Shown one piece after another: positions 1-46,920 of a DNA stretch of 46,920 nucleotides. The position numbers and the translations under genes were made by a program. Position 1 is the stretch's first letter. Each line of letters opens with the position of its first letter. The notes below the pieces were generated by a model. The model was not told where the DNA came from and ran no database searches. It saw nothing but the letters and a program-made list of their open reading frames with translations. This DNA is from a virus: the IMG/VR virus record IMGVR_UViG_3300049846_000524, positions 1 through 46,920 of that record; one strand, written 5' to 3'.

Positions 1-50
1 CCTATAAGCTATACTTATGACCAACTCTCCCCAGTATTAGTTTTTATAAT

Positions 51-80
51 GATGTAAATTAGCGGTAAGTTGTTGTCAAC
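51..80 (-). promoter_or_regulatory. Possible leftward promoter with GTTGACAAC box
   Basis: On the minus strand, positions 80-72 read GTTGACAAC, containing a perfect -35 hexamer TTGACA. Seventeen bases further is TACATC, a weak -10 (3 of 6). The same GTTGACAA box occurs upstream of the helicase and polymerase genes. If the genome is circular or concatemeric, this would fire into the right-end repeat and the leftward genes there. A perfect TATAAT lies on the + strand at 45-50 but has no recognisable -35 at the right distance. Assignment is inference from motif similarity. Confidence 0.3.
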
Positions 81-132
81 TTCAAGAATAGTGTGATAGT
101 TTTAAATAAATTTAATGAATGGATATGTAAAT

Positions 133-216
133 ATGAGAGACGTTATATCGATAGTAATTTTCGTATTTTTTGTGCTAGTGATGAGACGATATTTATTTAG
201 GGGCCAAGGACGATGA
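133..216 (+). CDS. Possible 27-aa single-span membrane peptide
   Basis: A short frame begins ATG at 133 and ends TGA at 216. It encodes a 27-residue peptide with one hydrophobic segment rich in Ile, Val and Phe, flanked by a short acidic N-terminus and an RRY...RGQGR basic tail, the usual layout of a small inner-membrane peptide. The ribosome site is weak (GGAT about 10 bases upstream). The downstream DUF3310 gene starts 10 bases later. It could equally be leader sequence; there is no family match that I recognise. Confidence 0.3.
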   Translation: MRDVISIVIFVFFVLVMRRYLFRGQGR

Positions 217-226
217 GGAAAATAAA

Positions 227-478
227 ATGAGTGAAAACGTAAATCACCCAAAGCATTACAACACGGGTAAAATTGAAGTAATTGAATTTATTGAGGACAA
301 GAATCTAAATTTCCATTTAGGCAATGCGGTCAAATATATTTCAAGAGCTGGAATAAAAGATGAAAATAAATTCGTCGAAGATCTTAAAAAAGCAATTTGG
401 TATATAAATCGGGCAATTGAAATTCATCCTTCGAATGAAAATCCAAGAAGGCCAAATGATATGAATGAAAGAAAATAA
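227..478 (+). CDS. DUF3310 family protein
   Basis: The 83-residue product starts with the NHPKHYN motif and has the downstream pattern GNAVKYISRAG...DLKKAIWYINRAIE that defines the DUF3310 family, often loosely called nucleotide kinase-like in phage annotation. These are small early phage proteins with no firmly established role; the family is common near phage replication and nucleotide genes. The start at 227 is supported by GAGGAAAA about 10 bases upstream. The end overlaps the next reading frame. The family assignment is confident; the biochemical role is unknown. Confidence 0.85.
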   Translation: MSENVNHPKHYNTGKIEVIEFIEDKNLNFHLGNAVKYISRAGIKDENKFVEDLKKAIWYINRAIEIHPSNENPRRPNDMNERK

Positions 479-479
479 T

Positions 480-710
480 ATGGAACTATTTAAACCAACA
501 ATAAACGATTATGGAGGTTCACCTATTGCAGAACACGACATGCCTTGTCCAATTTGTACTAATGGTTATGCAGTTTATAATCTGAGTGAGAATTTACCAA
601 AGTCAGGTGTTTTTGACCCTTGCAGTGAATGTGAACAAAAAGGATGGTTTATTTCAAGGGTTCAACCAAATGATTTTATAGGACGTTTTTTAAGGAAATG
701 GTTTGTATGA
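480..710 (+). CDS. Small zinc-ribbon-like protein
   Basis: A 76-residue product with two Cys pairs, CPIC near residue 23 and CSEC near residue 48, spaced as in a four-cysteine zinc ribbon. An alternative ATG at 465 adds five residues (MKENN). I prefer 480 because GAAAG lies about 8 bases upstream and this start follows the stop of the DUF3310 gene by one base. The C-terminus is basic and aromatic. Zinc binding is inferred from the cysteine pattern; no specific family is recognised. Its stop overlaps the next small frame as ATGA. Confidence 0.65.
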   Translation: MELFKPTINDYGGSPIAEHDMPCPICTNGYAVYNLSENLPKSGVFDPCSECEQKGWFISRVQPNDFIGRFLRKWFV

Positions 711-802
711 ACCGAATCGAAGAACTAAAGAAGCTGGCGCGTTTAATGAGGGGGAGTGAATGGGTAAAATTAAACACCCTTGGTGGCATTGGTTTTTTGT
801 AA
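707..802 (+). CDS. Possible 31-aa peptide, translationally coupled
   Basis: A 31-codon frame starts at the ATGA overlap with the zinc-ribbon gene stop and encodes an N-terminal basic/acidic helix (MNRIEELKKLARLMRG) followed by a short neutral tail. The overlap would allow translational coupling, which is the main argument for it. Its second half is overlapped out of frame by the better supported gene starting at 760, so it may only carry that gene's ribosome site. No known family. Confidence 0.3.
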   Translation: MNRIEELKKLARLMRGSEWVKLNTLGGIGFL

Positions 803-912
803 TAACAAAAACAAAATGGACTTATATTAAAGGGTACGGCGGTGGCTTAACAGACATTAATTACTGCACACGATGTAAAATATTATTTGATGAAGTTGGA
901 GATATTTTGTGA
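760..912 (+). CDS. Small hypothetical protein with CxxC
   Basis: A 50-residue frame with an excellent ribosome site (GAGGGGGAG ending 3-4 bases before ATG at 760). The product is aromatic and basic in its N-terminal half (several Trp), then has a CTRC pair near residue 37, compatible with half of a metal site. It overlaps the following membrane protein start as GTGA. Small phage proteins of this type with a single CxxC are common in early regions. Function unknown. Confidence 0.55.
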   Translation: MGKIKHPWWHWFFVITKTKWTYIKGYGGGLTDINYCTRCKILFDEVGDIL

Positions 913-1154
913 CACCAGAACAAAGAGCCAAGATTGAAGCAAGGGTTAACATGCTCGAAAAAGCTTTAGAGTTTTTGAAACAACCCTTATCTTTATTTTT
1001 TATCATGACTCCTCTGGCCTTTATCATGATAATTACAAACATTATTTGGAACTGGGTAACGCCTGAATCTAAGCACTACAAACTTGTAATGTACTTTTGG
1101 ATTACAATGTTTTTAGCTTGTATCCTCCAGGTCTATGGGGTAATCCACTTCTGA
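909..1154 (+). CDS. Small two-span membrane protein
   Basis: An 81-residue product begins with GTG at 909, overlapping the previous stop. Residues 1-22 form a charged amphipathic helix, followed by two hydrophobic stretches at about 25-47 and 60-80, so it should span the inner membrane twice with both ends on the same side. The stop TGA at 1152-1154 shares its last base with the ATG of the XRE gene, suggesting coupled translation. Role unknown; possibilities include a superinfection or early membrane-targeting protein. Confidence 0.6.
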   Translation: MTPEQRAKIEARVNMLEKALEFLKQPLSLFFIMTPLAFIMIITNIIWNWVTPESKHYKLVMYFWITMFLACILQVYGVIHF

Positions 1155-1549
1155 TGAAAGTAGTTAAAGGTACAGTTCATATATTCAACAAAGACGGCGA
1201 AGATATAGTTAGGGATTTTGTGTGTTTTAGAGACAATATTGCCTATTTCTCTTTGATAAATTTAGACAGAGGATTTTTCACAGTATATTTAAAGGACTCC
1301 GATACGGGCTATAGAGTAATTTCAGATGACCTAAAAAAACTATATCAACAAAACTTTATCGGCAGCAGAATAAGAGAACTCAGAAAAGAAAAAGGAATTT
1401 CTTTAAGAAACCTAGCTAAAGTAATTGGGGTATCGGCTTCGTTCCTAAGTGAAGTAGAGAATAATAAAAAGAAAACAAATAAGATTGAGGCCATAGCTTT
1501 AGTCCTGGGTGTAGAGCCCTCTGAGATCTATAATCCGACAATTATTTGA
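1154..1549 (+). CDS. XRE-family HTH transcriptional regulator
   Basis: The 131-residue product has an unrecognised N-terminal domain (about residues 1-65, beta-rich) and a C-terminal XRE helix-turn-helix at about 70-128, with the pattern SRIRELRKEKGISLRNLA, then GVSASFLSEVENNKK as the recognition segment. Such proteins bind palindromic operators as dimers. The start at 1154 is chosen over an upstream ATG at 1097 because it overlaps the preceding stop as TGATG and removes an unlikely N-terminal extension. Placing the DNA-binding domain C-terminal differs from lambda CI. It is the only visible candidate to bind the operator array at the right end, but that link is inference. Confidence 0.8.
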   Translation: MKVVKGTVHIFNKDGEDIVRDFVCFRDNIAYFSLINLDRGFFTVYLKDSDTGYRVISDDLKKLYQQNFIGSRIRELRKEKGISLRNLAKVIGVSASFLSEVENNKKKTNKIEAIALVLGVEPSEIYNPTII

Positions 1550-1615
1550 CGTAGAATAATTCCTAAAACAAAATTCTAACTATACCTATGTAAAAATTCT
1601 GTCATGCTTTAGGTA

Positions 1616-2344
1616 ATGGCCAATATTATTTCTCAATATAATTATGGCAATCACCTCATAATTTCTGACCTACAAGTCCCCTATGAAAATTCTAAGGCGC
1701 TAAAATTTTGTAAAGAACTAAAGAAATTCTACAATATTCCCGATGAGAATGTTTACAATGTAGGCGATGAGACCGATCAATATTGGGGCTCTCAATGGAA
1801 AAAAGATGTTAACGCCAGACATACAGCTCTCTCTGAAATAAAAGAAACAAAAGAAAAATTCGCTGAGTGGTATGAAGCATTTCCAGAAATGAAAATTGCT
1901 ATCTCTAATCACGGTCTACGCTGGCAGCGTAAGGCGCTAGAGTCTGAAATCCCAGCAGTCCTATTACGTCGTTATGAAGAAGTTCTAGGCTGTCCCCCAG
2001 GATGGAAATGGAGAAAAACCTGGAAGGTAGAAACTAAACATCCTTTCCTAGTTGAGCACGGTGATAGATATGGCTCTCAATATCCGGCAGTACAAGGCGC
2101 TCTAAATAAAGGAATGTCACTCGCAATAGGACATCATCACACTAAAGCTGGAGTGAACTACATAAACACAGAAGCCGAACACCTAGAAGGCGGATTAAGG
2201 CTCTGGGGCATGGTTACAGGGTGTCTCATCAATCCTACCGACTACGCTTTTGCGTATGGCTTTGATCACAAAAATCAACCGCTACTTGGGTGCGGTGTCG
2301 TTACTAACTACGGTAGTCTACCTATTTGGATTCCCCTGTACTAA
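1616..2344 (+). CDS. Calcineurin-like metallophosphoesterase
   Basis: The 242-residue product carries the ordered metallophosphoesterase motifs: SDLQVPY (D18; the usual His two residues on is Gln20), VGDETD (D51), SNHG (N98-H99), VEHGD (H148) and GHHH (H173-H175). These residues would bind two metal ions and hydrolyse phosphoesters. Phage members of this family are common, with substrates unknown. Length fits a single-domain enzyme. It begins at 1616 with a weak AGG upstream and is followed by an Rho-dependent-like short gap and the next gene 24 bases on. The His-to-Gln change at the first motif is seen in phage members but may affect metal binding. Confidence 0.8.
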   Translation: MANIISQYNYGNHLIISDLQVPYENSKALKFCKELKKFYNIPDENVYNVGDETDQYWGSQWKKDVNARHTALSEIKETKEKFAEWYEAFPEMKIAISNHGLRWQRKALESEIPAVLLRRYEEVLGCPPGWKWRKTWKVETKHPFLVEHGDRYGSQYPAVQGALNKGMSLAIGHHHTKAGVNYINTEAEHLEGGLRLWGMVTGCLINPTDYAFAYGFDHKNQPLLGCGVVTNYGSLPIWIPLY

Positions 2345-2367
2345 TCTCCTAATAAAAGGAGATCTCT

Positions 2368-2703
2368 ATGATCACATTAATCTTAGTTGTACTTTCTGGA
2401 ATCACTAAAGCATTTATGGATGCCGCCGCTCATGGAAAACTATCAGGAGATTTTTGGAATGAAAAAGAGGCATGGAAATACAAATGGAAAAATGGTGACA
2501 AGTCCCAAGGTGAGGCATTCCCTGGCTCATCCACAATATTTGTATTCGTAACTAGCGGATGGCATTTACTCCAAATGATTTTTCTAGTCACCATAACCAC
2601 AGCGATAGTTTGCTACAAACCTATAGTAAAACCACTATGGGATTTTCTAATTTTGTCGGCTACTTTAAGGGTGATTTTTGAGGGTATTTATCGAAAAATT
2701 TAA
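2368..2703 (+). CDS. Phage membrane protein, hypothetical
   Basis: A 111-residue protein with a good ribosome site (AAAAGGAGA). The N-terminal 15 residues are hydrophobic, a middle soluble segment is rich in Trp, Lys and Gly (about residues 20-52), and two hydrophobic stretches follow (about 55-80 and 88-105). It resembles small phage membrane proteins of unknown role seen in early regions. It is the last gene before the 419-base gene-free region. No catalytic motif is visible. Confidence 0.6.
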   Translation: MITLILVVLSGITKAFMDAAAHGKLSGDFWNEKEAWKYKWKNGDKSQGEAFPGSSTIFVFVTSGWHLLQMIFLVTITTAIVCYKPIVKPLWDFLILSATLRVIFEGIYRKI

Positions 2704-2716
2704 CTCGATTGTGATG

Positions 2717-2735
2717 TACTTCTTGTTAAGAAGTA
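2717..2735. repeat. Perfect 8-bp hairpin with 3-nt loop
   Basis: TACTTCTT and AAGAAGTA flank the loop GTT just after the stop of the membrane protein gene. It lacks a following U-tract (the next bases are ACATAAAGG), so it is not a standard rho-independent terminator. It may be an operator, an RNA-processing site or part of the origin region. Confidence 0.5.
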
Positions 2736-2996
2736 ACATAAAGGAAAAATAAAATCAAGAGCCTTTTTATAGGGGTTTTTGCGTGTTTTTTTGTTTTTCG
2801 TCGATTCTCCCGAAAAAGGGGTAGTTCAATCTATAGAGTAATCCCAAGTAGTATGTATTCTCTATATATTATATTTTTTAAAAAAATAGGGAGATATATA
2901 TAAGTGGTAGGGATTCGGGCCATTTTAGGCTTGTTTTTGCAAAAATACTATCTCCCGTGTTTTAAAATGAGAAAAGTGGGGTCGGGAGATTGGAAA

Positions 2997-3065
2997 TACA
3001 CCTCACAGCTAAGTAATCTAGCAATTCTACCCCAGAAAGGACTTGACTACAAAGTGTGAGGTGTA
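2997..3065. repeat. 11-bp perfect inverted repeat
   Basis: TACACCTCACA at 2997-3007 is exactly complementary to TGTGAGGTGTA at 3055-3065, with 47 bases between. The right arm ends 3 bases before the TTGACA promoter element of the helicase gene. It could be a pair of binding half-sites or a long RNA stem; a stem of this length is unlikely by chance in a short region. Confidence 0.6.
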
Positions 3066-3067
3066 CC

Positions 3068-3097
3068 GTTGACAATTTAACATCTAATATCTAAAGT
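3068..3097 (+). promoter_or_regulatory. Candidate promoter for helicase gene
   Basis: A perfect -35 hexamer TTGACA (3069-3074) is followed after 17 bases by TAAAGT (3092-3097; 4 of 6 matches to TATAAT). The start of transcription would fall near 3104, leaving a short leader with AAAGGA ahead of the ATG at 3123. The extended box GTTGACAAYTT recurs upstream of the DNA polymerase gene with a similar AAAAGT at the same spacing, which supports a shared replication-gene promoter. Confidence 0.5.
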
Positions 3098-3122
3098 GCA
3101 AGCACTACCCTGAAAGGACCGT

Positions 3123-4832
3123 ATGAGTGACTTCAAATCCGCACTTGAGAAAACTGGCATAACTATCTATTCATTCGACCCACAAAAGACCAGACCCATA
3201 AAAACAAACCTAGGGACATTCACATTAGAAAAATTTTCAGCGGAGATGTTTTCCAAACTAAGAAAACACTGGAAAGATTTTCCAGAAGTAATAGATGCTC
3301 TAAACGATAAGTCAGATACATTAAAATTATTAGAAGACTTTGCGGCTAATGAAATATCTGATGGCCCCTCTTTTGAGATACCAGAAGAGTTAGCCCATTT
3401 AACTTTAAACATAGATATGGCCTCTACAGACCCAGGCCTAAAAAAATTCTTTTGCACCAACAAAAATGAATTGATTGATGTGAATACTTCTGGCCAATAC
3501 TATATGTCCAAATCCGGCATTAGTCCTGCTGAAGCTTCTATGTTTGCTAGACCCGTTGTACCTAGATATATGCCCAGAAGAAAATTAGGCATCCATACTG
3601 AAAAAGATAAAACTACTGGCATGGGCGTGAATTATTATAACACTCATATCCCATCGGCCTGGGAGTTATTTAAAATGAATGACCCTGATGGATGGGATGA
3701 TCTACCTAGTAGGCCGCCTGAGTTTATTATAAGACTCATTAAACACGTTATCCCTAGTAAAGAAGAACGAAATTATTTCTATGCGTGGCTTTACACTTCC
3801 ATTAAAAAAAGATCTTACGTTTATTTAGTCCTTTGCGGAAACCCTGGAGTCGGTAAGAACAGGCTCAAACTTTTAATGAGATCGCTTCACGGAGAAAGAA
3901 ATTCAGCCGACGGCAAGAAAGAAACCTTTGGAGCTAACCAAAGTAAGTTCAATTCACAAATGGAACAAAATACTTTTGTGTGGTTTGATGAATTAAAATA
4001 TGGCCCCGACATGGAGCCAAGGATGAAGGAATATCAAAATGATTATATCTCGATTGAAAGAAAAGGTCAGGACTCTACTCGCTCTACTGAAATCTTTTGC
4101 TCTATGGTCATATCAAACAATTATCCTAGAGATAATTATCTCCTTTTTAATTCTCGTAAATTTGCTCCATTGGTGTTAGGCACTAAAGCTTTAACAAATG
4201 CGATGACATCGGATGAGATTAAAGATATGTCCGAACGCTTAGATGACACCCATCCTAGATTTGATGTAAAATTAGTAGCTCAAATAGCAAAATGGATTTT
4301 AGATATAGGGCCTAAGTATGTTAGCAAATGGCCTAATCTAGAATATCAGGGACCTATGTATTGGAAACTTGCCCATACATCTTTATCCCGATGGCAGAAG
4401 ATTGCAGTTCTAGCTTTAACCGTGGAAAACAATCGTGGGAAATTTAAAGGCTGGGATGAAAAGAAACAAGCCTTCCTATGGTCTAGGGTTGAAGAACAAC
4501 TTCGAGTTAAAAAAGAATACGAATCAAAAGATTATCGAGACCCAAATACTGTCAAAGCTTTCTTTGAAAACTATTGCGATGTAACGGGCAATAAAGTATT
4601 TGAAGTACAAGCTGAAGAAGATAGTGTAATTCAAGATTTTTGGATTAAGCCTATTAATGGGCTAATTAAAAAAGATATAACGTATTCTCTAAACGGAGAT
4701 CAGGCAGATATCATCGGTAAACCTATGAGGCCGAAAGGTATCTCCGATTTCAAATGGAGAAAGATGAAAGCAGAATATGAAAGAACAAAAGGAATTAAAG
4801 ATGGCCCCGAAAAAGAAACCGATTTATTCTGA
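3123..4832 (+). CDS. SF3-type replicative helicase, DUF5906-like
   Basis: The 569-residue protein has a P-loop ATPase core with Walker A GNPGVGKNR at residues 239-247 (K245) and Walker B TFVWFDE at 284-290 (D289, E290), followed by a conserved Asn-containing VISNN segment typical of superfamily 3 sensor 1. This is the pattern of phage primase-helicase proteins with a DUF5906 domain. The N-terminal 200 residues show no clear primase motif. It should unwind phage DNA at the origin, which lies just upstream. AAAGGA precedes the start. The C-terminus is EKETDLF, shared with the polymerase and the nuclease of this phage. Its last 32 bases overlap terS. Confidence 0.8.
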   Translation: MSDFKSALEKTGITIYSFDPQKTRPIKTNLGTFTLEKFSAEMFSKLRKHWKDFPEVIDALNDKSDTLKLLEDFAANEISDGPSFEIPEELAHLTLNIDMASTDPGLKKFFCTNKNELIDVNTSGQYYMSKSGISPAEASMFARPVVPRYMPRRKLGIHTEKDKTTGMGVNYYNTHIPSAWELFKMNDPDGWDDLPSRPPEFIIRLIKHVIPSKEERNYFYAWLYTSIKKRSYVYLVLCGNPGVGKNRLKLLMRSLHGERNSADGKKETFGANQSKFNSQMEQNTFVWFDELKYGPDMEPRMKEYQNDYISIERKGQDSTRSTEIFCSMVISNNYPRDNYLLFNSRKFAPLVLGTKALTNAMTSDEIKDMSERLDDTHPRFDVKLVAQIAKWILDIGPKYVSKWPNLEYQGPMYWKLAHTSLSRWQKIAVLALTVENNRGKFKGWDEKKQAFLWSRVEEQLRVKKEYESKDYRDPNTVKAFFENYCDVTGNKVFEVQAEEDSVIQDFWIKPINGLIKKDITYSLNGDQADIIGKPMRPKGISDFKWRKMKAEYERTKGIKDGPEKETDLF

Positions 4833-5388
4833 AATGGAAGTCCCTAAGAAAAAGAAACCAGTTAAGAGAAGGATTACTCTGGCTGATGGCTCGGTCATAG
4901 AAACAAACGACAATAGAAAGCCAAGTATTCTAAAAGGGAAGTCTTATAAACATATCATCCCAGAGAAAAAATTCTCTACTGAGTCTGGAAAGAAAGATTC
5001 TGACTGGGAGATAACAGATAACTATGATTCGTTAGAATATCCTCCTCCAAGTAGACACCCCTTATTTAGAAAATTTTGGGCCGAAAATTTAAAAGATATT
5101 ACTTCACGCGAAAGTTTTAAGAATTCTCATCTATCTTTATTAGAAGTAATGTGCCGACTTATGGTCGAAGTAAAAAACCTAGACGATTTTATTTTAGAAA
5201 ATGGTTACACCTATAGAACTGTTACAGTCATGGGCGAGCAAAGAAAAAATTTCCCAGAAGTAGCTGAAAGAAATAAAGCGATAATGGCCCTTGCTAGGTA
5301 TATGGATATGTTAAATCTATCTCCTAGGAAAAGTGCAGCTAAAGGAAAATTTGCTGCGGATAATAACAAAGAAGATTCATGGGAATAG
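4801..5388 (+). CDS. terS: Terminase small subunit, P27-like
   Basis: The 195-residue product lies directly upstream of the large terminase and has the P27-family C-terminal half: an N-terminal basic, Lys/Pro-rich tail (about 1-45) that could bind DNA, then a helical region with the pattern HLSLLEVMCRLMVEV...NPxYRxxxTV-like (seen here as NGYTYRTVTVMGEQ) and NKAIMALARYMDMLNLSP. It recognises phage DNA and loads the TerL motor. I choose ATG 4801 (AAAAGGA upstream) over 4777 because the ribosome site fits; it overlaps the helicase end by 32 bases. The family call rests on the motif pattern and position. Confidence 0.7.
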   Translation: MAPKKKPIYSEMEVPKKKKPVKRRITLADGSVIETNDNRKPSILKGKSYKHIIPEKKFSTESGKKDSDWEITDNYDSLEYPPPSRHPLFRKFWAENLKDITSRESFKNSHLSLLEVMCRLMVEVKNLDDFILENGYTYRTVTVMGEQRKNFPEVAERNKAIMALARYMDMLNLSPRKSAAKGKFAADNNKEDSWE

Positions 5389-5645
5389 CTAAATTTCAAA
5401 GCGATATTTCTCCCTTCTGGAAAAAGAGAGGAGATTGTTGCACTTTCATTAAAGTTGTTGATATCTTGCTAGACGACGGAATCGCAGTGGACTTGAAAGT
5501 ATCCTGGTGTACCCAATTAAATAATGGCTGGAGAGAATACAGTCAGGGCACTATGAGGATACGAGAAAAAGAATTTCAAGATTGGTCCATATATTTTCCT
5601 AGGGGCGAGATGGTAAATGAAATTCGACAAGATAAAATATCCTAA
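5379..5645 (+). CDS. Hypothetical protein between terS and terL
   Basis: An 88-residue product, overlapping terS at its start and terL by 29 bases at its end. It is predicted beta-rich, with two Cys (CCTF) and many aromatic residues (W, F, Y), and no recognised domain. It is translated from ATG 5379 with AAGAAGA upstream. The tight overlaps on both sides argue that it is a real coupled gene in the packaging operon. A role in packaging is possible only by position. Confidence 0.55.
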   Translation: MGIAKFQSDISPFWKKRGDCCTFIKVVDILLDDGIAVDLKVSWCTQLNNGWREYSQGTMRIREKEFQDWSIYFPRGEMVNEIRQDKIS

Positions 5646-8286
5646 CGTAGCTATGGGGCATCAGTATGCCCTAGATATTGTTTCTGGAAAAATAGTTTCA
5701 AACAAATACATCTTAGGTGCTTGTGAAAGATATCTCCAAGATCTCGAAAATAAAGATGCGGATTTTTATTTTGACCCAGAGGCAGCAGAAAAATATTTAA
5801 GACTTGTTCAAAGATTTGAGCACGTAGAAGGACACTGGCCCACAAAAAATATCGTCTATGCTCCCTGGCAGTGTTGGGTGTTTATGTGTATCATGGGGTT
5901 TTATTCCAAGATCACAGGATTTAGAAGATTTCGTACCGCTCACTTAGAGGTAGCCAGAGGCAATGCTAAGGCGTTGTCACTAAATACAAAAATACCTACA
6001 CCAGACAGAGGTTTGATTGATTTTAAAGATTTAAAAATAGGCGATAAACTTTATAGTTCTTCTGGAGGAATTTGTTCTATTACGAATAGAAATGAAACTC
6101 ATAAATGTAAGTCGTATAGAATACATTTTTCGGATAAAACATTTGTAGAATGTAGTGATAAACATTTATGGGTAACGTCTAATAAAAAAGAAAGAGAGTT
6201 TGGTTTAAAGTCTGTTAAAGATACGGAGTCTATATTTAATACACAAAAAATAGGTAAAGAGTCTAACCATTCTGTAGAAATAGCCAAACCAGTAATCGGC
6301 TCAAGGAGCGATTGCCAGTTAGCTTATGTACTTGGTTATTGGCTTGGGGATGGTCACAGTCAATCTGGAAGATTTTCAGCACATATAGATCAGTACCCAG
6401 AAATAGTTAGTAGATTTAAAGCTAGAAAATTAAAAATAATAGAACACAGTCGAAAAGGAAAAGCGGTATTATTTACTATTCCAGCCCTAACTTATTGGCT
6501 AAAAGAGATAGGAGTCTTAAAAAATAAACATATCCCTGAAAAATATTTCATGGCTGATGAAGACACAAGACGGGAACTTCTCAGAGGACTTATGGATAGT
6601 GATGGGACTTGTTCTAAACAAATTGGAAATTTTACTTTTTGCAACACTAACCCAAACTTAGCTTTTGGGATTAGAAGATTGCTAGGCAGTTTAGGGTATA
6701 AGTCAACAATTAGAAAAACAAACACAACCCATCAAAACGGAAAAAGTAGCGCATACTATGTTACTTTCTCAACCCCCTATTCAAGACCAAGTATATTCGG
6801 TATTCGAGCAAAAGAAGATAATAGATCAAAAAGGAGGCCAAGATATTGTAATAAGAGATACATTACAAAAGTAGAAAAAATAGAAGATCAAATGATGTTT
6901 TGCATAGAAGTAGATTCTCCAGATAAAACTTTTTTAATAACTGATCAATATATACCTACTCATAACTCTACAATGGCATCCCAAATGCTTTTATATTTTT
7001 TATCTTTGGATTCTCCAAACGGAAACTACATTTCAACTGTAGCGACTAAAAGAGATCAAGCCAGAATCGTTTTAGATTCTGCTAGAGCGATGGCAAATAA
7101 AAATAAATCTTTCTTAAGGAAAACTGGCACCAAAGTTTTAGCTCATACAATCGTACATCAAGAATCAAACTCAATAGCTAGAGCTATGTCTGCCGACTAT
7201 GGAAGTCTTGATGGTTTAAAAGATGTCTTAGCTATTTGCGATGAGCTTCATGCAATGGCAAGAAAAGTTTTTGAAGTTATTTACTCCGGCATGAGTAAAC
7301 GTAAAGACTCTCTCCTCATGTGCATTACTACTGCTGGAGATGACGTGGATTCTGTAGGATATTTCCAAACCCTATTCGCTAAGAAAGTGGCCACAGGAGA
7401 AGCCAAAGACGAATCTTTCTTCTCAGCAGTTTATACCTTAGACGATGAAGATGACTGGAGAGATGAGTCTGTTTGGATTAAAGCAAACCCAGGATTAGGA
7501 ATCTCAGTAGACCTAGACTCTCTTCGCGCTAAAGTTGAGAAAGCAATGGTAACCCCTTCTGATGTAGCTAACATCAGAATCAAACACATGAATCAATGGA
7601 TTTCAGAGGCTAATGCTTTTTATGATTTAAAATCCTGGGATAAATGTGAAGACAAAACTTTGAGATTAGAAAACTTCCAAAGAAAATATTGTAGGATTGG
7701 ACTAGATCTTGCGTCTCATATTGACATCACTTCCATAGGGTATGTGTTTAAAGAGAAAGATATTTATTATATCTTCGATAAAAGTTTTCTACCTGAAGAT
7801 ACAGTAAAGCAAAAAAATAACCCTTTCTACGATAGCTGTATTGAAGACGGTAGCCTTATTGTAACTAAGGGAGCCGCAATTAATTATAAGGAAATTCAAG
7901 ATCAAATAAAACAATCAATAAAAGATTTTAGAGTTCAGGAATTATTGTACGACCCCTGGAACGCTACAGAGACCGCTCAAAATTTGAGTGACTTTATTGA
8001 GGCTGTGAAGGTTCCAATGAACACAGGAAACTTATCTGAGCCCATGAAAAAATTAGATACTTTAATTCGAGAAGGAAAAGTCAGACATAATGGCTCTAAA
8101 CTTTTACGTTGGTGTATAGGAAATGTTGTAGCTAAAGAAGATCATAATGGGAATGTTTTCCCTAGAAAGTCCCATGAGAAGATGAAAATTGACCCAGTGA
8201 TTGCAATACTATTGGCTCTAGTTGGATGGCTTGCAAGCGGAGAAGAGACATCAGTCTATGAGACTCGGGGAATAAGAAAATTATGA
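5617..8286 (+). CDS. terL: Terminase large subunit interrupted by an intein
   Basis: The 889-codon frame encodes TerL with a 332-residue intein (residues 119-450). Extein features: P-loop ARGNAK-ST formed after splicing (residues 113-118 joined to 451-452), Walker B LAICDE, and the RNase H-like nuclease with Asp residues in RIGLDLASH, LLYDPWN and KMKIDPVIA. The spliced protein would be 557 residues, normal for an HK97-type TerL. It cuts concatemers and pumps DNA into proheads. The start at 5617 has AGGGGCGAG upstream and overlaps the preceding frame. Because the intein splits the P-loop, packaging needs protein splicing. Confidence 0.95.
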   Translation: MKFDKIKYPNVAMGHQYALDIVSGKIVSNKYILGACERYLQDLENKDADFYFDPEAAEKYLRLVQRFEHVEGHWPTKNIVYAPWQCWVFMCIMGFYSKITGFRRFRTAHLEVARGNAKALSLNTKIPTPDRGLIDFKDLKIGDKLYSSSGGICSITNRNETHKCKSYRIHFSDKTFVECSDKHLWVTSNKKEREFGLKSVKDTESIFNTQKIGKESNHSVEIAKPVIGSRSDCQLAYVLGYWLGDGHSQSGRFSAHIDQYPEIVSRFKARKLKIIEHSRKGKAVLFTIPALTYWLKEIGVLKNKHIPEKYFMADEDTRRELLRGLMDSDGTCSKQIGNFTFCNTNPNLAFGIRRLLGSLGYKSTIRKTNTTHQNGKSSAYYVTFSTPYSRPSIFGIRAKEDNRSKRRPRYCNKRYITKVEKIEDQMMFCIEVDSPDKTFLITDQYIPTHNSTMASQMLLYFLSLDSPNGNYISTVATKRDQARIVLDSARAMANKNKSFLRKTGTKVLAHTIVHQESNSIARAMSADYGSLDGLKDVLAICDELHAMARKVFEVIYSGMSKRKDSLLMCITTAGDDVDSVGYFQTLFAKKVATGEAKDESFFSAVYTLDDEDDWRDESVWIKANPGLGISVDLDSLRAKVEKAMVTPSDVANIRIKHMNQWISEANAFYDLKSWDKCEDKTLRLENFQRKYCRIGLDLASHIDITSIGYVFKEKDIYYIFDKSFLPEDTVKQKNNPFYDSCIEDGSLIVTKGAAINYKEIQDQIKQSIKDFRVQELLYDPWNATETAQNLSDFIEAVKVPMNTGNLSEPMKKLDTLIREGKVRHNGSKLLRWCIGNVVAKEDHNGNVFPRKSHEKMKIDPVIAILLALVGWLASGEETSVYETRGIRKL
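5971..6966 (+). mobile_element. Intein with LAGLIDADG endonuclease in TerL P-loop
   Basis: The insert starts with Ala119 (ALSLNTKIPTPD, block A) and ends TPTHN-type (IPTHN, residues 446-450), followed by Ser451 of the C-extein. Block B carries H183 and W185 (KHLWVT), block F carries C429 (MFCIEV) and block G carries T448: the Trp-Cys-Thr set that defines class 3 inteins, which lack a nucleophile at position 1 and start splicing from the block F Cys. Two LAGLIDADG motifs, LGYWLGDG (239-246) and LLRGLMDSDG (321-330), mark a homing endonuclease domain. The insert position between Lys and Ser of the P-loop is a classic intein site. Confidence 0.9.
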
Positions 8287-8567
8287 AATATGAGTTAGCT
8301 CCCACAAAAAGAGTTTTCAAATATCCGTTCTCAATGCTTAGTCCTAAGTTTAGTTTATTTCTCCCAAAAGATTTTAAATTTCTAACGGTTGCATTCCAGG
8401 GTGATACCCCAAATTTATGGGCAGAGGTAACCGATCTTACCACAACTGAAGAGTTCCATTTTCAAGTTTTTGGAACAGGGCATGATATTCCAGTGGATGA
8501 TATCTGGCTTGGAACTTTCTACTTTGGCCCGTATGTTTATCATCTTTATCAAATTACATCGAAGTGA
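8283..8567 (+). CDS. DUF7352-like phage protein
   Basis: A 94-residue product overlapping the terL stop as ATGA. It has the pattern seen in small phage proteins annotated DUF7352: an N-terminal FKYPF, a middle LTVAFQGDTPNLWAEV, then FQVFGTGHDIP and IWLGTF...VYHLYQI near the C-terminus. No catalytic function is established for this family. Translation is probably coupled to terL. The family match is from memory of the motif order, so moderate confidence. Confidence 0.65.
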   Translation: MKYELAPTKRVFKYPFSMLSPKFSLFLPKDFKFLTVAFQGDTPNLWAEVTDLTTTEEFHFQVFGTGHDIPVDDIWLGTFYFGPYVYHLYQITSK

Positions 8568-8602
8568 GTCATAATTAACGACTTTACAATTCTATAAAAT
8601 TT

Positions 8603-8624
8603 CCCCAAGATATTTTCTAAGGGG
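8603..8624 (+). promoter_or_regulatory. Weak hairpin overlapping protease ribosome site
   Basis: CCCC at 8603-8606 can pair with GGGG at 8621-8624, with an additional AGA/TCT pairing inside. The AAGGGGA that serves as ribosome site for the prohead protease (start 8630) is the right arm, so folding could lower its translation relative to other head genes. Short stem; low confidence. Confidence 0.3.
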
Positions 8625-8629
8625 ATATC

Positions 8630-9352
8630 ATGTCAAAACTTTTAGCTTTCAAAGGACACCAGGCAGGGAGTCCACTAAGAATAATGAATAAGTCGGCCAC
8701 AGAAGCCGAGATCATTGTTTATGCTGGTATTGGACAAGATTGGTGGGGCGATGGCTCCATGATCTCCGCTAAACAATTTTCTGAAGAACTTAAAAAAATT
8801 CCTGATACAGTAAACACAATTAACGTAAGAATTAATTCCCCTGGCGGAGATGTCTTTGACGGTATTGCAATTTACAATCGTCTAAAACAACACAAAGCTA
8901 AAAAGGTAATTCACATTGACGGCCTTGCAGCTTCAATCGCTTCAATAATCGCACTAGCTGGAGATGAGATAATCATGGGTGAAGGAGCTTTATTCATGAT
9001 TCATCTCCCTTGGACTATGGCCGCAGGAAATAGAATGGATTTCGATAACACAGTTAATAGGCTGATGGATGTCGAAGAACAAATGATTGGAATCTACGCT
9101 AAGAAAACTAAGCTAGACAGGAGCGAGATTCGTTCCATGCTGGAGAAGGAAACTTGGCTAGACGCTGGAGCCGCTATTGATAAGGGCTTTGTCGACTCCA
9201 AAGCAGAAGACACAGTAGCTATCGCTGCTAGTGCAGTAAATTCGCCGTGGATTGCTAAGAAGCCTGTGAAATATTTTTCACAAGCTGAAGCGACTACGAT
9301 GAAATTGAATGATTTAAAAAATAAAGTTCGTTCGTGTATTGATCGTAAATAA
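8630..9352 (+). CDS. Prohead protease, ClpP-type serine peptidase
   Basis: A 240-residue S14-family protein. The oxyanion strand INSPGGDVFDG (about 68-78), nucleophile Ser102 in GLAASIAS, and general base His125 in FMIHLPW are visible, with a downstream Asp in the WLDAGAAIDKGFVDS region. In HK97-like phages such ClpP-type proteases cleave the scaffold (delta) domain of the capsid protein and themselves during head maturation. It lies immediately upstream of the major capsid gene, as expected. The C-terminal 30 residues are basic and may be the self-cleaved tail. Confidence 0.92.
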   Translation: MSKLLAFKGHQAGSPLRIMNKSATEAEIIVYAGIGQDWWGDGSMISAKQFSEELKKIPDTVNTINVRINSPGGDVFDGIAIYNRLKQHKAKKVIHIDGLAASIASIIALAGDEIIMGEGALFMIHLPWTMAAGNRMDFDNTVNRLMDVEEQMIGIYAKKTKLDRSEIRSMLEKETWLDAGAAIDKGFVDSKAEDTVAIAASAVNSPWIAKKPVKYFSQAEATTMKLNDLKNKVRSCIDRK

Positions 9353-9408
9353 TACGCATCTCACAAGCGAGCAAGGCAGTACCTAACAACAACTAAAAGG
9401 AGAGTAAA

Positions 9409-10677
9409 ATGAACTTAGAAAAAATCATTAATCGCCTTGCTGAGATTGCAGCTTCATTAGAAGGCATCGTAGCAGGAGATGACGGCTATACTGACGAGCA
9501 AATCCAAAGTATCGAATCTTTAAACGCAGAGTTCGAATCTTTAAGTAAACAAAAAGAAACCCTTGAGACTGTAGAAGCAATGAAAGCTAAAGCAGCTCCT
9601 GTAGGTCGTAAGACTACTGGCGTAGAAGCTTCTGCTCCACGTATTCAAGTTGGCGAAGATCGCTCCAAAAAAATGGGCGGTTTTGAAAGTGCTGGCGCAT
9701 GGCTTATGGCGGTTAAAAACGCTGGTAGAACAGGCGAAGTAGACAAACGCTTACTTGCTACTATGAAAGAATCAATCGGTGAAGACGGCGGTTTCTTAGT
9801 TCCTGAAGAAATGTCTTCTGGTATTCTTAAAAAATTAGGTAGCGACGAGTCCTTAATGTCCAGAACTAACGTAATTCAAGTAAGCAGCAATAACCTTACT
9901 TTGAATGTCGATGAAAATCAGCCTTGGAACGGCGGAGTTCAAGCTTACTGGACTGCTGAAGGCGCAAGCATGGCGGAAAGTAAACCTAACTTTAAACAAG
10001 TTGGTTTCCGTTTACAAAAACTTGCTGCTTTAGTTAAAGCTACTGATGAATTACTCGACGATGCTACAGCACTTGAGTCCTACATCAGCGCAGCAGCTCC
10101 TGAAGCAATCATGCATCAAGTAAATAAAGCTATTATCAACGGTAATGGAGTCGGTAAACCAACTGGTATCATCAATTCTGATTTCACTGTTCAAGTAGCT
10201 AAAGAATCAGGCCAAGCTAATGACACAGTAGTTTCAGCAAACGTTCTAAAAATGTATTCCAGAATGTTTCCTGGCTCTAGGTCAAAAGCTGCATGGTATA
10301 TCAACCCAGCAGTCGAAGAATCATTACGCACTTTAACTGATGCTGATGGAAACTACATTTTCGTAGCTCCAGGCGGCCAGTTAAATCAAACTCCTTATGC
10401 TACATTATTGGGTCGTCCTGTGATTCCTTTAATGGGCGGTATGCCAGCACTAGGAGATGTAGGCGATATCATCTTCGGTGACTTGAGTTTCTACTACATG
10501 ATTCGTAAAGCAGCAGGAGTTAAATCTGCGACATCTATTCATCTTCACTTCGATAAAGAAATCACTTCTTTCCGATTCTCTTTACGTCTTGACGGTAGAG
10601 TACCTTTCACTTCTCCAGTTACTACTGAGTATGGAAGTTACGATATGTCGGCATTTATCACTCTCGAAGCACGATAA
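9409..10677 (+). CDS. Major capsid protein, HK97 fold
   Basis: The 422-residue product has the HK97 capsid layout: an N-terminal coiled-coil delta domain (about 1-70, with E/L/K heptads), a linker, then the capsid fold beginning near GGFLVPEEMSSGI (about residues 124-136) and containing LAALVKATDELLDDA, INGNGVGKPTGI and LGRPVIPL, all typical of the family. The delta domain should be removed by the upstream protease. A strong AGGAGAG ribosome site precedes ATG 9409. Codon use is more GC- and C-ending-rich than neighbours, consistent with high expression. A strong hairpin follows the gene. Confidence 0.95.
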   Translation: MNLEKIINRLAEIAASLEGIVAGDDGYTDEQIQSIESLNAEFESLSKQKETLETVEAMKAKAAPVGRKTTGVEASAPRIQVGEDRSKKMGGFESAGAWLMAVKNAGRTGEVDKRLLATMKESIGEDGGFLVPEEMSSGILKKLGSDESLMSRTNVIQVSSNNLTLNVDENQPWNGGVQAYWTAEGASMAESKPNFKQVGFRLQKLAALVKATDELLDDATALESYISAAAPEAIMHQVNKAIINGNGVGKPTGIINSDFTVQVAKESGQANDTVVSANVLKMYSRMFPGSRSKAAWYINPAVEESLRTLTDADGNYIFVAPGGQLNQTPYATLLGRPVIPLMGGMPALGDVGDIIFGDLSFYYMIRKAAGVKSATSIHLHFDKEITSFRFSLRLDGRVPFTSPVTTEYGSYDMSAFITLEAR

Positions 10678-10683
10678 TTTGAT

Positions 10684-10712
10684 AGCGGCCTAGTTTAATG
10701 GACTAGGCCGCT
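10684..10712 (+). terminator. Terminator-like hairpin after capsid gene
   Basis: An 11-bp perfect stem, AGCGGCCTAGT (10684-10694) with ACTAGGCCGCT (10702-10712), and a 7-nt loop. The following TTAATTAAAAG is only partly U-rich, so termination may be partial or the stem may protect the abundant capsid mRNA 3' end. Confidence 0.7.
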
Positions 10713-10753
10713 TAATTAAAAGAACTTAAACAATTTTATAGGAGAAAAATAAA

Positions 10754-11239
10754 ATGGAAAAATTCTTAGTCGAGCATTTAGTGCCAAAAAGTATTATCGA
10801 CCCAGTCGATTTAAATACAGCAGCAAATACTGGTAACCGTATTAACATGAAAGATGTTAAGCGCGTTTCCTTTATTATCAATCTAGGCGCTGGAACAACT
10901 ACAGCAGCTCATAGTATTGCTTTAAAGCAACACATAGCTGCTTCCGGTGGTACACCTCTAGCGTTGGAAGTTGATAATCCCTACTTCCATAAAGTCGGGG
11001 CTGCTACTGAGTTCACAAAAGTTGAACAATCTGTAGCAGAAGATACTTATGACCTCCACGCACTTCTATCAAACAGCAAAGCAGTAGTTGTTTTTGAAGT
11101 ATTGGCAGAGCAATTATCTAAAGCTGATGACTATAAGTATATCTCTTTAGATATCGCTGATACAGGCGGCGCTCAAATCGGGTCAGTTATTGCTCTAGTA
11201 GAGCATGAGTACAAGCCAGCTTACGACAAGGCTGTATAA
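10754..11239 (+). CDS. Putative head decoration or accessory capsid protein
   Basis: A 161-residue beta-rich protein directly after the major capsid gene with a good ribosome site (AGGAG). It has the feel of structural phage proteins: RVSFIINLGAGTTTAAHSIALKQ, then a VVVFEVLAEQLSKADDYKYISLDI strand region. It shares the capsid gene's GC-richer, highly expressed codon pattern and is followed by a strong terminator, suggesting a protein made in large amounts, as decoration proteins are. I do not recognise a named family, so the role is inferred from position and codon use. Confidence 0.5.
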   Translation: MEKFLVEHLVPKSIIDPVDLNTAANTGNRINMKDVKRVSFIINLGAGTTTAAHSIALKQHIAASGGTPLALEVDNPYFHKVGAATEFTKVEQSVAEDTYDLHALLSNSKAVVVFEVLAEQLSKADDYKYISLDIADTGGAQIGSVIALVEHEYKPAYDKAV

Positions 11240-11266
11240 TTGAATCTAACAACTAGATAACCCAAT

Positions 11267-11300
11267 AACGGGGAGTGCCTAAAAGCTCTCCCCGTTTTTT
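11267..11300 (+). terminator. Rho-independent terminator
   Basis: AACGGGGAG (11267-11275) pairs with CTCCCCGTT (11288-11296), a GC-rich 9-bp stem with a 12-nt loop, followed by a run of six T (11295-11300). Classic intrinsic terminator closing the capsid/decoration unit. Confidence 0.9.
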
Positions 11301-11314
11301 CTGTAGGAGATGTA

Positions 11315-11587
11315 ATGTCTAAGAAGAATAAGAAACAAGAGATTGAAGCATCAAAAGAGCAAGTAGTAAAAATGAGATTTAAAGAAAACAAATTTTATAA
11401 TAACCCTAATGAAATACATTTTGAAAAAGATAAAATCTACGAGATAAAAGGGGCTGGACTAATTCAGCGATGGTTAAAAAGAGGAGGAGAAATTGTAGAG
11501 GGAGAACTAGAGTTTCCCGAAGCAAAAGTAAATCCCTCTGAATTAGTTAAAGAAGAAGTTAAAGAAGAAATTAAATCTGAAGAATAA
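11315..11587 (+). CDS. Small hypothetical head-region protein
   Basis: A 90-residue charged protein with a strong ribosome site (TAGGAGA) just after the terminator. The middle part VKMRFKENKFYNN...FEKDKIYEIKGAGLIQRWLKRGGEIVEGE resembles short phage proteins found next to capsid and portal genes, where a small beta-domain binds another head component. The last 20 residues are repeated VKEE/IKSEE acidic segments. Function unknown. Confidence 0.55.
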   Translation: MSKKNKKQEIEASKEQVVKMRFKENKFYNNPNEIHFEKDKIYEIKGAGLIQRWLKRGGEIVEGELEFPEAKVNPSELVKEEVKEEIKSEE

Positions 11588-11601
11588 TCTACGGGGGACT
11601 A

Positions 11602-12900
11602 ATGAATTTTCTCCAAAAATTTTGGGCAAGGCTTACAACTTCAAAGAAACTTATTTATGGTCCCCGTAGGGCTTTTTGGGTTAGAGGAGAGACAGTAGTA
11701 GATGAAGACTCTTCAATGAGAGTCGCGGCCTTTAACAGAGGGCTAGTTTATATTTCTACTCAGATAGCAAAGCTACCTTGGAATATTAAAGACTCTAAAA
11801 ACGAGATAGTTGAAGGCTCTTTATCAAATCTTTTAAACCTATCTCCAAACTCTGAAATGAATGCATTTATGTTTAGAGTGGTAATGACTCAAAATGCAAT
11901 CATTCATGGAAATTCCTATGCTGAGATCGAAAGAGACGGTCTAGGTAGAATAATAGCTCTATGGCCTTTAGAGTCTTGGAGAATGGAACTCATAAGAGAT
12001 GATTCTTATAGTCTTTTATATAGATATGCTGATGAGTCCAAGGGGTACGTTTATTTTAGACCTAGAGATATTTTTCACATTAAAAATTTTCACACTAAAG
12101 ATGGGCTAGTAGGTCAAGGTGTATCTGCTTATGGGAGAGAAGTTTTAGGAATCCAATTAGCTGCAGATACAATGGCATCAGGAATTTTTCATAATTCTGG
12201 AATACCTTCTGGAATACTATCTCACCCAGGTAAACTAAGTGATGAGGCTTTTAAAAGACTTCAAGAAACTTGGATTAATGATAACGGAGGTAAAAAATCT
12301 GGAGGCACTTCAGTATTAGAAGAGGGAATGAAATATGACCCTATTAAAATTGATGCGACAACTTTACAGTTCCTAGAGTCTCGACAGTTCGGGGTTTTAG
12401 AGATTGCAAGATTTTTAGGACTACCTCCTACAAAACTTTTTGATACACAAGCAGCTACCTACTCTAACGTAGAGCAAGCAAACTTAGAAGTAGCTACTGA
12501 TACCCTAGACACATGGGCCACTAATTTTGAAATGGAGGCCGATGTAAAAATTTTAAGTAATCGCTTTGGTGATAGATATACAGATATTGATCTATACTCT
12601 ATTTTCCGTGGAGATATGAAATCTAGGTCGGACTACTTTAAGACAATGATGTCTATTGGAGCAATTACCCCCAATCAAATCAGAGCTAGAGAGGGAATGC
12701 CAGCCTATAAGGAGGGAGATAATTACTATATAGCTACTAATAATTTCACTCCAGTAGATAGATTGGATGAAGTAATAGATGCAGATATAAAACAAAAAAC
12801 AAAACCTGCCACTTCACCAAATGAATCAAAACCAAAGGATGAGCCGAAAACAAGTGAATTAGAGAATGCAGCTTTGAAATATTTAACAGGCGGAAAGTAA
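11602..12900 (+). CDS. Portal protein, HK97 family
   Basis: A 432-residue portal. Family signatures include the N-terminal RVAAFNRGLVYISTQIAKLPWNI, the NAIIHGNSYAEIERD segment, LWPLESWRMEL, the wing region KDGLVGQGVSAYG and the clip/stem region with EIARFLGLPPTKLFD and the ATYSNVEQANLE motif. It forms the dodecameric ring through which TerL pumps DNA and to which the connector attaches. Located between the capsid gene and the adhesin block, not adjacent to the connector genes as in HK97. Acidic-basic Pro/Lys tail at the C-terminus. Confidence 0.93.
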   Translation: MNFLQKFWARLTTSKKLIYGPRRAFWVRGETVVDEDSSMRVAAFNRGLVYISTQIAKLPWNIKDSKNEIVEGSLSNLLNLSPNSEMNAFMFRVVMTQNAIIHGNSYAEIERDGLGRIIALWPLESWRMELIRDDSYSLLYRYADESKGYVYFRPRDIFHIKNFHTKDGLVGQGVSAYGREVLGIQLAADTMASGIFHNSGIPSGILSHPGKLSDEAFKRLQETWINDNGGKKSGGTSVLEEGMKYDPIKIDATTLQFLESRQFGVLEIARFLGLPPTKLFDTQAATYSNVEQANLEVATDTLDTWATNFEMEADVKILSNRFGDRYTDIDLYSIFRGDMKSRSDYFKTMMSIGAITPNQIRAREGMPAYKEGDNYYIATNNFTPVDRLDEVIDADIKQKTKPATSPNESKPKDEPKTSELENAALKYLTGGK

Positions 12901-12908
12901 GGAATTGA

Positions 12909-14111
12909 TTGAAACAGGAAATCCTTATTGCACTACTTATAAAAAAAGTAGAAGAGAGATTTCAAGATCTCCCAGATAATTCTCCATTAAGAGGGCCACG
13001 CGGCCAAAGAGGACAGCCAGGAAGAGACGGAAAAAATTTTGATTTCAAAGAGCATGAAGAAATTATTAAATCCTGGGCTAAAGAGTTTGCACTAAAGTTT
13101 GAAGATCTATCGGAAGAGCAAATAAATTCATTAAAAGGTCAAAAAGGTAAAGACGGAAAAGATTTTAATTTTTCTGAGTATGAAGATAAAATTAAAAATC
13201 TATGCAAAGAAGCCGTTGAATCTATTTCTGATTCGTTGAAGTTAAAATTTTCTGACCTCACGGAAGAGGAAATAAATGCACTAAGAGGCCCCAGGGGAAG
13301 AGAAGGACTTCCAGGACGAGATGGAAAGGATTTTAACTTTGAGGAGCATAGGGAGTTCTTCAATTCGTTAAAGTTAACATTTTCAGATCTAACGGAAGAG
13401 GACTTGGAAAAACTCAAACTGCATTTTTCAGACCTCACGGAAGAGGATAAAAATTCTCTTAAATTAAAATTCAAAGATCTATCAGATGAGGAAAAACTAA
13501 CACTCAGAGGAGCCAGAGGACCGCGTGGCCAAAGAGGTAGAGACGGCATAGATGGGAAAAACGGTCTCGACGGTAAAGATGGAAAGAATGGTAGAGACGG
13601 GGCTCCAGGTAAAAGTGTAATAGGTCAAAGAGGTAAAGATGGCCGAGATGGTAAGGACGGAGTAGATGCTCCTTACGTTACCGATATAAGAATAGATGAA
13701 ATTAAATCTGGGGAAATTATTTTTATTTTTGAGTTCTCTGATGGGTCAGAAATAAAAACAAACAGTATTTCTCTACCTCAAAGCAACGTCTACAATAGTT
13801 ATGTAATATCTAAAAAAGTTGTTAATGGGGGCGGAGGCTCTGACCCTACTGTAATTGATGGTACTGGGGCCACAGTAAACGCAACGGATGATTGCATAAT
13901 TTATAGTAACCCAGTAGCTGATCAGGAGATATTTTTACCCACCGCAGGAAATAATAAAAAAGTTACTATTAAATTTTTAACTGATTTTAATGTAACAATT
14001 ACGCCAGATAGCATATCTGAAACGATAGATAATGAGACAAGTTTAATAACTAATGCAAAATTGTCAGCAATAAATTTAAGGTCTAAGAGTGGGCTATGGT
14101 ATATTTTCTAG
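12909..14111 (+). CDS. Collagen-like fibre protein
   Basis: The 400-residue product starts at TTG 12909, preceded by AAGGA; no nearby ATG fits. It alternates Gly-X-Y collagen blocks (for example GPRGQRGQPGRDGK, GPRGREGLPGRDGK, GRDGIDGKNGLDGKDGKNG) with at least five copies of a short unit with consensus L-K-F-x-DLTEEE-x-x-L. The latter should form helical trimer-registering segments between the collagen rods. The C-terminal 110 residues form a compact beta domain ending WYIF. Such proteins trimerise and act as fibres on phage heads or tails. Its position between portal and connector suggests a head or neck fibre. Host attachment is inference. Confidence 0.75.
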   Translation: MKQEILIALLIKKVEERFQDLPDNSPLRGPRGQRGQPGRDGKNFDFKEHEEIIKSWAKEFALKFEDLSEEQINSLKGQKGKDGKDFNFSEYEDKIKNLCKEAVESISDSLKLKFSDLTEEEINALRGPRGREGLPGRDGKDFNFEEHREFFNSLKLTFSDLTEEDLEKLKLHFSDLTEEDKNSLKLKFKDLSDEEKLTLRGARGPRGQRGRDGIDGKNGLDGKDGKNGRDGAPGKSVIGQRGKDGRDGKDGVDAPYVTDIRIDEIKSGEIIFIFEFSDGSEIKTNSISLPQSNVYNSYVISKKVVNGGGGSDPTVIDGTGATVNATDDCIIYSNPVADQEIFLPTAGNNKKVTIKFLTDFNVTITPDSISETIDNETSLITNAKLSAINLRSKSGLWYIF

Positions 14112-14118
14112 GAGCAAT

Positions 14119-16014
14119 ATGAAAAAACTAATAATACTAACATTACTTTTAAGTAAATCAGTTATGGGGGCCTATTGGCCTCAAACAGAAATTAAAACTG
14201 GGATTGGTCCTACGGCAGTATCTGAATCAAATCCATTTGCCTGTAGACTATCAGATGGCACTGGCTGGCTTTCAGCCTTAGATGTAAATGCATCTCAATC
14301 CGGTGTTTGGAGTATAAATGATATTTCTGGGACAATCTCTCTTCCTACTGGCGCAGCTACAGCAGCAAATCAATCCACAGCAAATTCTTATTTATCAAGT
14401 ATTGACACTAAAATACCTGCTTTAGTTTCAGGCAGAGTACCTGTGGATGGCTCAGGAGTGACCCAGCCTATAAGTGCAGTATCTTTACCACTCCCTACTG
14501 GCGCAGCTACAGCAGCAAATCAATCCACAGCAAATTCTTATTTATCAAGTATTGACACTAAAATACCTGCTTTAGTTTCAGGCAGAGTACCTGTGGATGG
14601 CTCAGGAGTGACCCAGCCTATAAGTGCAGTATCTTTACCACTCCCTACTGGGGCGGCTACTGAAGCTACTCTAAGCTCCATTAACGGGAAATTAAATTCA
14701 CTAGGACAAAAGACAATGGCAAACTCTATGCCTGTTACAATGGCTAGTGATCAAACTGCTGTGAGAGCTGGTGTTAGTATAACTGATAACTACGCACCAA
14801 ATTCCCCGTATACTGAAACCTCTTTAGGCACCCTAAAAGCAGACCCAGATGGGCAACTACTTGTTAGAGGGAGTGTTTTAACTGATGAGGGGACATTTAG
14901 AGATGATTTTATAGGTAGTGTTCTTGATTCATCTATATGGACATCAGCGGTTGTTACAACGGGAACCATAAATGTTGCTAACTCAATAGCTACACTTGCT
15001 ACTGGGAATAGTGCTTCAGGAGCCGCATACATTTTCAGTGATGGGGATTATGGTCCAATATCTCTAAGAACTCAATTATCTATTTCTCAAAGACTAAATA
15101 ACCAAACAACCGAAGTCGGTTTTAGGGATACAGTAGTAACTCCCACTAAGTTTGCTTTTTTTAGATTTACTGGGACATCTGTTAATCAAGTTACTTGTGT
15201 AACTGGCTCTTCATCAGCCGCAGCAGACACTCAAACTACTACTGTAACTTTAAATGACTTTTCTTCTACTAGTTCAAATGATTATTACATTGAAGTTCAG
15301 CCTGACCAAGTCTCATTTATTATAAACAACAAAGTAGTAGCAACACATAGACTTCATGTACCAGGACCCTATGATGTATTAAATATCCACAGTGGTATTA
15401 CTACAAACTCAGGGCCTGGCAGTAACACAAGTCTAGCAATTGATTATATATATTTTATAAATCAAAACTCTATCCAAGTTAATAACTCTTTTGCAGGTGA
15501 CCCCCTACCTATCTATAGGGTAAATACAAACCCAGCTACATATTCGGCTACAAGTGAATTTGTAATGGCTAACACCCCTACTGATGTATTTACAATTACT
15601 GGTAGCGCATCAAAAACTGTTACAATTAGAAAAATAATTATTACAGGAACTCAAACTACAGCTACAAATAGATCTGTTTTTATTTTAAAAAGGTCTACAG
15701 CTAACACTGGCGGCACGTCTACCACACTTACAGCGGTCCCACATGATAATCAAAATGTAGCTGCTACAGCAGTGGTTAGATCGTATACCGCAAACCCTAC
15801 ACTGGGTACATTAGTGGGTAATATGTACTCTGAAAAATTATTCATACCCACTACTACTACAATTGGAAACAAATCAACAATAGAGATTGTAAATAGTGAT
15901 GATATTCAAGATTTCACATTACGGGGTATAAATGAAGTTTTATCAGTAAATTTTAACTCCGTTACTTCTGCTGGTAATTCAATGAATATGACAATAGTTT
16001 GGAGTGAAAAATGA
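14119..16014 (+). CDS. Signal-peptide-bearing repeat and lectin-like structural protein
   Basis: The 631-residue product starts at ATG 14119 with AGGAG upstream (an in-frame ATG at 14089 lies inside the previous gene). The first 19 residues (MKKLIILTLLLSKSVMG) look like a Sec signal peptide. Two identical 50-residue repeats (about 76-175) begin PTGAATAANQSTANSYLSS, followed by a third partial copy. A middle region beginning RDDFIGSVLDSSIW resembles a concanavalin-type lectin or glucanase fold, and the C-terminal part is Ser/Thr-rich beta. It is probably an adhesin or fibre. A signal peptide on a phage structural protein is odd and may instead be an N-terminal anchor. Confidence 0.65.
   Translation: MKKLIILTLLLSKSVMGAYWPQTEIKTGIGPTAVSESNPFACRLSDGTGWLSALDVNASQSGVWSINDISGTISLPTGAATAANQSTANSYLSSIDTKIPALVSGRVPVDGSGVTQPISAVSLPLPTGAATAANQSTANSYLSSIDTKIPALVSGRVPVDGSGVTQPISAVSLPLPTGAATEATLSSINGKLNSLGQKTMANSMPVTMASDQTAVRAGVSITDNYAPNSPYTETSLGTLKADPDGQLLVRGSVLTDEGTFRDDFIGSVLDSSIWTSAVVTTGTINVANSIATLATGNSASGAAYIFSDGDYGPISLRTQLSISQRLNNQTTEVGFRDTVVTPTKFAFFRFTGTSVNQVTCVTGSSSAAADTQTTTVTLNDFSSTSSNDYYIEVQPDQVSFIINNKVVATHRLHVPGPYDVLNIHSGITTNSGPGSNTSLAIDYIYFINQNSIQVNNSFAGDPLPIYRVNTNPATYSATSEFVMANTPTDVFTITGSASKTVTIRKIIITGTQTTATNRSVFILKRSTANTGGTSTTLTAVPHDNQNVAATAVVRSYTANPTLGTLVGNMYSEKLFIPTTTTIGNKSTIEIVNSDDIQDFTLRGINEVLSVNFNSVTSAGNSMNMTIVWSEK
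14344..14651 (+). repeat. 150-bp exact tandem duplication
   Basis: Positions 14344-14501 are identical to 14494-14651 at an offset of 150 bp, encoding two identical 50-residue units. The third unit starts (PTGAATEAT) but diverges after 12 bp. No silent differences have accumulated between the copies, which points to a recent duplication or ongoing gene conversion. Confidence 0.95.
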
Positions 16015-16760
16015 TAAATATATCTTGGGATAATTTAAAACAATTTGTAGATAATAGAAAACTATCAGTTCAATATATTGAAACTGAAGCTATTTACTAT
16101 TTATGGGCATTTGACGGGCCTATGGTAGTTAGTAGCACTATTCAAAAACTAGAACCTCCTAGTAGTGATCAAACAGATTTTGAAAATAATTATAAGGCAA
16201 ATGGTAATAAATCACCTACAGCCTCTGTGATAACTGCAAGTGAAGTTAATGATAAAACTTTAAAAACATTTTGTGTATTTAATGAAACTGATGAGACAGG
16301 GCTTGTAGAGTTTGTAGTCCCTGTTCCACAGCCAGCTAGATATATTGCATATGGAGATATTGAGTTTAAAGAAAGAGAGTTTGGCGATTATGTTAAAAAT
16401 ATTGAGCTAGTGGATTTAAACAGACTACTAGCATGGCAAGCAGCCTTGGCTAATAATCCAGAGGCTACAGAGCCATTACCTGATGAGGCAATGCAAGCAA
16501 ACGGACTACCTTATTATCCTGTTATCGGTAACTATGATGAGAAACTAGCTGATGAAATGCAAGCCGATCAGCACACAAGGGGAATAGTTAAGAGTGGTAT
16601 GGCTATGACATACCAATATGGAGTTACTGAAGCAGAGCCTATAGGCGGCTACGGGTTTCTCCCAGGTGGATTTTATTTTAGAATAGCAGCTCAAAAAGCT
16701 ACAGCAGAAGCAGGTAAAAAGTGTGAAGTCTCAATAGACTGGGCGGAGCCAAATGTATAA
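16011..16760 (+). CDS. Hypothetical structural protein of adhesin block
   Basis: A 249-residue product overlapping the previous stop as ATGA. The N-terminal segment (MINISWDNLKQFVDNRKL...YYLWAFDGPMVVSSTIQK) and middle (VVPVPQPARYIAYGDIEFKEREFGDYVKN) have no family I recognise. Composition is acidic and soluble, with no signal peptide or membrane segment. Tight coupling to the adhesin gene and the next enzyme suggests it works with them, perhaps as a chaperone or accessory fibre subunit. Confidence 0.55.
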   Translation: MINISWDNLKQFVDNRKLSVQYIETEAIYYLWAFDGPMVVSSTIQKLEPPSSDQTDFENNYKANGNKSPTASVITASEVNDKTLKTFCVFNETDETGLVEFVVPVPQPARYIAYGDIEFKEREFGDYVKNIELVDLNRLLAWQAALANNPEATEPLPDEAMQANGLPYYPVIGNYDEKLADEMQADQHTRGIVKSGMAMTYQYGVTEAEPIGGYGFLPGGFYFRIAAQKATAEAGKKCEVSIDWAEPNV

Positions 16761-17283
16761 ACCAGAAATAGGTGATATCGGATTTCTTATCCATAAAGAC
16801 AATATTATTTCAAATATCATGGCTTGGTTTATGAAATCAAAATGGTCTCATTCATTCTTGGTTTCAGATATAGGTCACCAAATTTATTGCTGTGAGACTT
16901 CAGATGTTCAAGTAAATATAAACACAGTCGATAGGTACTTGGATGATAAAAATGTAGTAATGAAAATCTATAGACGTAAAAATAAAGATCAAGATGAGAT
17001 CAGTAGAGTACAAAACACTTATAAACTTAATGGTACTATCTATGGATATCTTCAACTCATTAGCCTTGGTTTAAGACGTTTACTAATGCGCGTCGGCATT
17101 AAGATACCTAATTTTATTTTTCAAGGCGTTGTTTGTTGCCACGTTGTCATGCACTATTTAAGTCAGATACCTAATTCATTTTTTACAGGTAAGCCATATG
17201 AGGCTTTTGATACTGAAGAGGTTTATCAAATGATGTTAAACTCAGGAGAGTTTGAACTAGTATATAGTCAAGGAGAAATATAA
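16753..17283 (+). CDS. Permuted papain-fold (YiiX/NlpC-P60-like) protein
   Basis: A 176-residue protein with the circularly permuted NlpC/P60 order: GDIGFLI near the start, His33 in KWSHSF, Glu48 in CCETS, and the nucleophile Cys128 or Cys129 in VVCCHVVMHYL. This is the pattern of YiiX/YaeF-like thiol hydrolases, which cleave amide or ester bonds in cell-wall peptides or lipids. In a phage structural block it may open the cell envelope during infection or process a neighbour. It overlaps the previous gene by 8 bases and ends at the connector gene start. Confidence 0.7.
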   Translation: MYKPEIGDIGFLIHKDNIISNIMAWFMKSKWSHSFLVSDIGHQIYCCETSDVQVNINTVDRYLDDKNVVMKIYRRKNKDQDEISRVQNTYKLNGTIYGYLQLISLGLRRLLMRVGIKIPNFIFQGVVCCHVVMHYLSQIPNSFFTGKPYEAFDTEEVYQMMLNSGEFELVYSQGEI

Positions 17284-17915
17284 TGTTAGACACTCTAGCA
17301 AATGTAAAATCAAGACTTGGAATAACAACTAGTGATGACGATGCTTTTCTTACAAACCAGATAACACTAATCTCTGATGTTATCGAAGCTTACTGTAGAA
17401 GAAAGTTTGTAGAAGATTCATGGACTCAAACTTTTTATAAAGAAGATTTAAAAGCCAATAAGAGATTAACCCTTTTTCATTTTCCTATATCTGGGGTTAC
17501 TTCAATAGATATTGACGGAGAATCTTTAGATGTAAATACGGATATTAAAATCCATAAACCTACTGGGATTATAACAAGAAAAGATGGGGGAGTATTTTAC
17601 GGAGATGAAATAGAAGTAGTGTATGATGCCGGATATGACCCAGTCCCAACTCCAATCCTAGAAGTTTTAGATTCCTTGGTATCAGAAAGATATAATAAAA
17701 AACTGTCTGGGGTCGCTTTAAATTTTGGTAGCGACGTTCAACGGGTTTCAATCCCAGGGGCTATAAGTATTGACTTCGACTATAGCCTTGCAAACAACGA
17801 TAGAAAATCTGCATACGGGACTATTATTGGAAATTATGCGAATGTGCTTGATGATTGGAGATCAGAGAGATCAGTAGTCGGAACTGTTAAACTTAGCTAT
17901 GTAGAGGAAACTTAA
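17283..17915 (+). CDS. Head-tail connector protein, gp6-like
   Basis: A 210-residue protein with the connector signature at the N-terminus: LANVKSRLGITTSDDDAFLTNQITLISDVIEAYCRRKF, the helical bundle of HK97 gp6 / phage_gp6-like proteins. It forms the ring below the portal that passes DNA to the tail. The rest is beta-rich, including the ISGVTSIDIDGE and VVYDAGYDPVP segments typical of longer Gram-negative phage members. AAGGAGA lies upstream; its ATG shares its first base with the stop of the papain-fold gene. Confidence 0.88.
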   Translation: MLDTLANVKSRLGITTSDDDAFLTNQITLISDVIEAYCRRKFVEDSWTQTFYKEDLKANKRLTLFHFPISGVTSIDIDGESLDVNTDIKIHKPTGIITRKDGGVFYGDEIEVVYDAGYDPVPTPILEVLDSLVSERYNKKLSGVALNFGSDVQRVSIPGAISIDFDYSLANNDRKSAYGTIIGNYANVLDDWRSERSVVGTVKLSYVEET

Positions 17916-17917
17916 TT

Positions 17918-18532
17918 ATGCTAAAAACGGCTCTCAATGCTTTATCAGTAATACACTCAAGGCCAGCTCAATTAAAAAGACTTGGGAGCCCAGATAGTTA
18001 TTCTCCTTGTAAACTCATGCCATCTAATTTCTTTAGAAATTTAAATGGCCCTGAATATACTACAATAAGGGGCTATGAATTTATCCTACCTATTGATTCT
18101 TTAAAGGGACATTTTGCTCAAGATCTCACATTCTCTGCTGTACCTGATAACGGAACATTTAAACTTAAATTTGGAACAAATGAAACTAATGATATTAATT
18201 TTGATGCTACAGCTTTAGATATTGAAACGGAACTTCAGGCTCTACCGTCTATGTCTAATGTTGGAGTAACTGGAGATTTCTCCACAGGATTTAAAATTAT
18301 ATTTTATGGGTTTCAAGTGGCTACAGGGCTAGGGCAAGTAACTGATAATCTACTAACTGAGAGTTCAAACCCAGTCAGTGATACATGGGCACAGTCTTAT
18401 TTACCCTGGAGTGAAACAATAAAAAAGGGAGATAGAATTTTAGAAGGCACTAGGGTTTATGCAATAGATGAGATCATGGAGATGCATGATCTAGGGGCGC
18501 AAGTCATGGCATATAGAGTGAGAGCTGATTAA
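17918..18532 (+). CDS. Head-closure/stopper protein with inserted beta domain
   Basis: A 204-residue protein in the gp7/stopper position. The N-terminal ~70 and C-terminal ~50 residues would form the compact head-closure fold (ending KKGDRILEGTRVYAIDEIMEM...VMAYRVRAD). Between them, about residues 65-145, is a domain with pattern GTFKLKFGTNETNDINFDATALDIETELQAL, a widespread surface-decoration domain with consensus FxLxFxGxTT..I.YNATA..VQ.ALEAL. The insert suggests an externally exposed loop used as a binding platform. Stopper assignment is from gene order. Confidence 0.65.
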   Translation: MLKTALNALSVIHSRPAQLKRLGSPDSYSPCKLMPSNFFRNLNGPEYTTIRGYEFILPIDSLKGHFAQDLTFSAVPDNGTFKLKFGTNETNDINFDATALDIETELQALPSMSNVGVTGDFSTGFKIIFYGFQVATGLGQVTDNLLTESSNPVSDTWAQSYLPWSETIKKGDRILEGTRVYAIDEIMEMHDLGAQVMAYRVRAD

Positions 18533-19326
18533 TGGCACAAGCCTTTAAGATAGATGTATTTTTAAAAGTAGAACAAAACGGGAGAAATGCCCCCGAGTTT
18601 AATCTTGACTCCGATCTTGATGGGGAAATCACACTAAAAGATTTATTAGATTTCACTAAAGAGTCTCTTATAGTCTTTGCTGATGAGGCTCTAAGAGAAG
18701 AACAATCATTAGGCTTTGATAAAACACCCGTGATAGTTGTAGACGGTAAACCTGGGTTAAGTCCAAGATATGTCCATCCACTTGGACAAATTGAATTCGT
18801 AGCCAGACAAAACTTTTTAGATATATTGATAGATGCTTACCAAGGACTACTTGATAGATCTAAAGTTTACACGGGTAAATATAAAGCTTCTCACTATGTT
18901 TTCTTAAATGGCCAACAAGTAGCTACGAGTATGAGTTCCCTAAGAGTTTGGATAAAAAATAATCCTGAATTAAAAAATAATGATGTCATTAGAATTATAA
19001 ACATACAGCCCTATGCTAGAAGACTTGAGAGACTAGGGGTTACTGCTCAGAGGAGTAGACCAAGGCGTAGGGAGAAAAGAAAAAAGGGAGCTGGTACGGG
19101 AGTATTTTTTAATGTACCTAATGGGGCCTACCAACTTACCTTTAGATCTCTACAGTCAAAATATAAACGCAATGTTTCAATAAAATTTTCTTTTATATCG
19201 GGCGGAGAACTGGGACTATCAGGCTCATTTAAAAGTGGGCGTGCTGGAAGGAATTCGGCTGGAAGGCCATACCTATACCCATCCTTAGTCTTTAAAATAG
19301 AGCCAGGAGGTTTAACAAATGTCTAG
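18532..19326 (+). CDS. Putative neck/tail-completion protein
   Basis: A 264-residue protein in the position of HK97 gp10, between the stopper and the terminator. It carries an N-terminal helix region (DGEITLKDLLDFTKESLIVFADEAL), a central GLSPRYVHPLGQIEFV segment, and a markedly basic stretch RSRPRRREKRKKG near residues 180-193. The C-terminal 70 residues are beta-rich and Gly/Ser-rich. The basic patch could contact DNA or membrane phospholipid. The role is inferred from position only. Confidence 0.55.
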   Translation: MAQAFKIDVFLKVEQNGRNAPEFNLDSDLDGEITLKDLLDFTKESLIVFADEALREEQSLGFDKTPVIVVDGKPGLSPRYVHPLGQIEFVARQNFLDILIDAYQGLLDRSKVYTGKYKASHYVFLNGQQVATSMSSLRVWIKNNPELKNNDVIRIINIQPYARRLERLGVTAQRSRPRRREKRKKGAGTGVFFNVPNGAYQLTFRSLQSKYKRNVSIKFSFISGGELGLSGSFKSGRAGRNSAGRPYLYPSLVFKIEPGGLTNV

Positions 19327-19774
19327 TACATCAGTAAGAACTTTAGTGAAGGATTTTTTAGCGGCCAATTCAAGTGAAGATGTCGTAGATTTGACGGGAG
19401 AGTTTCAAGATCTAAGAGAAATGTTAGCTGAGAATGGGGTTACCCCTGACTCGCCGTGGCTTGGACTAGAGTTTATTGGAGATTCTGAAGAGCCAGTGTC
19501 ATTAGCTGCTGATAATGAAAAAGGTTTGTACCGAGAAGCAGGATTAATTCAACTACACATTTGCGCGATTGCTAAAATAGGAGTCGGAGCAAATTTACTA
19601 ACAAGGGCTGAAGACTTGCGGAATCTTTTTAGAGGCCGTAGGATAGGAGCTATAGTAGTGGAAAATGTAAGTCCGATTAACACTGGTCCTGGAGCTACCT
19701 TAGAGTTTGAGGGAGGATATGTTTCAGGGACGGTATCAGTTACATACCACTATGATTTTACGCCAGGCTCTTAA
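19319..19774 (+). CDS. Tail terminator protein, lambda gpU / DUF4128-like
   Basis: A 151-residue protein overlapping the previous gene by 8 bases, in the tail-terminator position just before the tube protein. It matches the DUF4128/gpU pattern: an N-terminal helix, a beta strand WLGLEFIG, the GLYREAGLIQLHICAIAKIG segment, and the helix LLTRAEDLRNLFRGRRIG followed by VSGTVSVTYHYDF. It caps the tail tube and joins it to the head. Lengths fit the family. Confidence 0.8.
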   Translation: MSSTSVRTLVKDFLAANSSEDVVDLTGEFQDLREMLAENGVTPDSPWLGLEFIGDSEEPVSLAADNEKGLYREAGLIQLHICAIAKIGVGANLLTRAEDLRNLFRGRRIGAIVVENVSPINTGPGATLEFEGGYVSGTVSVTYHYDFTPGS

Positions 19775-19798
19775 AAACTTTATGGGGGAAACCAAGAT

Positions 19799-21397
19799 AT
19801 GAGTTCTTCGAATTTAGTAAGGATTGCTTATAAAAAAGAATCAGTAAGTTACGGGGTGACCCCAGCGGCGGTAGCAGCTTCGGGTACTTTAAACCTTACA
19901 ACCGATATTCTATTAACGAGTGTTAAAAAAGGTTCTCAAAGAAACACTCAAACTTTAACACTTCAAGTATTAGCTCCGGCAGCAAATCCTACTAATACTA
20001 TTTTGTTTGCTTTCACAGGGAGTCCTTCTGCGATTGTTTTAACAGTAACTCCTAACGATGGAACAAACAACGGAGGAACTCCTGTACAAGTAACTACTGC
20101 AAACCTTGTTCAATTAATTAATACTGGTTTGATCACAGGTAAAAACCCTACAATCACAGACGCTCAATCATTGAGAATTCTCCAAACCGCATCAGGCGGA
20201 GATGCTACTAACTTAGCAGACGGCGGAGAAGGTGACGGAGTAGTAGCAACATTCACAGGCGGCTCAGGGGAATTCAAAAGTGCTAGATTTACTTCAGAGA
20301 AATATTCTGGAACTCCAGACACAACTGAGTCTCAACAAATTCGTACCGACAGACTTTCTTCTGGCCAAGTAGTAACTGGGTTAAAAGTTGAGGGCGGTCA
20401 TTCATTCGAATTAGCAAAAGAAGAAGCTATTGAAGATTTCTTAGAGTCAGCAATGTTTAATAGCTGGGTACAAAGCTCATCCGTATCTGGTACTTTTGAG
20501 ATCGACATCTCTTCTGGAATAAAACTAAAAAGAAGCTCTGGAAACTTTGAAGATGAGGGCGTAGTCGTTGGTGACTTCATCGTTCTTTCTAACTTTGCAT
20601 CGGCATCTAACAATGTCGTAGCGATGGTTATGGAGATTCAAGACTCAGGTCAAACATTAGTTCTAGCAGCTCCAAGCGGTGTAGTTACTGCGGCTCCTGA
20701 AGCGGCTAACTATCAAATCTGTGATAAACTCTCTATCGGTACAACTAAGAAGTCACTCACTATTGAGAAAACTTTCTTAGACTTAACCAATAAAGCAATT
20801 GTTTATCGCGGATGTTTAGTAAGCCAAATGGAGTTAAAAGTTCAATACGGGGCATTGATCACAGGCTCATTCGATACAATGGGCAATGATTATGAGCCAG
20901 TAGAACTAGCGGCTGATTTTGCTTCTTACAATGAATACATTGATGATCAGGCATCTACTAACTCAATGAACGGCTCAGTAGATATGCCTTTCTTGGCGAC
21001 AAACGTGACTGATACTTGGGAGCAAGATCAATTCTGTTTGCAAAATCTTGACCTCTCTATCAATAACAATTTAACAGTTCAAAATTGTATCGGTAGATCA
21101 GCTCCTCAAGATTATTCTCCAGGTACAGCGGCTATTACTGCGTCTCTATCAAGTTATCTTAAAGACGCTAACTGGGATATGCTTGCTAAGAAACTAAGTC
21201 AGGCCCCATTCTCTATCGGCTTCTTAGTTAAAAACGTAGACGGCTATTATGGATTTTATATCCCAGCACTTCAAGTCTCTTTTGATGACCCAGCTTCGGG
21301 CGGTCAAAACCAAGAGATCTCTATGGATATGAAAGGTAGCTGTAAAGTAGGAGATAACGGAGAATCATCTCTTACAATCTACAGAGCGCCTACTTAA
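19799..21397 (+). CDS. Major tail tube protein with inserted domain
   Basis: A 532-residue member of the phage_tube_2 type: N-terminal RIAYKKESVSYGVTPA, core ESQQIRTDRLSSGQVVTGLKVEGG and FELAKEEAIEDFLESAMF, and C-terminal FDTMGND...GSCKVGDN regions. Between residues about 30 and 155 an extra beta domain (PNDGTNNGGTPVQVTTANLVQLINTGL...SLRILQTASGG) is inserted, as in other surface-decorated tube proteins. It polymerises around the tape measure. GC-richer codon use fits high expression, and a strong terminator follows. Good GGGG-type ribosome site. Confidence 0.88.
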   Translation: MSSSNLVRIAYKKESVSYGVTPAAVAASGTLNLTTDILLTSVKKGSQRNTQTLTLQVLAPAANPTNTILFAFTGSPSAIVLTVTPNDGTNNGGTPVQVTTANLVQLINTGLITGKNPTITDAQSLRILQTASGGDATNLADGGEGDGVVATFTGGSGEFKSARFTSEKYSGTPDTTESQQIRTDRLSSGQVVTGLKVEGGHSFELAKEEAIEDFLESAMFNSWVQSSSVSGTFEIDISSGIKLKRSSGNFEDEGVVVGDFIVLSNFASASNNVVAMVMEIQDSGQTLVLAAPSGVVTAAPEAANYQICDKLSIGTTKKSLTIEKTFLDLTNKAIVYRGCLVSQMELKVQYGALITGSFDTMGNDYEPVELAADFASYNEYIDDQASTNSMNGSVDMPFLATNVTDTWEQDQFCLQNLDLSINNNLTVQNCIGRSAPQDYSPGTAAITASLSSYLKDANWDMLAKKLSQAPFSIGFLVKNVDGYYGFYIPALQVSFDDPASGGQNQEISMDMKGSCKVGDNGESSLTIYRAPT

Positions 21398-21425
21398 TAA
21401 TAATTTCCCTCTCAAACAGCACTAC

Positions 21426-21465
21426 ACTCCCAGTCATGACATTGATCTTGACTGGGAGTTTTTAT
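21426..21465 (+). terminator. Rho-independent terminator after tube gene
   Basis: ACTCCCAGTCA (21426-21436) pairs with TGACTGGGAGT (21449-21459), an 11-bp stem with a 12-nt loop, followed by TTTTTATTT. Strong intrinsic terminator that would lower expression of chaperone and later tail genes relative to the tube. Confidence 0.9.
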
Positions 21466-21499
21466 TTAGTAACTTTTTAACCATTGAGAGGAATATAAA

Positions 21500-21922
21500 A
21501 TGAAAACAAATTTACACGGTACTTTTGCAACAAATAAAAAAACAGAAGAGGAAGGCGTTGAGCTAGAGATTAAACCAAAAGATCAGCCTGAAGATAAAGA
21601 GGGCGTAGTATTTAAAATTAGAAGGTTCTCTCCTCTTAACCCAAGGGTACAAGCAGCAATGGCGGCCCACCACAAACCCTACGCTAGACAACTAGAAATG
21701 GGGTTATTGTCGCCTTCAAAAAGTTTAGAGTTAAATATTTTAATTTTTCTGGACATCTCTCTAGTAGGCTGGAGAAATATTTTAGATGAGTCAGGTAAAG
21801 AGATTCCATACAGTAGAGAAAATGCATTAAAATTATTTAAAGATCTCCCAGACTTATTTGAATTTGTGCATAAATATGCAATGGATGCAGACAACTTTAA
21901 AGATGACGTGGGAAACTCTTAG
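21500..21922 (+). CDS. Tail assembly chaperone, lambda gpG-like
   Basis: A 140-residue product upstream of the tape measure gene. It shows the chaperone layout: an acidic N-terminal part, then a helical region with VFKIRRFSPLNPRVQAAMAAHHKPYARQL and EIPYSRENALKLFKDLPDLFEFVHKYAMD. It ends at TAG 21920, six codons past a GGGAAAC slip site. In lambda the major product gpG coats the tape measure during assembly while a frameshifted fraction makes gpGT. AGAGGAA ribosome site. Confidence 0.82.
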   Translation: MKTNLHGTFATNKKTEEEGVELEIKPKDQPEDKEGVVFKIRRFSPLNPRVQAAMAAHHKPYARQLEMGLLSPSKSLELNILIFLDISLVGWRNILDESGKEIPYSRENALKLFKDLPDLFEFVHKYAMDADNFKDDVGNS

Positions 21923-22296
21923 AGCGTTACATCCGATGGGCTTGGAAGTGGCGCGATGCTTTAAAGACGGGACAATATTACGATCTTTTAAATAGGGGCT
22001 TCATAAAAAAAGCTGAAGATCTTGAGCCTAACACTAAGGGCCTAGAATTTTACCACGATGCGTTTAGGGAATTATCTACTTCAAGATCAGTAGGTATGGG
22101 AGTAGGTGCGATTCCCTTTACTGCAATCTCAGATTACTTTATTATTTACAATATAGACGGGGACTTTCATGAATTTGCCTCTTTAATAAGGCGTATGGAT
22201 AATGTGTATTTAGAGTTACAAGCAAATGAAGTAAAAACAAAAGAAGGAAACTCTAGTGGCGACAACACAAGTAAAAAAGATAGTAGTAAGAGTTGA
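21500..22296 (+). CDS. Frameshifted G-T fusion chaperone (-1 frameshift)
   Basis: A -1 frameshift at GGGAAAC (21910-21916) joins the G frame to an overlapping frame that stays open through 22296, giving a product of about 265 residues. The T part begins LLERYIRWAWKWRDALKTGQY and contains GVGAIPFTAISDYFIIYN, the classic lambda gpT-like segment that recruits tube protein; it has no independent start with a ribosome site. The stop at 22296 overlaps the tape measure start at 22256. Join: 21500-21916, then 21916-22296. Confidence 0.85.
21910..21916 (+). promoter_or_regulatory. Programmed -1 ribosomal frameshift site GGGAAAC
   Basis: In the G frame the codons are GTG GGA AAC, giving the heptamer G GGA AAC, an X XXY YYZ slippery site. 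Lambda uses GGGAAAG at the same location. Slipping back one base lets the ribosome avoid TAG at 21920 and continue into the T frame. Confidence 0.88.
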
Positions 22297-24529
22297 TGCC
22301 CCAGGAGTTAAAGAAGCTCTAAATAGTATTGCCCAATCAACTGGGGCAATGAATAAAAATATTAAATCTCTTTCTACCAATGTTAGTTTTTTATCGGGCG
22401 CTTTTAGAACCTGGATTAGTTACTTAGGTGTTAGACAAATGGCCAACATGAGTGATGAGTTTCAAAATCTTTACAACAGATTGAAACTTACTACGGGGGG
22501 AGTAGAAGGAGCAAACACTGCCCTAAATGGTTTGATAGGATTAGCAGGTAGAACTAATCAATCTCTTTCTGATGTTTCTGGTGTATTCAATCGTTTCTCT
22601 GTAGCTCTTAAAGATACTGGGGCAAACACAAATCAACTTTTAGCTCTCACAGAAACACTCGTAAATTCTTTTAGGGTCTCTGGAGCAAGTGCTGATGAGA
22701 CTAGAAATGCGATGATTCAGTTATCGCAAGCGTTCTCTACTGGAGTATTGCGCGGTCAAGATTTGAGATCAGTTATTTCTCAAAACGCCGTTGTAGCTAG
22801 ACTATTAAAACAAGAATATGGCGGAGATTTATTTAAGAAGGCAGAAGCAGGAGCTATTTCTACTGCAGAAGTATTTAGAATACTAGCTAAGAGACAAAAA
22901 GAAATTAATGATGGGGCTAAAACTCTTACACCCACTTTTGAACAAGGGCTAACTAAAGCCTCCAATGCTTTAACACTTGCTTTTGGTAAACTGAATGAGC
23001 AATACCAATTATCAGCTTTGTTTTCTACGGCTGTGGGAGTAGGGGCCGATAACCTAGGAACAATTTTTAAAACACTCTTGCCTATAATAACCGTATTAGC
23101 CCTTTCTAGGATACCTGCACTCATAGAAGGTTTTAAAAATCTATATATAGCAATAAGAGCTTTCACCGTAGCTAACCCATTGATAGCAGCTCTAACTCTA
23201 TTAGCAGGAATAGCTACAGTAGTATGGGAGAATTGGGATAAAGTTTATAAATTGTTTTTAAAAATGAGAATATCCTTCATAGAGTTTGCTGCTGACTTAG
23301 AAGAGAATGGATTGAAAATAAGAAAAGCTCTTTTAGGCTCATCAGCTAGTCCTGAAATACAGAGACAACTTAAACTTACTCAAGATAATATTGAGGCTTT
23401 GAGACAAAGAGCGGCTGACTTAAAAGTAGATATAGCAGAGTCGGTAGAAGCACCTAAGAAGTCTACTGCTATACTAGATATGCAAAAAGAATTAAACGCT
23501 CTAGCTAATCTACAAAGTAAGGTTAAAGGACCAACAAAAGATCTTAAAGATATTCTAGGAGAGCTAAATAAATCTTACGATGACGGTAAAATTTCTTTAG
23601 AAGAGTATACTGAAAAACTAGATGCTTTTAACTTATCTAAACAAAAAAGAGAGTTTAGAGAAGGCGCATTTGATGTTTTTAAATACCACGAGCAATTAAA
23701 TAAATTAAAAGTTCAAGACCTTCAAAAAGAATTAAATAGAGGGACTATATCCCAGGCAGCATTTAACAGAGAAGTATCAAACAGTAAGATAGCTCTTCTT
23801 AATGAGCAATTCGTGGAAGGTAGAATTGCTGTAGCAGAATACCATAAAGAGATAAATAAACTTGCTGAGGATTTACAGCCTGGCTCTGCTTTCTATCAAG
23901 GTGCCTCCGATTTCGTAGAGAGTGTTGGAACTTTAGCTCAAGGTGTGGCTAGAGTAGTTACACAAGCATTTGAACACTTATCAGATACACTTGTAGATTT
24001 TATTGAGACCGGAAAATTTAACTTTGCAAACTTCACTAAAGCAGTTCTACATGACATCAATGTGATGCTAGTGAGAGCCGCTATCGTTGCTCCTATAGCT
24101 AGGGGTATTATGGGGCTTATAGGAACAGGCGGAGGTGCCCCTGCTCCTAATTTTTCAGGAGGTAACTTAGAGCCTACTGGAACTTTTTTTGCTGCTAACG
24201 GGGGAGTAGTAGGACCTAGCGGCCCAATGCCTTTGCACAAATATGCTACTGGAGGAGTAGCTAACTCCCCTCAAATGGCAATATTTGGGGAAGGTAGAAC
24301 TCCAGAAGCTTACGTACCATTACCTGATGGCAGAAACATCCCCGTTAAAATGGAGGGCGGAGGAGGCGGAGTTACTGTAGTTCAAAATATTAATATTAGC
24401 TCTGATGGGGTAGTATCCTCTTCTGGTAAATCTCAAAGTCAAACAGGAAAACAATTAGCGGATATGATCAAACAAGTTACTATTGATACTATATTACAGC
24501 AGCAACGCCCTGGAGGAGTATTAGCATAA
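22256..24529 (+). CDS. Tape measure protein
   Basis: A 757-residue protein starting with GTG at 22256 with AAGAAGGAA upstream. It contains the conserved tape measure region (about 85-200: TNQSLSDVSGVFNRF..., LLALTETLVNSFRVSGASADETRNAMIQLSQAF, GVLRGQDLRSV), hydrophobic helices about 270-320, coiled coil about 365-560, and a C-terminus typical of lambda gpH-like proteins (FAANGGVVGPSGPMPLHKYA...FGEGRTPEAYVPLPDG). It sets tail length; at about 0.15 nm per residue the tail would be near 110 nm. Its start overlaps the T frame by 41 bases. Confidence 0.93.
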   Translation: MATTQVKKIVVRVDAPGVKEALNSIAQSTGAMNKNIKSLSTNVSFLSGAFRTWISYLGVRQMANMSDEFQNLYNRLKLTTGGVEGANTALNGLIGLAGRTNQSLSDVSGVFNRFSVALKDTGANTNQLLALTETLVNSFRVSGASADETRNAMIQLSQAFSTGVLRGQDLRSVISQNAVVARLLKQEYGGDLFKKAEAGAISTAEVFRILAKRQKEINDGAKTLTPTFEQGLTKASNALTLAFGKLNEQYQLSALFSTAVGVGADNLGTIFKTLLPIITVLALSRIPALIEGFKNLYIAIRAFTVANPLIAALTLLAGIATVVWENWDKVYKLFLKMRISFIEFAADLEENGLKIRKALLGSSASPEIQRQLKLTQDNIEALRQRAADLKVDIAESVEAPKKSTAILDMQKELNALANLQSKVKGPTKDLKDILGELNKSYDDGKISLEEYTEKLDAFNLSKQKREFREGAFDVFKYHEQLNKLKVQDLQKELNRGTISQAAFNREVSNSKIALLNEQFVEGRIAVAEYHKEINKLAEDLQPGSAFYQGASDFVESVGTLAQGVARVVTQAFEHLSDTLVDFIETGKFNFANFTKAVLHDINVMLVRAAIVAPIARGIMGLIGTGGGAPAPNFSGGNLEPTGTFFAANGGVVGPSGPMPLHKYATGGVANSPQMAIFGEGRTPEAYVPLPDGRNIPVKMEGGGGGVTVVQNINISSDGVVSSSGKSQSQTGKQLADMIKQVTIDTILQQQRPGGVLA

Positions 24530-24864
24530 TGGATGAATTTTATTGGCTACCAGACTGGAATGCGCAAGGCTCAAATAAATCCGATATAACTAAAGTTCAA
24601 TTCGGAGACGGATACGTCCAAAGACAAACTAAAGGGATGAATCCAATAAAAGTTTCTTGGAGTTTAACTTTTAATCCCAGAGAAGATACTATAGCCGATG
24701 ATATTGAAGAATTTTTAAGAGACAGAGAAGGAGTAGTAGCTTTCACATGGACTCCTCCTGGGGGAGAACAAGTTAAATGGACTTGCAGTGATTGGACAAG
24801 AAATAAATTAGGCGAAAATGTAAACAGTCTATCAATGACATTCGAGCGCGTTTATGAGCCCTAG
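24529..24864 (+). CDS. Minor tail protein, lambda gpM-like
   Basis: The 111-residue product follows the tape measure stop as TAATG. It matches the phage minor tail family: WLPDWNAQGSNKSDITKVQFGDGY, the SLTFNPREDTIADDIEEFL middle segment and FTWTPPGGEQVKWTCSDW followed by SMTFERVYEP. In lambda, gpM sits at the tail tip ring that joins the tube to the tip complex. Position and order support it fully. Confidence 0.92.
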   Translation: MDEFYWLPDWNAQGSNKSDITKVQFGDGYVQRQTKGMNPIKVSWSLTFNPREDTIADDIEEFLRDREGVVAFTWTPPGGEQVKWTCSDWTRNKLGENVNSLSMTFERVYEP

Positions 24865-24881
24865 AATTAAGGTAAACAAAT

Positions 24882-26057
24882 ATGAGCCTTAATGAAAACT
24901 TAGCCTCTGACATACAGAAACTAGACCCTTCTGCTATGATAGAATTATTCGAGCTAGACACTACCGATCTCGGCGGAGATATAATTAGATTCCACGCCGG
25001 AACAAATAAATTAAACCAAAACATTGTTTGGCAAGGCAATGAGTACAATAGATTTCCTATTGAAGTAACTGGTTTTGAAATATCAGGCCAGGGCCAATTT
25101 CCTAGACCACAAGTAAAAGTCTCAAACGTCATGAGTGCTATCACAATAATTCTCATGCAGTATGGAGATTTATTAGGCGCAAAGTTTACAAGAAAAAGAA
25201 CTCTAGCTAAATATTTGGATGCAATAAATTTTCCAGGGAATGTTAATCCTGATGCAGACCCAGGAGTTTATTTTGCTGATGACATTTATTATGTAGATAG
25301 AAAGTCTTCTGAAGATAGGGACATAGTTCAATTCGAACTAGCATCCGTTGCCGATCTCCAAGGTGTAAAAATTCCAGCTAGAACAGTAGTGAAAAATTTA
25401 TGTCCTTGGGTTTATCGCGGAGCCGATTGCGGCTTCACGGGAATTCCTCTTTATGATGAGAACGATAATATATTACCCTACCCAGCTTCAGCAGAAGCAA
25501 TCGCAATGAGAGATGCATATCAAGATGTACTAGACGCTAAAGCATTACTTGCGATAGCTCAGGCAGACCTTGAAGATAAATACGACATACTCCTAGCAGC
25601 AGAGCAATATACACAGACCATTCAAATAAGTTTAAGCTCTCCAAAATACTATATAGCTACTGCCCCTTTTGCCCCTACTTTAGCTTATTGGAATGATGTA
25701 GATGTTATAGCCGATGTGGGGACTTTATATCAATCTGGAGATTACTATCAGCAACAAACTATAAATGGAAATCTATACACCTTTTATAAAATTATTCAAA
25801 ACTATAGAGATGAGGCGGCCCTAGCAATAGCACAAGCCAATTACGATGCAGCAGTGATAGCTAGAGATAATGCTATAGCTGATGTAGATACAGCTATTGC
25901 AGATTTTGATACTGCCCTTGCTGCGGTCCCAGCCGATGACCCAGTTTACACACAAGATCGCTGCGGAAAAAGATTAACAAGTTGTAAAAATAGATTTAGT
26001 GCAATCATTGAAAACTCTCCGATTAATTTCGGGGGGTTCCCTGGTGTTAGTAGGTGA
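24882..26057 (+). CDS. Minor tail protein, lambda gpL-like, with large insert
   Basis: The 391-residue product has the gpL body (about 1-185) and a C-terminus RCGKRLTSCKNRF...INFGGFPGVSR. The four cysteines that hold an iron-sulphur cluster in lambda gpL are present: C174, C183, C361 and C368. The pairs are separated by an extra segment of about 165 residues (190-355) rich in Ala, Asp and Gln with heptad-like repeats (ALAIAQANYDAAVIARDNAI), predicted coiled coil or helical hairpin. Tail-tip hub protein. The insert is larger than in lambda and could form an exposed appendage. Confidence 0.85.
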   Translation: MSLNENLASDIQKLDPSAMIELFELDTTDLGGDIIRFHAGTNKLNQNIVWQGNEYNRFPIEVTGFEISGQGQFPRPQVKVSNVMSAITIILMQYGDLLGAKFTRKRTLAKYLDAINFPGNVNPDADPGVYFADDIYYVDRKSSEDRDIVQFELASVADLQGVKIPARTVVKNLCPWVYRGADCGFTGIPLYDENDNILPYPASAEAIAMRDAYQDVLDAKALLAIAQADLEDKYDILLAAEQYTQTIQISLSSPKYYIATAPFAPTLAYWNDVDVIADVGTLYQSGDYYQQQTINGNLYTFYKIIQNYRDEAALAIAQANYDAAVIARDNAIADVDTAIADFDTALAAVPADDPVYTQDRCGKRLTSCKNRFSAIIENSPINFGGFPGVSR

Positions 26058-26058
26058 T

Positions 26059-26637
26059 ATGATGAAAAAATATGGTAGATTAAAAAAATTACTAGAGGAA
26101 AAAAATAAATTCTTATGTATATGTGACTGCGGTGTTGAGAAATATTTTAATAAATATTCTATTATAAAAGGATATACAAAATCTTGTGGCTGCCTCAGAA
26201 AAGAATTATTAGCGAATAAAAATAAGACTCATGGAATGAGTAGGTCTCCAGAAAATAATAGTTGGCGCAGTATGATGACCAGATGCTACAATAAAAATTA
26301 CCCTAAATATAGGAATTATGGAGGAAGGGGAATAAAGGTTTGTTTAAGGTGGCACAAATTTGAAAATTTTTTTAATGATATGGGCGTGCGAGAAAAGGGG
26401 AAAACATTAGATAGAATTAATAACAATAAAAATTATAGCCCTAAAAACTGTAGATGGGCCGATAATAGACAACAAAGTCTAAATAAAAGAACTTCCAGAA
26501 AAATAACCGCGTTTGGTGTAACAAAAAATTTAAAAGAATGGGTAGATTTTACAGGCATAAATAGGTCAGTAATAACTAGAAGGCTAAAAAAAGGTAAATC
26601 CCCTGAAACAGCACTAACTAGGGGAGTCGCCCGATGA
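26059..26637 (+). CDS. Freestanding HNH homing endonuclease at L-K junction
   Basis: The 192-residue product starts at ATG 26059 (AGGTGAT upstream). Features in order: a zinc-ribbon-like start (CICDCG...SCGCL), a central HNH-type core with SWRSMMTRCYNKNYPKYRNYGGRGIKVC, KTLDRINNNKNYSPKNCRWAD, and a C-terminal helix-turn-helix-like tail (ITAFGVTKNLKEWVDFTGINRSVITRRLKK) that would bind the target. Such proteins cut intron- or intein-less alleles and spread as mobile elements. AT-richer than neighbours. It sits between L and K genes and overlaps K as ATGA. Confidence 0.85.
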   Translation: MMKKYGRLKKLLEEKNKFLCICDCGVEKYFNKYSIIKGYTKSCGCLRKELLANKNKTHGMSRSPENNSWRSMMTRCYNKNYPKYRNYGGRGIKVCLRWHKFENFFNDMGVREKGKTLDRINNNKNYSPKNCRWADNRQQSLNKRTSRKITAFGVTKNLKEWVDFTGINRSVITRRLKKGKSPETALTRGVAR

Positions 26638-27359
26638 TTGAACTAATAGAAGAAATAAAAAATGAATTCATTTCCCACGCTAAAGAATCCTTGCCTAGAG
26701 AAGCTTGTGGGATTGTAGCAGTTATAAAAGGTAAACAGAAATATTTTAAATGCACTAACATCTCTAAAGCTATTGAAGATTTTATTTTAGACCCAAAAGA
26801 TTACATTGCGGTAGAGGATTTCGTAGATCAACACGGCGGAGATATTGTAGCAATAGTTCACTCCCATCCTTCCACAAATGAAACTCCTACGCCTACAGAT
26901 AAAGTAGGGTGCGAATCATCTAATTTACCTTGGTTTATATATTCCTTAAAAACTAAAAATTGGCATGGCTTTGAGCCCACAGGATATAAAGCTCCTTTGA
27001 TTGGCAGAAAATTTAAACACGGTGTCTTTGATTGCTACGCTGCCATGAAAGACTGGTACAAGGAAAAATTAGGAATAAATTTAATAGATTTTGAACGTGA
27101 AGAATTATGGTGGGAGAAGGGTCAAAATTTATTCATAGATAATTTTGAAAAAGCAGGGTTTTATAGAGTGATAGACGGCTCACTGGAAATAGGCGACATC
27201 ATTTTAATGAATTTGAAAGGTCCTATCGTATCTCATTGCGCCGTCTATATCGGAAACGATCAAGTGTTTCATCAGACAATGAACAGGCTTTCTAGTAGAG
27301 AGATTTACGGCGGATTATTAAAAAAGAATACAAGAATGATATTGAGGTACAAAAAATGA
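26634..27359 (+). CDS. Tail assembly protein, lambda gpK-like (JAMM + NlpC/P60)
   Basis: The 241-residue product fuses an N-terminal Mov34/JAMM-type metalloprotease domain (E23 in REACG, H76 and H78 in HSHPS, D89) with a C-terminal NlpC/P60 domain (C134 in FDCYAAMKDWY, H201 in SHCAVYIG). In lambda this protein is required for tail-tip assembly and is absent from virions. The start overlaps the HNH stop as ATGA. Both catalytic sites look intact. Confidence 0.92.
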   Translation: MIELIEEIKNEFISHAKESLPREACGIVAVIKGKQKYFKCTNISKAIEDFILDPKDYIAVEDFVDQHGGDIVAIVHSHPSTNETPTPTDKVGCESSNLPWFIYSLKTKNWHGFEPTGYKAPLIGRKFKHGVFDCYAAMKDWYKEKLGINLIDFEREELWWEKGQNLFIDNFEKAGFYRVIDGSLEIGDIILMNLKGPIVSHCAVYIGNDQVFHQTMNRLSSREIYGGLLKKNTRMILRYKK

Positions 27360-27943
27360 GAAGAGTCATTCTATACGGAGAGCTTGGAAAATTGTTCGGT
27401 AAAGAGCACTTACTATCAGTTAGAAGTGCTGGAGAAGCAGTGCAAGCCCTTTGCGTAAATTACCCAGCACTAAAAAGATATTTAACTACCTCACACACTA
27501 GAGGAGTAGGATTTAAAGTTTTTGTTGGTAATAGTTCTCTAAAAAAACTAGAAGATGTTTCTCTACCCTCATCTCAAAGAGAAGATATTAGAATTGCTCC
27601 AGCAATCTTAGGCTCGGGAGCCGTAGTAAGAATTTTTGTAGGAGCCGCATTGATAGGAGCTGGATTAGCTATTAATTACTTCAGTGCTGGAACTCTATCT
27701 CCTATCGGCAGTTTCATGATTCAAGTAGGTGCGGTTTTAGTTTTAGGAGGTGTATTTGAACTTTTGTTTAGTCCTCCCAAGAAAAACTATGGAAATGATA
27801 ATTTAGATGAGAACGGACAATCGTTTATTTTCTCTGGCCCAGAGAACGTAACCAGACAAGGCGGAGCCGTGCCCGTAGGATATGGCCGAGTGATGATAGG
27901 CTCTACCGTAGTATCTGCTGGCATTGAGGGCGAAGATCAATGA
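27356..27943 (+). CDS. Tail assembly protein, lambda gpI-like
   Basis: The 195-residue product overlaps the K gene stop as ATGA. It has the gpI pattern: an N-terminal beta-grasp-like part (VILYGELGKLFGKEHLLSV...EAVQALCVNYP), a hydrophobic Gly/Ala-rich centre (about 83-140) and a C-terminal GPENVTRQGGAVPVGYGRVMIGS segment, which is a strong family mark. It helps assemble the tail tip and central fibre. Confidence 0.92.
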   Translation: MRRVILYGELGKLFGKEHLLSVRSAGEAVQALCVNYPALKRYLTTSHTRGVGFKVFVGNSSLKKLEDVSLPSSQREDIRIAPAILGSGAVVRIFVGAALIGAGLAINYFSAGTLSPIGSFMIQVGAVLVLGGVFELLFSPPKKNYGNDNLDENGQSFIFSGPENVTRQGGAVPVGYGRVMIGSTVVSAGIEGEDQ

Positions 27944-30900
27944 AGAAAGAGCGCAAACTAATTAGAGGCTCTGGAGGAGGCGGAGGAGATAGCGGCGGAG
28001 TGAGAACTCCTAGCATTGCTCCTGACTCTTTAAAGTCTATTGCGTTTTTAAAAATCCTAGATCTCATTTGTGAGGGAGAGATTGTAGGATTAGTTAATGG
28101 CTCAAAATCAATTTATCTAAATAAAACAGTTCTCCAAAATGAAGATGATAGTTATAACTTTCAAAATGTAGAGTGGGCGCAAAGAAGAGGTACACAAGAT
28201 CAAGATTATATTCCAGATGCCTCTGCTACTGAGCGAGAGATAAATGTAAACGCCCAGTTCAAATACGGTAACCCAAATACAGGTCCACAACCAAGTAACA
28301 CTCAACAAAGTGGAACTGCAATCGTTAGAACTATTGTTGACCCAGAAGTAGATGCATTCAGAGTTAGAATATCTGTACCTGCTTTAACTTACACAGACCC
28401 TTCTACTGGAGATGTATCAGGTACATCAGTCACTTATGCAGTTTATGTAAAAGCTGCTGATGACATGGACTGGGTTTTAAAACTTGAAGACACTATCTTG
28501 GGGAAATCCTCTTCAAGATACGAGAGAACAAAAAAGATTGAACTACATGGAACTAGTCCCTGGCTTATTAGGGTTCAAAGAAACACAGTAGATGCACCAA
28601 ATACATACACACAAAACTCTACTTACTGGGAGAGCTATACTGAAATATCAGAAGCAAAAATAACTTATCCTAACTCTGCTCTCATGGGCATGAAGATTGA
28701 TGCTACTCAATTTAGTTCAGTACCTTCTCGTATCTATGAGATGGATTTATTAAAAATAAGAATCCCTTCAAACTATAACGACATCACTAGAGAATACACT
28801 GGTACATGGGATGGAACTTTTCAAATCTCAACTGGAGCTTGTAATAATCCTGCATGGGTTTTCTACGACATTTTAACTTCGGAAAGATATGGACTAGGTA
28901 AACATATTTCTGAGGACCAAATAAATAAATGGGCTCTTTATGAAATAGCTAGGTACTGTGATGAACTAGTGGATGACGGCCAAGGTGATACAGAGCCAAG
29001 ATTTACTTGTAATATTATTCTCCCGGGTAAAGCAGAAGCCTATGATGTTTTAAAATCTTTAGCTTCAGTTTTTAGGGGAATGATTTACTGGGCTGAAGGG
29101 AATATCACTGCAGTACAAGATTCTCCAAAAGATGCAGTGTATATTTATAATCAATCAAATGTAATAGACGGAAAATTTGTATACCAGGGTACATCAGCAA
29201 AAACTAAATATACCTCAGTAAGAGTCACATGGAATGACCCAAATAATTATTATCAGCAAACGGTAGAATATGTAGAAGATCAAGACGGCGTAAGAGACTA
29301 CGGAATTATTGAGACTGATATTGTAGCAGTAGGATGCACCTCCAGGGGACAAGCTCACAGAATCGGTAAGTGGCTTTTATATACAAATAAATACGAGTCT
29401 GAAATAATTACATTCTCTACTGGACTTGAAGGATTAGTCTGTGTCCCTGGGGATATTATTGAAGTAGCAGACCCAAATAAGGCCGGAACTACTTTAGGCG
29501 GCAGAATCAAATCAGCTACTCTTACAAAAATAACTATAGATAGAGATATAGATGAGACCACTCAGGGCTCTATTCTAGTAGTTCTCCCTAATGGAACTAT
29601 AGAAGAGAAAAATATTTTATCTATTGTGGGTAGAGAAATAGAACTCACTCAGGCTCTATCAACACAACTTCAAACGCAATCAGTGTGGTTAATTAGAAGC
29701 ACTGAAGTAGAGCCACAAAAGTTTAGAGTTTTAGGTATTCAAGAAAACTCTGGCTCTGGGACTTATACACTTAGTTGTTTAAAACACAACCCAAGTAAAT
29801 TTGATTTCGTAGAAAATAATTTAGCACTTGAAGAGCTTACAACTTCTGTTTTAGATGAGGCCCCAGATGCCCCTATAAATTTAAGGGTTACAGAAGCTCT
29901 ATATGCTGAAGGCATAGATGTAAAAACTAAGATAACTTTTGCATGGGATAGAGTAGCTCTAGCCGCAAATTATAGAGTGTCATACTCATTTAATAACGGA
30001 AACCCAGTTACTTTACCTCTTACACAATACAATGAAATAGACATCCCTGATGTGCAAAACGGATTATATACTTTAAGTGTTGTAGCAATTAATTCTCTAG
30101 GAAAAGAATCTCCAAAATCATCTATTGATTATGAAGTAGTTGGTAAAACTGCGCCTCCTCAAGATGTAGAAGATTTCACGATGATTCCAAGTAAAGGCAA
30201 TGCCCAGTTATCATGGAAACGCGCTACTGATCTCGATGTTATTATAGGAGGATATGTTAGAATTAGATGGACTCCTAGAATTATTGACCCAATGTGGGCT
30301 AATGGTATCGACATTACCCCTGCACTAACAGGTAACTCTACAAACTTTGTAACCCCCCTTCTAGCTGGGACCTACATGATTAAGTTTGTAGATTCCTCTG
30401 GAAACTATTCTGTAAATGAAAAATTAGTTATCACTGATGTAGCTGATATCTACGCACTAAATACAGTTCAAACAATCACAGAGGACCCAGATTTCGGGGG
30501 CGTTCTAACTAGAATGGCCTATGTAGAAGAAGAGCAAGCGATCACCTTAGTGTCAGAAGTTTTAATTGACGATGTTCCAGATATTGATGAATTAGGCTCT
30601 TTTGATTTCATGGGAGATATTGTCACCGATGGAGAATATGAGTTTGAAGACAGCATGGACTTGGGAGGGGTTTGGCCTTTTAAAGTTAGAATTAATGTAG
30701 ATCTTGAAACATACGATACGGGAAACTACATTGATCAACGCTTAGATCTCTGCGATGACTGGCCGTTTTGGGATGGGGAATCTATAAATGCTCTCGATGC
30801 ACAAGTTTACATGAGGACTACACAGGATGACCCGATGGGATCACCTACCTGGACTGACTGGAAAAAAATTGTAAATGCAGAGTACATCGCATGGGGTGCG

Positions 30901-31230
30901 GAGTTTAAAATTATATGCACTAATGATGAGCCGAACCATAATCTTTACATTAGAGAACTTGGCGTTGTTATTGACATGGATGACCGGACTTTTAACTCAG
31001 GTAAATTGACTAGCAGCGCAGTGGCAGACACCCATGTAACTTTCGATCATGAGTTTTATGAAGCACCGTCTATAGGTATTACAGAAGAAAACGGGAATAC
31101 AGGAGATTACAGAGTGATTACTAATGTAACAACTACTGGCTTTGATATTTCATTTAGAAATTCAGGAGGCAGTAGAGTGGTAAGAGATTTTTACGTTATT
31201 GCAAAAGGGTATGGATTAAGACTAACATAA
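27940..31230 (+). CDS. Central tail fibre / host specificity protein, lambda gpJ-like
   Basis: A 1096-residue protein with the gpJ architecture: a Gly-rich start, the SLKSIAFLKILDLICEGEIVGL domain, GTGDTE-like loops, hub beta domains, ISEDQINKWALYEIARYCDE, then RGQAHRIGKWLLYTN and fibronectin-like domains (about 650-790), ending in a beta-rich C-terminal segment of roughly 250 residues that would meet the receptor. Starts as ATGA overlap with I. Lambda gpJ is of similar size. The terminal segment has no recognised receptor-binding family, so host range cannot be read from it. Confidence 0.92.
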   Translation: MKKERKLIRGSGGGGGDSGGVRTPSIAPDSLKSIAFLKILDLICEGEIVGLVNGSKSIYLNKTVLQNEDDSYNFQNVEWAQRRGTQDQDYIPDASATEREINVNAQFKYGNPNTGPQPSNTQQSGTAIVRTIVDPEVDAFRVRISVPALTYTDPSTGDVSGTSVTYAVYVKAADDMDWVLKLEDTILGKSSSRYERTKKIELHGTSPWLIRVQRNTVDAPNTYTQNSTYWESYTEISEAKITYPNSALMGMKIDATQFSSVPSRIYEMDLLKIRIPSNYNDITREYTGTWDGTFQISTGACNNPAWVFYDILTSERYGLGKHISEDQINKWALYEIARYCDELVDDGQGDTEPRFTCNIILPGKAEAYDVLKSLASVFRGMIYWAEGNITAVQDSPKDAVYIYNQSNVIDGKFVYQGTSAKTKYTSVRVTWNDPNNYYQQTVEYVEDQDGVRDYGIIETDIVAVGCTSRGQAHRIGKWLLYTNKYESEIITFSTGLEGLVCVPGDIIEVADPNKAGTTLGGRIKSATLTKITIDRDIDETTQGSILVVLPNGTIEEKNILSIVGREIELTQALSTQLQTQSVWLIRSTEVEPQKFRVLGIQENSGSGTYTLSCLKHNPSKFDFVENNLALEELTTSVLDEAPDAPINLRVTEALYAEGIDVKTKITFAWDRVALAANYRVSYSFNNGNPVTLPLTQYNEIDIPDVQNGLYTLSVVAINSLGKESPKSSIDYEVVGKTAPPQDVEDFTMIPSKGNAQLSWKRATDLDVIIGGYVRIRWTPRIIDPMWANGIDITPALTGNSTNFVTPLLAGTYMIKFVDSSGNYSVNEKLVITDVADIYALNTVQTITEDPDFGGVLTRMAYVEEEQAITLVSEVLIDDVPDIDELGSFDFMGDIVTDGEYEFEDSMDLGGVWPFKVRINVDLETYDTGNYIDQRLDLCDDWPFWDGESINALDAQVYMRTTQDDPMGSPTWTDWKKIVNAEYIAWGAEFKIICTNDEPNHNLYIRELGVVIDMDDRTFNSGKLTSSAVADTHVTFDHEFYEAPSIGITEENGNTGDYRVITNVTTTGFDISFRNSGGSRVVRDFYVIAKGYGLRLT

Positions 31231-31258
31231 TTTAACAGAGCCAAGGGAGAGATTTTAG

Positions 31259-32218
31259 ATGAGTCAACATGATATGATCATAGATAATAATACGGGTAGA
31301 AATGTCCGATTAGACATTAATGATGCCTTGGCCGCTTTAGTGGGGAATAATTACGGAGATACTGAGCCCACTACGATGTACCCATTCATGTTTTGGGTCG
31401 ATACAACAACCGATCTTTTAAAAATGAGAAATGAGGCTAACTCAGCTTGGGTCTCATTGGGCTCAATCCTCTCTCCAAGTCTAGGCGCTCTATTAAAATC
31501 CGGTGGAACAATGACCGGAGTTTTAGAAACTAAAAATGCCGGAACTGTGGGCACCCCAGATTTAACTTTAGCAGGAGATACAGATACAGGCTGGTATTCC
31601 CCAGGAGCAAATCTTTTAGGATTAGTTGCCGCTGCTACAGAATTACTAAGATTAGACGGTGTTTTAGGTTATGTAAAATTACTAGGTACAAAAGCACTTC
31701 AATTAGCTATCGGAACTACTCTTCAGAGACCATCCGGTGTTGAAGGATTAATTAGAGCTAACTCAGACACTAAAAAAATTGAAGCTTACATCAATGCTGG
31801 CTGGCAGAGTTTAAATGATTACACAGGGTTTGATTTTATTGTAGGCACTGCAGTTTATGCTACCCATTCTACTCTAGCTGCTGCTATCGCTGCTGCATCG
31901 GCTGGCTCAAGAATTCTAGTAACAGCAAATGAAACTATAAATGCAACGGTATCCATAACTCTAGCCAATATTGAAATTGTATTTATGCCTGGAGTAACTT
32001 TTACTCAAGGCTCTGCAACGACGGGAATATCAATAGGCGCTTCTGGCTGTAAAATTAGAAATGGCAGATTCTCGGGATTCACTACAGCAGCTATTTCAAT
32101 TGCAGATACATTTAATTATCACTTTATTAAAGATAATAGATTTGAGACTTGCACTAATGACGTAGTCGATAACAACACAACACCGAACAGCGTAATTTCG
32201 GATAATATATCGGAGTAA
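31259..32218 (+). CDS. Tail fibre or spike protein with beta-helix-like C-terminus
   Basis: The 319-residue product has an N-terminal attachment region with PTTMYPFMFWVDTTTDLLKM and a fibre-like SGGTMTGVLETKNAGTVGTPDLTLAGDTDTGWYSPGANLLGL segment common to phage tail fibres. The last ~130 residues, with VTANETINATVSITLANIEIVFMPGVTF, GIS-IGASGCKIRNGRFSGFTTAAISIADTF, look like successive rungs of a parallel beta-helix, as in capsule-binding or depolymerase spikes. No catalytic triad is identified. GGGAGAG ribosome site. Confidence 0.75.
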   Translation: MSQHDMIIDNNTGRNVRLDINDALAALVGNNYGDTEPTTMYPFMFWVDTTTDLLKMRNEANSAWVSLGSILSPSLGALLKSGGTMTGVLETKNAGTVGTPDLTLAGDTDTGWYSPGANLLGLVAAATELLRLDGVLGYVKLLGTKALQLAIGTTLQRPSGVEGLIRANSDTKKIEAYINAGWQSLNDYTGFDFIVGTAVYATHSTLAAAIAAASAGSRILVTANETINATVSITLANIEIVFMPGVTFTQGSATTGISIGASGCKIRNGRFSGFTTAAISIADTFNYHFIKDNRFETCTNDVVDNNTTPNSVISDNISE

Positions 32219-32220
32219 TT

Positions 32221-34410
32221 ATGAAGACACTATTTAATTTATTTTTAGTTTTTTGTTTATTGGGACAAGCCCATGCGGTTACGGCCCCTCAAGTTATTCC
32301 AAATGATCAGCTTCAAATCGGTAAAGCAGCGGCTGGCGATAAAACAATTATCTTAAATAAAGGCTCAGGCTCGGCTAACCCAAAGATTAAGTGGAACAAT
32401 TCTACAAGTAAACTTCAGTTCTCCAATGATGGGACTAACTATAAAGACATGGGGTCAGGGTCTGGAGGAGTAAATTTACTCACTCTAGGCACTACATGGA
32501 GTAACGACAATCCCGATAACTCAGACATTGAAGCATCAGTAGGTAATTGGACTACAGGGGCAGACGCTGCAGCTACGACTCCAGTAGATTTAACTGGAGG
32601 CACAGCTAGTTTTTTAACTCAAAGTAGGACTACTATATCAGGAGAAGTTTTAAATGGCACTGGCTCTTTAAAAATTGTTAAGAGCGCAAATAATGCTCAA
32701 GGACAGTTTACATCTTGTCTATTAAATGTGCCTCCTGCCTATCAATCTAAAAATACATCCATTCAAATCCCTTTTAGAGTTACATCGGGCTCTATTGTCC
32801 AGGGAGATGTTAAAGTATTTATTTATGACGTAACTAACTCAATTTTAATTACACCTTTCAATAATGATATAGTTGGAACAACTGGGACAATATCGGCAGT
32901 GTTTCCAACAACTGCATCAGCATCTACACCAGCAAATCAACAATATCGAATCGGTATTTACTTCGCTTCAACTAGTGCCACAGCAGTAACATTAGTATTT
33001 GATGATATTAAAGTTAGTCCAGACATCAATCCTTACGGCCAAACTACAACAAGTAGATCTTATTTAGCATTTTTAAATAGTGGTGGGTCTCTTGGAATAG
33101 GCACTGTATCTAAGAATACACTACAGGGTGAGATCACAGTAACAAATCCAACAACTAAGAGATTACTAATTACAGCCGTTAGAAAAGTATCCGTAGAAGC
33201 TACCGTTGTTGCTTACCAGGACTCTGGAGGAGTAGTTAGCGCAACAAGTATCACGCCTTACTATAATGGAGTTTCACAAGGTGTAATACCAATGGAGGTA
33301 AATAACTCTTCTTCTAGTACCTATCCAACTTTTCAAGTAGATATGGAAGTTGGAGATACTATTGAATACAAAGATGAGGATACAAATACTATTTCAGGTA
33401 GATATGTATCGATTCGTACAACGGAGAGAACAGTTTCTCCTATCACACAGAGCACAACATTTAAAATATCAAACTATCTAGCTAACGGAACAAGGGTAAC
33501 TACTACTCCAGTAGCTTTGGGAGAATATAGAAGCTATCAAAAAGGAGCGAGTTCTACTTCGGGAACAGATACAGCCCCAAATACAGTTCCAAGTACAGCA
33601 AATGGTATTGCTCTAGGTGCTTTCAACTATGCAACTGCTGGCTCAGGTACATTTAATATAAGTAGATATGAAATATTCATCGGTAAAAATAAAACCTACT
33701 TAATTGAGGGATATAGTGGAACAGGTAGAACAGGTACATTTAACATCGATCAATCTCAATCTTTTGCATCTGTGGATGCGGTTGTTATTGGCACAAACGT
33801 AGCCTATGACCCAACTACAGGCGTATTATTTATCGATGCTATTGCGCCAACTTCATCGGTAACAAATAACAATCTAGGGGTTAATATACCTACAGCGGGC
33901 GGGGCACGCTCAGCGATCACCACAGCGTATTTTGATGTCATTGTATCAGAGCCAGCTATTCCAATCCAAGTAGGAGCGATTGGCGGTACAATTTATTTAG
34001 ACGGGGGTAATGGTAGAGGCTCTACAAATACAACTGTTAGAAGATTTACTACGCAACAAAATATAGACAGTTCATTATACTCTTACACAGATTCTGCTAC
34101 ACTTGGTATGTCAGTCACAATTTTACAAGACGGTGTATATAGTATCGTCTATGGTGATAGAACTCCCTCTACTGCTGGTTACTGGGGAATATCAATTGAT
34201 GGGACCGGATTAACTACAGCGCCAGCTTCTTTAACATACGCACAAGGTAAAAGAGCTATTGTAGGCGGCGGTGCAAATGGAAGTAACGTAGAAGCCACCT
34301 ATGTAGATAGGCTTAGAGCTGGGCAAGTAGTTAGGGCACAATTAGAAAATGCCACAGGTGAGACAAGTGCATCTTTAGTCTATTTCAGTATAACTAAGGT
34401 AGGAAACTAA
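32221..34410 (+). CDS. Secreted-type fibre protein with jelly-roll C-terminus
   Basis: A 729-residue product starting 3 bases after the previous stop (CGGAGTAATT ahead). The N-terminus MKTLFNLFLVFCLLGQAHA then V is a clear Sec signal peptide with an AxA-type cleavage site. The body has a fibre-like ILNKGSGSANPKIKWNNSTSKLQFSNDGTNYKDMG segment, two or three lectin- or carbohydrate-binding-like beta regions, and a C-terminal GGTIYLDGGNGRGSTNTTVRRF...RAQLENATG region compatible with a C1q/TNF-like trimer head. Possibly a receptor-binding fibre subunit; why it would be exported is unclear. Confidence 0.65.
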   Translation: MKTLFNLFLVFCLLGQAHAVTAPQVIPNDQLQIGKAAAGDKTIILNKGSGSANPKIKWNNSTSKLQFSNDGTNYKDMGSGSGGVNLLTLGTTWSNDNPDNSDIEASVGNWTTGADAAATTPVDLTGGTASFLTQSRTTISGEVLNGTGSLKIVKSANNAQGQFTSCLLNVPPAYQSKNTSIQIPFRVTSGSIVQGDVKVFIYDVTNSILITPFNNDIVGTTGTISAVFPTTASASTPANQQYRIGIYFASTSATAVTLVFDDIKVSPDINPYGQTTTSRSYLAFLNSGGSLGIGTVSKNTLQGEITVTNPTTKRLLITAVRKVSVEATVVAYQDSGGVVSATSITPYYNGVSQGVIPMEVNNSSSSTYPTFQVDMEVGDTIEYKDEDTNTISGRYVSIRTTERTVSPITQSTTFKISNYLANGTRVTTTPVALGEYRSYQKGASSTSGTDTAPNTVPSTANGIALGAFNYATAGSGTFNISRYEIFIGKNKTYLIEGYSGTGRTGTFNIDQSQSFASVDAVVIGTNVAYDPTTGVLFIDAIAPTSSVTNNNLGVNIPTAGGARSAITTAYFDVIVSEPAIPIQVGAIGGTIYLDGGNGRGSTNTTVRRFTTQQNIDSSLYSYTDSATLGMSVTILQDGVYSIVYGDRTPSTAGYWGISIDGTGLTTAPASLTYAQGKRAIVGGGANGSNVEATYVDRLRAGQVVRAQLENATGETSASLVYFSITKVGN

Positions 34411-34527
34411 ATGAAATATCTATTAGTTATATTTTTAATAGGTCTAACATCTTGTGGAACTTCAAAAATAATAATGAAGAACTGCAAAAGAATAGGCTCA
34501 GAAATATACGAGTGTGAAGCGCCTTAA
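34411..34527 (+). CDS. Tiny lipoprotein, candidate outer spanin
   Basis: A 38-codon frame begins ATG 34411 directly after the fibre stop, with AAGGTAGGAAA upstream. The N-terminus MKYLLVIFLIGLTSCG is a type II signal peptide with lipobox LTSC (Cys15), leaving a 24-residue lipidated peptide with two more Cys. Size and position before a membrane protein fit a minimal outer-membrane spanin or a surface-blocking lipoprotein. It overlaps the start of the next frame slightly. Function is inferred. Confidence 0.55.
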   Translation: MKYLLVIFLIGLTSCGTSKIIMKNCKRIGSEIYECEAP

Positions 34528-34552
34528 AACCAATAGCCACAGGAGGGCTAAC

Positions 34553-34909
34553 ATGAATAGAAAATTAGGATTATTTTCTTTGGCTTTAACTCTTATATCT
34601 GCTGGAGCATATGCATTTAGCCCTGAATCAATAGAAGCAATAGTATCCCATCTATCTGATTCATCTAAAAATGAATTCACTAAAAGTCTTTTCATATTTT
34701 CTCTGGCGGCTTTAATCCACTCAGGTAGAATGAAAAAAGAAATAAGAGCTAATTTTGAAATGCTAGTTACATCTATTGACAATGTTTCCACAGCCTTGAA
34801 AGAAGATCTTGCCAAACAGTCAAAGATTTTATCAAGTCATGGAGATAGGCTAGACGGCCTAACAAACCGAGTAGGACAATTAGAGTCCACTCTTAAAAAA
34901 GGAGAATAA
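34553..34909 (+). CDS. Membrane protein, candidate holin or inner spanin
   Basis: The 118-residue product starts at ATG 34553 with an ideal AGGAGGG ribosome site. Residues 5-22 form a hydrophobic segment ending AYAF that could be a signal or a membrane anchor, residues 42-57 a second hydrophobic stretch, and the C-terminal half is a coiled coil (VTSIDNVSTALKEDLAKQSKILSS...LTNRVGQLESTL). Two spans plus a coiled coil fit a class II holin or spanin-like protein. It lies downstream of the lipoprotein; the endolysin is 8 kb away. Confidence 0.5.
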   Translation: MNRKLGLFSLALTLISAGAYAFSPESIEAIVSHLSDSSKNEFTKSLFIFSLAALIHSGRMKKEIRANFEMLVTSIDNVSTALKEDLAKQSKILSSHGDRLDGLTNRVGQLESTLKKGE

Positions 34910-34910
34910 A

Positions 34911-35183
34911 ATGCTTCAAGGAAACGAATTCGAGAAGGAATTCGACAACGGCGCAGGTAAAATGTTTGTCGATGTAGATTCAAAAGGAAAAGTAGTTATT
35001 GCACTTAACTACAATAAAGAACAAGACTTAGGCGGCATGGCTCAAGTTAAAGCTGGCGTAGCCCTATCTGCACAAACAGATATTTTCGTCATTGCTGAAA
35101 AACTAGCAGCGAAAACAGAAGCTAAATGGGATGACGCTGCAATCGTCGCTCTTAAAAATTTACTCGGAATCAAATCAGAGTAA
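34911..35183 (+). CDS. Hypothetical small protein
   Basis: A 90-residue soluble protein with a good GGAG ribosome site; start 1 base past the previous stop. It has a beta-strand region (GKMFVDVDSKGKVVIALNYN) followed by helices (IFVIAEKLAAKTEAKW...AAIVALKNLLGI). GC-richer codons suggest high expression, like the capsid and tube genes, so it may be structural or a very abundant accessory protein. No family recognised. Confidence 0.5.
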   Translation: MLQGNEFEKEFDNGAGKMFVDVDSKGKVVIALNYNKEQDLGGMAQVKAGVALSAQTDIFVIAEKLAAKTEAKWDDAAIVALKNLLGIKSE

Positions 35184-35569
35184 TGGAAATCCCGTCGTCA
35201 TCCACTAAGCATAATTTTACTGGGATTGGAAATGCCAGTGCTGCAATCCTTATAGCGGCAATGTCAGCTAACCCAGCATTATTAGGATTGACGACGGGAA
35301 TACCTGGAAAAATTTTATTCAAAATATTCTCAAAAATATTCTCAACACTAGCATCCATGGGAGTAGTTCTTTTAAACATCGGGGCCGAGAAACTTTTAAT
35401 CGCTGCCGAGAAATCTAACTTTGATGGCTCCATAGACTCAGCACTAAAGCTAGTAGAAAATATTAGATCTACTGGTAGAGATCTCACCCCAGAAGAAATC
35501 AAACAAATCGATGATAAAGTTATTGAACAATTTAGAAAATTTGCAAAGATGACTAGAGGTCGAAAATGA
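35183..35569 (+). CDS. Two-span membrane protein, unknown
   Basis: The 128-residue product begins at the TAATG overlap. It has two hydrophobic helices (about residues 18-38 and 43-70, Gly/Ala/Leu/Phe-rich) and a soluble C-terminal part ending in DLTPEEIKQIDDKVIEQFRKFAKMTRGRK, strongly basic at the end. This resembles small phage membrane proteins placed beside holin genes. Candidate holin or anti-holin; no proof. Confidence 0.5.
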   Translation: MEIPSSSTKHNFTGIGNASAAILIAAMSANPALLGLTTGIPGKILFKIFSKIFSTLASMGVVLLNIGAEKLLIAAEKSNFDGSIDSALKLVENIRSTGRDLTPEEIKQIDDKVIEQFRKFAKMTRGRK

Positions 35570-35865
35570 ACGATAAAGTACAACACTACATAGGTTACCC
35601 TGCAAATTATATAGGCTTTGTATGCCCAGGGTGTCGAAATTCTCACATTCTCCCCACTAATATTGGAGACGAAGTCCCAGGAAAATGGGGCTACAACGGA
35701 AATCCAAAGAAGCCTACATTTACTCCAAGTATTTTATTAAGGGAGTATGAAGCAAATAAAATAAAAGATGTTTGTCACTCGTATGTTTTCAACGGCCAAA
35801 TACAGTTCTTGAAGGATTCTACACATCATTTAAGCGGCCAGACAGTGTCTTTAGATGATATATAA
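35566..35865 (+). CDS. DUF6527-like phage protein
   Basis: A 99-residue protein overlapping the previous stop as ATGA. It matches the pattern of DUF6527 (often mislabelled ammonia monooxygenase in phages): FVCPGCRNSH (metal-binding pair), GKWGYNGNPKKPTFTPSIL, VCHSYVFNGQIQFL, and DSTHHLSGQTVSL. Conserved Cys and His suggest a zinc-binding fold. Role unknown. The end overlaps the lipoprotein start by 11 bases. Confidence 0.75.
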   Translation: MNDKVQHYIGYPANYIGFVCPGCRNSHILPTNIGDEVPGKWGYNGNPKKPTFTPSILLREYEANKIKDVCHSYVFNGQIQFLKDSTHHLSGQTVSLDDI

Positions 35866-36184
35866 AATACTGCCATTAATTTTATTTTTTAGTGGATGCG
35901 CTACTGTTCAAATTCCAGATTTTAGAGCGCATATTACTCTCCCTGCCTCTGGGGACGGTTATTACGTAAATACAATATCTAAACAAGAGGGCCGCATCCC
36001 AAAACTAGAGTGGGATGAGAAGAAAAAACGTGGGATAGTTTTACTTTCAGAAGATTGGGCCAAACTAAAAATGGTGGTTATAAAAAATTGTCTTAATAAT
36101 CGAAGCTGCAAAGATACTGTAGGAGTTTTTGACGATTTATTTAAAACCATTGACGCAGCACTAGAAGCTACATCTAAGAAATAG
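35855..36184 (+). CDS. Phage lipoprotein, candidate spanin
   Basis: The 109-residue product starts inside the end of the previous gene. The signal peptide MIYKILPLILFFSGC has a lipobox FSGC with Cys15. The mature part (about 94 residues) holds a Val/Pro start, a beta-ish middle (YYVNTISKQEGRIPKLEW) and a helical C-terminus. A mature periplasmic lipoprotein of this size fits an outer-membrane spanin; it might instead be a superinfection-exclusion lipoprotein. It ends 11 bases inside the convergent HNH gene. Confidence 0.55.
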   Translation: MIYKILPLILFFSGCATVQIPDFRAHITLPASGDGYYVNTISKQEGRIPKLEWDEKKKRGIVLLSEDWAKLKMVVIKNCLNNRSCKDTVGVFDDLFKTIDAALEATSKK

Positions 36185-36611
36185 GCTTCTTTCTTATATA
36201 TTTTGTCCTAGCACTTGCGTAAAGACGGGTTTTCTTAAGATGGCAGCTAATACATAATGCCTGTAGGTGCTCCAAAACTGGTCTAGGAAAGATCTTTTTA
36301 ATAGTTTCATTCCAATCTCCATTAAACTCACTAACGCCCCCTATTTCGACAATGTGATCAACTTCCATTTCTTTTTCGTTGCGCGTCCATTTGCTGCACT
36401 TAGCACATTGCCACTCGTATTTATAAACTGCGTTACCATTCTTAGCACGTCTTATAAAAACTTTACGTCTGCAAGATTGCAGCACTTCTTTTCTGCCAGA
36501 CCAAATGATCGAAGATTTTCTAAGTTCATTAAATAAAAATTTAATGTCATGCTCCGAGAAATTATTTTCTTTAGTCGTTGACAACTTTCTAGTCATGAAT
36601 AAAAGTCTCAC
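36174..36611 (-). CDS. HNH endonuclease, minus strand
   Basis: On the minus strand, a 145-residue product (GTG at 36611; an internal ATG at 36596 is an alternative). It shows an N-terminal basic helical segment, a CAKCSKW zinc pair at about 69-75, then the HNH core EMEVDHIVEI...NETIKKIFPRPVLEHLQALCISCHLKKTR (about 80-130) with CxxC and His. It is a freestanding homing-type nuclease inserted between the lysis-like and replication blocks, opposite in strand to everything around it. It shares an upstream region with the polymerase gene. Confidence 0.8.
   Translation of the reverse strand: MRLLFMTRKLSTTKENNFSEHDIKFLFNELRKSSIIWSGRKEVLQSCRRKVFIRRAKNGNAVYKYEWQCAKCSKWTRNEKEMEVDHIVEIGGVSEFNGDWNETIKKIFPRPVLEHLQALCISCHLKKTRLYASARTKYIRKKPIS
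36175..36196. terminator. Possible weak terminator at convergent junction
   Basis: TAAGAAA (36175-36181) pairs with TTTCTTA (36190-36196) around an 8-nt loop, followed by TATATTTTG on the + strand. It lies at the 3' ends of the + strand lipoprotein and the - strand HNH gene. AT-rich and short, so only a weak signal. Confidence 0.3.
36577..36606 (+). promoter_or_regulatory. Candidate promoter for DNA polymerase gene
   Basis: GTTGACAACTT at 36577-36587 includes a perfect TTGACA (36578-36583); 17 bases later is AAAAGT (36601-36606), similar to the TAAAGT seen at the same spacing before the helicase gene. The polymerase GTG start lies 39 bases downstream. It overlaps the start of the divergent HNH gene. 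Confidence 0.45.
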
Positions 36612-36644
36612 ACAAGCAGATTAAAAAAAGAACAGGAAAGTTTT

Positions 36645-38702
36645 GTGAGAACCGAGCTACCGAAAATAAATTTTGAAAATTATTTACTGCTAGACTTTGA
36701 GTTTAATAAACTCACTCATGAAAAAGTAAATTTAGTTTCCTGTGTAACTCACGATCTAAAAACCAAAGAGACTAAAAAATTCTGGCTTCATAATTCTAAA
36801 GAAGAAAAACAAAAATTAATCTCTCACCTTAAAAAATATAAATACATTATGGGCTATGCTTGCGTAGCAGAGGCAAGGTGTTTTTATTCTCTAGGATTAA
36901 ACCCACTAGATTTTGAGTGGTTAGATCTATATTTAGAATACAAAATGGTTTCTAACCATAATGACGAACTAAATTGGGGCAAACAATTAGTTAACGGAGT
37001 AGTTAAATATACTAAAAAGCCTCCTCCAAAATGGGAGCGCACTGAAGAAGATAAAGCAGGATTTAAACCTACTCATTCACTTGCAGAAGCTACATATAAA
37101 CTCACAGGCGAGATCAGAGACACCGAAGAAAAAACAAATTGTAGGAATTTAATAATCTCTGACCCCAAAAAGTTTACTGATGAAGAGAGAAGACGAATTT
37201 TAAAATACAATGCTCTCGATGTAGAGTTTCTACCTAGGATTTTTGAAGAGATTTTAAAACATTTCTACGAATTAAAAATGAAAGATGTAGATTGGGAGGA
37301 GTATTTCGAAGAGGCTCATTGGAGAGGCAGATACGCAGCTCACACAGCTATCATGGAATCCATAGGCTACCCGATCAACTATGAGGCTACTAAAAATTTC
37401 TCTAGTAAAATTCCATCAATCCTAGCTGAATGCCAAAGAGATATTAATAGTCAATTCAATTTCAAACCATTTAAATGGCACCGAAAGACTCAGAAGTTTT
37501 CATGGAATCAAAATATCACAAGAAAATGGTTAGTAGATAATGGTTATAGCGACTCAAATTGGATGCTTACAGAAAAAGAGCAATTATCCTTAAGCCTTGA
37601 AGCATTTGAAAGACACTTCCAATATAGACACGACTATCCTAGAGGAAATTTCGGGGCTCAAATGCTCAGGTTTTTAAAATTAAAACAATCCTTATATGGG
37701 TTCTCTGAGCCAGATAAAAATTCAAAAAAGAAATCTTTTTGGGATAGTGTAGGACCGGATAAAAGAGTGAGACCATATATGAATATTTATGGGGCTCAAT
37801 CCGGCAGGTCTCAGCCAGCAGCTACAGGGTTTATGTTTCTAAAGCCAGCATGGATGAGGGCACTAGTAGAACCAGAAAAAGGAAAATTTTTATTTGGAAT
37901 TGATTACGGACAACAAGAATTTTTTATAGCGGCACTTTTATCAGGTGATCAAGAAATGATTAAAGCCTACCTCTCAGGCGACCCGTATCTTTATATGGGT
38001 AAAAGAGCTGGGGCTATACCTGAAGACGGTACAAAGAAAACTCACTCAGATATTAGAGATATGTTTAAATCTACTACCCTTGGGATTTTATTCATGATGA
38101 CTAAATATGGTCTCAGTGAAAAATTAACTGCGGATACTGGTAGAGTTTACTCCAAGGATGAAGCACAAGGGCTCATTGATATATTTGAAGGACTATTTCC
38201 AGATTTTATTTCTTGGAGAGAAGACACAATTAGAGATTACGAGAGAGATGGTATCACGTTTAAAACTTTAGATGGATGGCCTTTATGGTTAGATAATGAC
38301 AACGCTAGATCAGTGGGGAATGTGCCAGTGCAAGGCGCTGGAGCAAGTATCATGAGAAAAGCTGTGGACATAGCGGTTAGTAGAGGTATTAGAATTACCT
38401 ATACTTTACATGACGCTATCTATGGAGAAGCAAATGAAAATCAATTAGATCATATAAAAATTCTGATGGACTCGATGAGAGATGCCTTTAGGTTTTATTT
38501 TGAGGATACAGAATTTGAGGCAGCAGCAAATCAAATTAAACTAGACCCAAAAGCATGGGGACCATGTTTCCCTGAGAAGGGCGAGATAAAAGTTAAAGGT
38601 ATTACGATTCCAGTTTCACGTCTTTATATCGATGGAAGGGCACAATCTGAGTACGACAGATTTTCAAAATATTTTAACAAATCAGAAACGGATTTATTTT
38701 AG
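36645..38702 (+). CDS. Family A DNA polymerase with 3'-5' exonuclease
   Basis: The 685-residue polymerase starts with GTG 36645 (ACAGGAAAG upstream). Exonuclease motifs: D17-x-E19 in LLDFEF, and Exo III-like YNALDVEFL around D192. Polymerase motif A: GIDYGQQE (D420); motif B: R471-x3-K475 with Leu479 at the position of E. coli Phe762, then Y488-G489; motif C: HDAIYGE (H589, D590). It replicates the phage genome with the SF3 helicase. The C-terminus is KSETDLF, shared with the helicase and nuclease. No RNase H or 5' nuclease domain is attached. Confidence 0.93.
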   Translation: MRTELPKINFENYLLLDFEFNKLTHEKVNLVSCVTHDLKTKETKKFWLHNSKEEKQKLISHLKKYKYIMGYACVAEARCFYSLGLNPLDFEWLDLYLEYKMVSNHNDELNWGKQLVNGVVKYTKKPPPKWERTEEDKAGFKPTHSLAEATYKLTGEIRDTEEKTNCRNLIISDPKKFTDEERRRILKYNALDVEFLPRIFEEILKHFYELKMKDVDWEEYFEEAHWRGRYAAHTAIMESIGYPINYEATKNFSSKIPSILAECQRDINSQFNFKPFKWHRKTQKFSWNQNITRKWLVDNGYSDSNWMLTEKEQLSLSLEAFERHFQYRHDYPRGNFGAQMLRFLKLKQSLYGFSEPDKNSKKKSFWDSVGPDKRVRPYMNIYGAQSGRSQPAATGFMFLKPAWMRALVEPEKGKFLFGIDYGQQEFFIAALLSGDQEMIKAYLSGDPYLYMGKRAGAIPEDGTKKTHSDIRDMFKSTTLGILFMMTKYGLSEKLTADTGRVYSKDEAQGLIDIFEGLFPDFISWREDTIRDYERDGITFKTLDGWPLWLDNDNARSVGNVPVQGAGASIMRKAVDIAVSRGIRITYTLHDAIYGEANENQLDHIKILMDSMRDAFRFYFEDTEFEAAANQIKLDPKAWGPCFPEKGEIKVKGITIPVSRLYIDGRAQSEYDRFSKYFNKSETDLF

Positions 38703-38710
38703 GAGGATAA

Positions 38711-39019
38711 ATGGAACCAAATCAACTTGAACTAGATGAAGGACAAATTCGCTATATGTTAGATCAGGCTAATATTGGAATGCCAGGCAGGGTGCCATTG
38801 GTAATTTTTAGCTCTGATAGCTACGGGCCGCATCTCCATAGGACATGGGTATTTAAAAGCGAATGCGGTAGAACTTTTGGAAGTATTGAACGGTATTGGG
38901 GCGGATTAAAAATGATCTGCACCATATTGGGGCAAGCCCCGAGAACTTCTTTCTTCACTGAAAGAGGTATTAAAACAACAAACAAGGGCCTTAAATCGGC
39001 TCTTCAAACAGTAGAATAG
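38711..39019 (+). CDS. Hypothetical protein of replication block
   Basis: A 102-residue soluble protein with a good TAGGAGG ribosome site. Internal features: an acidic N-terminus containing NQLELDEG, then IGMPGRVPLVIFSSDSYGP, and a C-terminal basic half with RGIKTTNKGLKSALQ. A possible small beta-alpha fold. It lies between the polymerase and the SSB-like gene, so a role in replication is likely by context only. Confidence 0.5.
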   Translation: MEPNQLELDEGQIRYMLDQANIGMPGRVPLVIFSSDSYGPHLHRTWVFKSECGRTFGSIERYWGGLKMICTILGQAPRTSFFTERGIKTTNKGLKSALQTVE

Positions 39020-39030
39020 GAGAAGCAATC

Positions 39031-39477
39031 ATGGCGTTACAAAAACGTACATACAAAGCAAAGCGCACTTTATCCGGTGTAAAAACTGAGTATAGAGCAT
39101 GGAAGGAATGGGATGAGGGAGATTCTCTTGTAGCAAAATTAATCGGTACAAGTAAGAACCGAAAAGCCAAAAATAAAAATGATTGGATTGTAGAAGTCAT
39201 TGAGCCGTTTTTCTCTGATAAGAAAGAAATGAAACGTCTTAAAGAGGGTACACGTCTAACCTTAAATACCGCAGGTCAGTTTGATAAAGGTATGGAGCAA
39301 TTAGAAATCGGTGCTGCTTTCCAGGTTACCTACAACGGTTCCAAAGAAATGGAAGGCGGAGATTACGCTGGCCAGAATGCTCACACAATGGAAGTTGTGG
39401 AAGTAGATCTCGACGGCGATGAGTCTGAAGACGATCAGGACTACGAAGAAGAGTCTGAAGATGAAGACGATTTCTAA
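39031..39477 (+). CDS. Putative SSB-like protein with acidic tail
   Basis: The 148-residue product has a basic N-terminal half (KRTYKAKRTLSGVKTEYRAW, TSKNRKAKNK), a beta-rich middle compatible with an OB fold (TRLTLNTAGQFDKGM...AAFQVTYNGSKE), and a highly acidic C-terminal tail ending SEDEDDF. The layout, OB-like core plus acidic tail ending in Phe, is that of single-strand DNA-binding proteins, whose tail recruits partners. Neighbour genes are polymerase and nuclease. No strict SSB signature is found, hence moderate confidence. Confidence 0.6.
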   Translation: MALQKRTYKAKRTLSGVKTEYRAWKEWDEGDSLVAKLIGTSKNRKAKNKNDWIVEVIEPFFSDKKEMKRLKEGTRLTLNTAGQFDKGMEQLEIGAAFQVTYNGSKEMEGGDYAGQNAHTMEVVEVDLDGDESEDDQDYEEESEDEDDF

Positions 39478-40387
39478 GCCAGTCCTGCACCGATTGATTC
39501 GTAATATGTCTAATGAGGCTTATCACGGCTCAGTCGGTACATGGTCATCCACTCAATTTAAAGACATCATTGACGATGAAGATACCTTTATAAAAAAGTA
39601 CATCAAAAAAGAGGGCGATAAAGTAGTCACTGAAGCGATGGACACTGGCACTTATTTCCATACGGGAGTTTTAGAGCCGCATAAAGTATCAAAAGAGATT
39701 GCAGTATTTGATGGTAAAGTTAGATACGGCAAGGCTTGGGACATTTTTAAACTGAAAAATAAAGGTAAGACTATTGTAACGTCAAAACAAGTAGAAGTTG
39801 GCGATGCAATGATCAAAGCAGTTAAAGATTCCCCTACGTCAATGAAGTTTCTAAAGGGCGAGCCAGAGGTTTCACTTTTCAATGAACTTCTAATATCTGG
39901 GAGCGAGATTTATGCTCCCTTTTATGGAAAAGTTCTAACTAAAACCGGGTGGGCATCTACTAAAAAGATTCCATCAAGGGGTTTTAAAATGATTGTGAAA
40001 GTTCGAGCTGACTGCCTGGGAGATACTTTCATCTCTGATCTAAAATCTACAAGTGGAAAAGCTACTCAAAGTAACAGTGTGAGAGGGTCTATCAGTAAAT
40101 ATAAATACGATCTATCAGCTTCACTCTACTTAGATATGTTTTCACTATTGAAACCAGAAGTTTCTAAGTTCATTTGGATATTTGCTTCTAAGGAAATACC
40201 CATCGCTGCATCTTGGAAGGCTTCAGAGTCTAATATTCTAGTCGGTCGCGCTAAGTGGTCATACGCTGCAAAGCGAATGGCAGATATGAGTGCGGCTAAC
40301 TGGGAGTCAGTAGATTATTTAAGAGAAGCGGAACCACTTAGTCATGAGACTGAGTGGATTGTAGAAAAAGAAACCGATCTATTTTAG
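39461..40387 (+). CDS. PD-(D/E)XK exonuclease (RecE/exo VIII-like)
   Basis: A 308-residue product, start ATG 39461 (GAAGAG upstream) overlapping the SSB-like gene by 17 bases. It follows the phage PDDEXK_Cas4-like/exo VIII layout: ATG-T-Y-FHTGVLEP (H67, E72), then VKVRADCLGD (D184), SDLKST (D193, K195) and a helix with YKYDLSASLYLD. It should resect duplex ends for recombination. The last residues EKETDLF match the helicase and polymerase tails, which suggests docking to the same partner. Confidence 0.82.
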   Translation: MKTISKPVLHRLIRNMSNEAYHGSVGTWSSTQFKDIIDDEDTFIKKYIKKEGDKVVTEAMDTGTYFHTGVLEPHKVSKEIAVFDGKVRYGKAWDIFKLKNKGKTIVTSKQVEVGDAMIKAVKDSPTSMKFLKGEPEVSLFNELLISGSEIYAPFYGKVLTKTGWASTKKIPSRGFKMIVKVRADCLGDTFISDLKSTSGKATQSNSVRGSISKYKYDLSASLYLDMFSLLKPEVSKFIWIFASKEIPIAASWKASESNILVGRAKWSYAAKRMADMSAANWESVDYLREAEPLSHETEWIVEKETDLF

Positions 40388-40395
40388 GAGATAAA

Positions 40396-41076
40396 ATGAA
40401 ATCAGTAATAACAGAAGCAAAAGTGACCGTTCGTATAAATACAGGCGACTTTAATTATGAGGAGGGAACTCTAGCAGCTAATGTCCAATCTGGAGAAGAT
40501 GGAGTAAAAGTGCTACGAGAGTTAAAACTTCAAATTAATGAAGGTCTCGGCGCTAAAGGCACTGTAGAAGAAGAAAATGAAGAACTAACAAAAAAGAAAG
40601 CAGGAAAAAATGGAAAACCAAGTAAACAAAGTAAGTCCAATACTATTAACGACGAAGATGAATCTGAAGAAGATACCTCAGAAGACGATTCAGGAGCTGA
40701 TGACGAAAGCGATGAGGACAATGAAACCTCAGACAGTGAAGACAGTGATGACGTTGACAGTGATGCCGACGAATCCGATGAAGACGAAGTCGAAGAAGAA
40801 AAGCCAGCCAAAAAAGGTAGTAGCTCCAGTAAAGGCGGCAAAAAAACTAGACAAAAAGGTCCAGAAGAATACAACCGCGATCTCGAGCAACACAAAGAAG
40901 TATTCGGAGGAATTGTCCGATCTATAAATCCTGATTACAGGAAATCGGACAAACTAAAAGCGTTAGTCAAAACGATCTCTACAGAGCTAGAGGGAGAGCC
41001 TTTCTTAGATGAGAACGGAGAAGTCCTTTCTTCATTTAGCAAGGAAGTAGCTAAACGCATGAAGGGTAAAAAGTAA
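40396..41076 (+). CDS. Acidic-linker protein of recombination block
   Basis: The 226-residue product starts at ATG 40396 with TTTAGGAGA upstream. The first 50 residues form a small alpha-beta region; residues about 80-130 are an almost purely acidic Asp/Glu/Ser run; a Lys-rich patch (KKGSSSSKGGKKTRQK) follows, and a final helical domain (EEYNRDLEQHKEVFGGIV...LKALVKTI). The acidic-basic layout suggests nucleic-acid handling or mimicry, and position next to nuclease and helicase suggests recombination. No known family. Confidence 0.5.
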   Translation: MKSVITEAKVTVRINTGDFNYEEGTLAANVQSGEDGVKVLRELKLQINEGLGAKGTVEEENEELTKKKAGKNGKPSKQSKSNTINDEDESEEDTSEDDSGADDESDEDNETSDSEDSDDVDSDADESDEDEVEEEKPAKKGSSSSKGGKKTRQKGPEEYNRDLEQHKEVFGGIVRSINPDYRKSDKLKALVKTISTELEGEPFLDENGEVLSSFSKEVAKRMKGKK

Positions 41077-41078
41077 TT

Positions 41079-41165
41079 ATGCTGGGTTCCGTGATACCGA
41101 TATACGGATACGGGCGGATTAAACGGTGTTCTCCATACGCGAGACAAAAGAACGGCCCAGTATGA
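41079..41165 (+). CDS. Possible 28-aa coupled peptide
   Basis: A 29-codon frame (ATG 41079, stop 41165) fills the gap before the SNF2-like helicase and overlaps its start codon as ATGA. The product is basic with an aromatic middle (VIPIYGYGRIKRCSPYARQ). It lacks a strong ribosome site; the overlap is the main argument. It could be a coupling leader. Confidence 0.3.
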   Translation: MLGSVIPIYGYGRIKRCSPYARQKNGPV

Positions 41166-42463
41166 AACTACCGAGCCTCACTGAAAAGCAAAAAGAAATG
41201 ATTGCCTTTGGTGAGGCTCACCCCTATTCGCTTCTCTGCGCAGACCCAAGATTAGGGAAAACGAGATCAGCAATCTATCTCAGAGAGAAATTAAAACTAA
41301 ATTGCGTTGTCGTATGCCCTGCCTACCTTCTACTTAATTGGAAAAAAGAAATAAACAAATGGGCTCCAAAAGCTAGCGTAACTCTTTTTAAAAAGGGCGC
41401 GGATATCTACCACGTATGTGATACCGACTATGTTGTAATATCTTACGATCTAGTGCAAAAGGCTGAAGACTTATTTGAATGGGCCGACGTAGTTATAGCT
41501 GATGAGATTCACAATTTAAAATCCATGGCCGCTAAACGCACACAATTTTTTCATAGAGCCCTATATGAGAACTCTCTAAAATATTTTTATGGGTTAACTG
41601 GAACACCAATTAAAAACAGAGTTAAAGAATTTTATTCATTGTTGGCATTGGCCTATTATAATCCTAAATTTAAAGATGCTAAATTTTTAGACGAATATCC
41701 CGATGAGATAAGCTTTGCTGATAGGTTTTCATTTTCAGAGACATATGAGGTGCAAATGAATGGCTGGAGAATGCCAATTACAAAATACTTCGGACTTAAA
41801 AATGAAGAAGAGTTAAGACACTGGCTAAAAGATGTCTATATAAGAATTAAAGCAGGGCCAGAAGATCTACCTCCAATAAGCTATTTAGATACGCTTGTTT
41901 CTGATATTGATGACAAAGATTTACTCTTAGCGTTTCAGGATTATTTTTATCAAGAAGACGAATACGACTACAATAGAGGTAGAGACGAGAGAGTTAACTC
42001 TGTACTCCCAGAGCATAAAAGAAATGCTGCCGTTAAAAAAGTTCCGTTCACGATTAAATATGTTGAGAATCTTATGGAGTCAGTAGATTGCTGTCTTGTA
42101 TACTCTGATCACAGAGAGCCTATAGAGAAAATAGCAGCTCACTTTAAAGTCCCAGCAGTGACGGGCTCGATGCCAGCAAGTAAGCGAGCTGATATGGTAA
42201 ATAAATTTCAAAGCGGAGAACTAAATATTTTATGCGCCACGATAGGCTCACTGAAAGAGGGCGCTGATTTATTTAGGGCTAGAGATCTCGTTTTAAATGA
42301 CCCAGCCTGGGTTCCAGGCGATATTTTTCAAGTAATTAATAGGACTAGGGCATTAGGAGAGAAAGACCCTAGAACGGTGCACAGGATTATGGGTAGCCCA
42401 CAGGATGAAAAAATTTGGAATGTACTTGAAGAAAAAATGCAAACGATAGATAAAGCTACTTAA
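41162..42463 (+). CDS. SNF2-type SF2 helicase/translocase
   Basis: The 433-residue protein carries the SF2 motifs in order: motif I ADPRLGKTR (K33), Ia CPAYLLLNW (52-60), II VIADEIH (D114, E115), III LTGTP (145-149), later CATIGSLKEGADL and motif VI VINRTRALGE. This is the compact SNF2-like helicase typical of many phages, which translocates on dsDNA and probably helps replication restart or recombination. The usual GLGKT is PRLGKT here. The chosen ATG (41162) fits motif spacing and overlaps the small upstream frame. Confidence 0.9.
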   Translation: MKLPSLTEKQKEMIAFGEAHPYSLLCADPRLGKTRSAIYLREKLKLNCVVVCPAYLLLNWKKEINKWAPKASVTLFKKGADIYHVCDTDYVVISYDLVQKAEDLFEWADVVIADEIHNLKSMAAKRTQFFHRALYENSLKYFYGLTGTPIKNRVKEFYSLLALAYYNPKFKDAKFLDEYPDEISFADRFSFSETYEVQMNGWRMPITKYFGLKNEEELRHWLKDVYIRIKAGPEDLPPISYLDTLVSDIDDKDLLLAFQDYFYQEDEYDYNRGRDERVNSVLPEHKRNAAVKKVPFTIKYVENLMESVDCCLVYSDHREPIEKIAAHFKVPAVTGSMPASKRADMVNKFQSGELNILCATIGSLKEGADLFRARDLVLNDPAWVPGDIFQVINRTRALGEKDPRTVHRIMGSPQDEKIWNVLEEKMQTIDKAT

Positions 42464-42464
42464 T

Positions 42465-42671
42465 ATGATTCTGATTCAACAACTTAAAGAGCCTAAAGAA
42501 ACATCGGGTACTAGATTAAACCCAGGCGAATCCGTGCAAATAAAAAATATTTCAATTCATAATGCCAATGAGTTTCCAGTTTATATAAATTCTTATCGGC
42601 GCAAGAGACATAAAAAACCTCTACGAGAAGTGCGTCGATCTAAGAAAAAAATATCTACGATCTCGTCGTAA
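42465..42671 (+). CDS. Small basic hypothetical protein
   Basis: A 68-residue product starting just after the helicase stop. The N-terminal half is beta-like with an RLNPGESVQIKNISI pattern seen in small phage structural or decoration proteins; the C-terminal half is very basic (RRKRHKKPLREVRRSKKKIS), likely DNA-binding or disordered. It precedes a terminator. No known family. Confidence 0.5.
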   Translation: MILIQQLKEPKETSGTRLNPGESVQIKNISIHNANEFPVYINSYRRKRHKKPLREVRRSKKKISTISS

Positions 42672-42681
42672 GATATTTTAC

Positions 42682-42720
42682 GGGCCTGTCTAGCTTATGA
42701 TTAGATAGGCCCTTTAATTT
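42682..42720 (+). terminator. Terminator-like hairpin ahead of endolysin gene
   Basis: GGGCCTGTCTA (42682-42692) pairs with TAGATAGGCCC (42702-42712), 11 bp with one G-U, loop of 9, followed by TTTAATTT. The endolysin start codon lies just 2 bases beyond, and the only AGG available as ribosome site is inside the stem. Confidence 0.8.
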
Positions 42721-42721
42721 T

Positions 42722-43174
42722 ATGAGAAAAATAAATCAAGAGGGCTTGGCCCTACTAAAAGAGTTTGAGTCCCTCCAATTAAACGCCTACGATGACGGCG
42801 GCGGTGTATGGACTATCGGATGGGGCCATACGGGTAAAGATGTCTATCAAGGTAAAAGAATAACCGAAGAAGAGGCAATAGAGCTTTTAAATAGAGATTT
42901 AGAAGTATTTGAGGCAGCAGTAGATTCACTCGTGAAAAGAAAACTCACTGACAATCAATTCTCCGCTTTAGTTATGTTTGTATTCAATGTCGGAGTAAAC
43001 GCATTTCAAAAATCCACAATGCTTAAACTACTAAATGGCCCTACGCCTATAAAAATTATTTCAAAAGAATTTTCTAAATGGGTTTACGATAATGGCAGAA
43101 TATTAAAAGGATTAGTAAGAAGACGCGAAGCAGAAAAGATATTGTTTTTAAAATCTGAGACGTTGACAACTTAA
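42722..43174 (+). CDS. Endolysin, GH24 muramidase
   Basis: The 150-residue lysozyme has the GH24 catalytic triad: E16 in KEFESL, D25 in YDDGGG and T31 in VWTIGWGH, then NQFSALVMFVFNVGVNAF, the usual GH24 core. It cuts the MurNAc-GlcNAc bond of peptidoglycan at lysis. There is no signal peptide or SAR segment, so a holin is needed. Start ATG 42722 sits beside a terminator hairpin. The stop is inside the GTTGACAACTT box. Confidence 0.93.
   Translation: MRKINQEGLALLKEFESLQLNAYDDGGGVWTIGWGHTGKDVYQGKRITEEEAIELLNRDLEVFEAAVDSLVKRKLTDNQFSALVMFVFNVGVNAFQKSTMLKLLNGPTPIKIISKEFSKWVYDNGRILKGLVRRREAEKILFLKSETLTT
43162..43172 (+). promoter_or_regulatory. GTTGACAACTT box at endolysin end
   Basis: The same GTTGACAACTT sequence that precedes the polymerase gene overlaps the last codons of the endolysin, 27 bases ahead of the next gene. 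No good -10 is found at 16-18 bases (GAGGCT at 17), so it may be a binding site rather than a promoter. Confidence 0.35.
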
Positions 43175-43198
43175 AATTTCGATGGGAGGCTCACTTCC

Positions 43199-43552
43199 AT
43201 GCAAGTAATAGAAAATTTAGCGAGAAAAGAAACAAGGGTAGACTCTAAAGTAGATCATTCAGCGGTTATGGATGAGCAAGGCTTCTATAGATTTTTGTGT
43301 ACTCCTAGAGGTAAAACAAAACAAGATGCCGTAGAACAAAGGCCAGCAAAATCTTTTTTAGTGAAATGCGATAAATGCAAAATAGCATCTTTAGCCCACG
43401 TAAAACAGATTTTAGAAGAAGATCAAAAACTATATAATAAATATCTAATAAAACTAGCGGAGGATAAAAAAGCCAAAGAGGATTTTCTAGTAGAGCTAGA
43501 GAGACGTGCAGAAAGAACTAGAAAACTAGAAGCTAAGGATGAAGAAGAATGA
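43199..43552 (+). CDS. Hypothetical charged protein with CDKC
   Basis: The 117-residue product has a GGGAGG ribosome site. The middle contains FLVKCDKCKIAS, one CxxC pair, followed by a long charged helix (VKQILEEDQKLYNKYLIKL...ELERRAERTRKLEAKDEEE), probably coiled coil. Overlaps the next gene as ATGA. Function unknown; zinc binding by one pair would need a partner subunit. Confidence 0.5.
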   Translation: MQVIENLARKETRVDSKVDHSAVMDEQGFYRFLCTPRGKTKQDAVEQRPAKSFLVKCDKCKIASLAHVKQILEEDQKLYNKYLIKLAEDKKAKEDFLVELERRAERTRKLEAKDEEE

Positions 43553-44016
43553 GCGGAGTAGTTACAAGTTTGCAGGATATTGTTCAACGTAAACAGGGCG
43601 GCCCTTGTCCTATGTGTAGTTATATTCATCCATTAGATACTTTATGTACTAGAGAGGCTCTATTCCATAAAATAAAAAAACTTATGGAGGCCAATGGTTT
43701 AATACCATTGATGCAATCTCATATTAAAGAAGTCACGGGTATGGCATCACAATATTTAATGATGCTAAAAAAAGCAGGGGACTCTCATGAACTACTTCTG
43801 GAAGTTTTAAAAGAGTATGGAGATATAGGGGAAAAAATTAGATTAGATTACATGGAGAGATTAGACAAATGGGCGAGCCAAAAATCTACAAGCCAAGACA
43901 CTCCCGAACAACTGGAGCTTTTCAGCCAAAACAAATCAATCTCCAAAGAGACAGAGACCAAAAACTCCATGGAGAAGAGCACTGGAAACAATTTAGAGCC
44001 AGGTTTCTTGAAGTAA
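43549..44016 (+). CDS. Zinc-finger protein with clamp-like QLELF motif
   Basis: The 155-residue product starts as ATGA overlap. It has a zinc-knuckle-like start (CPMC...H...C, residues 20-33), a helical middle that resembles small DNA-binding domains (VTGMASQYLMMLKKAGDSHELLLEVLKEYGDI), and a disordered, polar C-terminus carrying PEQLELFSQ at 119-127. The final 148 bases overlap the HNH gene in another frame. QLELF fits the bacterial sliding-clamp consensus QL[SD]LF closely. Function inferred only. Confidence 0.5.
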   Translation: MSGVVTSLQDIVQRKQGGPCPMCSYIHPLDTLCTREALFHKIKKLMEANGLIPLMQSHIKEVTGMASQYLMMLKKAGDSHELLLEVLKEYGDIGEKIRLDYMERLDKWASQKSTSQDTPEQLELFSQNKSISKETETKNSMEKSTGNNLEPGFLK

Positions 44017-44285
44017 ATAAAGAGTGCTATTGTTGTGGAGAGAAGGCCAGGGTAGTGGACCACATCGAACCGTCCAAGGGGAGAGAAGATGTCTTTAAAA
44101 GAACGGCTAATCATATTGCTCTGTGTGTTTGTTGCCACAATACCGTTACAGGTAAGTTTGATTATAAGTTTAAAAAGGGTGATAGCCTACAGCCAAAAAT
44201 AGAGTGGATGAATAAGGCTAGAGACAGAAATGAAGTAATACAAAACAGGAAATTTCCAGCAGTAAAGGTGCTAATATATGGATAA
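43869..44285 (+). CDS. HNH endonuclease, gp74-like
   Basis: The 138-residue product starts at ATG 43869 (GGAGAG upstream) inside the preceding gene. It has the phage HNH core: CYCCGEKARVVDHIEP, NHIALCVCCHNTVTGKFD, with four Cys for zinc and D-H...N...H catalytic residues. HK97 gp74-type HNH proteins act with terminase in cutting DNA ends; those usually sit next to terS, whereas this one is nearly 40 kb away. It could instead be a homing nuclease. Confidence 0.82.
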   Translation: MGEPKIYKPRHSRTTGAFQPKQINLQRDRDQKLHGEEHWKQFRARFLEVNKECYCCGEKARVVDHIEPSKGREDVFKRTANHIALCVCCHNTVTGKFDYKFKKGDSLQPKIEWMNKARDRNEVIQNRKFPAVKVLIYG

Positions 44286-44454
44286 AGTAACTAAACTTAT
44301 GATAAACTCTATAGCCCAAATTGTTCTACTTATAGCCGCTACTTTTTTATTTATCATAATAAATTTAGTAAGTTGTTTATTTAAGACTTTGCAGTTCTTT
44401 CACACAGAAATAGCTAACGAATCTACAAGATTAACAAACTGGGCTTTAAAATAA
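44278..44454 (+). CDS. Small single-span membrane protein, candidate holin
   Basis: A 58-residue frame not usually listed because of its size. It begins with ATG 44278, overlapping the HNH stop, with AAAGGTG upstream. Residues 10-36 are a long hydrophobic segment (IAQIVLLIAATFLFIIINL), flanked by charged ends. It lies downstream of the endolysin and is the nearest membrane protein to it, so it is a candidate holin (class III-like) although size and single span leave other options. Confidence 0.5.
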   Translation: MDKVTKLMINSIAQIVLLIAATFLFIIINLVSCLFKTLQFFHTEIANESTRLTNWALK

Positions 44455-44464
44455 TAATAATAAT

Positions 44465-45145
44465 ATGGATAGTGATTTAATATTAGAAGAATTAAAATCC
44501 TCAAACGTAATGGACACTAGATATGGGCTCCCTTTAGTTGGCATCCATAGAAATCCTCATTTATATTTTGCAGTGGTTTTTAAAATTTTAATACACAACG
44601 ATGTAATAATAGCATTCAATGAGTTTTATATTTCCTATATGGAGTTCTTAAAAGATTGTGAAGTTAAACCAGGATTAATAACTACATACCCTGGCTCAGA
44701 GGCCGCCAGTCATGACGATATCATGGGAGTAATAGAGTCAATGAGGCCCGCAGGCGTATGCAGTAGAGTATTAAATTATTTAAAAAGTAATTATGGAAAC
44801 TATAATTATAACGGCTCGAGACGCGCAAACTTTTTTAGGTTTTTTTATTTCTACCCGTATTTAAAAGCGTCTATCGGTAAAGGGTTCCCCCTAGTTTTAC
44901 AAATCCTCTACTCTATTCATGTATTATTCCATTTATATTTCACAAAAAAAGGTGAGTTTAGTGGGCACAATAAGCTATGGGTTACATTTAAAGTTATGAA
45001 AAGATATAGGCTCACTCGCGCTGTAATTAAATTCTGGTCTAAAACACAGGAGGCTAGAGGCATTACTCCTAAATATATGTATCAAAATCATTATTTAAAA
45101 GAGTGCCCTTGGTTTGGCAAATGGGCACCGGAAAGTTGGCTCTAA
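44465..45145 (+). CDS. Hypothetical protein
   Basis: The 226-residue product has no recognised family. It is rich in aromatic residues (many Tyr and Phe), with LVGIHRNPHLYFAVVFKILIHND near the N-terminus, a GNYNYNGSRRANFFRFFYFYPYL centre, and a basic region (FKVMKRYRLTRAVIKFWS) before the C-terminus ending WL. A hydrophobic stretch at about 142-158 may be a membrane or buried helix. Ribosome site is weak. It overlaps the next gene start as TAATG. Confidence 0.5.
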   Translation: MDSDLILEELKSSNVMDTRYGLPLVGIHRNPHLYFAVVFKILIHNDVIIAFNEFYISYMEFLKDCEVKPGLITTYPGSEAASHDDIMGVIESMRPAGVCSRVLNYLKSNYGNYNYNGSRRANFFRFFYFYPYLKASIGKGFPLVLQILYSIHVLFHLYFTKKGEFSGHNKLWVTFKVMKRYRLTRAVIKFWSKTQEARGITPKYMYQNHYLKECPWFGKWAPESWL

Positions 45146-45795
45146 TGCAAAAGATAGTTTACTCTGGAATTCTATTTATATTATTAATGGGTCTCATGGC
45201 TACAGGTAAGAGGAAAACTATACCTATTCCACTACCCACGGTAAGCCCCGTATCAGACAATATTTGTGGCCCCGATGGGTGTCAGAGAACAGGAATAAAA
45301 TTTAAACCAAAGCCAGGCTACGCTACTGAAAAAGAGAAGGAGATCATTGCCCATGCTCAAGAGGCTGCTAATAGAACGATTCAGAGCGATTGTTTTAGGG
45401 ATTTTATGCTGGAAAGCCAGCTTAATAATACGAATGGAAGAACTAATGAAGAGGTAGTAAATCATTTGCAGAGTCTATCAGGTAATATTGTTGTCATAAT
45501 GTACTATAGAAGCATGAATGAGACTTCAGCAATTGCCTCCGCATACGTAGGAGGCAGACAAACTAAAAACGGTATTGTCCATGAAGTAATGCTCAATAAT
45601 GCCTATTTTGATGAGTCTATTTCTGACTGCGAATGGGCCTCAACACTAGGCGGCCATGAAGGTGTAGGTCACTCGATGGGCGGTTACGGTCATGGATATA
45701 AATGGAGTCGTTATCGTGAAGATACAGTGCCTTATGTATTAGCAGGTAGAAAATTAAAATACGGCGGAGATGTTTTCCAGAAATGCTGCAAATGA
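45145..45795 (+). CDS. Exported HExxH metalloprotease-like protein
   Basis: The 216-residue product starts at ATG 45145. Residues 4-20 form a signal anchor or signal peptide. The region STLGGHEGVGHSMGGYGHGY has HExxH (H171-E172-x3-H176) followed by another His at 183, like a metzincin-type zinc site with one extra residue. Several Cys (41, 46, 83, 162, 214, 215) suggest disulphides, consistent with export to the periplasm. Substrate unknown: cell-wall peptides, a host surface protein or a phage protein are possible. Confidence 0.65.
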   Translation: MQKIVYSGILFILLMGLMATGKRKTIPIPLPTVSPVSDNICGPDGCQRTGIKFKPKPGYATEKEKEIIAHAQEAANRTIQSDCFRDFMLESQLNNTNGRTNEEVVNHLQSLSGNIVVIMYYRSMNETSAIASAYVGGRQTKNGIVHEVMLNNAYFDESISDCEWASTLGGHEGVGHSMGGYGHGYKWSRYREDTVPYVLAGRKLKYGGDVFQKCCK

Positions 45796-46103
45796 ATTTA
45801 TATAAACTAGCGCCCGATGAAAAATTAATACTAAAATTAATTAATGAGAATGGAGATGAATTCTTAGCAGGACACAATAAAGGATATCTAAGTTTAATAC
45901 TTTTAGCTGATAAGAAAATGGGCTCAGTATTAGAAAATGTATTATTGTGGGATAGTATTGAAAGCCTAGAAGAGTGGGTAAACATGATAAAAAATACTTG
46001 CCCTGATGTTTATAAAGATCTTATTCAATTGGATATGAGAATTACTAAAGTTAAAGTAAAGATAGCCTCAGAGACTAAAAACCATTTAGGAATTACACAT
46101 TAA
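45792..46103 (+). CDS. Hypothetical acidic helical protein
   Basis: A 103-residue product starting at ATG 45792 (ATGA overlap; an ATG at 45783 adds three residues). It is helical and contains KLAPDEKLILKLINENGDEF, ILLADKKMGS and IESLEEWVNMIKNTCPDVYKD, with no family I recognise. It is the last + strand gene before the leftward segment; transcription would run antisense into the tRNA-like gene. Confidence 0.5.
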   Translation: MNLYKLAPDEKLILKLINENGDEFLAGHNKGYLSLILLADKKMGSVLENVLLWDSIESLEEWVNMIKNTCPDVYKDLIQLDMRITKVKVKIASETKNHLGITH

Positions 46104-46104
46104 T

Positions 46105-46186
46105 TGGCGGCCCTGATAGGATTCAAACCTATGTCCTCCCATGTGATCGTCATCTAATGGGCGCTCTATCACTGAGCTACAGAGCC
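46105..46186 (-). tRNA. tRNA-like gene with 14-nt anticodon loop
   Basis: On the minus strand the 82 bases fold as a tRNA: acceptor GGCTCTG/CAGGGCC (7 bp, one G-U), U8-A9, D arm GCTC-AGTGATA-GAGC, G26, anticodon stem CCCAT/ATGGG, variable loop AGGAC, T arm ATAGG-TTTGAAT-CCTAT, discriminator G and encoded CCA. Positions 15 (G) and 48 (C), and A19 with U56, keep the tertiary pairs. The anticodon loop is 14 nt (TAGATGACGATCAC) instead of 7 and contains a possible GAT-GACG-ATC mini-hairpin, so no anticodon or U33 can be placed. Amino acid identity is therefore unassigned. Confidence 0.8.
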
Positions 46187-46288
46187 AACTAGATATTATA
46201 AGGTAGGGCATATCATTTCCAGGCGTGAATAAATTTTTAAGGGGCGGCAATCTATGGCCGTTTACAGAATGAATGCGCTGAGAAATTT
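46187..46288. other. Short spacer between tRNA-like gene and leftward CDS
   Basis: No gene is seen. A short GGC/GCC stem occurs near 46246-46258 and a 7-bp GAGAAAT/ATTTCTC stem at 46280-46302 overlapping the end of the leftward gene. Neither is followed by a clear U-tract on the minus strand, so the leftward transcript could continue into the tRNA-like gene. Confidence 0.4.
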
Positions 46289-46594
46289 TTATTTTATTTC
46301 TCGATATTGTTTATAGAGTTCACTGATCTCAAGTGACTTACTTACGATAGCAATCACAGCGCCTTTTATATATTTTTCCTGATTAGTTTTATATCTATCT
46401 ACCTCTTTTTTTAGGGTAGCTTCTAATACAAAATCTTCGATTAGGTCCAAATCTTTATCCACAAATTCATTAAAATTTTTCTGAGATTTTTTAGAGAAAT
46501 CTATTAGATCTAATAACTTTTTTATCTCTTTTTTATTGCGCTCAATCTTAGCCATGATTGATCTTTTTTTAAGATTGATTGTTTTATTTATCAT
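46289..46594 (-). CDS. Small coiled-coil protein, leftward
   Basis: The 101-residue minus-strand product is Lys/Glu-rich and almost entirely helical (KIERNKKEIKKLLDLIDF...KKEVDRYKTNQEKY...KSLEISELYKQY), likely a coiled coil. Start at ATG 46594 has GAGATCTCAA upstream; an internal ATG at 46555 is the alternative with no better ribosome site. It lies downstream (leftward) of the triple operator array and upstream of the tRNA-like gene, so all three may form one repressed transcript. Function unknown. Confidence 0.55.
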   Translation of the reverse strand: MINKTINLKKRSIMAKIERNKKEIKKLLDLIDFSKKSQKNFNEFVDKDLDLIEDFVLEATLKKEVDRYKTNQEKYIKGAVIAIVSKSLEISELYKQYREIK

Positions 46595-46692
46595 TTGAGA
46601 TCTCGACTCTCATACTCTCAAAAACCTAGCCAGAAAAAAATTAGAATTATCCTAGGATTATCTGAGAGTCCTGGGGAACGGGTGGTTACCCC
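46595..46692. other. Gene-free palindrome-rich spacer
   Basis: No gene is supported here. It contains the palindrome GAGATCTC (46597-46604), GACTCTCA (46605-46612) repeated as ACTCTCA (46614-46620) and inverted as TGAGAGTC (46663-46670), the palindrome ATCCTAGGAT (46650-46659), and two leftward GATAAT hexamers (46651-46646 and 46662-46657) that could serve as -10 elements but without a fitting -35. Confidence 0.4.
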
Positions 46693-46747
46693 TGTCTAAT
46701 TTTTAGACAGTTGTCTAAACTTTGGACAGTTGTCTAAAAGTTAGACA
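46693..46747. promoter_or_regulatory. Array of three 17-bp palindromic operators
   Basis: Three 17-bp sites with consensus TGTCTAA-N3-TTAGACA lie at 46693-46709, 46712-46728 and 46731-46747, each separated by the dinucleotide GT, for a 19-bp period. Sites 1 and 3 are perfect palindromes in their arms; site 2 has one change (TTGGACA). This is the geometry of lambda-type repressor operators. They lie upstream of the leftward coiled-coil gene. The binding protein may be the XRE regulator or a protein beyond the window. Confidence 0.85.
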
Positions 46748-46753
46748 GATCGG

Positions 46754-46783
46754 CAAAAACCATGCCGTTTCAAAAACCATGCC
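46754..46783 (+). repeat. 13-bp direct repeat, 17-bp period
   Basis: CAAAAACCATGCC occurs at 46754-46766 and 46771-46783 with four bases (GTTT) between. It lies between the operator array and the 15-bp tandem repeat. It may be part of the same regulatory or replication region. Confidence 0.8.
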
Positions 46784-46793
46784 TATATTGATA

Positions 46794-46920
46794 CCTTGAG
46801 ACTCCAAGCCTTGAGACTCCAAGCCTTGAGACTCCAAGCCTTGAGACTCCAAGCCTTGAGACTCCAAGCCTTGAGACTCCAAGCCTTGAGACTCCAAGCC
46901 TTGAGACTCCAAGCCTTGAG
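46794..46920. repeat. 15-bp tandem repeat running off the window end
   Basis: A unit of CCTTGAGACTCCAAG repeats from 46794 to the last base, about 8.5 exact copies with no visible variation. Each unit contains CTTG-N6-CAAG and the junction CAAGCCTTG, near-palindromic. On the minus strand one frame reads GLESQ repeats, but five of six frames are open through such a repeat, so coding cannot be inferred. Contig ends often fall in such repeats because assembly fails there. Confidence 0.95.

What the first reader, a model, noticed from the sequence alone, without database searches (positions are those of the whole stretch)
46105..46186. tRNA-like gene with a canonical body but no usable anticodon loop
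Acceptor, D and T arms, variable loop, G26, G15-C48 and a genome-encoded CCA all fit a functional tRNA. Both partners of the 19-56 tertiary contact are changed together (G19 to A and C56 to U), which keeps a pair and argues against simple decay. Yet the anticodon stem CCCAT/ATGGG encloses 14 nt (TAGATGACGATCAC) with no U33 and a possible GAT-GACG-ATC hairpin, so it cannot decode by the usual rules. Options (inference): a decoy for host anticodon nucleases, a processed or spliced precursor, or a non-translational RNA. It is on the leftward transcript next to an operator array.
Basis: partly seen in the sequence, partly recalled or inferred. Interest (0 to 1): 0.78.

Follow-up and report, generated by a model that had tools for sequence, protein, structure and literature searches.

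The report
Phage tRNA-like gene without an anticodon
This virus of bacteria carries a gene for an RNA shaped like a transfer RNA whose decoding loop has been replaced by a 14-letter loop that cannot read codons, and the same odd design turns up in many unrelated bacterial viruses, so it is probably a non-decoding RNA rather than a sequencing mistake.

Summary
The minus strand at 46186-46105 encodes an intact class-I tRNA body (Rfam tRNA, 53.6 bits) with encoded CCA. Its anticodon stem CCCAT/ATGGG closes a 14-nt loop with no U33, and ARAGORN calls no tRNA. No single 7-nt deletion restores a loop with U33, so one recent insertion or a sequencing error does not explain it. The A19-U56 argument carries little weight: nine other viral contigs have exactly that D/T-loop pair with ordinary 7-nt loops. 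The gene is not unique in kind. More than 120 other viral contigs hold tRNA bodies with oversized anticodon regions (4 of 129 in a matched sample, against 0 in 496 bacterial genomes). In some families the odd arm is conserved while acceptor and T stems change by compensation. Cultured Microbacterium phages keep one at a fixed site, annotated inconsistently as Ser, Thr, Asn, Phe, Pro, Ala or 'Undet'. I read the window's gene as a non-decoding, tRNA-derived phage RNA that acts through its body, with a TATAAT box 8 nt upstream. Decay of an ordinary phage tRNA remains a serious rival, because the window's relatives lack the gene and selection on it could not be measured. Its target is unknown.

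The parts
46108..46186 (-). tRNA-like body: acceptor 46186-46180/46115-46109, D arm 46177-46163, G26 46162, variable AGGAC 46137-46133, T arm 46132-46116, discriminator G 46108
   Evidence: Rfam RF00005 53.6 bits, E 7.3e-9; sequence; fold
46138..46161 (-). non-canonical anticodon arm: stem CCCAT/ATGGG closing the 14-nt loop TAGATGACGATCAC (46156-46143), no U33, possible inner hairpin GAT-GACG-ATC
   Evidence: sequence; MFE fold; ARAGORN finds no tRNA
46105..46107 (-). encoded 3' CCA, one base from the stop codon (46101-46103) of the convergent 106-aa ORF
   Evidence: sequence
46195..46200 (-). TATAAT, perfect -10 hexamer 8 nt upstream of G1; candidate own promoter with a start at or within 1-2 nt of the RNA 5' end (no clear -35)
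   Evidence: sequence; TATAAT occurs at 4.3e-4 per position in the window; the consensus scan did not list it because the -35 is poor
46289..46594 (-). orphan 101-aa ORF, next gene upstream on the same strand, between operator array and tRNA-like gene
   Evidence: no relatives; no confident family
46693..46749 (.). three near-palindromic 19-bp repeats TGTCTAA..TTAGACA (operator-like array)

Best explanation
A phage tRNA gene has been turned into a gene for a stable, non-decoding, tRNA-shaped RNA. The body that host tRNA enzymes recognise (acceptor stem, T arm, elbow, CCA) is kept, while the anticodon arm is released from its decoding constraints. It is probably transcribed from its own -10 box right at the 5' end, matured and stabilised like a tRNA, and acts through its body as a mimic, sponge or scaffold for a tRNA-binding host factor, not by translation. 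Shown: intact body, unusable loop, recurrence of this design in many unrelated phages, and structural covariation in several of those families. Inferred: transcription, maturation, and action through the body. Not known: the partner.
For: Body intact with a strong Rfam match. No single 7-nt deletion from CCCATTAGATGACGATCACATGGG leaves a 7-nt loop with U at position 33, so at least two changes separate it from a decoding tRNA. It is 4 of 129 in a matched viral sample, against 0 in 496 bacterial genomes where about 720 normal matches are expected (29 in 20 genomes). Selection in relatives of the kind: L061 and L127 share the odd arm almost letter for letter but have wholly different, fully paired acceptor stems; L046/L070/L072 keep the arm with compensatory acceptor and T-stem changes. 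Microbacterium cluster EA phages keep one at a fixed site upstream of DNA polymerase, with compensatory changes in the acceptor and T stems and a middle of 31-78 nt in the non-ambiguous cases. TATAAT sits 8 nt upstream of the window's gene.
Against: No relative of the window carries the gene, so selection on this copy cannot be measured. Its arm matches no family of the class, and it ends in CCA whereas only 11 of 94 expanded members do. The class has no common neighbour, so it may be a mixture with no single function. No terminator was found downstream and the -35 is weak. No expression data.
Confidence: 0.48

Rival explanations
1. A decaying tRNA: an ordinary phage tRNA lost its function through changes in the anticodon loop and has not yet lost its body.
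For: The gene is absent from relatives; a single copy with no measurable selection; the loop can be read as TA-GATGAC-GATCAC, a near-tandem duplication (5/6) that slippage could make; the phage has no other tRNA.
Against: All 21 stem pairs plus 19-56, G15-C48 and CCA are intact; loss of U33 is needed on top of any 7-nt insertion; a TATAAT sits at the right place; many other phage lineages show the same pattern with compensation in the stems.
Confidence: 0.3
2. An RNA-processing or boundary module: the tRNA shape is there for RNase P/RNase Z to cut a longer transcript, or to block read-through between the converging transcription units, and the mature RNA itself has no job.
For: In Microbacterium EA phages the element sits between a hairpin and the DNA polymerase gene with only the acceptor/T half conserved, the part those enzymes recognise (established knowledge). 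In the window it lies exactly between convergent genes, 1 nt from the stop codon of the rightward ORF.
Against: The candidate -10 of the window places the start at the tRNA 5' end, which leaves no leader to cut; nothing is encoded downstream on the minus strand until the convergent operon.
Confidence: 0.13
3. A decoy or cleavage-resistant substrate for host anticodon nucleases (PrrC, RloC, VapC, colicin-like).
For: Phage tRNAs are known to counter such enzymes (PMC10264068, PMC11555353).
Against: Those phage tRNAs keep a working anticodon; here there is none, so it can neither replace a cut tRNA nor present the recognised loop. Acceptor and discriminator match no isotype clearly.
Confidence: 0.05
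4. An attachment-site remnant: a host tRNA gene picked up or rebuilt by integration.
For: tRNA genes are common att sites, and phage tRNAs can be needed for lysogeny (PMC10865867).
Against: No integrase among the roughly 30 window proteins tested, most of them the larger or undescribed ones; the gene holds both tRNA halves; in the described system the phage tRNA is functional.
Confidence: 0.04

Closest known systems
Phage genes annotated 'tRNA-Undet (nnn)' / tRNA-OTHER, e.g. Tenacibaculum phage pT24 (two copies) and Microbacterium phage Librie (PMC9583789)
   Same: tRNA body, often solitary, no assignable anticodon, arm of abnormal length
   Different: different arms and contexts; most lack encoded CCA; no function has been reported in the papers found here
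Ordinary phage tRNAs with altered anticodon loops (PMC10264068)
   Same: phage-encoded tRNA body with changes confined to the anticodon loop
   Different: those keep an anticodon and still decode; here there is no usable anticodon
P1/P7 c4 antisense RNA and P4 CI RNA (RNase P-processed phage immunity RNAs; from my own knowledge)
   Same: small structured phage RNA cut by a tRNA enzyme, near repressor/operator regions
   Different: not a tRNA body; no Rfam C4 match here and no complementarity of the arm to nearby mRNA beyond chance
tRNAOther of Bacillus cereus (PMC3399842)
   Same: a predicted pseudo-tRNA on a mobile element that does not serve translation yet affects the cell
   Different: chromosomal genomic island, not a phage genome; sequence not compared here

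Membership tests
tRNA (Rfam RF00005) | cloverleaf with conserved D and T loops above the curated cut-off | tested here: met
   53.6 bits against a gathering score of 29
Decoding tRNA | 7-nt anticodon loop with U33 | tested here: not met
   14-nt loop, no U33 in any 7-nt reading; ARAGORN finds none
Decoding tRNA | aminoacylation | not testable with these tools
   no acceptor G3-U70; body not clearly nearest to any isotype
Non-decoding phage tRNA-like genes ('tRNA-Undet') | intact acceptor and T stems with an anticodon region of abnormal length | tested here: met
Non-decoding phage tRNA-like genes ('tRNA-Undet') | structure kept by compensatory change across relatives | tested here: inconclusive
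   shown for other families; the window's gene has no homologue
Intron-containing tRNA | group I or archaeal-type intron in the anticodon loop | tested here: not met
   only 7 extra nt; no intron family in Rfam
C4 antisense RNA | Rfam C4 model match and complementarity to a nearby leader | tested here: not met
tRNA-dependent lysogeny | tyrosine integrase and a functional tRNA replacing a disrupted host tRNA | tested here: not met
   no integrase found among tested proteins, tRNA cannot decode
Anticodon-nuclease countermeasure tRNA | decoding tRNA resistant to cleavage | tested here: not met
   no anticodon

The most novel reading that the evidence does not exclude
Many bacterial viruses independently turn a tRNA into a non-decoding RNA that keeps only the parts host tRNA enzymes grip, to bind or occupy a tRNA-recognising host factor (defence nuclease, RNase P, CCA enzyme or another); the window's gene is one instance, and the scattered 'tRNA-Undet' annotations are an overlooked functional class.
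Probability: 0.25. Interest if true: 0.8.

Novelty: new variant of a known kind. Interest (0 to 1): 0.56.

Why it matters
Phage tRNAs are usually explained by codon supply or by repair of nuclease damage. Phage RNAs that keep a tRNA body under selection while discarding the anticodon cannot be explained that way and would point to a separate, body-based role. Annotation pipelines give such genes meaningless isotypes (Ser, Thr, Asn, Phe, Pro, Ala, Undet at one site in Microbacterium phages), so the class has been easy to overlook, and cultured phages with it are available for tests.

Tried and rejected
Cis antisense: the arm has no notable complementarity in the window, and across 111 class members the longest match is near the shuffled value, apart from a duplicated pair in one phage. 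Common neighbour or operon: none in PHROGs or Pfam for 137 neighbours, apart from two groups in immunity or early regions of temperate phages. Class-wide promoter: no enrichment of TATAAT-like boxes just upstream compared with normal phage tRNAs. Relatives by neighbouring proteins: the 106-aa and 101-aa ORFs have none. DNA similarity of the right end in phages: none. Exact tRNA-like sequence elsewhere in viral contigs: none. A19/U56 plus a wide gap: only normal tRNAs found. Host by MCP homologues in genomes: only 38% matches in unrelated phyla, host unresolved. Isotype of the body: nearest tRNAs are spread over Thr, Asn, Arg.

Full report
Observation. The minus strand at 46186-46105 reads GGCTCTG TA GCTC AGTGATA GAGC G CCCAT TAGATGACGATCAC ATGGG AGGAC ATAGG TTTGAAT CCTAT CAGGGCC G CCA. 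All four stems pair fully, and the conserved body positions and an encoded CCA are present. Rfam's tRNA model matches it with 53.6 bits (E 7.3e-9 in the window). ARAGORN finds no tRNA in the window, because no anticodon loop can be placed. The predicted fold is a cloverleaf whose anticodon loop of 14 nt holds a weak three-pair hairpin. The window is a 46,920-base IMG/VR virus record with no other tRNA; the phage is a siphovirus with terminase, capsid, tape-measure and lambda J-like tail genes.

Is the loop a simple accident? Removing any 7 contiguous bases from CCCATTAGATGACGATCACATGGG never gives a 17-base arm with U at loop position 33: the seventh base left is always A or G (direct from the sequence). 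One insertion into a working tRNA, or a sequencing error of that size, is therefore not enough. The loop can be read as TA-GATGAC-GATCAC, a near-tandem six-base repeat (5/6), so slippage plus substitution is a possible origin.

The A19-U56 argument. A scan of viral contigs for AGCTCAGTGATAGAGC followed by GGTTTGAATCC finds nine tRNA genes with exactly this pair and normal spacing, called by ARAGORN as Gln, Asn, Thr and Val tRNAs. The pair is ordinary variation in phage tRNAs and says little about decay.

Surroundings. Upstream on the same strand are TATAAT at 46200-46195, 8 nt before G1, then a 101-aa orphan ORF (46594-46289), then three near-palindromic 19-bp repeats at 46693-46749, then a perfect 15-bp array that runs into the contig end. 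TATAAT occurs at 4.3e-4 per position in the window, so a match at one of the few suitable spacings has a chance of roughly 0.2%; the -35 is poor and the consensus scan does not list the site. The 3' CCA ends one base from the stop codon of the rightward 106-aa ORF. No integrase was found among the proteins tested.

Relatives. The closest phage (56 kb; terminase 71% identical outside an intein) is collinear over most of its length but has no tRNA match and no counterpart of the right end. Nine further records with MCP homologues also have none, though several are short fragments. Selection on the window's own copy cannot be measured.

The same design elsewhere. Most have 7/7 acceptor pairs and 5/5 T-stem pairs, which the pattern did not demand, with anticodon regions that do not form a normal 7-nt loop, often hairpins with stable tetraloops; a minority are tRNAs with a normal loop and a long variable region. 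In a scan that admits normal and wide gaps alike, 4 of 129 viral matches are wide. In 496 bacterial genomes there are no wide matches, where about 720 normal ones are expected from 29 in 20 genomes. Wide members end in CCA in 11 of 94 cases, usually keeping C74 and A76 but changing C75, against 73 of 124 for normal ones. They are often the only tRNA-like gene in the stretch held: 48 of 80 loci have at most one ARAGORN call.

Evidence that such genes are functional RNAs. L061 and L127 share the odd arm almost letter for letter, yet their acceptor stems are entirely different and both fully paired. L046, L070 and L072 share another arm and differ by compensatory changes in the acceptor and T stems. 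In Microbacterium cluster EA phages, the site upstream of DNA polymerase I holds a solitary tRNA-like element in all 19 genomes looked at. It is annotated as Ser, Thr, Asn, Phe, Pro, Ala, Undet or not at all. Acceptor and T stems vary by paired changes (acceptor position 4: A-U, C-G, G-U; position 5: C-G, U-A, U-G; position 7: A-U, C-G, G-C, G-U; T pairs 49-51 likewise), while the region between varies widely in length and sequence (the acceptor that the script chose for Juicer and Mercedes is ambiguous). Papers that mention these genes do so only in passing.

Interpretation. The window's gene fits this loosely defined kind: body kept, decoding arm released. My best reading is a non-decoding tRNA-derived RNA that works through its body, from its own promoter. 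What is shown is the anatomy and the recurrence of the design with covariation in other families; expression, maturation and partner are inference. The main rival is decay of a phage tRNA, which I cannot exclude for this copy. Antisense action in cis, a C4-type RNA, splicing and an attachment-site origin found no support. The class is defined by a search pattern, shares no common neighbour, and may contain several unrelated functions.

Noticed in passing
5617-8286: Large terminase carries an insertion of about 331 aa (residues 120-450) with a LAGLIDADG domain at the Walker A motif; the close relative L001 is contiguous at that point, and Vibrio and Stenotrophomonas phage terminases have an insertion at the same place: an intein.
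   Followed up: partly
46794-46920: Perfect 15-bp array CCTTGAGACTCCAAG, 8.5 copies, running into the contig end; probably where the assembly broke. Absent from relative G001.
   Followed up: partly
14344-14660: 150-bp tandem repeat, 2.1 copies, 98% identical, inside a 641-aa protein without a family match.
   Followed up: no
L046, L061, L070, L072, L132, L140: Non-decoding tRNA-like genes downstream of a divergent HTH (CI-like) repressor in temperate-phage early regions, several with a Rha-like gene nearby.
   Followed up: partly
L271-L289: Microbacterium cluster EA phages: tRNA-like element between a hairpin and the DNA polymerase I gene in all 19 genomes looked at, with conserved acceptor/T half and free middle; annotated isotypes are inconsistent.
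   Followed up: partly
L096, L129, L135: Gly-like phage tRNAs with a normal 7-nt loop but a conserved long variable region GAGGCGAATAGTTTAC, outside the known class-II isotypes.
   Followed up: no
L063, L125: tRNA-like genes whose acceptor stem runs straight into a T run (CATTCTTTTTT), as if the acceptor helix doubled as a terminator.
   Followed up: no
L021-L140: Wide-arm tRNA-like genes often keep C74 and A76 but change C75 (ACAA, GCAA, ACTA, ACGA) where normal phage tRNAs mostly encode CCA.
   Followed up: partly
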